The notes beneath the pieces were generated by a model, which did not search any database, was not told the origin of the DNA, and worked only from the letters and a program-made list of their open reading frames with translations. A stretch of DNA of 40,594 nt from Candidatus Bathyarchaeota archaeon (GTDB lineage: Archaea > Thermoproteota > Bathyarchaeia > Bathyarchaeales > DTEX01): assembly GCA_025059045.1 (NCBI GenBank), contig JANXEA010000015.1, positions 1-40,594 on the forward strand, written 5' to 3'. Shown piece after piece: positions 1 through 40,594 of this stretch. A program made the position numbers and the translations under genes. Positions within the stretch are counted from its first letter, which is position 1, and the number at the start of each line of letters is the position of its first letter.

Positions 1-384
1 GGCTTGTATTACTCTAGAGATTGGATCTGGGTTAAGAGGGAGGGAGACAAGGTAAGGATCGGCATAACTGACTATGCTCAGAAGCAGCTTAAAGATGTGG
101 TATTCGCCGAACTTCCAAAGTCAGGGGATAAGATAGTGAAGGGGCAAGCTTTCGGGATGCTGGAATCAGTTAAATCCGTTTCAGAGCTGATCGCGCCTGT
201 AAGCGGGAGGGTTGAGCAGGTCAACAATAAGGTTTTGGACAAACCTGAAATTCTGAATGAAGACCCTTATGGCGAGGGATGGCTCCTAATAGTTTCTCCG
301 ACAAACCTCGAGGAAGACTTAAAATCGTTAATGAACTTTGAAGAGTCTGTAAAGTGGCACAGGGATCTGGCAAAGGGTAGCTGA
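1..384 (+). CDS. gcvH: GcvH-like lipoyl-carrier protein (5' end at window edge)
   Basis: Small lipoyl-domain protein of the glycine-cleavage H-protein family. The visible part (about 126 aa from a TTG at 4) has the usual H-protein order: an aromatic start (residues 2-9), G-I-T-D-Y-A-Q (20-26), then ESVKSVSE, whose Lys57 is the expected lipoylation site, and a PYGEGWL segment near the C-terminus. The frame stays open to base 1, so the true start may lie outside the window. In glycine cleavage it would shuttle an aminomethyl group between GcvP, GcvT and a dihydrolipoamide dehydrogenase, but none of these is visible here. It ends 3 bp before a pyridine-nucleotide-disulfide oxidoreductase, so the two are probably co-transcribed. 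An alternative is a dedicated lipoate-binding protein (LbpA-like) serving another redox pathway. Family assignment is firm; the pathway is open. Confidence 0.88.
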   Translation, partial: GLYYSRDWIWVKREGDKVRIGITDYAQKQLKDVVFAELPKSGDKIVKGQAFGMLESVKSVSELIAPVSGRVEQVNNKVLDKPEILNEDPYGEGWLLIVSPTNLEEDLKSLMNFEESVKWHRDLAKGS

Positions 385-387
385 GGT

Positions 388-1731
388 ATGGCGCGTAGAA
401 TAGTTGTGGTTGGAGCGAATGCTGCTGGCGTCGAGGCCGCTATAGCCGCGAGAAAGACTGATAGAGAAGCTGAAATCACGCTTGTGACAAGGGAGAATGT
501 CGGAGCCTATTCAAGGTGCGGCTTACCGTTCGCATTAGCCGGACAAATTAAATCTTTTGAAGACCTAATCGTATACCCAAACACCTTTTACCGCATGATG
601 AAGTTCAACCTCAGGTTGAATACTGAAGCCGTCAGCATAGATGTGAAGGAGAAGGGAGTAAAAGTCAAAAGCAAGGATGGTGTAGAGGAGAGGTTAGGCT
701 TTGACAGCCTAATCTTAGCCACTGGTTCACAGTTCATTAAGCCGCCGATAAAAGGGATAGAAAAAGAGGGCGTCATGCTTCTCCAAACGCTCGATGACGG
801 GAAGAAGATTGACCATATGATCAGAGACGGCGCGGAAGAAGCCGTAGTTCTAGGCGCAGGCTTTCTGGGTTTGGAAGCCGCGGTCGCATTAGTCGAGAGG
901 GGGGTTAAGACGACAGTTGTCGAGATGCTCCCATATGTGCTGTCAAGGCTGCTTGACAAGGACATGGCTGACGAAGTCCAAAAGATGCTTGAAGAAAAGG
1001 GGCTCCGCATAATAGTCGGCCACGCCGCCGAGGAGATAATAGGCGATCAGCATGTTGAGGGGGTTAGGGTGGCAGGGGAAAAGTTGCCAGCCGACTTCGT
1101 CATAAACGCCTGCGGCGTAAGGCCGAATGTGGAACTAGCACAAAAATGCGGCATAATATTGGGAAAAACAGGAGCGATCAGCACGAATCTCCGTATGGAA
1201 ACGAATGTTAAGGACATTTACGCTGCAGGGGACTGCGCAGAAACCCTGCATCTATTGACTGGAACACCGATAGTTCCGGCGTTAGGAACAACCGCCGTGA
1301 GGCAGGGAAAAGTCGCTGGCATAAATGCTGCTGGAGGCTACGCAATTTACCCAGGTGCACTATGCTCCGCCGTCACTAAGATGTTTGATTTTGAGGTTGG
1401 AGTTACGGGTCTAACCGAGTATTCTGCCAGCCGCTGCGGATATGAAACAATCACTGGTAAGATATCTTCGAAGACTAGAGCAGACTATTACCCTGGAGCC
1501 TTACCGATTAAGGTTAAGGTCGTAGTGGACAAGGAGACGAAGAGGATCATTGGAGGCCAAATAATAGGGGGAGAAGAGGTAACCCAAAGGATAAACGCTC
1601 TTTCAATAGCAATCCAGAATCACATGACCGTTTATGAATTGGCTAAGGCCGATACCTGCTATGCGCCACCACTAAACGAGACGTGGGAACCCTTCGTCCT
1701 AGCCGCCGAGATGGCTCTAAAAAGAATATAA
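388..1731 (+). CDS. CoA-disulfide reductase-like FAD/NAD(P)H oxidoreductase
   Basis: A 447-aa flavoprotein of the pyridine-nucleotide-disulfide oxidoreductase class I family. An N-terminal FAD dinucleotide fold starts at residue 5 (G-A-N-A-A-G). A single redox cysteine, Cys44, sits in YSRCGLPF, the arrangement of CoA-disulfide reductase/NADH oxidase rather than the CxxxxC pair of dihydrolipoamide dehydrogenase. ATGS lies at 111-114, an NAD(P) fold (G-A-G-F-L-G) at 156-161, the FAD-pyrophosphate motif AAGDC near 280, and a C-terminal dimerisation domain ends the protein. No rhodanese domain is fused. ATG follows the lipoyl-protein stop by 3 bp, implying translational coupling. It could reduce CoA disulfide, polysulfide or oxygen, or in this context accept electrons from the lipoyl carrier. 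The family is clear, the substrate is not. Confidence 0.9.
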   Translation: MARRIVVVGANAAGVEAAIAARKTDREAEITLVTRENVGAYSRCGLPFALAGQIKSFEDLIVYPNTFYRMMKFNLRLNTEAVSIDVKEKGVKVKSKDGVEERLGFDSLILATGSQFIKPPIKGIEKEGVMLLQTLDDGKKIDHMIRDGAEEAVVLGAGFLGLEAAVALVERGVKTTVVEMLPYVLSRLLDKDMADEVQKMLEEKGLRIIVGHAAEEIIGDQHVEGVRVAGEKLPADFVINACGVRPNVELAQKCGIILGKTGAISTNLRMETNVKDIYAAGDCAETLHLLTGTPIVPALGTTAVRQGKVAGINAAGGYAIYPGALCSAVTKMFDFEVGVTGLTEYSASRCGYETITGKISSKTRADYYPGALPIKVKVVVDKETKRIIGGQIIGGEEVTQRINALSIAIQNHMTVYELAKADTCYAPPLNETWEPFVLAAEMALKRI

Positions 1732-1737
1732 AATCTG

Positions 1738-2061
1738 CTAATCCCTAATCAGAAACCTTTTTAGCTCCTCTTTTAATTCTTCGTCCGTCAAAAACATCTC
1801 TTTCACTTCGAAGTCTCTTGCAAGATCGATCTTACCGAAATCTTCACCCCAACCCTCATTAATCTCCTCCCAAACCCATTTCTCTTCATCATAAACGGAG
1901 AGCAGAATCATCGATCCGCCATCCTTTTGGATACCTAAAAACTCCGGGCTTTTTCCACTCTTATTCAGATCCTTGAACCTCATAACCTCCTTCCAAACGC
2001 TTTCAAAATCTTCCACAACTCTGAATGGGAAAACGCGCATCGTCGAGAATATCTTGATCAT
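1738..2061 (-). CDS. Hypothetical protein, about 107 aa
   Basis: I do not recognise this protein. It is acidic, rich in Trp, Phe and Glu, with no membrane segment, signal peptide or cysteine motif. It has an N-terminal strand-like stretch, a central I-L-L-S-V-Y segment and a charged helical C-terminus. It converges on the flavoprotein gene (6 bp between stops) and diverges from the GH4 gene. The start could be the ATG at 2061 or the internal ATG at 2040 (MRVFPF). An AT-rich TATA-like block at 2090-2109 lies at the right distance for the first of these, and TTTAAG near 2075 for the second. The open frame fills the gap between neighbours with sensible composition, which is the main support for its being real. 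Confidence 0.6.
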   Translation of the reverse strand: MIKIFSTMRVFPFRVVEDFESVWKEVMRFKDLNKSGKSPEFLGIQKDGGSMILLSVYDEEKWVWEEINEGWGEDFGKIDLARDFEVKEMFLTDEELKEELKRFLIRD

Positions 2062-2089
2062 TACAGACCACTTAAATGCCTAAGGCAAG

Positions 2090-2109
2090 AGAATATTTAA
2101 AAATTTTTA
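2090..2109. promoter_or_regulatory. Shared divergent TATA region
   Basis: The sequence aatatttaaaaatttttaac is nearly palindromic and can present a TATA box on both strands. It sits about 30-60 bp upstream of both the leftward small gene (start 2061) and the rightward GH4 gene (start 2150). No other TATA-like element in the gap serves the GH4 gene equally well. Confidence 0.5.
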
Positions 2110-2149
2110 ACAAATTAAATCTGTCAATCTTTATCCGGGGACAGCGTCT

Positions 2150-3619
2150 ATGGAGAGATTCAAGCTCGTCTATGTCGGAGCCTGCTCGCATAGGTTCTCC
2201 ATCGGACTTTTTAGGAACATTGTCGCCGCCAAGTCGCTTCACCCAATGGACGTCGTTCTAGTAGACATTGACGAGAAACTTCTCAGATTTGTCCAGAAGA
2301 TCCTGGAGAACATGGCCGACAACGCAAGAGCCGATATAAGGGTCGAATCTACAACAGATCGACGAGAAGCATTCGAGAACGCCGACTTCATATACATTTC
2401 GATATCTGTTGGTGCGCAGGAAAGCGAATGGACCGACATCCACATCCCCCTGAAGTTCGGCATACCGCAGAACACAGGCGACACTATTGGTCCAGGAGGA
2501 ATCTTCCGTGGGCTGCGCTGCATACCAGTCTTCGCCGATATCATCAGAGACGCTTACGACATCTGCCCAAAAGCCGTAGTCCTAAATTACACTAATCCCA
2601 TGTCAACGCTTGTTTTGACGGCTTACACTGTTGCACCCAATCTTCAGACAATAGGCCTCTGTCATGAACTCTTCGGGGGAATGCGAGTAATCCAGGAGCT
2701 TATGCGTCAGAATGGGTATGAGATCAGCAGCTGGGAGGAACTTGAGATAACATATGGGGGAATCAACCATCTTGGGTGGCTGATGACATGCAAATTTGGG
2801 GGAGAAGACATTTACCCGCTTATCCGCGACAAGGCTCCTGAATGTTTTAAGACAGGATTTCTTGGGAGAGCTCTAAACTTCTACCTGCTGATGAAGCATG
2901 GGCTCTATCCATATCCCGGCAGCAGACATGTAGCCGAATTCATACCGAAGTATTACAACTACTTCAATTACCTTCAGTCCCCATTTGGGATCGTGAAGAT
3001 ACGTGATGTTGAAGCGCTTGACCTAGGTCATAAATGGACAGTCCTCCGTTTCGTCGCGATGGCAAGGCCATGGTACAAGGATCGCCTTCCAACCCCGGAC
3101 GAAGGCGGAGAGAAGGCGATGGCGATGACGGTTGATTGGAAGTTCGGTCTTGGCCGCCAATACGTTGTAAACATACCAAACAGCGGATTAGTTTCAAATC
3201 TCCCATCCAACTGCATCGTGGAAGTGCCGGGATACTTCGATAAGGGCAGAATAAGGGGGGTCAAAGTCGGAAAACTTCCAAGAGATATAGCCAAAATCGT
3301 TGATGTCCCTGCATCTAATCAGCGTAATATAGTAGAGGCCGCCTTGAGGGGTGATAAAGACCTTCTTCTCAAAGCATTGTTGAAGGATCCGATGTGCAGC
3401 TTCATTGAAGACCCGGGCCTCATCGAGGACATGATGAATGTGATGCTATACTACCAGCGGAAGTGGCTGCCTAGGTTCGAGGACATACCAGGCGTGGAGG
3501 AGCTCAAGAAGAGAAGGTGGGTGGAGCCCTGGGAGCTTCAAACAAGGGAGGAGGCTCTTAAGGTGAAGTATCCGCCGAGAATGGACCTACAGTCTAAATC
3601 ATGGCCGAATATTGATTAA
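2150..3619 (+). CDS. Glycoside hydrolase family 4 protein
   Basis: A 489-aa NAD- and metal-dependent glycosidase of family GH4, which cleaves by oxidation at C3 and elimination. The Rossmann start is at residues 6-20 (LVYVGACSHRFS), with the nucleotide-binding acidic VDID at 38-41. NYTNP lies at 146-150, the metal-site Cys171-His172 is in CHELFGG, and GGINH at 203-207 is the second metal-site motif. Length is slightly above the 430-480 aa common in the family. The residues after the metal-site Cys (CHE) differ from the CDMP and CNVP types of 6-phospho-glycosidases, so an unphosphorylated galactoside or uronide is more likely; that is inference. It overlaps the opposing rqcH gene by 4 bp at the 3' end. 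No sugar transporter or regulator is adjacent. Confidence 0.9.
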   Translation: MERFKLVYVGACSHRFSIGLFRNIVAAKSLHPMDVVLVDIDEKLLRFVQKILENMADNARADIRVESTTDRREAFENADFIYISISVGAQESEWTDIHIPLKFGIPQNTGDTIGPGGIFRGLRCIPVFADIIRDAYDICPKAVVLNYTNPMSTLVLTAYTVAPNLQTIGLCHELFGGMRVIQELMRQNGYEISSWEELEITYGGINHLGWLMTCKFGGEDIYPLIRDKAPECFKTGFLGRALNFYLLMKHGLYPYPGSRHVAEFIPKYYNYFNYLQSPFGIVKIRDVEALDLGHKWTVLRFVAMARPWYKDRLPTPDEGGEKAMAMTVDWKFGLGRQYVVNIPNSGLVSNLPSNCIVEVPGYFDKGRIRGVKVGKLPRDIAKIVDVPASNQRNIVEAALRGDKDLLLKALLKDPMCSFIEDPGLIEDMMNVMLYYQRKWLPRFEDIPGVEELKKRRWVEPWELQTREEALKVKYPPRMDLQSKSWPNID

Positions 3620-5637
3620 CCTTTAGCAGGTTTGCTTATTGCTCCGCGCCCAGCAGGAATGAATCTCTGGATCTCCTCTAATGGTATCTTCCCTATCTCT
3701 TCACGATCCTCAGAGGGTGCTGAGCGGATTAGCTCCTCCCTAATCATTCTTGCCAATCTCCCGCTTGCTTCCTTTCCGGGAACAAGTCTAACAAAGATTT
3801 CAGCTTGATTGGCGACGGCTTCGGGGGGCCCGCCAATAACCTTGAATGAGCCGTCAACCCTTTTGACCCCAATAGCGACCTCTAAAGGCACATTTTTAAT
3901 GTAGTTTCTCCTTCCATAGATCATAAATGAGCCCTTTGGCAAGTACTCGCCTGAAGGCGGGGCCTTAGACACCTGCTCAGGCTTCACCCAGTAAACATCG
4001 AGTGACGCTAAGCCCGCTTTCCACGCACTTGAATATGATGCTGCAAACTGGGCAGCCTCCCTTATAGTCTTCTCAGAGGGTTCTCCCCCATCAGCCTTGA
4101 TCACAACAAACGGTGCCCCCGTAATGTCCGCATGCAGAATGATGTCCTTTGGGCCTGTGTATTTCCTAATTAACGTCTCGTTTGTTGACGCATCTTTCCC
4201 GCCGAGGACTAAGCATCCATCAGATGAGTGAAACCACCTAAACTTTTCGTACCATTCTCTCCTCGGCTTTCTCTTCGGCATCTCCGCTTTTTCCTCTTCA
4301 ATCAGACGCTGCTCCACCTCACCGATCTTCTTTAAAGTCTCCTTTATCGCCGCTTTTGCGCCCTCAACCTTTCTAGCCGCCCTCTTAGATTTTTCATAGT
4401 ATCTAGAAGCATTATTTTGGGCCGAAACTTTCAGGTCGAGGCTTATGCTTTGTCCCTCAATATTTATGCGTAGTTCCGGAACCCTCTCATCTATCTCCTC
4501 AAAAGCCATGAATGGAAAGATGATGCGGGCATCCTGACCTCTTAATTCATCAGCTATCTCCTGCCAATTCTTACCCTGCCTCTTCTCCTGCATAACCCAT
4601 TCCATCAATAGCTGAACCTCGCCCAGATGCCTAAATATTATGTCACCCTTTACTCTGAGGCCTTCAGCCTCTTCCTCAGCCCTTCGGACTGTCTCCTCTT
4701 GTTCACGAAGTATCCTTTTTAGATGCTCAATCTCACGGTCAGCATCCTCTTTTAGGCGCAGGATTTCACTTTCAGAAGATGCCTTAGCATAGTACTCGTC
4801 GAGGGCTTCGTTGAATGATCTGAACTCGAGACGTTTGAATCCGGAGTATTTCTGCAACTCCATAGGGGTTACGTCAACGTATCTTTGCTCCTCATCAAGG
4901 ATGATTGAGGGCTTCCAATTCTCAGCATATATGTCAGATAAGATATTTTGTATACTTTTGAATATGGCATCCAGATCCCTATCGCTCAATGAAGAGCAGG
5001 GTGCATTTTTTGGTATGTAGGCACGTGCAAGAATCTCCTCTGCATATGTGCCGCTTATGTCCAAAAATCTTGCCAAAGCCCTTACGACTTCAATTTGGCC
5101 GAAGCCCCTCAAGCCGCTTATGTCTACCCTCCTCACCGTCCTGAGGTTGATCCCCCTACGTGGGGGATACTGGTAGACTTCTCCGCGGATAATATTTCTG
5201 TCTCTCATCCTTCTATACTTCAATGCATGCAGTATCCTGTTATCGGAGTTTAACAGAATCAGGTTGCCATGGCTGAATAGCTCAATAATGAGGCGATATT
5301 CTTGCCCATCTTTATCAGCGACTTTAATCTCAAGTATTCGTTCAATCTGATACTGTTCCACTTGTGTTATCCTGCAGTTCCTTAAGTATTTCCTCAGGGC
5401 CATGCAGAAACTGGGCGGCTTCAAAGGTTTCTCGTAAACATATGAGGTTAGGTGAGCACGCCTTCCAGCCTCTATCAATAATTGGCTCTCTCCATCCCCC
5501 CCGCGAAGCTTTAAAAGGATGGTTCTTGGATTTAATTGGTAAATATTATCTATCCAGTAGCCTTGCACAACTCGGTTGATCTCTAATGCGACGGCTGCAA
5601 TATCAATATTGCTCAATTCATCCTTCAACATTTGCAC
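3616..5637 (-). CDS. rqcH: RqcH/NFACT-family ribosome quality-control protein
   Basis: A 673-aa archaeal NFACT protein (Rqc2/Tae2/RqcH/FbpA family), which binds obstructed 50S-peptidyl-tRNA complexes and recruits tRNA for C-terminal tailing of stalled chains. Order: NFACT-N domain from residue 1 to about 250, including ELFSHGNLILL; a helical and coiled-coil middle (about 290-460) rich in Glu, Lys and Arg; then the NFACT-R (DUF814) domain with WYEKFRWFHSS, LGGKDASTNE and HADITGAPFVVIK. A basic C-terminal tail follows. ATG at 5637 or the ATG two codons later are both possible. The start is only 6 bp from the divergent ATG of the EMC6-like membrane protein gene, so each promoter must lie inside or against the other gene. 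Assignment is firm. Confidence 0.94.
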   Translation of the reverse strand: MQMLKDELSNIDIAAVALEINRVVQGYWIDNIYQLNPRTILLKLRGGDGESQLLIEAGRRAHLTSYVYEKPLKPPSFCMALRKYLRNCRITQVEQYQIERILEIKVADKDGQEYRLIIELFSHGNLILLNSDNRILHALKYRRMRDRNIIRGEVYQYPPRRGINLRTVRRVDISGLRGFGQIEVVRALARFLDISGTYAEEILARAYIPKNAPCSSLSDRDLDAIFKSIQNILSDIYAENWKPSIILDEEQRYVDVTPMELQKYSGFKRLEFRSFNEALDEYYAKASSESEILRLKEDADREIEHLKRILREQEETVRRAEEEAEGLRVKGDIIFRHLGEVQLLMEWVMQEKRQGKNWQEIADELRGQDARIIFPFMAFEEIDERVPELRINIEGQSISLDLKVSAQNNASRYYEKSKRAARKVEGAKAAIKETLKKIGEVEQRLIEEEKAEMPKRKPRREWYEKFRWFHSSDGCLVLGGKDASTNETLIRKYTGPKDIILHADITGAPFVVIKADGGEPSEKTIREAAQFAASYSSAWKAGLASLDVYWVKPEQVSKAPPSGEYLPKGSFMIYGRRNYIKNVPLEVAIGVKRVDGSFKVIGGPPEAVANQAEIFVRLVPGKEASGRLARMIREELIRSAPSEDREEIGKIPLEEIQRFIPAGRGAISKPAKG

Positions 5638-5643
5638 CGGAGG

Positions 5644-5928
5644 ATGTTTAATCTATTGGAGACTCTAAACCTGATTTACATGATAAGGATTTTTCTCGGA
5701 TTCCTAGCGGCCGTCTTATGCATCTTGCTTGGGGTTAACGACATAATTACGGGACTGGCATTAAGTCTAGCTATGTACATTGGTACCGACAGAATTCTGA
5801 GGCAGATCTTCATTGAAAAGGTTAAGAAGCAATCCGACATCACGAAGACCGGCATAGGCATATACATAATTTCATGGATCATGTTCTGGATACTAATTTA
5901 CACAATTCTCAATCCTATAGGTGCTTAA
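5644..5928 (+). CDS. Small membrane protein, EMC6-like archaeal family
   Basis: About 94 aa with three likely membrane segments: MIRIFLGFLAAVLCILLG, ITGLALSLAMYIGTDRI and IYIISWIMFWILIYTIL. The pattern of an Arg before helix 1, GxxxxITG at the first turn, a basic cytoplasmic segment (KVKKQSD) and a terminal Trp-rich helix ending YTILN resembles archaeal EMC6-like proteins, proposed relatives of the ER membrane complex insertase. I recognise this from the pattern only. Possible starts are TTG 5632, ATG 5644 and ATG 5680. The ATG at 5644 is chosen because it avoids overlapping rqcH; 5680 would still keep all three helices. It overlaps the convergent gene at 5925 by 4 bp. Confidence 0.72.
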   Translation: MFNLLETLNLIYMIRIFLGFLAAVLCILLGVNDIITGLALSLAMYIGTDRILRQIFIEKVKKQSDITKTGIGIYIISWIMFWILIYTILNPIGA

Positions 5929-6320
5929 CCGGCCTTCTCGACTGTCCCACGGTTTTCAGCGGACTTTATCACGACGCGCATGTAGTCGCAGAGCGCAGCA
6001 AAGTAGCCTCTATCATAGTCAGCGAAGAACCTGTTTTTACTGTTCTCCAGGAAATCCCGATAATGCTTCTTTAAAACATTGATATCTTTGAGGTTCAGGT
6101 TTGCAAAGAACTCGTAGGAATTTTCGTTGCCAGACTTGCTTGTTAAAATAATCCCGTTAAGTGCGGCGATATATCCACGATTAAATTCTTTCTGTTCACT
6201 CTTCTCCATCCTCGCCTTCACCCTCTCAAGCACCCTCTCTGCCTCTGCAAACTTCCTCTCAGAGACCAGCTGGAAAAACCTGGTGATAAGTACAAGCGGA
6301 TTCGCCACGCTACCCTTCAC
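5925..6320 (-). CDS. Helical hypothetical protein coupled to radA
   Basis: 131 aa, soluble and predicted mostly helical; I cannot name it. It shows an apparent internal duplication: [13 protein letters not shown] at residues 46-58 and [13 protein letters not shown] about 55 residues later, each preceded by a charged helix, as in TPR-like helical-hairpin proteins. The start overlaps the radA stop by 4 bp (ATGA), so it is translationally coupled to radA and a role linked to recombination or DNA repair is a reasonable guess. It converges with the EMC6-like gene. The coding call is supported by the overlap geometry and the repeated motif, not by a known family. Confidence 0.75.
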
Positions 6321-7303
6321 CTCTCCTGTTCTTCTTCCACATCTTCAATTCCATTCTCAGTTATCTTGAAGATTGTCTCGCCCTCAGGGAGGTAAGGGCT
6401 TGAAACAAGACGGGCTATCCTCACAGGCCCCTTAGCAGCCTTCCGAAGATAAACTCTTGTATGACTTGTATGAGCCACAATGTGACCGCCAATAGGGCGG
6501 ATTGGCTCTTCAAGGAAGACCTCTGGACTCGACATAACCTGGTTGGTTACGAAGGCGACGGCGTTAAATGCTCTGGCCAGCCGGAGGAGCTTGTGCATGT
6601 GCTGATTAAGTTTTTGCTGCCTCTCAGCAAGACTTTCTCTGCCAATATACTCGCTTCTGAAATGCGCCGTCAACGAATCCACAACGATTAAGCGAATATT
6701 ATTCTTCTTAATTATCTCATCAGCATTTTCAAGGAGAAACATCTGATGATCCGAGGTGTAGGCCTCAGCCAAAATAATGTTTTTGAAAACCTTTTCTGCG
6801 TCCAGTCCAAGATGCCTAGCCATCTGAGCTATCCTCTCAGTCCTGAATGTATTCTCGGTATCAACGTAAAGCGCTCCTCCGTTAAGTCCCCCCTTCTCGG
6901 TTGGAAGCTGCACGTTAACGCATAATTGATGTGCAATCTGGCTTTTACCAGACCCGTACTCACCGTAAAATTCGGTTATCGACTGCGTTTCGATTCCTCC
7001 CCCCAAAAGTTCATCAAGCCTCTTGCTCCCAGTTGTAAGCCGTAGAACATTTTGGCGTTTCTCGAGAAGCTCATCAACACGGATGAAGAGAAGAGAACTA
7101 GATGACCTAGCCGCGTTAATTATGTCAAACGCCTTCTTCTCACTTATGCCAGCCTGCAGTAGCTCCCTCACCGTCGCCATTGCAAGTGATTCAACCGTTC
7201 TGAAACCTAATTCCCTGAGCCTATTAGCTAATGACGGCCCAACTCCAGGCAGATCCTCAATGCTTTCGTAAACCTTCTTGCCCTCAGAATCTCCATTACC
7301 CAT
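6317..7303 (-). CDS. radA: DNA repair and recombination protein RadA
   Basis: A 328-aa archaeal recombinase of the RecA/Rad51 family, which forms ATP-dependent filaments on single-stranded DNA and drives strand exchange. The N-terminal helix-hairpin-helix domain ([17 protein letters not shown], 17-33) is followed by a linker and the ATPase core with Walker A GEYGSGKS (114-121) and Walker [12 protein letters not shown]1/L2-region residues precede [10 protein letters not shown] and [17 protein letters not shown] near the C-terminus. Length matches the family (about 320-350 aa). The ATG at 7303 is about 30 bp from a TATA element shared with the divergent fumarase gene, implying a leaderless or very short-leader mRNA. 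The next gene overlaps its stop codon. Confidence 0.97.
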
Positions 7304-7332
7304 TAACTTTCAAGCTAATTTACTACGCGAAT

Positions 7333-7344
7333 AATATTTAAATT
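7333..7344. promoter_or_regulatory. Bidirectional TATA box between radA and fumA
   Basis: The sequence aatatttaaatt reads as a TATA-like element on both strands. It lies about 30 bp from the radA start (7303, leftward) and about 35 bp from the fumA ATG (7379, rightward). Both transcripts would be leaderless or nearly so, and TBP bound here could serve only one direction at a time. Confidence 0.6.
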
Positions 7345-7378
7345 AGACGAATCAGATGGATTCGAGAAAACTTTGGGG

Positions 7379-8266
7379 ATGAAAAAGTTGGATCTCAGCT
7401 CGATTATCGAGGATGTATCCGTGAACCTACTACGACTAGCAGTCACAAGATTGCCCGAAGATGTGAAAGAGTCTCTTGAACAGGCTTATCGTAGGGAGAC
7501 AAGCAGCATAGGAAGGGAGCAGCTTAAGGCGATACTCGAGAATGTCAGATTGGCGGAGGAGAGATCTCTACCGATCTGTCAGGACACTGGATTAATATCC
7601 TTTTACTTAAGAGCGGGTTCAAAATTCAATGGGTTAGAATGCGTTGAAGGGGCAATTGTAAGGGCTGTTAAGAGAGCGACTGAAGAAATCCCTCTCCGTC
7701 CAAACGCCGTGGACCCACTCACCGAGGAGAACTCCAGCGATAATGTTGGAAGGCATATTCCCCATATTCATTGGAGGGTCGAGGACGGCGACTTCCTCGA
7801 GATCACCGCATTCCCAAAAGGCGCAGGGTCTGAAAACATGAGCATCCTAAAAATGTTGCAGCCAAGCGAGGGGCTCGAAGGCCTGAAAAAGCTGGTTATC
7901 GACGCCATTATAGAAGCTGGTGGAAAACCATGCCCGCCGACCATAGTTGGGGTAGGTTTTGGAGGAGGCTCAAACATAGCGATGGAACTTGCGAAGCTGG
8001 CGCTACTTGAACCGTTGAATGTACCTAACCCTGATGAAGGTGCTAGAGAGCTTGAACGTGAACTCTGCGAAGCCGCTAACATGACGGGAATAGGGCCGAT
8101 GGGATTAGGCGGTGACGTAACAGTCTTGGCGGTTAAAGTTAAGTATGCCCATAGGCATCCTGCCTCCTACCCTGTCGCCATTGCCTTTCAGTGCTGGGCT
8201 GCTAGGAGGGCTACAGCTCGAATCTATTCGAATGGAGAAGTAAATTATCTAACTCACAAGATTTAA
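7379..8266 (+). CDS. fumA: Fumarate hydratase class I, alpha subunit
   Basis: About 295 aa, the [4Fe-4S] N-terminal half of class I fumarase (or L-tartrate dehydratase), interconverting fumarate and malate together with the following gene product. Cluster cysteines are visible in LPICQDTG, GKPCPPT and AFQCWAARR. Glycine-rich segments GVGFGGGSN and GIGPMGLGGD, and HRHPASYPVA before the last cysteine, are typical. ATG 7379 is preferred over the in-frame TTG two codons upstream because it fits the TATA spacing. The beta subunit starts 42 bp after its stop. Fumarase is more likely than tartrate dehydratase in archaea with split class I enzymes; the sequence alone does not settle it. Confidence 0.93.
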   Translation: MKKLDLSSIIEDVSVNLLRLAVTRLPEDVKESLEQAYRRETSSIGREQLKAILENVRLAEERSLPICQDTGLISFYLRAGSKFNGLECVEGAIVRAVKRATEEIPLRPNAVDPLTEENSSDNVGRHIPHIHWRVEDGDFLEITAFPKGAGSENMSILKMLQPSEGLEGLKKLVIDAIIEAGGKPCPPTIVGVGFGGGSNIAMELAKLALLEPLNVPNPDEGARELERELCEAANMTGIGPMGLGGDVTVLAVKVKYAHRHPASYPVAIAFQCWAARRATARIYSNGEVNYLTHKI

Positions 8267-8297
8267 ACACGGCTTCACAGAAGATCTAAAGATCTAT

Positions 8298-8305
8298 AGG
8301 TGATC
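8298..8305 (+). promoter_or_regulatory. Shine-Dalgarno site deciding the fumB start
   Basis: AGGTGATC is a full match to the anti-SD end of archaeal 16S rRNA, three bases before ATG 8309. The in-frame GTG at 8300 lies inside this SD, so ATG 8309 is the start. The same layout (a GTG inside an SD) recurs before the glutamate synthase amidotransferase gene. Confidence 0.75.
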
Positions 8306-8308
8306 CAC

Positions 8309-8914
8309 ATGAAAACCTTTCATGTTGAAACCCCAATCTCTGAGCAGGATGTAAGAGGATGGAGAATAGGCGACATAATCTATGTAACCGGCCTAGTAGT
8401 TACGGCAAGGGACGCTGCGCACAAGAGGATCGTTAACTACCTGAGAGATAAGAGACCATTACCTATTTCCGCCAATGGACTTCCCATATTCCATTGCGGC
8501 CCCTTAGCCATGAAGGTTGATGGAGAATGGAGGATATTAGCCGCTGGGCCGACAACTAGCATGCGGATGGATTCCTTCGAACCGGAAGTTATTAGGCATC
8601 TAAGTGTCCGCCTCGTGATTGGTAAGGGTGGGATGGGGGAGAGGACACGTAAAGCCATGAAAGAGTATGGGGCAGCTTACGCGGCATTTACTGGCGGAGC
8701 AGGAGCTCTCGCAGCTAGCTTCATAAAAAGAGTTGTAGACGTCGAATGGCTGGACCTCGGGATGCCTGAGGCATTATGGACACTTGAGGTTGAAGATTTC
8801 GGTCCGCTCATTATCGGCATAGACTCTCATGGGGGCAGCCTATTCGAAAATGTGCAGTCCAACGCTAGAAGAATGAGGGACGAAATAATAAAGAATTTTC
8901 TTAGGGTTTGCTGA
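8309..8914 (+). CDS. fumB: Fumarate hydratase class I, beta subunit
   Basis: About 201 aa, the C-terminal-type subunit of class I fumarase/L-tartrate dehydratase. It carries the swivelling beta domain with GDIIYVTG, RDAAHKR, IFHCGPL, AAGPTTSMRMD, GKGGMGERT and GGAGALAA, ending with the conserved GxxEALWxLEVEDFGPLIIGIDSHG region. Together with the preceding gene it forms the complete enzyme. Start chosen from the strong SD at 8298-8305. It overlaps the convergent protease-like gene by 14 bp at the 3' end. TTTAAA near 8262 could give an extra internal promoter, but co-transcription with fumA is the simpler view. Confidence 0.93.
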   Translation: MKTFHVETPISEQDVRGWRIGDIIYVTGLVVTARDAAHKRIVNYLRDKRPLPISANGLPIFHCGPLAMKVDGEWRILAAGPTTSMRMDSFEPEVIRHLSVRLVIGKGGMGERTRKAMKEYGAAYAAFTGGAGALAASFIKRVVDVEWLDLGMPEALWTLEVEDFGPLIIGIDSHGGSLFENVQSNARRMRDEIIKNFLRVC

Positions 8915-10530
8915 ATACCCCCCTCCATTTTAAGACTAGAATCGCCATCAGGTAGAGGATGCCGGAAACCATAAGTAACATGAGGATTGGGGATAGCCTC
9001 GCCAGCAGAATCGCGCCTGCCAAATATATTTTCATCAAAGAATTTTCCTGGGCAGAGTTTATGACTGCAAGCCTGAAGAGATATTCGGCTAGAAACTTGA
9101 AAGGCTGATATAGTGGGTTCACCTGATCGATAATCTTCTTAACAGATTCGAACATGGGGGGAAGCGTGAACTGGATCAGAGGCAAGTCAAACCCCCAGTC
9201 ATTAAATATTTGAACAAGCGGCCTGCCTGCCGCTAAACTCAGGTAATAGACCAGCATGGAATTTTCATCCACAGAAGCGTTACCGATCATCCTGAAGAAA
9301 CGTGAATAGAAATCTAGATCTCCATGCTTCTCAGCCAGAGAGTTAACGATGTAGTAGGATGCAGCATAGCAGATCTCTGTGCTTTTCGGCTCATTGGAAG
9401 GCGTCCACCTAGTTAGGAAACCTAAGTTTCCCCCCGTCGACGATAAGGCCTGAGAGCAGGCTGCCTCAAGGTCCTCCTTAATCATGCTGACCCCTTCAAA
9501 CCCTAGACTATCTGCAACATGTATGCTGATGTACTGTGCGATTCCTTCATGGAACCATAGTAGTTTCTGCGGCGATATGCCTGCCCTCCACAGAAAATGA
9601 TGGATGAGTTCGTGAAGCGCGGTTACCTCCATATACCCCTCTACAAATCTGATGGAGAAGATATTGATGTGAATGTCTCCCATCTGATTTGATGAGAACG
9701 GAACATAACCCATTATGGACAGGAGATAGTTGAAATCCGGCAGAAAGAATTTGACATTTGCTGATTCCAATGTCACATTAAATAAATCCACAAGGATTCC
9801 ATATGTCCTATTAAATAGGTTAAGAATCTGCTCTGCAAAATGCTGATACCGTGAAACTGTATTGAAAGTGAATACTCCATCCTTAAGCGTGATCATATCA
9901 GCTTTTTGCGACGCCTTCAGACCAACCTCGAGTCGGATAATATTTTCTGCTGCGGGAATATTCGTGAACGTCACATACCTCTGTCCAGACCTTGAGGGAC
10001 GATATCTTCCATAGCTTCCAAGCGCCAGAGCCTGACCAGGTTTGACCGAGAAGCCTTCGGGGAAAATGACAGTTGCATTCAGCTTGCCCTCTTTGAACCC
10101 TATCTGCGGCGAATAGAAGATTGCGTCAGGTTCTATTATCATCGTTGCCGAGGAAAAATTGTAACTGATTATTAGACTGAACTGAGAACCGTCGGACTCG
10201 AAGGAGAAATAAAAGGCTTCATAAAAGTAGATTTGTCGACCAATCAAACTTTCAGCGCTGAGCAGAGACCAGCTGACAACCCTCCCTCCAATCGAACGAT
10301 TGCTCCATTCTATGAATCTTGGCACCAAAACCCATGTTGAGTCAGACCTGCTCCGAGATGAAAACGTTATCGTCACGACCGCATCACCATTTTTATCCAA
10401 GACAAATTCATATGTGAAAGAGTCCTGAGAACTAGATGCATCTACAACCATTATGGAGGGCGCTTCAGAGAAGAGAAGCAATATTACGGTTAACGCTAGA
10501 AAAGGGAATCTTTTTGGCGTTACTTCTCAC
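8901..10530 (-). CDS. Secreted, membrane-anchored gluzincin-like metalloprotease (start disrupted)
   Basis: The main frame (from TTG 10481, 526 aa) has a beta-rich N-terminal region of about 200 residues and a zinc-protease motif HELIHH (His290-Glu291-His294) followed by FHEGIAQY, whose Glu312 is the likely third ligand. The C-terminus has a membrane helix (about 490-515) with a basic end, as in extracellular proteins held by a C-terminal anchor. The sequence upstream of TTG in the same frame encodes a signal-peptide core (FLALTVILLLF) but reaches a TGA with no usable start. A GTG at 10530 in another frame gives a basic n-region (MRSNAK) that would join the core if one A of the A5 tract (10511-10515, minus strand) were removed. 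I therefore give the locus to 10530 and regard the break as an indel. Substrate unknown; it resembles the peptidase MA/M1-type fold only by motif. Confidence 0.78.
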
Positions 10531-10672
10531 TCCTAAATTCTAATGATCGATCTTTGAAAGACTTACGTACGCCAGAATATTAACATTATGAAATAGTTGC
10601 ATGGGGTGCGGAAAATGTGCATATCAAAATTTATAACTTGCAGCTTAAAGAAGATTAGAGGAGGAACTGAAA

Positions 10673-10894
10673 ATGAAGACGTATTTGACGATATGGTTCA
10701 ACAGTGAGGGTGCTTCACCATCCGAAGTTGCAGAGAGACTCCGGGCAATAGGATTCAAGCCTGTAAGAGGCTATTACGATCATGTATACGACTGGAAGAG
10801 AAGAGCGGCCCTCGAAGAGATACTTGAACTCAGCAATAAGATACATGAGACATTAAAGGGTCTGAAGGTTCTCTACAAGCTTGAAACCGTCTAG
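10673..10894 (+). CDS. Small conserved archaeal protein, 73 aa
   Basis: A 73-aa soluble protein with MKTYLTIWFNSEGASPSEV at the start, a GFKPVRGYYDHVYDW centre and a helical EILELSNKIHETLKGL followed by a final strand LYKLETV. The alternation beta-alpha-beta-beta-alpha-beta suggests a ferredoxin-like fold; I know of no function. It has a textbook SD (GAGGAGGA, 10658-10665) 7 nt before ATG and a TATA-like aaaatttataac at 10627-10638. It is monocistronic and lies just upstream of the 23S promoter. The strong translation signals and compact fold pattern make the coding call safe. Confidence 0.82.
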   Translation: MKTYLTIWFNSEGASPSEVAERLRAIGFKPVRGYYDHVYDWKRRAALEEILELSNKIHETLKGLKVLYKLETV

Positions 10895-10940
10895 TAGGCC
10901 TGGATTGACATCAAAATTACGAAAAACGGAATTCAGTAAG

Positions 10941-10970
10941 TTTATATCCTACCACAGCAAACTTTATATC
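10941..10970 (+). promoter_or_regulatory. Tandem rRNA promoter TATA boxes
   Basis: Two identical TTTATATC elements (starting 10941 and 10963, 22 bp apart) precede the 23S gene. Transcription from the second would start near 10990-10995, giving a leader of about 130 nt before the mature rRNA. They lie in an AT-rich gap after the small gene ending at 10894, so the 23S gene is independently transcribed. Confidence 0.65.
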
Positions 10971-11015
10971 TTGAGTGCACACTGAAAAATTTCTGCACAG
11001 CATGAGAATGATGCA

Positions 11016-11046
11016 CCCCCTCATCAACAACGAAATGGTGAGGGGG
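11016..11046 (+). other. Hairpin in the pre-23S leader
   Basis: CCCCCTCA (11016-11023) pairs perfectly with TGAGGGGG (11039-11046) across a 15-nt loop. A second hairpin, GTGGGAG with CTCTCAC (about 11057-11077, one G-U pair), follows. Both lie between the promoter and the BHB stem and probably belong to leader folding or processing. Confidence 0.5.
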
Positions 11047-11085
11047 GAAGGGTTAAGTGGGAGCATAAAACTCTCACGATGAAAA

Positions 11086-11121
11086 CCATGCATAGGCCCA
11101 ACGTCAGACAGATGCTGAACC
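11086..11121 (+). other. 5' strand of the pre-23S processing stem (BHB motif)
   Basis: Bases 11086-11100 pair perfectly (15 bp) with 14224-14238, and 11109-11121 pair perfectly (13 bp) with 14202-14214. Between them, CGTC (11102-11105) pairs with GACG (14215-14218) to give the 4-bp central helix, flanked by a 3-nt bulge AGA (11106-11108) on this strand. This is the bulge-helix-bulge substrate of the archaeal splicing endonuclease, which releases pre-23S and allows circular ligation. Confidence 0.88.
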
Positions 11122-11127
11122 CGAGTA

Positions 11128-14198
<3,071 letters not shown>

Positions 14199-14201
14199 AA
14201 A

Positions 14202-14238
14202 GGTTCAGCATCTGGACGAAATATGGGCCTATGCATGG
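14202..14238 (+). other. 3' strand of the pre-23S processing stem (BHB motif)
   Basis: Partner of 11086-11121. GGTTCAGCATCTG (14202-14214) and TGGGCCTATGCATGG (14224-14238) are exact complements of the two 5' arms, and GACG (14215-14218) forms the central helix. The opposing bulge is AAA with an extra TA, so this side is slightly larger than the canonical 3 nt. A T-run at 14273-14277 downstream could serve as terminator. Confidence 0.86.
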
Positions 14239-14283
14239 ATCATGATCTCAATTGCATGCTGATTCATTCCAATTTTTAATCCT

Positions 14284-16158
14284 CTAGGCGGGTGCCCTGT
14301 AGAGGTAGCAGAGTATTGTTTGACCTGACCTCGCGGTGTAAATAAGGGTCCAATTTTTCAGGTCGGATGGAATGCCATAGCGTTGTGTATAGATGCTGGG
14401 CAGAACCGCATATTTTGCATTGCCCCGCGCACCTATGTCAACAATCTGGAAGCCGGTTACGCCTTTCCTCTGCAGCTCAGTCTCGAATAGGCTTGTACTG
14501 TATGCGACGGCTACCCTCACGCCCTTCTCTGCATAGTTGGCCAAGTATTCCGCAACATCCTCGAAGCCCGTGTCAATAATCAGCACAGCTTTATCCGCCT
14601 GTAATATCAACTCATTCGCGTATCCGCATGGGGATGCCCAATGCATCAGGAGACCAGCCGAGCATTCAATTATTATTGCCAAAATCAGGAGGCGGGGAAG
14701 GATATGTTTCCAGCTCTTGCCTTCGCCTGAAACTCTTGCCCTATCCCAAATGTCAACGGCAAACAGGGATGCCGAAAGGATGATCGCAGGGCAGAGGAAA
14801 AGCACATAGTGGTCGCCTATGATGATGCGGAAGCTGGTCATCGCTAGAACTCCTCCGACTAGCCAGGAAAAAACGGCTATCCATCCTCTATCTAATCTCT
14901 TTCTTCTAAATAGCCTAGAAAGGAAGGCTGTGCAGAAGCATATTGATAGGATAAGGATCAGGAGGGGTGATTTGACAAAGATTATGTAGAAGGGAACCCA
15001 GGCGGGAACTTGAGTGTAGAAGTTGCCAGCATAGAACATTGCATGTCCACTTTCCATATGGCCCAAGTGAAAGCTGATTACCCAAAGTAGATGGGAGACT
15101 GTGTCGGTCCAAAGCCAAGGCCATGTTATAAAGAAGACGGAAAAGGCTATTAGCGGGGTCAAAAGAACCTGCATGATGATCCTCGAGAAGGGCGCCTGTT
15201 CTCTCGATTCAGTTCCATACTTCGAGATAATTTTGACGATTAGAAGGTAAAGTGCGATACCTGGGATGGCCGCGGCCGCTGTGCCCTTCGACCCGACCGC
15301 TAAACCAAGGAAGATGCCGACTAACACAAAGTGTCTGTTGTCCACTCTAGCGTAGGCTAGCGCTATGAAGGTTAATGTGACGAATAATGCCGCGAATATG
15401 TCGAGTATGCTGAGTGTTGAGTAGTAGACAAGCCACGGTGATACCGCTGTCAGAATGGCAGCCAAGAATGAAGATCTTTCCCCTAAGCATCTTCTGCCGT
15501 AAAGATAAATTGATAGGGATATGAGTGTTCCTGCGGAGACAGGGGCGATTCTGGCAGCGTAATATAGGTTATGCGTATTATAGCCGCCTAAGAACGGGAG
15601 AAATATGAGTGAGAATAACCCGGTCCAGAGCTTGGCAATGGGTGGATGCTCAGCGTTCTGTCTCCAAACCTGTGTGCTGAAGTCAAGTTTTAAGAAGCTC
15701 TGGACATAGAGCCTTCCAGTGTTGACGTATAGAGGCTCATCTGTCATTATACTTGTCTCGTCTATGAGTAGGATACGTGGGAGGATGGCTATCAATAATA
15801 TTAGAATGGCCTTGATTGCAGCTTGCTTAAAGCCCAATTTCCCCTCAACGAATGATAAGTCTCGGTTTTCAGAGCTGCTCAATGACCTCCAGAAGGAGAC
15901 TGGATACTCGTCGTAGCGTTTGATGATGCGCCCCATTCTCGTGATCGTATGCGAGCCTTTGGGAAGCTCCCTTACCTTTAGCTTCTCAATTTTTGATGAG
16001 TTAAAGAAGTCTCTCGATGACCACTGCGCCATGCATGATCTGCACTGAACCACCCCCTTAATCACGCTTAGAACATCGTATCCCATGTCCGAGCCGCAGA
16101 AAGGGCAATGCGGCAAAGCTCTGGCCATTAGTTCCTTTATATACTCTTCCGATGTCAT
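14284..16158 (-). CDS. Zinc-ribbon/PMT-type (GT39-like) membrane glycosyltransferase
   Basis: 624 aa. The N-terminus is a soluble zinc ribbon (Cys18, Cys21, Cys39, Cys42), then a linker of about 60 residues. Around ten or more membrane helices begin near residue 112. The first extracytoplasmic loop carries Asp140-Glu141 and EHPP (170-173), the acidic and His-Pro signatures of the ArnT/PMT superfamily, whose members move a sugar from a lipid carrier to a protein or lipid. A short C-terminal extracytoplasmic domain follows. The likely role is cell-surface glycosylation. The fused cytosolic zinc ribbon is not part of the classic family. It is monocistronic and ends about 45 bp beyond the 23S processing stem. 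Donor and acceptor cannot be told from sequence. Confidence 0.85.
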   Translation of the reverse strand: MTSEEYIKELMARALPHCPFCGSDMGYDVLSVIKGVVQCRSCMAQWSSRDFFNSSKIEKLKVRELPKGSHTITRMGRIIKRYDEYPVSFWRSLSSSENRDLSFVEGKLGFKQAAIKAILILLIAILPRILLIDETSIMTDEPLYVNTGRLYVQSFLKLDFSTQVWRQNAEHPPIAKLWTGLFSLIFLPFLGGYNTHNLYYAARIAPVSAGTLISLSIYLYGRRCLGERSSFLAAILTAVSPWLVYYSTLSILDIFAALFVTLTFIALAYARVDNRHFVLVGIFLGLAVGSKGTAAAAIPGIALYLLIVKIISKYGTESREQAPFSRIIMQVLLTPLIAFSVFFITWPWLWTDTVSHLLWVISFHLGHMESGHAMFYAGNFYTQVPAWVPFYIIFVKSPLLILILSICFCTAFLSRLFRRKRLDRGWIAVFSWLVGGVLAMTSFRIIIGDHYVLFLCPAIILSASLFAVDIWDRARVSGEGKSWKHILPRLLILAIIIECSAGLLMHWASPCGYANELILQADKAVLIIDTGFEDVAEYLANYAEKGVRVAVAYSTSLFETELQRKGVTGFQIVDIGARGNAKYAVLPSIYTQRYGIPSDLKNWTLIYTARSGQTILCYLYRAPA

Positions 16159-16213
16159 TTTGTTTGCACGTATGTGGAACTCGGCTTAAAATGTTCATAT
16201 AGATATTTAAGGC

Positions 16214-16765
16214 TTAATACTTTGATTCGATCTCTACAGCTATGCCCTGCTTAACAAGTAGTTTAGCATTCTCCAAGGGGAGGCTTGCCACGTCCTCAGG
16301 TTTGAATGGACCGTAGACTTTCATATCCACTCCCACTATCTCCGGCGTATCCTTCAGGAACCTCACAACCAACATCTTTCTCCTCTCCCTCTCCCCGCCG
16401 ATCACTACGCGTCCTTGGAGGAGATTTTTCAGAAAATTCTGGAAAGACTCAATCTGGGATGCCAATCCTTGATAGAGGATTTCTTCTTCCTCTGTGAGGA
16501 TGGACGTGGGCACTATCTCACCCCTCTTTGATGCATTCATGATCTTTTCATAGCGGGTGCGGATAAGATCCTCAACCATCCTCTTCACATATTCTTCCTC
16601 CTTCTCCATTAATCTTCCTCTCAAGGTTTTGTCGTCCAGCATACGCCTCTCCTCCCGTATCCTTTTTATATACTCCGCAATCCTACTGTAGAAGTTCTTT
16701 TCAAGAGGCTGTATCTCCGTCTTCTCTTTCTCATTTCTCCAAGCATTGATCAGCTCATCATACAA
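16214..16765 (-). CDS. GINS complex subunit, GINS51 (Gins15) type
   Basis: 183 aa. The N-terminal helical A domain begins MYDELINAWRNE, with NFYSRIAEYI at about 25-34, and continues through a long charged helix region. A small C-terminal B domain has VGVDMKVYGPFKPEDVA and LPLENAKLLVKQGIAVEI, as in archaeal Gins51. GINS joins MCM and GAN/RecJ-like protein in the archaeal replicative helicase complex. The gene starts 2 bp after the priS stop and is last in the leftward priL-priS-gins51 run, supporting a replication role. No GINS23 gene is in the window. Confidence 0.9.
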   Translation of the reverse strand: MYDELINAWRNEKEKTEIQPLEKNFYSRIAEYIKRIREERRMLDDKTLRGRLMEKEEEYVKRMVEDLIRTRYEKIMNASKRGEIVPTSILTEEEEILYQGLASQIESFQNFLKNLLQGRVVIGGERERRKMLVVRFLKDTPEIVGVDMKVYGPFKPEDVASLPLENAKLLVKQGIAVEIESKY

Positions 16766-16767
16766 GG

Positions 16768-18006
16768 TTAGGCTACACTCCCCGCATCTTTGCAGAGGAT
16801 GAGCAGCGCGGCCGCGGTTGGCAATTCGACTTCAACATTGCTGTAGGGGCCGAATTCTTCATCTCCAATCCTGAACTTGGGGGCTTCCCGCACATGGACT
16901 CTTACTTCCCCCCTCTCGAATGCTACCGACTCTTTTAGCGGATCAAATTCTTCTATCATATCTGCTGGAAATGAGACCTTCATTAGCCCTGTGCCTCCGT
17001 GGAGAGTGTTAGGCATCCTTATCAGCCTATGAATGTCGGTTGTAACCACCGTGTCAATCTTTGCGGCTTCCCCCTCAACCGCATGTTTGATCAGTGTATC
17101 CAATGCTTTCCTACTTATCCCCCTCAACAGGCTCCAAGGTTCAACGCCTTCCCTCAATAGCATAGAACCCTTTCTCGCCTGCAGAATATCCGTTATGATC
17201 TTCTTGCTCAACCCGAATTCCTTAAGTTCCTCCTCGCTTGCGGACGCGAGTATGTTAAGCAGCCCCTTCGTTATCCTGCCGCGCCAGCCACCATCATTCA
17301 CGCTTGGTCCAGAAATAATCCTTAACCTCTTCGAGCCTGAAACTATTAAACCGTGGAATGATGCGTCGATTCCCACTCCCATAATATAGTCTACCAACTC
17401 TTTGCGGGCTGATGAATCCAATTCCTTCGCGCTCTCATTCTCCACGTGAACGTGGTAACCGCGATGCCCGCTGAATGAGACCTCCAGATCCTTCGAGGAG
17501 CAACCGAATTCCTCTCTTAGAATATCTATGAGCTTCATCGCCTCAGACTTTGCTGATTCAAGGCATAACTCGCATAGCCATGTCTTTCCATCAAAGCTTT
17601 TTCCATCGCATATTGGGCATTGAGGCGGTGTAACCCCTCTTCCAATAAGCCCGCAGCTTCTACACCTCCACCTATCATGGATCTTTCCACACCGGGTTGG
17701 GATATGGTCCGCGTCGATGTCGAAGTATATGTCAGCTCCGAGCCAACCCTTATCCTCCATTTTCTCTTCTGGCGCTTGATAATATGCGGTTGAGTAGTAT
17801 GCGTGGGCTGGAACAATCTGCATTATGAAGCTTTTAAGTTCCTCTGCAGTTTTGAAGCCCTTATGCCTCAGCATAATATTCTCCTTAAAGAGTAAGAAGC
17901 CGAACTCCCTCTGCTCGAGAAGCCTTGGGACCTGGATGATTGATGATTTTTCCCTGTAGAACTCCGCGAATTTTTCCTGAATAAACGTTAGATTATCCAT
18001 CCTCAA
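16768..18006 (-). CDS. priS: DNA primase small (catalytic) subunit PriS
   Basis: 412-aa archaeo-eukaryotic primase catalytic subunit that makes replication primers with PriL. The catalytic aspartates are visible in DIYFDIDADH (Asp96, Asp98), and SFSGHRGYHVHV is the nucleotide-binding motif of the AEP fold. Zinc-knuckle cysteines lie in CRSCG, CPIC and CELC between residues 112 and 152, a somewhat expanded set. Somewhat longer than many archaeal PriS (330-400 aa). The start ATG 18006 is 3 bp from the priL stop; an ATG two codons later is an alternative. Part of the tfs-pcna-priL-priS-gins51 set. Confidence 0.95.
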   Translation of the reverse strand: MRMDNLTFIQEKFAEFYREKSSIIQVPRLLEQREFGFLLFKENIMLRHKGFKTAEELKSFIMQIVPAHAYYSTAYYQAPEEKMEDKGWLGADIYFDIDADHIPTRCGKIHDRWRCRSCGLIGRGVTPPQCPICDGKSFDGKTWLCELCLESAKSEAMKLIDILREEFGCSSKDLEVSFSGHRGYHVHVENESAKELDSSARKELVDYIMGVGIDASFHGLIVSGSKRLRIISGPSVNDGGWRGRITKGLLNILASASEEELKEFGLSKKIITDILQARKGSMLLREGVEPWSLLRGISRKALDTLIKHAVEGEAAKIDTVVTTDIHRLIRMPNTLHGGTGLMKVSFPADMIEEFDPLKESVAFERGEVRVHVREAPKFRIGDEEFGPYSNVEVELPTAAALLILCKDAGSVA

Positions 18007-18009
18007 ACT

Positions 18010-19080
18010 CTAAGTTACGGAGGATCCGCTCTTAAGTGTTCTTATTCTCCTCCGGTAATAACTTAATGGGTGGCGAAACCTGCCACAGGAACCCTCAGCC
18101 CTTGGACATAGACCATGAGTCTTCAGCGTGTCGCATGTCGGAGGAATATATTTTGTTCTCGAGCCTCTTTCTCCGGATATGTGCTCAACTTGATATCTGG
18201 TCAACCTCTCATTAAAGTCAGCTGATGATCTGAAGAGGTTTATCACATCTTCACCACTCATGCCTACGCTTAAAAGGAATGAGGTCAGGGTGAAACGTCC
18301 AACATGGGAGATATGCTGGCCTGATAGTGCAGATTGGTAGAGCTGGTTGATGCATGGTGGGAAGGCCTCGTTAACAACTCCGACAGGATGTTTGGGGAGG
18401 ATTGGTTGCTCCGCTCCCCTGGAGTACATTCGCTTCAGATTGTCTATGCGTGCAAGTATACTTTCTGGAAGCACTGGCTTCGCGTCGGTGTTGACCCTGC
18501 TCTCTATCCTCCTCCGAATTTCCTCCTGGAGTAACCGTGCGGCTTCTGACTTTGATAGGTAAACTTCTCCCTTGATTACTGTTCGATTAACTAGTTTCCA
18601 TTCTTTCTCGTGGAATTGGCTTGTATTCCTCAAGAAATCGGCGAGCGAAATGGCGAAATCGAATTTCCTTCCATAAATCATTTCCTCTGCCGCTTTAATG
18701 TTCCAGTTGAATATTTTCGCGATCTCAAGGATCTTTTCTTCCTTCTCCTCTATCTTTAGAATTTCGTAGGCCCGTTTCGCCTCGAAAAGTGCGTAACGGC
18801 GCTTTATATAGTCGCTGTTCGAAACTGCCGCCATCATAACTGCCAGCGGGAAGGATGGAATTTCAATGTCAGGTATTCTCATCTCCTTAATGAAGTGGGT
18901 TCCATCCGCATTCGACCAGTCCCCTGTTAGAGCATTTCTAAGCCTTTCTTCAGCCCTGTCGACGATCGGCCTATAGTCATCGCTTTCTAGACTGTCAATC
19001 CTCAAATCACGTTGCCTAATATAATCCGCCGCGTAAAGTAGAAAAGGGTATTTTGCAAGGTCGTTCTGGGTAAACACCAA
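18010..19080 (-). CDS. priL: DNA primase large subunit PriL
   Basis: 356 aa. The N-terminal helical domain covers roughly residues 1-220. The C-terminal domain holds four cysteines that bind [4Fe-4S]: PPCINQL, PPTCDTL, GLCPRAEG and GSCGRFRHP. The conserved GRFTLTSFLLSVGMS lies between the first two. PriL regulates initiation and product length of PriS. It sits 24 bp after the pcna stop and is followed at 3 bp by priS, so the pair is certainly co-expressed. Length and motif order match the family. Confidence 0.95.
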   Translation of the reverse strand: MVFTQNDLAKYPFLLYAADYIRQRDLRIDSLESDDYRPIVDRAEERLRNALTGDWSNADGTHFIKEMRIPDIEIPSFPLAVMMAAVSNSDYIKRRYALFEAKRAYEILKIEEKEEKILEIAKIFNWNIKAAEEMIYGRKFDFAISLADFLRNTSQFHEKEWKLVNRTVIKGEVYLSKSEAARLLQEEIRRRIESRVNTDAKPVLPESILARIDNLKRMYSRGAEQPILPKHPVGVVNEAFPPCINQLYQSALSGQHISHVGRFTLTSFLLSVGMSGEDVINLFRSSADFNERLTRYQVEHISGERGSRTKYIPPTCDTLKTHGLCPRAEGSCGRFRHPLSYYRRRIRTLKSGSSVT

Positions 19081-19104
19081 CTACTTAAACCCTACTCTAC
19101 AGAC

Positions 19105-19860
19105 TCATTCAACCTCTATCCTTGGCGCCAGATAATATGTTAAAGTGCCATCATACCGCTGCTTAAAGTCGAGGCGTATTGGCATATCATTTGAGAATTC
19201 GATCGTGACTATCTCCGATGTCGCCGATGCGGCTTTAACTATTTCGGAGAGGTAGCTCAGCGGAAAAGATGATTTGGACGGCTCCTTCACATCTAATGAG
19301 AGGAGGGCGTCGCTTCCTTTTTTAAGCTCTATGTCCGCCCCCATTATGTCCCCCTTAGCTCTCATAACCACCTTCTCTTCATCGGCTTCTATCCTAACGT
19401 AATCGCTTACGAGGGCGACGTCCTCAAGCGACCGGTGTAATCCATCAGTTGTGAGGGTTACCTTCGCCTTGAATTCTATCTTGGGCGTCGGAATATCCTC
19501 TTCGCTTGCCTCTAGAGTTGGCATCCTAAATGTGCGGACATAGTTTCCCATCATCGTCGTTACGAATTGGCCGGTTTCCTCGTCGAGCCTAAGCTCAACG
19601 ATCTCATCTTTCCCAGCTCTCTTAAGGAGTTTCAGGAGTTCATTTAGGTTCAAACATATCCTCGTCTCCCCATCAATGGCGAACTCCTCAAATGCTGTTT
19701 TCTGCATGGCGAAGTCGACCATAGCCACACGTGTGGGATCCATAGCCCTTAATTTCATTCCCTCCCCATCTATCTTGAATGTTCCTTCGTCAACGATTGT
19801 TGAGATAGCGGTTATCGCGTCTCTAAGCATCTTTGCGTCGGGCATCCTAACCTTAAACAA
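19105..19860 (-). CDS. pcn: PCNA sliding clamp
   Basis: 251 aa from the TTG at 19860 (FKVRMPDAKMLRDAI). The family-typical start and a TATA element at 19898-19908, about 40 bp upstream, both argue against the longer in-frame start at 19938, which lies upstream of that TATA. Two clamp domains are visible: GMKLRAMDPTRVAMVDF in the first half and the interdomain connector region followed by YLSEIVKAA and MPIRLDFKQRYDGTLTYYLAPRIEVE in the second. It tethers polymerase B/D, FEN1 and ligase to DNA. Only one PCNA gene is seen here; crenarchaeal heterotrimers would need others elsewhere. It leads priL and priS. Confidence 0.95.
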   Translation of the reverse strand: MFKVRMPDAKMLRDAITAISTIVDEGTFKIDGEGMKLRAMDPTRVAMVDFAMQKTAFEEFAIDGETRICLNLNELLKLLKRAGKDEIVELRLDEETGQFVTTMMGNYVRTFRMPTLEASEEDIPTPKIEFKAKVTLTTDGLHRSLEDVALVSDYVRIEADEEKVVMRAKGDIMGADIELKKGSDALLSLDVKEPSKSSFPLSYLSEIVKAASATSEIVTIEFSNDMPIRLDFKQRYDGTLTYYLAPRIEVE

Positions 19861-19897
19861 GACTGGCCACCACGAATGAATACAGTTTCCACGCTGT

Positions 19898-19908
19898 CTT
19901 ATATGTTT
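19898..19908 (-). promoter_or_regulatory. pcna TATA box
   Basis: Read leftward, AACATATAAG lies about 40 bp upstream of the TTG start at 19860, so transcription should begin about 19875-19880. This placement rules out the longer open frame that starts at 19938. Confidence 0.6.
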
Positions 19909-19987
19909 GGATAACGGTAATTTAACAGTTTGCCCCATACGTCTTCGAGATTAGAAGAGAGTGGAGCTGCCAGCCCTATAATTGCCT

Positions 19988-20037
19988 CTAACTATACTCT
20001 CTAAAGTTTAACTGCACTTTTGCATCTAAAGAATTTG
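19988..20037 (-). repeat. Degenerate second copy of the tfs 3' end (attR-like)
   Basis: This matches the last ~46-50 bp of the tfs gene at 20830-20881. Shared runs include ATTCTTTAGATGC and CTTTAGAGAGTA, with a few substitutions and small indels. The final codons still read F-R-E-Y-S-stop with different synonymous codons (TAT AGT TAG here against TAC TCG TAA in tfs). It lies in the same orientation about 840 bp from the intact copy, with an integrase remnant between them. The simplest reading is the displaced original gene end at the far edge of an integrated element. Confidence 0.78.
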
Positions 20038-20040
20038 GGC

Positions 20041-20277
20041 TTTGGTTTTCTCTCAACATTTTTGATGGCTTTCAGTCATGATCTCACATTTAATTGTTAT
20101 ATGTGTTAATGGCGGTTTTCGGTTTTAAACAAGAAAGTTTTAGGCTTATTTCAGCGTTTAGACATTGTTTTCAGGCTTCTTTTAGGAAAAATTTTGCCAC
20201 CACAAAACCGTCCCAAATGTTATGCGCTAAGCACATTCTGGGTGTCATTGCCCGGCCACTTTCCTTTACTGAATAAT
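20041..20277. other. Decayed sequence inside the putative integrated element
   Basis: No gene is supported here. The leftward strand continues from the integrase remnant but is broken by stops in every frame, and I could not find the His-x-x-Arg and Tyr boxes expected for the C-terminal half of a tyrosine recombinase. It probably contains heavily decayed 3' integrase sequence or other element DNA. Confidence 0.45.
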
Positions 20278-20825
20278 TTAACCCCGTCTACTTCCACAAC
20301 AAACCCGAAGAAGGCAGTCGTCCAATTTGAAGCCCCTAGTTTTTATGTAATGTTTAAGCATGGCTTAAGTGTTAGGCTTCAAGGGTAAAACCCTCGGGTT
20401 TCCTTGCTTTGCGCTTGTAACTGAAACCAAAACTCTTTCCAAGTCGAAGCCCCTAAGACCAAACCCTGCAACCTCAAAGGGTCTCAACCCACACTCCTTC
20501 ATTAAAGTGTAGATGATGGCATATTTTTGGCTTGCCTGGGCTATAATCAGGTTTATCTTCTCCTATTTCGGGCATTTGGAATCCTGTGGTCACGTTTATA
20601 CTTTGGCTTGTCAGAGGGGATCCCATAAAAGCCAGAGGGGTTGGCTTTAAATGTTTCTTAAACAGGCTTCTTCGAAATGTGAAGGGAAACTTCTTCCGGG
20701 TTGCTTAAATCAGCTTTTCTGGAAATCTCCTTTATGGCTTTAACCCTTCATGTCAAATGCCCTTCGGAAAACCCTAACCGTCTAAGTTTTAGGGCTACAG
20801 AAAGTATTCTCTCATCGAGTTCCAA
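20278..20825 (-). pseudogene. Tyrosine recombinase (integrase) remnant
   Basis: Reading leftward, broken frames give an archaeal tyrosine-recombinase pattern. A SAM-like N-terminal domain appears as ILSVALKLRRLGFSEGHL, then KAIKEIS and LSNPEEV, interrupted by a TGA at 20748-20750 and a TAA at 20658-20660. After DKPKYKRDHRIP a frameshift (about 20560-20576) leads to a core fragment with IIYTLMKECGLRPFEVAG, where the Arg of CGLR is the box-I catalytic residue, and SAKQGNPRVLPLKPNT, where the Lys is the expected beta-hairpin lysine. A TAA at 20365-20367 and later stops end it. Box II and the active tyrosine are not recognisable. The remnant begins at the first bases after the tfs stop and lies between two copies of the tfs 3' end. 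The gene is clearly dead; the identification rests on motif pattern only. Confidence 0.8.
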
Positions 20826-20829
20826 GTGT

Positions 20830-20881
20830 TTACGAGTACTCTCTAAAAGTGTAGTTGCATTTTGTGCATCTAAAGAATTGG
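20830..20881 (-). repeat. tfs 3' end, intact copy (attL-like)
   Basis: The last 17 codons of tfs, including its stop, duplicated in degenerate form at 19988-20037. Site-specific integration into the 3' end of a gene normally leaves the host gene restored by the element's copy and the original end pushed to the far side, which fits here. Confidence 0.75.
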
Positions 20882-21168
20882 GTTGAGGATTCGTCGGCTC
20901 CTCTTGTCTGAACTTGCCAGACATATGCTTCATTGTTTCCACATTTTGGGCATTCGACCGTGATTGTGGGGAGGGTTTTCAGTTCCTGCTCCTTCTTACC
21001 TATTACCACAATCTTTTCTTCCGGCACCATCTCCAAGGTCTTCGCCGGCTTAATCAGAGATTCCGCCGGCTTTATATACCCGCATTTAGGGCAGGTTAAG
21101 GAGAACTCCTTAGCCTCCTTCTTGCGCTTCAGGACAAGCCGGGTGCCGCATTTTTCACAAAAATCCAT
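20830..21168 (-). CDS. tfs: Transcription factor S (TFS; TFIIS/RPB9-like cleavage factor)
   Basis: About 112 aa. The N-terminal zinc ribbon is MDFCEKCG with TCPKCGY. The C-terminal ribbon has ECPKCGNNEAYVWQ, the catalytic acidic pair in RGADESST, and FRCTKCNYTF. TFS induces transcript cleavage in backtracked archaeal RNA polymerase. The start is ATG 21168: the upstream in-frame ATG at 21207 lies too near the TATA element at 21218-21227 to be transcribed. It heads the leftward group with pcna and primase, but a decayed integrase element now separates it from pcna. Its last codons act as the presumed attachment site. Confidence 0.94.
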   Translation of the reverse strand: MDFCEKCGTRLVLKRKKEAKEFSLTCPKCGYIKPAESLIKPAKTLEMVPEEKIVVIGKKEQELKTLPTITVECPKCGNNEAYVWQVQTRGADESSTQFFRCTKCNYTFREYS

Positions 21169-21217
21169 GAAAGCTGCCCCTATATCCGTGACGTTTTCAA
21201 TTAACATTGAGAAGGCT

Positions 21218-21227
21218 CTTTTAAATC
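21218..21227 (-). promoter_or_regulatory. tfs TATA box
   Basis: GATTTAAAAG read leftward, about 55 bp upstream of ATG 21168, predicts transcription from about 21195. That is downstream of the alternative ATG at 21207 and so decides the start. Confidence 0.6.
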
Positions 21228-21289
21228 TTTCCTATTTTCGCTTTCCAGTGTACTATAAAGGTTTAAGAGCCTTTCTCCTCGCCATTCAT

Positions 21290-22684
21290 CTAGATTTTGG
21301 AAAATATGCTTCCAGGGTTGAGTATGTTATTTGGGTCGAATAGTCTCTTAATCTCCCTCATCACCTCGATTTCATCCTCACTTAGCACAAGCCCCAGCTC
21401 ACCCTTCCTAATCTTTCCGATGCCATGCTCCCCTGAAATTACGCCTCCAAGATTAACGGCGAGGCGATATATCTCCCTCTTGACCTTCCAAAGGTATTCA
21501 AGATCTTTTCCCTCCTCCTTCATTATGTGGACGTGGAGGTTTCCGTCGCCTGCATGCCCATATATGGGCATGTAGAGCCCCTCCATTTCGGATATCCGTT
21601 TGATTTCTCCTATCAGGTCGCTTAGCTTTGAGGGTGGAACAGTGACGTCTAGGATGTCGACCATTCCAGGCTTGAGTGAAGTGTAAATATTGCTTCTTAT
21701 CCGGAGGATTCTCTCCTGCTCCTCTTTTGTCTCCGCTAAGATGATCTCTCCCACCCCATGCCTTTCAGAGATCCTTGATAACTCCTCCATAGAGGAGAGG
21801 AGTTCCCCCTCAAACGGGCTTGTCAGTATAACTATTAACTGCGCCTCACCTGAGTTGGCAGGCCACTCTTCATTTATGTGCTGCGCCGCTAGGGTTATCT
21901 CCCTCAGCCCCACATATTCTATTGCCAGCGGTGAAACTTTAGATCTTAAGATCTCCTGTGCACATTTCAGTGCGTCCATCCATCTTGCAAAAGGCAGGAT
22001 TAGGGTGGCCGTGTAGGGGCTCTTCGGGTAGAGTTTGATTATCGCTTTGGTTATCACGCATAGGGTGCCCTCGCTTCCAATGATCAGCTGCATCAGATCG
22101 TATCCAGTATTATTCTTGAGCAGTTTGCCGCCAAGCCTGATTATTCTCCCATTCGGCAGAACCGCTTCCAGCCCTCTAACATAGCTTCTCATAACCCCGT
22201 ATTTCACCGCTCTAACCCCGCCCGCATTCGTGGCTATGAGACCGCCGATCTGCGCGCCTTCGTCGCCTGGATGCGGGGGGAAGAATAGACCGGCTGTCTC
22301 TGATGCCCTGATAAGGTCTCCAAGCGTGGCTCCAGCCTCGGCCACAGCCATCAGGTTCTCCACATCAACTTCAATTTTGTTCATCTTCTCAAGAGATAGT
22401 ATGATGCCCTGCACTGTTGGGATGCAGCCTCCGACGAGTCCCGTCCGTCCTCCGACCGGGAAGACAGGGATCCTGCAGGAGTTAGCTGTCATCAATATCT
22501 TTGAGACTTCCTCTGTTAATGAGGGCTTGACAAGGACTAGCCCTGTTGCAGGCGATGGGCGTATCGGTTCGGGTGTCTCATCCCGCAGGTACCCCTCCAG
22601 CATGGATGGATCTGTTATGACCGAGTCCCGGCCTACAATAGACTTAAGCCTTTCAATCACCTTATCCGGGATCATGCCATTCAT
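21290..22684 (-). CDS. glcD: FAD-binding D-lactate/glycolate-type dehydrogenase (GlcD family)
   Basis: 464 aa of the GlcD/Dld FAD-linked oxidase family. PCMH-type FAD domain motifs: FPVGGRTGLVGG, AEAGATLGDL, HPGDEGAQIGGLIATNAGG, KNNTGYDL and GSEGTL. The C-terminal substrate domain has MPIYGHAGDGNLHVHIM and ISGEHGIGKIRKG, with the expected catalytic histidines. The likely reaction is oxidation of D-lactate or another D-2-hydroxyacid (glycolate and 2-hydroxyglutarate are alternatives). There is no Fe-S (GlcF-type) partner; instead its ATG overlaps the etfA stop by 4 bp, so electrons probably go to ETF. This gene set recalls the ETF-linked lactate dehydrogenases of anaerobes. Confidence 0.92.
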   Translation of the reverse strand: MNGMIPDKVIERLKSIVGRDSVITDPSMLEGYLRDETPEPIRPSPATGLVLVKPSLTEEVSKILMTANSCRIPVFPVGGRTGLVGGCIPTVQGIILSLEKMNKIEVDVENLMAVAEAGATLGDLIRASETAGLFFPPHPGDEGAQIGGLIATNAGGVRAVKYGVMRSYVRGLEAVLPNGRIIRLGGKLLKNNTGYDLMQLIIGSEGTLCVITKAIIKLYPKSPYTATLILPFARWMDALKCAQEILRSKVSPLAIEYVGLREITLAAQHINEEWPANSGEAQLIVILTSPFEGELLSSMEELSRISERHGVGEIILAETKEEQERILRIRSNIYTSLKPGMVDILDVTVPPSKLSDLIGEIKRISEMEGLYMPIYGHAGDGNLHVHIMKEEGKDLEYLWKVKREIYRLAVNLGGVISGEHGIGKIRKGELGLVLSEDEIEVMREIKRLFDPNNILNPGSIFSKI

Positions 22685-23655
22685 TTCGCTCCTCTCCTCA
22701 GCTCCTCAATTAGTAGGGGGAGGATTTCTTGAACTTCGCCTATCACTCCGTAATCTGAAAACCTGAAGATGGGAGCTGAGGGATCCTTGTTTATTGCTAT
22801 GATGACCTCAGAATCCCTCATGCCGAATAGATGCTGTGGTGATCCTGAGATGCCGCATGCGATGTATACCTTTGGCTTCACAATGTTACCGCTGAATCCG
22901 ACCTGATGTTCCCTCCCTATCCATCCTGAGTCTACAAGCGGTCTGCTTGAGCCGACAACGCCTCCGAGGATCTCTGCCAACTCCTCTAGGATCCGGAACT
23001 CATCTGGGCTTCTGAGTCCTCTTCCACCGGAAACGATCACTCTGGCTTCGTTTATCTCCATCTCCGCTGCCGGCGTCTTCTCCAAAATTTTCATTCCAGT
23101 ATCCTCGATTATCTTGACTTGTCTCCTTATTACCTCTCCCTTGCGTGACGGGTCAGGTTCACCCATCTTCATCACCTTATATCTCACAGTTGCCATTTGA
23201 GGTTTCCTCCACGTCTTTATCTCCGCCATTATGTTACCGCTGAAGGCGGGTCGAACCTGAACTAGCCTCCCATCCTCGTCAATGTATAAATCTGTGCAGT
23301 CCGCTGTCAGCCCTGTACGGAGGGCGGCGGCGACCCTTGGGGCGAGAACCCTTCCAATCCGGGTTGCCCCGATGAGGATGATGTCTGGCTCCGTCTCCCT
23401 CGCAAGATCCACAATATTCGATGAATATCTGATTAGGTCGAAGTCATGTAGTGAGGAGTGGTCGAATATGAAGATCCGATCAGCCCCGTAGGCTACGAGC
23501 TCGGACGCTTTCTCCTCAATTCTGGACCCAAGAAGGACTGAGTCAACTTTGCAGCCGAGTTTACCTGCAAGCTCCCTTCCCTTGCATATTAATTCATATG
23601 TGACCGGGTGGATCTCCCCGTCCTCTTGCTCAGCATATATTAGAATGTCCCCCAA
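22681..23655 (-). CDS. etfA: Electron transfer flavoprotein alpha subunit
   Basis: 324 aa. The C-terminal FAD-binding half is unmistakable: VVGSSRPLVDSGW, GREHQVGFSG, KPKVYIACGISGSPQH and VIIAINKDPSAPIF. The N-terminal domain carries ILIGATRIGRVLAPRVAA and GLTADCTDL. It lacks the extra N-terminal ferredoxin domain that some bifurcating ETFs of acetogens carry. It starts 6 bp after etfB and overlaps glcD. Whether it bifurcates or confurcates electrons with ferredoxin cannot be read from this sequence. Confidence 0.95.
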   Translation of the reverse strand: MGDILIYAEQEDGEIHPVTYELICKGRELAGKLGCKVDSVLLGSRIEEKASELVAYGADRIFIFDHSSLHDFDLIRYSSNIVDLARETEPDIILIGATRIGRVLAPRVAAALRTGLTADCTDLYIDEDGRLVQVRPAFSGNIMAEIKTWRKPQMATVRYKVMKMGEPDPSRKGEVIRRQVKIIEDTGMKILEKTPAAEMEINEARVIVSGGRGLRSPDEFRILEELAEILGGVVGSSRPLVDSGWIGREHQVGFSGNIVKPKVYIACGISGSPQHLFGMRDSEVIIAINKDPSAPIFRFSDYGVIGEVQEILPLLIEELRRGAK

Positions 23656-23661
23656 AGCTTG

Positions 23662-24495
23662 TTACCTCACGATTCTTAGATCCCTGAGTATTGATGCGAT
23701 CTTTCCGGCCTTCTCCTCAGGGGTTCCCTCAAGCATTATGCATCGTCTACCTTCTGTTGATGGCGCATATACATTCATGACCCTTGTCGGCGAGCCTGAG
23801 GTGCCGAAGAGGCGTTCATCCGCGAATCCTACCAAATCTTCCGCCCCCCAAATGGACACTTCAGCTTTCCTGGATCTTAGTTTATCCTTCAGGGTTGGCA
23901 TTCGCGGATTATTCACATCCTTTGTTACTGTTAATAGTCCGGGGAGGCGGATCTCGATCTTATAATCATTTTTTCCAAGCCTGGAGCAGACTACGACCCG
24001 CTCCACATCCGCATCTATGATCTCATGGACGAAGGCCACGCAGGGGATGCCCAGAAACTCTGAGACCTCGGGTCCAACCTGGGCTGTGTCCCCATCCACA
24101 GTCTTCTCCCCACATAATATGAGGTCGAAGTGACCCATCTTCCTTATAGCAGAGGCGAGAGTGTAGGAGGTTGCCAATGTGTCTGCGCCTGCGAATGCGG
24201 GGTCTGAGAGTAGTATGGCATCATCTGCGCCTCTGGCGATCGCGTCTCTAAGCGATTCTACCGCCTGTGGCGGCCCCATGCTCAGAACCATAACTTTTCC
24301 GCCAATCTTTTCTCTTAACTGGACGGCTGCCTCAAGTGCGTTCAGGTCGAATGGGTTTATTACCCCTTCTGCGGAGCTCCTGTCCAATCTTCCCTCAACA
24401 TAATCGAACCTAACCTTCTCTATGTCGGGAACCTGCTTCAACAATACTATTATCGTGAGACCTCTCTTTGCCTCCTCTAATCCCTTAGAAGTCAT
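23662..24495 (-). CDS. etfB: Electron transfer flavoprotein beta subunit
   Basis: 277 aa, with the start TIIVLLKQVPDIEKVRFD, INPFDLNALEAAVQL and VMVLSMGPPQAVESLRDAIARGADDAILL, then LILCGEKTVDGDTAQVGPEVSEFLGIP, which is typical of EtfB. It heads the etfB-etfA-glcD operon. A 10-bp inverted repeat just upstream of the ATG may control expression. Slightly longer than many EtfB (250-265 aa). Confidence 0.95.
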   Translation of the reverse strand: MTSKGLEEAKRGLTIIVLLKQVPDIEKVRFDYVEGRLDRSSAEGVINPFDLNALEAAVQLREKIGGKVMVLSMGPPQAVESLRDAIARGADDAILLSDPAFAGADTLATSYTLASAIRKMGHFDLILCGEKTVDGDTAQVGPEVSEFLGIPCVAFVHEIIDADVERVVVCSRLGKNDYKIEIRLPGLLTVTKDVNNPRMPTLKDKLRSRKAEVSIWGAEDLVGFADERLFGTSGSPTRVMNVYAPSTEGRRCIMLEGTPEEKAGKIASILRDLRIVR

Positions 24496-24499
24496 GGTG

Positions 24500-24554
24500 G
24501 TTAAGCATCTTCCTCATGGCCTAATACATCTATTCTCAACATGGGATGCTTAAC
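24500..24554. promoter_or_regulatory. Inverted repeat upstream of etfB
   Basis: GTTAAGCATC (24500-24509) and GATGCTTAAC (24545-24554) are perfect 10-bp complements separated by 35 bp, filling most of the 66-bp gap between the proS stop and the etfB start. One arm ends 4 bp from the etfB ATG. It could be a two-site operator for the operon, an RNA hairpin in the leader, or the end of the proS transcript. Confidence 0.55.
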
Positions 24555-24561
24555 TGATTTG

Positions 24562-25980
24562 CTAATATGCCCTTGCAACATACACGACTTTAGTGGCTTG
24601 TCTGCGGCATGCTATGCATCCGGATTTCGGGGTCTCTTCAACGTCGATTCTATAACCTCTGACCTCGCCGCCTGTCTCCTCCTTAATCTTATCCGCGCAT
24701 TCCTGCCTTTCACACCATGAGACCCTTGCAATTTTTCTCTTCCCAATGACCCCCCTAAGCTCCTCTAGGTTCTCCACATCGACCGTAAGGCTTTCCAGCA
24801 TCGACTGGCTTCGCCTCTCCAAATCCTCATTAATTTTTGCGAATAATCCGTGAATTGCAGGGACTATATCTTCATACGCGACCCTGTTTCTCTGCAGGGT
24901 AACCCTTTCCGACAGTGTGACGCACCTGTCATTCATGTCCTTCGGCCCCACTTCAATTCTCACTGGCACCCCGAACATCTCCCAGTGGTAGTACTTTTCT
25001 CCAGGAGTCTTCTCTTCTTCATCTATTTGAACTCTGATCCCAGCACCTTTAACTACCTCATAAACATCTTTTGCGTAGGCTAATACTTCATTCTTCGTCT
25101 CCTTATAGAGTATTGGAACTATGATGACTTGGATGGGCGCCACTTCAGGGGGTAGAACCAGACCATGATCGTCGCCATGCTGCGCTATCACAGCTGCCAG
25201 CGTCCTACTCACTCCGAACCCGTAGCATGTCTGTGCCACGTATCTTTGGGTTCCCTCAGGCGTCTCGTATGTCACTTCGAAGGCCTTGGCGAAGTTCTCC
25301 CCTAAGTTGTGAACTGTTCCTATCTGGTTCACTCTTCCATCTGGGTTCCAGGCGTCAAAGGCGATCGAGTAGACTGCCCCCGCAAACTTGTCGAAGTCCG
25401 GTCTCCTTAGAATGTAGAAGGAGAGGCCTAAGCGCTTGAAGATTCTCCGATAAATGTTTACCGCCTCTCTAACCTGCGCCTCAGCCTCATCCCAATCCTT
25501 ATGGGCTGTATGCGCCTCATTCCACAAAAATTCTCGCATCCTGAATAGTGGCCGGGTCGCCTTAGTCTCATACCTGTAAACGAATACGCTCTGGAATATT
25601 TTTAGGGGCAGATCGGCGTGGGACCTGATCCACTGCGCAAACATAGGGTACATAGCCGTTTCGGAGGTCGGTCTTAGAAGTATCTTTCTCTCAAGCCTTC
25701 TTCTTCCAGCATGGGTTATCCAGAAAACCTCAGCCGTGAACCCTTCTATGTGCTGTGCCTCCTTTGCGAAGTCCTCCTCGGATATGACGACTGGAAATAA
25801 CATAGGCTCGTGGCCGCTTGCTTCGAGATCGTTCTCGAGCATCTCTATGATCTTCTTCGCGATGCGTGTTCCCCACTGCTTGTATACGCCGAAGCCCTTA
25901 ACCGGATATCTTGTGTCTATTATATCTGCTTCGAAGAGGACGTTATCGAACCACTCCGTGAAGTTCTCAAACTTCTTCAT
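24562..25980 (-). CDS. proS: Prolyl-tRNA synthetase (archaeal/eukaryotic type)
   Basis: About 472-aa class II synthetase charging tRNA-Pro. Motifs: motif 2-like RPLFRMREFLWNEAHTAH, VAQTCYGFGVSRTLAAVIAQHGDDHGL for motif 3, and the archaeal C-terminal zinc-binding region with WCERQECADKI and SGCIACRR, ending in a terminal Tyr. The YbaK-type editing insertion of bacterial ProRS is absent. ATG 25980 is preferred to the in-frame ATG at 25992, because a TATA element at 26006-26015 is about 30 bp away from the former and under 20 from the latter. It diverges from the aIF2-beta gene. Confidence 0.96.
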   Translation of the reverse strand: MKKFENFTEWFDNVLFEADIIDTRYPVKGFGVYKQWGTRIAKKIIEMLENDLEASGHEPMLFPVVISEEDFAKEAQHIEGFTAEVFWITHAGRRRLERKILLRPTSETAMYPMFAQWIRSHADLPLKIFQSVFVYRYETKATRPLFRMREFLWNEAHTAHKDWDEAEAQVREAVNIYRRIFKRLGLSFYILRRPDFDKFAGAVYSIAFDAWNPDGRVNQIGTVHNLGENFAKAFEVTYETPEGTQRYVAQTCYGFGVSRTLAAVIAQHGDDHGLVLPPEVAPIQVIIVPILYKETKNEVLAYAKDVYEVVKGAGIRVQIDEEEKTPGEKYYHWEMFGVPVRIEVGPKDMNDRCVTLSERVTLQRNRVAYEDIVPAIHGLFAKINEDLERRSQSMLESLTVDVENLEELRGVIGKRKIARVSWCERQECADKIKEETGGEVRGYRIDVEETPKSGCIACRRQATKVVYVARAY

Positions 25981-26005
25981 CAGTATACGCATCTTCCCAA
26001 TAATC

Positions 26006-26015
26006 GCATATATGC
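26006..26015 (-). promoter_or_regulatory. proS TATA box
   Basis: GCATATATGC, a palindrome, centred about 26010. With a typical 25-bp spacing transcription starts near 25984, giving an almost leaderless mRNA beginning at ATG 25980. Confidence 0.55.
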
Positions 26016-26059
26016 GGTCTTAGTTGATCATCAATAAGATCAGATCTAATAAATTTTTG

Positions 26060-26096
26060 TGGCGGAACTTGATATGCTCCGCCAACCCATTTTTTT
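26060..26096 (+). terminator. Hairpin plus T-run between divergent genes
   Basis: TGGCGGA (26060-26066) pairs with TCCGCCA (26078-26084), followed 5 nt later by seven Ts (26090-26096). The shape is that of a terminator on the plus strand, yet no plus-strand gene lies upstream; both neighbours start outward. It might end a short unannotated RNA or be a regulatory hairpin. Confidence 0.35.
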
Positions 26097-26147
26097 AGGC
26101 AGAAATTAATATTTAAAGGAAACATCCATAATCTTTAGTGATGGGAA

Positions 26148-26558
26148 ATGGCTCTTGATTACGAGAGGATGCTGGACGAAGCCTACGCCCAACTGCCTAC
26201 TAGGGCATCTAGAAGTGAGAGGCTGGAAGTCCCTAAACCTCGCTGCACAGTTTCAGGTTCGAGGACGGTACTCCATAACTTCGGCGATATATGTGACGCC
26301 CTCAGGAGAGACCAGATGCATCTGTTAAGGTTTCTCTCGAAGGAGATGGCTACGGCAGGAGTCATTGAGGGGTCGAGGGTAATCTTTCAGGGTAGGTTTG
26401 AGGCCTCAACCATTGAACGTTTAATCCAACGGTACATGGAAGCCTATGTGACATGCCCGGTCTGCAAAAGGCCTGATACCAAGTTAACAAAGGAGAAGAG
26501 GCTCTCATTCATGGTCTGCGATGCCTGCGGGGCACGTTCACCCGTGAAGGCAGTATAA
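26148..26558 (+). CDS. eif2b: Translation initiation factor aIF2 beta subunit
   Basis: 136 aa. The N-terminal helix is followed by the alpha/beta domain with TVLHNFGDICDALRRDQMHLLRFLSKE and GVIEGSRVIFQGRF, and a C-terminal zinc ribbon with CPVCKRPDTKL and CDACGARSPV. As part of the aIF2 heterotrimer it helps deliver initiator tRNA to the ribosome. TATA-like TTAATATTTAAAG at 26107-26119 lies about 30 bp upstream of ATG 26148. The DUF424 gene follows at 23 bp, a pairing common in archaea. Confidence 0.96.
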   Translation: MALDYERMLDEAYAQLPTRASRSERLEVPKPRCTVSGSRTVLHNFGDICDALRRDQMHLLRFLSKEMATAGVIEGSRVIFQGRFEASTIERLIQRYMEAYVTCPVCKRPDTKLTKEKRLSFMVCDACGARSPVKAV

Positions 26559-26581
26559 GCAAAAATCTGGAAGCGTGAAGA

Positions 26582-26878
26582 TTGGAAGTCTACGTTAAAG
26601 TGCAAAGGTGGGGGCGGCAGGTTCTACTAGCAGCCTGCGACGCCGACCTCCTAGGCAAGACCCTTGAAGACTCGAACATCCATTTCGAGATAAAGAAAGA
26701 ATTTTACGGGGGCTTCAAAGCAACAGTTGACGAGGCAGTCGACCTGATAGAGAATTCGACAATAATAAACCTTGTGGGGTCAGGAATCGTCCAGAAGGCT
26801 ATAGAACGTGGATATGTACACCCAGAATCGGTCATAAGAATATGCGGCATCCCCCACGCACAGATAGTAAAGATGTAG
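26582..26878 (+). CDS. DUF424 family protein
   Basis: 98 aa from TTG 26582. The pattern VYVKVQRWGRQVLLAACDADLLGKTL, FEIKKEFYGG and INLVGSGIVQKAIERGYVHPESVIRI is that of archaeal DUF424 proteins, small cytosolic proteins of unknown function usually found beside aIF2-beta. GGAAGCGTGA at 26569-26578 could act as a weak SD. Co-transcribed with the aIF2-beta gene; a role in translation is inferred only from that neighbourhood. Confidence 0.88.
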   Translation: MEVYVKVQRWGRQVLLAACDADLLGKTLEDSNIHFEIKKEFYGGFKATVDEAVDLIENSTIINLVGSGIVQKAIERGYVHPESVIRICGIPHAQIVKM

Positions 26879-26935
26879 GCTGAGGTGCTGCGAAAAAATT
26901 TTTATCAAGCCCGCAACTAATTCTGCTTAGGATAT

Positions 26936-27011
26936 GCCGGGGTGGCCGAGCGGTTTAGGCGGCGGGCTGCAGACTCGCTGAACATGGGTTCAAATCCCAT
27001 CCCCGGCTCCA
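26936..27011 (+). tRNA. trnC: tRNA-Cys (GCA)
   Basis: Cloverleaf folded by eye. The acceptor stem GCCGGGG pairs with CCCCGGC (27001-27007), with discriminator T and encoded CCA (27009-27011). The D arm is GCC...GGC, and the anticodon loop CTGCAGA sits on a 5-bp stem with one G-U pair. The T arm is ATGGG-TTCAAAT-CCCAT. The anticodon is GCA and the U discriminator is the Cys identity base. No intron. A T-rich TATA-like stretch (aattttTATC, about 26897-26905) lies about 30 bp upstream. Confidence 0.96.
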
Positions 27012-27353
27012 GTCCTCAGGGTTAAAGCCCCTTTTCCATATCCTCCTATTTTAAGTTTAGGGAAAATGAGTTTAGCGTGTGCTTTGTTATAGATGGTTTG
27101 AGATCATTGATGTGGAGCAGAGGTGGCTTATAGCCTGCGAGCTAGGCTGGAATGCCAATTTACGGGTAAATTTTATTGATAGCTGCCATAGAGAGTTGAG
27201 TGGCAACCCCTCATCGAGACAGCTGAGAGTGCGATCTTTGCAAGGTGCTCCTTGACGCCCAATCAAAAGTCCTTTGAAATCAATACTAAAAGATTCTAGA
27301 CGAAGCAATTATTTGGGAAACAATATTAAGATTCTCTACTATCCATAAAGATC
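27012..27353. other. Intergenic region with no supported gene
   Basis: About 340 bp between tRNA-Cys and nadE. A leftward open frame of 73 codons (27087-27308) has no recognisable motif, SD or TATA and I do not call it. I found no repeat of the tRNA 3' end that would mark an integration site. Confidence 0.5.
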
Positions 27354-29017
27354 TCATTCTTCCCATTGGTTAATGATCGGCATCTTCCACCCTATACCAA
27401 ATGCTTTGGGCGTGATCTTTATGCATGGTGGTGCTTGCCTCCTTTTGTATTCCGCCCTCCTAAATCTCCTATAAATGTCCTCCACAACCTCTCTCGGATA
27501 GCCCATTTCGATGAGTTCACGTTTGCTTTTCCTCCTTTCTACTATGTCATCCACCATTGGGCTGACGAGATCAAAGTCGAATGGGTCATATTGCTCTTCT
27601 CTCAGTTCTGGGGATGGCTTCTTCTTGAAGATCCTCATAGGAATTATTTCTCTTCCGGCTTTTTCATTAACATATCTTGCTAGCTGGTAGACTTCAAGTT
27701 TACTTACATCTCCTAGAGCACCTATCCCGCCGACCATATCCCCATAGAGAGTGCAGTAGCCGAGAGCGAGCTCCGTCTTATTTCCAGTATTTATTATGAG
27801 TATTTTTAGATCCTTAAGCCTATTAGATATATCCATGAGGATATTACCTCTTATTCTTGGCTGTATATTTTCGTCGGCAACCGGATCATCACTCTCCTTA
27901 GCTAAACCAAAATTCTTTCTTATTTCTTCTAAAGGCTCCTCTAGGATTCTTCGATAACTTCAATTATTTCTTGGATCGGTATTTCTATAAAGAGTATCCC
28001 TAAATTCTCAGCTACTCTTCGCGCATCCTCTTTACTATGCTGACTTGAATATTTGGAGGGCATGTAAACTCCTATAACATTCTCTCTTCCCAATGCTTCT
28101 ACCGCGATGCAGGAGGTTAGGGATGAATCGATCCCGCCGCTCATCCCAACTATAGCCTTCTTAAACCCTGTTTTTCTGAAGTAATCGCGTATACCCAGCA
28201 TAATTGCGTTAAGCATCTCCTCCTCCCTGCGATAGGGGCCGGGGTTAACTTTTTTAGCAGTCCAGTTTCTTAAGTCGATGTCTGTTATGATTAAGTCTTC
28301 CTCGAACTGCTTGCCTATGGCTATTAAGTCTCCATTTCCATCTACCGCCAGGCTTTGTCCGTCAAAGACCAATTCATCTTGACCACCGACCATGTTAACA
28401 TAAAAAATGGGGAGATTGCATTTTCCAGCCTTTTCCTGTAATAATCTCAACCTAAGGAATCTTTTTCCGGCATAGAAAGGGGATGCTGAGAGATTGAGGA
28501 TTATATTAGCTCCCTTAGCGGCTAAAATATCCGTGACTTTTATAGGGTATTCCTCATCCCAGAGGTCTTCGCATATTTCAATGCCGAGGGCGATTTCTTC
28601 TTCGCCAAAGCTAACTCTCACTGTATTGATTTCCTTTGATGGCTTAAAGTATCTAGCTTCGTCAAAAACATCATAAGTCGGCAATAGAGACTTATAGGCA
28701 ACACCGATGAGATTGTTTCCTTTGAAAACGGCCGCGGCATTGTAGAGATCGCTATCCTCATAGTCCACAAAACCAACTATTCCCACAATATCCTCTTTCA
28801 TCTCTCCTATCATTGCTAGTAGTCTTCTCTTGTTCTCTTTCACAAATTCTCTCTCATATAATAGATCCTGCGGGGGGTAACCGGTGACCGCCAGCTCTGG
28901 AAAGATAACTATCTCCGCGCCATATCCCCTAGCCATTTCTATGTATCTCTTGATCTTCTTAACATTTCCTTTAATATCGCCTACGGTCGAGTTTATCTGA
29001 GCCATAACTATCTTCAT
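27354..29017 (-). CDS. nadE: Glutamine-dependent NAD+ synthetase (frameshifted)
   Basis: Two adjoining frames together encode a full-length enzyme (about 554 aa) that makes NAD+ from nicotinate adenine dinucleotide, ATP and glutamine. The first (29017-27941) has the nitrilase-type glutaminase domain with FPELAVTGYPPQDLL, YKSLLPTYDVFDEARYF and IEICEDLWDEE, giving the Glu-Lys-Cys triad. The PP-loop follows (VGMSGGIDSSLT). It stops at TAG 27941-27943. Adding one C to the CC at 27944-27945 restores the frame, and the intervening codons then read LEEPLEEIRKNFG and NIQPRIRGNILMDISN, matching the family. The second frame continues with LALGYCTLYGDMVGG through the C-terminus. Everything except that base looks intact, so an assembly indel is likely; a real recent mutation is the alternative. 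Confidence 0.88.
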
Positions 29018-29026
29018 TCGATGAAG
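29012..29026. promoter_or_regulatory. Palindrome over the nadE start
   Basis: CTTCAT-TCG-ATGAAG is a perfect 6-bp inverted repeat overlapping the nadE ATG (29017-29015, minus strand). Part of it is simply the Met-Lys codons, so function is uncertain. The half-sites resemble those upstream of glnA and of the AbrB-PhoU gene. An SD-like TGGTGAGC lies just upstream at 29026-29033. Confidence 0.3.
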
Positions 29027-29127
29027 CTCACCATGCGGTTATTAATGGGTTGAAAAATGGCGACACAGCGCCGTTTGAAATATCGTGATGAAACGTGTTC
29101 AAAATTGTCCCCAGCAGACTTTGTTAC

Positions 29128-30634
29128 TTAATAGTCAAGGTACTTCACTATCTCCCAAGGCGTTATATATAGACAGTATTGATTCCAGTCGTTTGTCTTA
29201 TACTCTATAAATGCATCGAATATGTGGCTCCCTAAAGTCTGATGTATAACCTCGTCACTCTTCATCTCTTCTAAGGCTTCCTTGAGCGTTGTCGGCAGCT
29301 CTTTTATTCTAAGAGATCTACGTCTTTCCGGAGGCATCTTATATACATCTTCATCAATTGGGTCGCCTGGATCAGTCTTCTTCTTTATGCCATCAAGCCC
29401 TGCCATTAGTAGACATGAGAATGCCAAATATGGATTGCATGAGGGGTCAACACCACGATACTCCAGTCGCTTTTGAGCCGCATATTGTGGCCCCTTATAG
29501 TAGACTGGGATTCGTATTAGAGCCGACCTATTGCGGCGGGACCAAATTATATATATTGGCGCCTCGAAGCCTGGAACAAGCCTTTTGTATGAGTTCACAG
29601 TCGGGCAGCACACGGCTGTTAAAGCCCTAGCATGCTCTAAAAGCCCTCCAATAAAATATCTTCCAGTTTGGCTGATCTCTGCGTACTCATCGTTTTCGTC
29701 ATACATACTATTATCCGAACCTTTCCATAATGAGATGTGCGTATGCATTCCGCTGGCATTATCCAGATAAACAGGTTTCGGCATGAAGGTAGCTATTAAT
29801 CCATACTTTCTAGCAACATTTTTCGCCACAAATTTGTAATATATCACTCTATCAGCGGTTTCGATAGGTCTATCAAATCGAAAGTTGATTTCAATTTGCC
29901 CAGCGGTTGCAACCTCATGATGATGCTTTTCTATTTTGAATCTAAAGTAGTCTTCGAGGATTGATGAGACTTCATTACGATACTCAATCGTCGTATCTTC
30001 AGGCGGAGGTCTAAAGTATGCCTCCTTTGGTCTAATGTAATATTTTCCAGGTGTGATTTCAGAGGATTGTGGGACAACTCTCGGCGCCCCCCATGAATCA
30101 CCCTCCCCTCCTCTAGGGCTGACCCATGGATCCCAGACAAGCTTCGTCGGATCTATTGAAGAGAAGAGAAAGTATTCAATTTCAGGAGCAAAGTAGGCGG
30201 TATAACCCATATCCTCTGCCGCCTTTACAGCCCTCTTTTCAACGTAACCTCGGGGGCAAACTTCTGAGAGATCGCCGCCGTAAGCTTCGTATACGTCGCC
30301 TATAACTATGGCACTTCTCTGGCTTTCATCGCTTGTCCATGGCAATATTGTCAGGGTGCCTGGATCCGGCATATATCATATCTGATTCATTAATGGACTT
30401 GTAACCTCTTACAGATGACCCGTCAAAACCTAGTCCGACTGTGAAAGCCTTTCCCTCTAAGTATTCTCTTGCGGGTATAACCATGTCATGTATTAACCCG
30501 CGTATATCTGTGAATGTTGAATTAACCCATCTTATCTTATTTACTTTTAAAATTTCTAGGGCCTTCTCAATCATTTCATTTTTTTCCAAGATTTTCACCA
30601 TGTTTAACGGAATGACCTTATCATATAAAAACAT
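29128..30634 (-). CDS. glnA: Glutamine synthetase, type I (frameshifted)
   Basis: Two overlapping frames give a complete GS (about 490-500 aa), which makes glutamine from glutamate, ammonia and ATP. The 5' frame holds IRWVNSTFTDIRG, FDGSSVRGYKSINESDMIY. The 3' frame starts PDPGTLTILPW and includes PEIEYFLFSS, GQIEINFRFD, NASGMHTHISLW and YKRLVPGFEAPIYI with the RRNRSALIRIP substrate loop. The join is at 30368-30369: the family has SDM-x-x-x-PD, and inserting CC there would give SDMIYAPDPGTL, so a 2-nt loss in a C-run is the most natural explanation. Start is ATG 30634 or ATG 30601. TATA-like TATAAATATT (30663-30672) favours the first; TTTTATATGA nearer the gene could serve the second. Confidence 0.9.
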
Positions 30635-30685
30635 TTACTAAATACTTCCATTATAAGGAAAATATTTATAGAATTTCATAAATAA

Positions 30686-30701
30686 ATGAACAAACATTCA
30701 T
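30686..30701. promoter_or_regulatory. Inverted repeat upstream of the glnA promoter
   Basis: ATGAA-CAAACA-TTCAT, a 5-bp inverted repeat with a 6-bp spacer, lies just upstream of the glnA TATA element. The longer context (AAACATTCATTGA) recurs with one extra base (AAACAATTCATTGA) at 31891-31904 upstream of the AbrB-PhoU gene. A nitrogen-regulator operator is a possible reading. Confidence 0.38.
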
Positions 30702-30763
30702 TGAGAAGATTGTCTGATAGTTAAATATGGTCAGTCTCCCGTTTTTATTCTCAAGATTATCTT

Positions 30764-31855
30764 TCAGATATACTGTGAAATAAAGTCCTCGATCGTTCTG
30801 TTCAGGGTTATTTCGGCGATGTTTTGACAATATTCCATAATTCTTCTCACCGCGTCTAGTATGAGCCCCAGGGTTAATGCTATATTCGGATCCAATTTTT
30901 TAGCAAATATAGTCATAGCAATATTACTTTCTATGCTGCTGTATTTCTCTATTTTTGAGAAGATTTCATCCGCTCCCCCATAGTCCCTCTTAAACATTAC
31001 TTTCAATGTTTCCTCGAATGTTTGGTGCATCAGCGAGCAGAAGTCAGTGATTTGCATGTACACTTCTTCGTCTAATGTTTCCTTCAGAACTAGGGTTTTA
31101 TCTTCTATAAGTTTTTTGAGCGAAAGTATATTGTTGGCTAAATTTAATGCATTACCCGCTATATTCTTTATGTCGTTGGCAACTATTCTGTAGCCTAAGA
31201 ACTCCTTTGGACTTTTAAACCCTAAATCTTTGAGTAGACCGCGCTCCAGGTGATATTTTAGTTGGCGGATTACGTAGAGATTCAGCCTACTAACATCACT
31301 ATATATCTCAGAAACAACTTTCACGAAATTATCCCCCTCACTCTTTAATGCTGAGACAACCTCTTTATTGGCTGCGAGAGCTAAAACAGCCATCCTTCTA
31401 ATAGCCATTTCAACTGGTAGATTTGGATGGTTTATTAGAATTCGAATGGTAATCTCATTCTCGCTCTCATCAATTATCTCTGAACCGAGGAGATTGTTCT
31501 TAACGAGATGGTTCACAGTTGCCCTATGCTTTTGAAGGCTGACTTTATCTCTAAATCTCAAGTGCATGATGTCCGCTCCAACAACGTAAAGCGCCGTTAT
31601 CTTTCGATGTAGGGACGCCGGATCATCCTCAGGCCTAACATGAAGCCAATACTCCTTTAATGTGGGTTTCTCGGATTCGCGCTCCTTAAAGGCCTTTCTA
31701 GGGATGAGAAGCGCTGATCCATCATCTAATACCTTGAATATGAGTTCGCTTCCCTTACTTATTTTCATCTCATGAACCCACTCTTTTGGCAGGGATATAA
31801 CAAAGGAGCCTCTGCCCACGCACTGAACCTTTCTAGATCCTAAGTCTTTCTCCAC
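30764..31855 (-). CDS. AbrB-PhoU fusion regulator
   Basis: 363 aa from GTG 31855. Residues 1-55 are a SpoVT/AbrB-type swapped-hairpin DNA-binding domain (VQCVGRGSFVISLPKEWVHE, GSELIFKVLDDGSALLIP). The remaining 300 residues are helical PhoU-like repeats with AIRRMAVLALAANKEVVSAL, AGNALNLANNILSL and VRRIMEYCQNIAEITL. Such fusions are common in archaea and are usually called phosphate uptake regulators, but no pst or pho transporter is adjacent; the neighbours are glnA and glutamate synthase. It may therefore sense another metabolite. TATA-like TTTAATATATATG at 31878-31890 gives an almost leaderless GTG start. It shares the upstream region with the divergent Cys-rich gene. Confidence 0.88.
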   Translation of the reverse strand: MEKDLGSRKVQCVGRGSFVISLPKEWVHEMKISKGSELIFKVLDDGSALLIPRKAFKERESEKPTLKEYWLHVRPEDDPASLHRKITALYVVGADIMHLRFRDKVSLQKHRATVNHLVKNNLLGSEIIDESENEITIRILINHPNLPVEMAIRRMAVLALAANKEVVSALKSEGDNFVKVVSEIYSDVSRLNLYVIRQLKYHLERGLLKDLGFKSPKEFLGYRIVANDIKNIAGNALNLANNILSLKKLIEDKTLVLKETLDEEVYMQITDFCSLMHQTFEETLKVMFKRDYGGADEIFSKIEKYSSIESNIAMTIFAKKLDPNIALTLGLILDAVRRIMEYCQNIAEITLNRTIEDFISQYI

Positions 31856-31870
31856 GAATTATCCCTCAAC

Positions 31871-31950
31871 CAATATATTTCATATATATTAAACAATTCA
31901 TTGATAACCATTTCCATGAATATAAATAATTTCGACTTCTTTTATATAAA
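31871..31950. promoter_or_regulatory. Divergent control region, AbrB-PhoU / Cys-rich gene
   Basis: An AT-rich 80-bp region with TATA elements for both directions (leftward about 31878-31890; rightward ttttatataaaa at 31940-31951). Between them lies ATTCAT...ATGAAT (31895-31921), an inverted pair of the half-sites also seen before glnA and nadE. Autoregulation by the AbrB-type protein is possible. Confidence 0.4.
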
Positions 31951-31985
31951 AAACATATCCTTTTTAAGCCAGAGGTGAATGATAA

Positions 31986-32357
31986 TTGAATATCCGATTC
32001 TGCAGGGACTGCACTAACTTTGAGGAAAGAAGGGATATTGACGGAACCACTTTATGCATGAAGAACCATGAACCGAAAGTTTTGTGCGAAGATTTCGCGC
32101 CCAGAGATTGCGGAGTTAACAAGAGAAGGTTATATCTAATGTCCTGTCCAGAATGCGTGAACTTTGAAGCCATTAACGGATACCCATTATGCGCTAAGGG
32201 GCATAAACCAGGAGATGCATGCGAGGACTTCATAGATAGATTCAGGAAAATAGATAGGGTAAAGCAGAATAATCAGATAAGAGCGGTGCTATCCATTAAT
32301 GGGCAGAGTATATTAAGTCTCGCTCTCCGCTCAAAACTGGATGACCCCGGTAACTAG
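31986..32357 (+). CDS. Cys-rich duplicated putative metal-binding protein
   Basis: 123 aa from TTG 31986, placed by a good SD (GAGGTGA, 31972-31978). It contains two copies of one unit: CRDCTNFEE...LCMKNHEPKVLCEDFAP, then CPECVNFEA...LCAKGHKPGDACEDFID. Each has CxxC, a later Cys, a His and a final Cys, a pattern suited to a small Zn or Fe-S site. The C-terminal third has no cysteines. I do not recognise a named function. It is the first gene rightward of the AbrB-PhoU control region and lies about 50 bp before the glutamate synthase genes, so a regulatory or redox role in that block is a reasonable guess. Confidence 0.78.
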   Translation: MNIRFCRDCTNFEERRDIDGTTLCMKNHEPKVLCEDFAPRDCGVNKRRLYLMSCPECVNFEAINGYPLCAKGHKPGDACEDFIDRFRKIDRVKQNNQIRAVLSINGQSILSLALRSKLDDPGN

Positions 32358-32405
32358 AGAGCCATGTAGAGGAGAATTTTAAACCTACTATCCAAGGTGA
32401 TTACG

Positions 32406-33554
32406 ATGTATGCTAGGAGAGAGCATGCAGGTTCCTATAGTGATGATAAAATCCTCGGTTCATGTGCACTTTTCGGGATGATGAATCTTACGTGTGAAAG
32501 ATTTTCTTCTAAAGAACCTGTCCACGCAATCTCCTGTATGCGTGAACGGGGAAACGGTCTTGGCGGAGGCTTTGCCATATACGGCATATACCCAGACCTA
32601 GCGGATCTCTACGCGTTTCACGTAATGTACATGGATCCGCTATCTAGAAGGAGGGCTGAAAAAAATTTGATGAGAGATTTCAGAATATTACTCAGTGAAG
32701 AGATCCCCACCAAAGAGAGTAATGAGTTTCTTGATCCCCCAACCTTCTGGAGATATTTTCTCGAGCCGAAGCCCTCGAAACTTAGAGATGAAAATGTAAG
32801 CAGCGATGAATATGTTGTCCGCAGAGTTATGGGTATAAATACTGGTGTGAGGGGAGCTTATGTCATTTCAAGCGGGAAAGATATGGGCGTATTTAAGGGC
32901 ATAGGCTTCCCAGAAGACATAGCCGATTTTTTCCGTTTAAACGAGTATAGAGGTTACATGTGGATCTGTCATGCGAGGTTTCCGACAAATACTCCAGGAT
33001 GGTGGGGTGGAGCGCACCCATTCAGCATACTTGACTGGTCGGTGGCCCATAACGGAGAATTATCATCGTATGGTGTAAACCGCCGCTACCTAGAAATGGA
33101 GGGATATGGATGCGCCATGAAGACTGACACTGAAGTGCTCGCATATGCGCTTGATTTGCTTGCCAGAAGACATAATATACCGATAGAATTGATTGCAAAG
33201 GTTTTTGCACCTCCTTATTGGGAGGAAATAGATGCGATGAAGCCTAAAGAGAGATTAACGTTTGCGGCGCTGAGGCGGGTTTATGGCAGCCTAATGATGA
33301 ATGGACCATTCTCAATAATAGCTGCCCGCCATGGCGAAATGATAGGCTTAACTGATCGAAAGAAGTTGAGGCCCTTAATAGGGGGGATGAGAGGCGACTT
33401 CCTGTACATATCCTCTGAGGAATCTGCGATCCGCTCAATATCCCCTAGCCTCGATAAGGTTGTACGCCCATATGGCGGCGAGATAATTGTCGGCAGACTT
33501 AGGGACTTAAGGGTCATGGAGACCCCAACACTTGTTGGGAGAGTGTATGCTTAA
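32406..33554 (+). CDS. Glutamate synthase, glutamine amidotransferase subunit
   Basis: About 382 aa, the class II amidotransferase part of an archaeal three-gene glutamate synthase; it releases ammonia from glutamine. Cys20 in GSCALFGMMN would be the N-terminal nucleophile after removal of a 19-residue leader. Other class II features are WICHARFPTNTPGWWGGAHPF, VAHNGELSSYG and MKTDTEVLAYALDLL. ATG 32406 is the start: the in-frame GTG at 32397 lies inside an AAGGTGAT SD. It adjoins the FMN subunit with no gap. Confidence 0.92.
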   Translation: MYARREHAGSYSDDKILGSCALFGMMNLTCERFSSKEPVHAISCMRERGNGLGGGFAIYGIYPDLADLYAFHVMYMDPLSRRRAEKNLMRDFRILLSEEIPTKESNEFLDPPTFWRYFLEPKPSKLRDENVSSDEYVVRRVMGINTGVRGAYVISSGKDMGVFKGIGFPEDIADFFRLNEYRGYMWICHARFPTNTPGWWGGAHPFSILDWSVAHNGELSSYGVNRRYLEMEGYGCAMKTDTEVLAYALDLLARRHNIPIELIAKVFAPPYWEEIDAMKPKERLTFAALRRVYGSLMMNGPFSIIAARHGEMIGLTDRKKLRPLIGGMRGDFLYISSEESAIRSISPSLDKVVRPYGGEIIVGRLRDLRVMETPTLVGRVYA

Positions 33555-35066
33555 GTGAGAAGATACCTTCTACCGGAATATATTGTTGAGAGGGACGACT
33601 TAAAATGCACGAGATGCAAGATATGCGTGGAGCAATGCACCTATGGCGTCCACAATTATAATGCTATAAAGAATATGATAGAGAGTAGAAGCGAGCTTTG
33701 CGTTGACTGCCTAAGATGTGTACTTTTCTGTCCAGTAAACGCGATAACTGTTAGAAGGAACCCGAACGTCTATAAGGAAAATTACCATTGGACATATGAA
33801 TTCATCACATCTATAAAGAGGCAGGCTGATACTGGAAGCGCACTTTTATCAGGCATGGGCTGCGACAAACAAAACCTAACCTACTGGGATAAGCTTCTGT
33901 TAAATGCTTGTCAGGTGACCAACCCGCCAATAGATCCAATAAGGGAACCAATAGAGATTAGGACATATCTTGGGGGAAAGCCCAAAATGCTTGAGTTTGA
34001 ATTCAATGATGAAGACATAACTTTGGGGACTAAACTTGGGCCATGTCTCTGCGCAGAAACCCCAATCTTGTTTGCAGCCATGTCTTATGGCGCATTAAAC
34101 TTAAATGTTCATGAGGCTTTAGCGAGAGCTGCGGTAGACTGTGGCACATATTTTAACTGTGGAGAGGGAGGACTTCACCCCAGCCTCTATAAGTATAGCG
34201 ATCATACAATAGTTCAGGTAGCATCCGGGCGTTTCGGTGTAGACTTAAAGTATCTTAGTGTCGGAGCTGCAATAGAAATCAAGATAGGACAAGGAGCCAA
34301 GCCCGGAATAGGCGGGCATTTACCGGGCGAAAAGGTATCAGATGATATAGCGATGGTTAGAATGATACCCGCTGGAACAGACGCCATATCTCCGGCACCG
34401 CATCACGACATATATTCTATTGAGGATTTACGTCAGCTAATCTACGCCTTAAAGGAGACTGTTGAATACACGAAGCCTGTCGCCGTGAAAATAGCCGCTG
34501 TCCATAATTCAGCAGCCATTGCAAGCGGCATTGTCCGCGCCGGAGCTGATATTATAGTCCTTGATGGTGTCAGAGGTGCAACCGGGGCGGCCCCTAAGGC
34601 CATTAGAGATAACGTGGGAATACCAATAGAGCTGGCCGTAGCATCAGTGGATCAGAGACTGCGTGATGAGGGGGTAAGAGATGAGGTTTCTTTAATAGCG
34701 TCTGGCGGTATAAGGAGCAGCGCCGATGTAGTTAAGGCTGTAGCCTTAGGAGCAGACGCTGTTTATATAGGAACAGCGGCTCTTATTGCTATGGGCTGCA
34801 CCTTATGCCAGAAATGCTATACTGGGAAATGTCCATGGGGAATCGCAACAACAGACCCAGAGATTTCGAAGAGGCTGAATCCTGAAGATGCCTATAAGAG
34901 AGTTGTAAATCTTGTTAAGGCCTGGAGCATAGAGATTAAAGAGATGCTTGGTGCAATGGGCATGGATGCCATAGAGAGCCTCCGCGGAAACCGTGAGCAG
35001 CTGAGGGGCGTGGGCTTAACAGATCGTGAGCTGGAGATTTTAGGCGTTAAAATGGCTGGCGAATAA
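33555..35066 (+). CDS. gltB: Glutamate synthase, FMN-binding subunit with ferredoxin domain
   Basis: 503 aa. The N-terminal domain binds two [4Fe-4S] clusters: Cys18, 21, 24, 28 and Cys49, 52, 55, 59. The rest is the FMN-binding synthase barrel with MSYGALNLNVHEALARAA, FNCGEGGLHPSLY, KIGQGAKPGIGGHLPGEKVS, the ammonia-to-2-oxoglutarate site region VKIAAVHNSAAIASG, DGVRGATGAAPKAI and ASGGIRSSADVVKA. CTLCQKCYTGKCPWGIAT near the end carries the Cys set of the 3Fe-4S region. GTG directly follows the preceding stop. No gltD-type NADPH subunit is present here, so ferredoxin may be the electron donor. Confidence 0.94.
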   Translation: MRRYLLPEYIVERDDLKCTRCKICVEQCTYGVHNYNAIKNMIESRSELCVDCLRCVLFCPVNAITVRRNPNVYKENYHWTYEFITSIKRQADTGSALLSGMGCDKQNLTYWDKLLLNACQVTNPPIDPIREPIEIRTYLGGKPKMLEFEFNDEDITLGTKLGPCLCAETPILFAAMSYGALNLNVHEALARAAVDCGTYFNCGEGGLHPSLYKYSDHTIVQVASGRFGVDLKYLSVGAAIEIKIGQGAKPGIGGHLPGEKVSDDIAMVRMIPAGTDAISPAPHHDIYSIEDLRQLIYALKETVEYTKPVAVKIAAVHNSAAIASGIVRAGADIIVLDGVRGATGAAPKAIRDNVGIPIELAVASVDQRLRDEGVRDEVSLIASGGIRSSADVVKAVALGADAVYIGTAALIAMGCTLCQKCYTGKCPWGIATTDPEISKRLNPEDAYKRVVNLVKAWSIEIKEMLGAMGMDAIESLRGNREQLRGVGLTDRELEILGVKMAGE

Positions 35067-35088
35067 ATGGGGAGGCAGTTTTCCAGAT

Positions 35089-35868
35089 ATGAACGACATA
35101 CATGGATGCGTGAAGAGGTTTGAGGTTGATAGGGCAATTATCGACGCTAAAGGAATGCATTACTTTGAATTGAATGCGCTGCTAAGGGAGTTAAGCGCTG
35201 ACGGGATTAGGGATGTTGAAGTTTACAATGTGTATGGGCAAAGGTATATTGGAACCGGGTTGAAGACCCCTCTGAATATCAGGATTTATGGGGTTCCAGG
35301 AAATGATCTTGGAGCATTCATGGATGGGCAGAGGATTTTCGTGTATGGCAATGCGCAGGATGGCTGTGGAAACACCATGAATGATGGCTTAATAATTGTT
35401 CATGGAGATTCAGGCGACGTCGCCGGCTATGGAATGAGGGGAGGAAAAATATTTGTTAAGGGGGACGCTGGCTTCCGGGTTGGCGTCCATATGAAAGAAT
35501 ATGGTGGTAAAAGGCCGACTATAATCATCGGTGGGAATGTGGGCGATTTTCTAGGCGAATATATGTCTGGGGGCATAATACTCGTCTTAAATCTGAGCCG
35601 AAAGGAAGGAGGAGGTAAGCGGAGCATGAAGTTCGTAGGTGTTGGCATGCATGGCGGCACAATCTATATTCGTGGGGAAGTCGTGCATGTGGCGAAAGAG
35701 GCTAGAGTCGTTGAGACTGATGAACATGATCTTCGCTTGATAAGCGAGCTAGTCAGGGATTTCTCCACATGTTTCAGCTTAGGAATGAGCATAGATGAGA
35801 TTATGTCGAATGAGTTTGTTAAGGTGGTGCCAGCTTCCTCGAGGCCATATGGAAAATTGTATGGCTAA
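35089..35868 (+). CDS. Glutamate synthase, GXGXG (beta-helix) subunit
   Basis: 259 aa of the GltS alpha C-terminal GXGXG domain: YGVPGNDLGAFMDGQRIFVYG, NAQDGCGNTMNDGLIIVHG, DSGDVAGYGMRGGKIFVKG and GGNVGDFLGEYMSGGIILVL, a regular run of right-handed beta-helix turns. In the single-chain bacterial enzyme this domain bridges the amidotransferase and synthase domains; in many archaea it is a separate subunit, as here. The gene starts 22 bp after the FMN-subunit stop and completes the set. About 20 residues at the C-terminus extend beyond the helix. Confidence 0.92.
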   Translation: MNDIHGCVKRFEVDRAIIDAKGMHYFELNALLRELSADGIRDVEVYNVYGQRYIGTGLKTPLNIRIYGVPGNDLGAFMDGQRIFVYGNAQDGCGNTMNDGLIIVHGDSGDVAGYGMRGGKIFVKGDAGFRVGVHMKEYGGKRPTIIIGGNVGDFLGEYMSGGIILVLNLSRKEGGGKRSMKFVGVGMHGGTIYIRGEVVHVAKEARVVETDEHDLRLISELVRDFSTCFSLGMSIDEIMSNEFVKVVPASSRPYGKLYG

Positions 35869-35910
35869 GAGGGAAATGAGGGGTGGAGCATCCTGAAGCA
35901 TGATACTATA

Positions 35911-37437
35911 TTGGTTCTCGACTTCGGTGGTCAATATTGTCACCTAATAGCTAGGAGAGTGAGGGAAAACAAAGTTTACTCAGAAATAGTTCCATTTGAT
36001 GTTGCTCCGGAAGAGGTGCTTGAGTTAAATGAGAGGTTGAATGTTAGGGGTTTGATCCTCTCCGGCGGCCCATTAAGCGTCTATGAAGAGAGAGCTCCAA
36101 GGCTTAATACTGAACTCCTAGATGTAGGTTTACCAGTTCTTGGCATATGTTATGGTCATCAACTTTTAGCATATATGGCTGGAGGCGTTGTTAAGCCGGC
36201 TGAGCGGGGCGAGTATGGCGTCACATATGTAAACATTACTAAACCAGTTGGAGCCTTAGAGGGATTAAGCCCTAGGGAAAAGGTTTGGATGAGCCACAGC
36301 GATGCGGTCTACGACCTCCCAGAAGAGTACGAAGTGCTAGCCTATACTGAGAACTGTCCAATAGCGGCATTTAAGCATAAGAGCAAACCTATTTTTGGCG
36401 TTCAGTGGCATCCAGAGGTAATACATACAGAGAACGGTCTGCTAATACTTAAAAACTTCATCTTTAACATTTGCGGTTGCAGGCAAAACTGGGAGATGGG
36501 TGACTTCATCAGGAGGGCTGTAGAGGAGGTAAGGACCTCAGTTGGTGATAGTCGGGCTATTATCGCCTTAAGCGGCGGCATAGACTCAAGCACCGCGGCC
36601 ATGCTGGCCATGAAGGCTATCGGGGAACGTTTAACAGCGGTTTTCGTTGATCACGGGTTCATGAGGGCTGGTGAGCCGGAGTTCATTAAAGAATTTTTTG
36701 GGAGAATGGGCATGAACCTCATCGTTGCTAATGCTAGTGAGAGGTTCTACAGCAAGCTGAGAGGGGTTACTGACCCGGAGCTTAAGAGGAGGATTATTGG
36801 TGAGGAGTTCATTAGAGTTTTTGAGGAGGTTGCTGAGGAGGTCGGCGCGGAGTACCTTATTCAGGGCACAATATATCCAGATAGGATAGAGTCTGGCTTC
36901 AGAAGATTCTCTGACAAGATTAAGAGTCACCATAATGTAGTGGGTCTGCCCATAAAGATTAAGTTTAAGGGTATAATTGAGCCGCTAAAGGACCTTTATA
37001 AAGATGAGGTTAGGGAAGTCGCTAGAAGTCTTGGACTTCCAAGAGAGATAGTTTTTAGGCAGCCATTTCCGGGGCCCGGATTGGCTGTGAGAATAATTGG
37101 CGAGGTTACACCGGAAAAGGTTGAGGTAATCAGAAAGGCGGATAAGATTGTCAGGGAGGAGATAGAGTCCGCAGGCTTACAAGGCGGATTGTGGCAGTAT
37201 TTTGCAGTCTTAACTAATACGCTGACAACTGGGGTTAAGGGTGATTCTCGAGCCTATGGATACGTGGTCGCTGTGAGAGCTGTTGAGAGTAGAGAAGCTA
37301 TGACAGCGAATTTCGCAAAAATCCCATATGAAATCCTAGAAAGAATCTCAACTAGATTATCCAGCGAAATACCGGATATTGTGAGAGTCGTCTATGATGT
37401 AACGAATAAGCCGCCATCAACGATAGAATGGGAATAA
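35911..37437 (+). CDS. guaA: GMP synthetase (glutamine-hydrolysing), single chain
   Basis: 508 aa converting XMP to GMP with glutamine and ATP. The class I amidotransferase domain has LSGGPLSVYEE, the nucleophile in GICYGHQLL, and QWHPEVIHTENG. The PP-loop synthetase domain starts at ALSGGIDSSTAAML, with FVDHGFMRAGE, ESGFRRFSDKIKSHHNV, the FRQPFPGPGLAVRIIGE segment and the dimerisation domain ending STIEWE. Many archaea split GuaA into two genes; this one is fused. TTG 35911 is the only standard start, but the first beta strand (TILVLDFGGQ) begins upstream, and CTG 35893, preceded by the SD-like GAGGGGTGGAG, would include it. 42 bp separate it from the glutamate synthase genes. Confidence 0.95.
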   Translation: MVLDFGGQYCHLIARRVRENKVYSEIVPFDVAPEEVLELNERLNVRGLILSGGPLSVYEERAPRLNTELLDVGLPVLGICYGHQLLAYMAGGVVKPAERGEYGVTYVNITKPVGALEGLSPREKVWMSHSDAVYDLPEEYEVLAYTENCPIAAFKHKSKPIFGVQWHPEVIHTENGLLILKNFIFNICGCRQNWEMGDFIRRAVEEVRTSVGDSRAIIALSGGIDSSTAAMLAMKAIGERLTAVFVDHGFMRAGEPEFIKEFFGRMGMNLIVANASERFYSKLRGVTDPELKRRIIGEEFIRVFEEVAEEVGAEYLIQGTIYPDRIESGFRRFSDKIKSHHNVVGLPIKIKFKGIIEPLKDLYKDEVREVARSLGLPREIVFRQPFPGPGLAVRIIGEVTPEKVEVIRKADKIVREEIESAGLQGGLWQYFAVLTNTLTTGVKGDSRAYGYVVAVRAVESREAMTANFAKIPYEILERISTRLSSEIPDIVRVVYDVTNKPPSTIEWE

Positions 37438-37593
37438 AAATTCGTTTTCTGCGGATACGCTAAGAGATGTTATGATGGTGATCTTAATGCTGAGGGGCGC
37501 CACAATAATATTTTTGGATAAGCTGGGCCTTAGCGATTAAGATTTTCGGCACACAACCCTTATCCAGAGATGTTTTGGAAACCAGGTGATCGA

Positions 37594-37617
37594 TTGATTA
37601 AAAATTTCAAGTGCTGA
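37594..37617 (+). CDS. Possible 7-codon leader peptide before purF
   Basis: TTG ATT AAA AAT TTC AAG TGC TGA (MIKNFKC), preceded two bases earlier by a full SD AGGTGATC (37584-37591). It ends 20 bp before the purF ATG, which has its own SD (AAGGTGAG). The SD match is as good as any in the window, but so short a frame can arise by chance. Confidence 0.3.
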   Translation: MIKNFKC

Positions 37618-37637
37618 ATCGCTGAAGGTGAGATAAT

Positions 37638-39086
37638 ATGCCATGTTCTCTGGAGGAAAAATGCGGTGTGATAGGCTTTTTCTCATTTAATGACTATAAT
37701 GTAACCCCTCTATTGATTGGTGGTCTGGAGGCTCTTCAGCATCGTGGGCAAGAGTCGTGGGGGATCTCCGTCGCCGGCAACCCCACATTTAAGAGGCTTG
37801 GTACAGTATCACAATCCGTCGAAATTGAACATGAGAAAATTTTTAGAATTAGAGGTAATGCTGGAATAGGTCATGTGCGCTACTCAACAACCGCCAGATC
37901 GACTATCGAGCATGCTCATCCAATTGACATTGGGAATACCACGGATGAGCATATCTTCCATATAGCCCATAATGGGACTATTGAAAGGGATCTCTTGGCT
38001 GAGAATTTTGGATATTTAGGTGCCCAATTCCCCCACGGCATGACAGATACCGAGCTCATGGGCCTAAGTTTACATAAATTTTTGGAGAGGGGGAAAAGTT
38101 GGGTTGAAGCGTTTGAAGAGCTTAGCCCATGTTTGAATGGATCGTTTTCTCTGGTAATATTAACATCGAAGGGCGAGCTCATAGGCGTTAGGGATGAGAT
38201 GGGCTTTAGACCCCTATGCTTGGGATGGCATGAAGAGTCATCCTCATATATTATAGTCTCTGAAAGCTGCGCTCTTGAGGCTATTGGCGCGAAGCTAGTT
38301 AGGGATATTGAGCCGGGGGAAATAGTTATTGTGGATAGGGATGGGTTGAGGTCTGAGTATTTTGCGCGTGTGGGAAGGCATGCTCACTGCCCCTTTGAAT
38401 ATACCTATTTCGCCCATCCGAGCTCAAAAATAGAAGGAATAACAGTTTATAATGCTAGAAAGAATATTGGGCGGATTTTAGCCAAAAATTATCAGATTGA
38501 AGGCGATGTAGTCGTGCCTGTTCCAGATTCAGCTAGGCCTGCTGCCTTAGGCTACTCTGAGGAAACAGGCATACCTTTTGATGAGGGGTTGCTTAAGGAC
38601 CGTTATAGACATAAGGGTGGGTGGAGGAGTTTCATTGAACCTGATGGAAGGGAGGAGATAGTCTCAAATATTGTTGCTGTAAGAGATGTTGTTAAGAATA
38701 AAAAGGTTATCCTAATAGATGACAGCATAGTTAGGGGGACAAGTTCGAGGATAATAATTAGAAATAAGCTCAGGGACGCAAGTAAAGTATCACTTCTTTT
38801 AACTTTTCCGCCAATAATATATCCTTGCTACATGGGGATAGACTTCCCAAGCCAAGAGGAACTCTTAGCATATAGATTACGCGGCACATGCATGAGTCTT
38901 GAAGAAATTAATAGAACTGTCGCTGAGCATATAGGGGCTTCATTCGTTGGCTATAATAATGTAGAAGGTTTAAGTAAAGGGATTGGGCTGCCAAAAGACG
39001 AGTTGTGTCTCGCATGCATAACTGGAGATTACAGCTGCCTTAAACGGAAGCCAAAATTTAAAACCAGGGAAGAAATGAGAGGTTGA
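37638..39086 (+). CDS. purF: Amidophosphoribosyltransferase PurF
   Basis: 482 aa, first enzyme of purine synthesis, making phosphoribosylamine from PRPP and glutamine. The nucleophile Cys9 (KCGVIGFF) follows an 8-residue leader expected to be removed. LEALQHRGQESWGIS, GIGHVRYSTT and AHNGTIE are class II amidotransferase motifs, and VILIDDSIVRGTSS (357-370) is the PRPP loop. Four cysteines at positions 251, 397, 457 and 460 (HCPFEYTYF, YPCYMGID, LCLAC) match the [4Fe-4S] ligands of the Bacillus-type enzyme, so an oxygen-sensitive cluster is expected. SD AAGGTGAG lies 7 bp before ATG. Separated from guaA by 200 bp, so probably its own transcript. Confidence 0.96.
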   Translation: MPCSLEEKCGVIGFFSFNDYNVTPLLIGGLEALQHRGQESWGISVAGNPTFKRLGTVSQSVEIEHEKIFRIRGNAGIGHVRYSTTARSTIEHAHPIDIGNTTDEHIFHIAHNGTIERDLLAENFGYLGAQFPHGMTDTELMGLSLHKFLERGKSWVEAFEELSPCLNGSFSLVILTSKGELIGVRDEMGFRPLCLGWHEESSSYIIVSESCALEAIGAKLVRDIEPGEIVIVDRDGLRSEYFARVGRHAHCPFEYTYFAHPSSKIEGITVYNARKNIGRILAKNYQIEGDVVVPVPDSARPAALGYSEETGIPFDEGLLKDRYRHKGGWRSFIEPDGREEIVSNIVAVRDVVKNKKVILIDDSIVRGTSSRIIIRNKLRDASKVSLLLTFPPIIYPCYMGIDFPSQEELLAYRLRGTCMSLEEINRTVAEHIGASFVGYNNVEGLSKGIGLPKDELCLACITGDYSCLKRKPKFKTREEMRG

Positions 39087-39148
39087 AAGCTTAAAAAAGA
39101 ATGTGATGCAATCTGATTGTTGCGTGAAACGCTTGGCAGCCGGTTGAG

Positions 39149-40396
39149 CTAAACTCCGCGCATAGTATTTCCAAATTGCGTTGGGTTTTCATTCAATTGT
39201 ATGAATGTTGAATCTTCAATTAGTTGTTCGAGGTTTGGTACTGCGGCTTCTGCATACTCTATAACCTTCTCGCGTAGTTCTATGTAGGTTTCTTCCTTTA
39301 CGGGTTCAAGTCCATGTGCAAGGATAGAAGTGTTCCGTTTTGATAGGAGATCTCTTAGCTTCCTGTCTTCCACATATTTTTTTCCGATCTCATGTCCTTT
39401 GGCCTCCAATAGTTTATATGATTTCTCAAGCGCGAGTTTCAGACTCTTCATCCCTTCCGGTATTCCGAAATCCACTAGCAGATTCTTTGGCAGGGCTGCG
39501 GCATCGACGTTAGCTGGATCTATTCCATAAAATTTTTTCAGCAAGTAATGTGCGATGAGCTCTATTGTTCGATAAAGCCGGGCTACGGCATCATCATACT
39601 TCTGTTCTTTACGTGCTCTTCTCTCAGCATTGTTTATCAGGTCTGCGATTAGATATGGTTCCGGTTCACTATGTTTCTCCAGCTTGGTCTTTAGTTGACC
39701 AAGGAACCGTTTATTTCGGTTGATTTCATCTATCTTCAGTGGCATTAGGAGTTCATACGCCATTAGGTGTTGAAACTTGTCCCAGTTTGCATATGCCTGT
39801 GCGAGTGTGAGAATAGGGTTGATGCGCTCCGGTATGACCAGGTCGCCTGTTGAGGCTTTTATCTGGTTTAGAATGGAGGCTGCGGCCTCATATTGACTTA
39901 GGTTGAAGAGGCTGACGGCTAATTTTATCTTCTGCTCTGCTATGGCGAAGTATGGCTGTATAGAGAGGATTCTCTCTGTTCCATGCTGAACTATCCCGTT
40001 AACCCTCTTTCCAATAATGTAGCTTAACTCTTGAACTTCACTTATTGTTGCGAGAACTGCGAGCGCTGCTGTCATAGCCTTCGTCCCAGAGGTGAAATCT
40101 ATGACGACATACGAATATTCAGTTCTTATTCTTTGAAGATATGTGCCAACCTTCTCGTATACTGATTGGACATCATCGGGATCCTCAACGATGATTACGT
40201 CATAGTCTTCAGTTTGAATCCCTGATTTCTCGACGACTACTGGGAGGGTTTGCTCTCGGCTTTGCCTGGAAGTGACAAAGATGATCTTATCCGGATTATG
40301 ATGTTTGAGGCTGTAAGCAATCGCGGAAGCTATGCTCTCCGCCGCATCTTTACCCCCTCTCGTACCTGTTCCCACAGAAATGATAAGTGCCTTCAT
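39149..40396 (-). CDS. CRISPR ancillary CARF-HEPN protein (Cas02710-like, Csx1/Csm6 class)
   Basis: About 415 aa from ATG 40396 (one codon after an in-frame TTG). The N-terminal CARF-type Rossmann domain has IISVGTGTRGGKDAAESIA and IDFTSGTKAMTAALAVLA, the ligand-pocket pattern of the TIGR02710/Cas02710 family. A helical linker region follows (about 150-240). The C-terminal HEPN-like domain begins ARRARKEQKYDDAVARLYR and carries the RNase motif Arg355-Asn356-x5-His362 (RNTSILAH). Such proteins cut RNA when cyclic oligoadenylate made by a type III complex binds CARF. It lies directly beside a CRISPR array and points away from it. No cas10, csm/cmr, cas6 or cas1/2 gene is in the window. Confidence 0.85.
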   Translation of the reverse strand: MKALIISVGTGTRGGKDAAESIASAIAYSLKHHNPDKIIFVTSRQSREQTLPVVVEKSGIQTEDYDVIIVEDPDDVQSVYEKVGTYLQRIRTEYSYVVIDFTSGTKAMTAALAVLATISEVQELSYIIGKRVNGIVQHGTERILSIQPYFAIAEQKIKLAVSLFNLSQYEAAASILNQIKASTGDLVIPERINPILTLAQAYANWDKFQHLMAYELLMPLKIDEINRNKRFLGQLKTKLEKHSEPEPYLIADLINNAERRARKEQKYDDAVARLYRTIELIAHYLLKKFYGIDPANVDAAALPKNLLVDFGIPEGMKSLKLALEKSYKLLEAKGHEIGKKYVEDRKLRDLLSKRNTSILAHGLEPVKEETYIELREKVIEYAEAAVPNLEQLIEDSTFIQLNENPTQFGNTMRGV

Positions 40397-40399
40397 CAA

Positions 40400-40470
40400 A
40401 TTGACACATTAAAAATGGCAATTCGACCTAAATAAGCTTTAAGATAAAAACTGAAAAATTTGAAAACTCC
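40400..40470. promoter_or_regulatory. Putative CRISPR leader and CARF-HEPN promoter
   Basis: A 71-bp AT-rich gap between the CARF-HEPN gene and the first CRISPR repeat. Leftward, GCTTATTTAGG (40427-40437) could be the promoter of the CARF-HEPN gene. Rightward, the A/T tracts suit a CRISPR leader, which should lie on this side if the repeats end in ATTGAATC (crRNA 5'-tag end). Confidence 0.45.
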
Positions 40471-40594
40471 GTCTTCTCTTCTTTTTCAGAGTCATTGAAT
40501 CTTTATGCGGATCAGATTGTCAACCATTGTTATCGCGGTTGTTTCAGTCTTCTCTTCTTTTTTAGAGTCATTGAATCATGAAGAAGAGTGGTGG
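40471..40594 (+). CRISPR. Start of a CRISPR array (truncated by window edge)
   Basis: Two copies of a 31-nt unit, GTCTTCTCTTC...GTCATTGAATC, at 40471-40501 and 40547-40577 differ at one base (C/T at position 17) and lie 76 bp apart. The second copy is preceded by GTTTCA, giving a 37-nt unit with the GTTTCA...TTAGAGTC architecture familiar from archaeal repeats; the first copy lacks those six bases. The spacer between is 39 nt (37-nt repeat) or 45 nt (31-nt repeat). The final eight bases, ATTGAATC, resemble the usual crRNA 5' tag, which sets the plus orientation. A second spacer starts at 40578 and runs out of the window. Confidence 0.85.

Follow-up and report, generated by a model that had tools for sequence, protein, structure and literature searches.

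Why should the gene of a core transcription factor be followed, on the same strand, by a second copy of its own 3′ end, with a broken integrase gene in between? The question was raised by a sequence-only reading of the DNA analysed here, a stretch of 40,594 nucleotides (hereafter the window; GenBank assembly GCA_025059045.1, contig JANXEA010000015.1, positions 1 to 40,594) from a Candidatus Bathyarchaeota archaeon, in which a decayed integrase element was proposed to lie at the 3′ end of tfs. The coordinates and the description given there proved correct on the main sequence claims, and the interpretation was essentially right and is supported by the comparisons reported below. With a probability of about 94 %, positions 19988–20882 are what is left of a small integrative element, inserted into the last codons of tfs by site-specific recombination with a tyrosine recombinase.

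The tfs–pcna neighbourhood

The window is contig C15 of an archaeal genome of the class Bathyarchaeia (1.42 Mb in 27 contigs, 98 % complete). It carries an intact gene for transcription factor S (tfs, 20830–21207, minus strand; TIGR01384 TFS_arch, E=2.4e-21, above the cut-off), which was the single tfs match of this genome in a genome-wide search. Displaced from tfs, the next gene of a conserved cluster is pcna (19105–19938; NF002221, E=2.1e-76), and the cluster continues with priL (18010–19080; NF002588, E=2.1e-85) and priS (16768–18006; NF001641, E=2.5e-69), all on the minus strand; these profile matches confirmed the three cluster neighbours named before. The tfs gene was searched for in the window genome and 100 relatives; 93 of the 101 genomes gave a match, and 30 tfs loci were fetched. 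Straight after tfs, without a long insert, pcna was found in 18 of 28 relatives. Long tfs–pcna gaps in two others (G012 and G019) were considered and set aside, as they hold a similar methyltransferase-like ORF (L036:4140–5060 and locus L016), not an integrase, and are without att repeats. Elsewhere in the window are a complete archaeal 23S rRNA gene (11127–14196, plus strand), no tRNA being found adjoining the rRNA, and a tRNA-Cys gene (26936–27011, plus strand).

The repeated gene end

The 3′ end of tfs recurs at an offset of exactly 842 bp downstream, both copies lying on the minus strand. Alignment of the near and far copies over 46 columns gave a score of 53 against a maximum of 24 in 2,000 shuffles, which bears out the claim of two tfs ends in the same orientation; nothing else in the window scored above 24. 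The stop codon of the near copy ends at 20830, and its alignable repeat (20837–20882), referred to as attL, is the functional tfs 3′ end, fused to an integrase reading frame. The stop of the far copy ends at 19988 and its alignable repeat covers 19995–20038; this copy (attR, 19988–20038) appears to be the displaced original tfs 3′ end and has two small indels upstream. The near copy ends in TTT AGA GAG TAC TCG TAA and the far copy in TTT AGA GAG TAT AGT TAG, so that the far copy does, as had been read, still encode FREYS-stop with other synonymous codons. No inverted repeats were found at the element ends in the window.

The integrase remnant

A broken tyrosine-recombinase gene had been claimed between tfs and pcna, and the match was significant (tblastn, E=2.5e-42, over two frames) when the region was compared with the intact relative P0001, of whose 314 residues 1–199 are covered. 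The N-terminal part (20562–20891, minus strand) corresponds to P0001 residues 1–115 at 50 % identity and has two in-frame stops; the start of the catalytic domain (20311–20577, minus strand) corresponds to residues 111–199 at 39 % identity, in another frame and again with two stops, which gives four in-frame stops and one frameshift for the remnant. This middle fragment also matched PF00589 (Phage_integrase, E=1.5e-4) and PHROG 216 (E=3.9e-5), and the box-I Arg and the Lys that had been pointed out are both retained. In the degenerate remainder of the element (20041–20310, minus strand) the integrase C-terminus and cargo, if there was any, are no longer recognisable: a frameshift-aware alignment for the C-terminal third (R-H...H...Y) scored 30 against a shuffle maximum of 34.

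The first ∼20 codons of the integrase frame overlap tfs out of frame, and the first integrase residues, NPQPNSLDAQNATTLLESTRK, come from the tfs 3′ end read in another frame. The earlier placement of an integrase between the two tfs copies has to be amended accordingly: the remnant is real, and its frame starts inside the tfs 3′ end, not after tfs. By this overlap the element is tied to tfs more closely than a mere downstream passenger would be. At attR the indels of the far copy make the integrase frame unreadable. The open integrase frame within tfs was rejected as a sign in itself of adaptation, since in every relative checked it stays open for at least 98 nt before the stop.

An occupied relative and its empty site

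Among the fetched tfs loci, the only other genome where an integrase overlaps tfs, again in that alternative frame, was G002 (CALKGV010000004.1, contig L035), which belongs to another genus of the same family. At this locus tfs extends to 1710 and is followed by the integrase ORF, which ends at 2593; a second tfs end at 3498–3528 precedes pcna, beyond which lie ORFs with the order and sequence character of priL and priS. The element is exactly 1,818 bp long. Its integrase, P0001, matches PF00589 (E=7.7e-23) and keeps R142, K167, R235, H236, H258 and Y267. The sole cargo recognised is an HNH-like ORF of 156 aa (L035:2887–3357; PHROG HNH families, best E=1.1e-6); none of the related integrase loci that were checked showed it, and a search for it in the window element gave no significant match.

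A tfs site without insertion is present in G018, a genome of the same genus as G002. The left flanks of the two are identical at 323 of 327 positions (98.8 %) and the right flanks, from the far tfs end onward, at 249 of 255 (97.6 %); the DNA to the right of the near tfs end of G002 does not align to G018, and the far end matches at 25 of 25 nt into the sequence past the G018 tfs stop. In G002, attL equals G018 up to ...AGAGAGTATTC and diverges beyond, and attR equals G018 from AGAGAGTATTC onward and diverges just before. These breakpoints place the crossover of the G002 element within the 11 bp AGAGAGTATTC. The stretch common to attL and attR of the window element is TTTAGAGAGTA; combined with the bounds from G002, this leaves AGAGAGTA, the tfs codons R-E-Y, as the shared core, at 20837–20844 in attL and 19995–20002 in attR (both minus strand), where the strands would have been exchanged. 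The genomes used as evidence in these comparisons are metagenome bins. The empty site next to an occupied one is available for the sister element (G002 against G018); for the window itself the empty sites are those of distant relatives, its nearest relative, G001, being of another genus and having intergenic DNA without visible alignment.

The survey of relatives spoke for an insertion: a tfs–pcna interval without a long insert in most relatives, a second element at this att site whose integrase is intact, and a near-identical empty site. Among the tfs ends matched in 257 genomes of the class, the ending TCG TAA was seen only in the two occupied genes. The empty tfs of G001 ends in TAT AGC TAG, similar to the TAT AGT TAG of the window far copy. 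Taken with the 25 of 25 nt match of G002 into G018, this resemblance supports the idea that the far copy is the displaced original gene end, in the window as in G002.

Origin of the insertion

The following course of events would account for the locus. In the element, the 5′ end of the integrase gene would have contained the attachment site; crossover in AGAGAGTA would have left the original end of the host gene on the far side. The last codon and stop of tfs in the window, TCG TAA, would then have been supplied by the element, and the TFS protein would have remained unchanged. Insertion would have joined the integrase frame to the end of tfs in a reading frame other than that of tfs, and later decay would have brought the frameshift and the stops and removed the integrase C-terminus together with whatever cargo there was. 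What the sequences show directly are the repeats, the integrase remnant, the altered gene end and a related element, its integrase intact, with an empty site to match; the recombination itself, the exact exchange points and the restoration of TFS by TCG TAA are what they suggest. If so, an element can occupy a single-copy transcription-factor gene and leave its protein as it was.

Direct repeats can also arise by slippage or unequal recombination, and the window repeat is imperfect; the tfs 3′ end might have been duplicated locally beside an unrelated integrase pseudogene. This is very improbable, since G002 has the same arrangement at the same place, with an intact sister integrase and a near-identical empty site, since the TCG TAA ending is common to both elements and absent elsewhere, and since the integrase frame begins in the repeat in both. 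Even less credit is given to an assembly or binning chimera in which tfs was joined to a foreign integrase fragment: the comparison genomes are bins and that of the window is split over 27 contigs, but the locus lies in the middle of a 40.6 kb contig, where conserved pcna-priL-priS follow on its far side, and the structure recurs in an independent genome from another genus. That an old resident recombinase gene (a XerA-like resolvase) acts at a site near tfs and is not part of a mobile element can practically be dismissed, for although archaeal XerA is the best curated profile of the G002 protein (NF040815, E=1.9e-32), the score of 112.9 is half of the cut-off of 220, most relatives have no integrase at the locus, att repeats flank it and the gene has decayed in the window genome.

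Site-specific insertion of an integrative element is thus the reading retained here, and the mechanism is ordinary site-specific integration; what is new is the target gene, tfs. In the literature searched, most subscription papers lying outside its scope, no report of tfs as an archaeal attachment site was found. With an occupied relative and an empty site, this core transcription gene joins the archaeal attachment sites with base-level proof. The sequence-only reading had held a protein-coding attachment site to be uncommon; in archaea it is less unusual than was implied, 3′ ends of protein genes serving as integration sites for 14 of 68 thaumarchaeal elements (PMC6563490). In one of these, NitEve-E2, the last 8 nt of the target, TAG among them, gave way to element DNA providing a TAA, with an att of 13 bp (PMC6563490). 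The tfs element resembles it in that the stop codon is replaced by element DNA; the target gene and the host phylum are different, and for NitEve-E2 no integrase frame running into the target gene is described (PMC6563490). A casposon was rejected as the type of element, as terminal inverted repeats are absent and the recombinase is a tyrosine recombinase, not Cas1.

Integrase family and target genes

In a tree of 32 integrases the two tfs-site proteins were sisters (support 100/98), and this grouping was unchanged after removal of the att-encoded N-terminus. Relatives at E<1e-60 were confined to the same order in a sample of 398 genomes of the phylum. Identity to the integrases of the subfamily at RNA-gene sites was 35–46 %. 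The other integrase ORFs of the subfamily start within or beside the 3′ ends of RNA genes, with RNase P RNA as the target in seven loci and tRNA genes in several others. Where the other end was found, the related elements measure ∼3.3–9.9 kb and are bounded by target-end repeats of 22–49 bp. The usual sites of this family being RNA genes, tfs seems to have been adopted as a new target; the tree is unrooted, and the direction of the switch is inferred.

The integrases at Bathyarchaeia tRNA and RNase P RNA genes (L044, L047–L050, L055–L057, L063, L064 and L068) are of the same subfamily as those at tfs and likewise begin in or beside the 3′ end of their target gene, and their elements are, where checked, flanked by target-end repeats like the tfs elements; they differ in having RNA genes as targets and in being larger (3–10 kb). 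A subfamily found at the ends of tRNA, RNase P RNA and protein genes within the Bathyarchaeia is a tractable case for the study of target change. A candidate third tfs-site remnant in G006 (L037) was rejected, with a score of 38 without the tfs-encoded residues against a background maximum of 36. A search of a plasmid collection gave no match, and viral contigs gave distant integrases only, none of them seen at tfs.

Integrase class and start codon

Class II (pNOB8-type) integrases have a PF00589 domain with the motif R...YxxR...Y and a body that is not interrupted by integration (PMC8371274). By domain and motif the present integrases fit this class: P0001 has PF00589, R142, Y232-D-F-R235 and Y267. 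Its catalytic body is intact in G002, where the native start appears displaced; the window gene was broken by later decay. Unlike the pNOB8 type, these integrases have an att that extends over the 5′ end of the gene, and in G002 integration would have separated the likely native start from it. Class I (SSV-type) integrases (SSV1, pTN3, pT26-2) contain PF16795, and integration divides them into Int(N) and Int(C) (PMC8371274). With these the tfs-site integrases have in common an att within the integrase gene, so that the 5′ end of the gene switches sides on integration; they are unlike them in that PF00589 was the only such domain found, not PF16795, and in that the displaced part would amount to no more than a few codons.

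The sole start preceded by a ribosome-binding site in G002 (GGGAGGAGTCAAA-TTG) is found at attR, from where it reads in frame through att into the integrase, and only a few codons precede the att core at this TTG start. At attL no start occurs after tfs before P0001 residue 48, and the open frame runs for 353 aa through tfs. In 7 of 11 elements the integrase frame reached a start further upstream at attR, and the other two frames did so in 4 and 3 elements; these counts are suggestive of a native start on the attR side, not decisive. An AF2 model of P0001 from a two-sequence alignment had a mean pLDDT of 59, too poor for a fold search; in this model residues 1–22 appear unstructured, with the first helix from residue 23, which would allow the N-terminus to vary with the target.

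It is proposed only that integration detaches the native start of the integrase. A broader form of this proposal is possible, though we regard it as doubtful: the subfamily may carry attP in the first codons of the integrase gene, and on integration the native ribosome-binding site and start codon may be replaced by the end of the target gene (tRNA, RNase P RNA or tfs), read out of frame, which would amount to a self-limiting integrase outside the SSV lineage, with repeated target switching. If true, an integrated element would have its integrase either silenced or transcribed from the target gene.

Related elements

At each of seven Bathyarchaeia loci (L049, L050, L055, L056, L057, L063 and L064) a related integrase begins at the 3′ terminus of the gene for archaeal RNase P RNA (RF00373); for this RNA, too, no report as an archaeal attachment site was found in the literature searched, most subscription papers again lying outside its scope. 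The elements L081, L082, L084, L086 and L088 share a Cys-rich protein with an SPHFH/SPHYH-like motif, which gave no convincing Pfam or PHROG match and is perhaps a putative rolling-circle (HUH) replication protein. In the RNase P-site element L078 (G044:C12:98900–105934), a second, partial integrase C-terminus (121 aa) adjoins a TIR-like ORF, which suggests nested or tandem integration.
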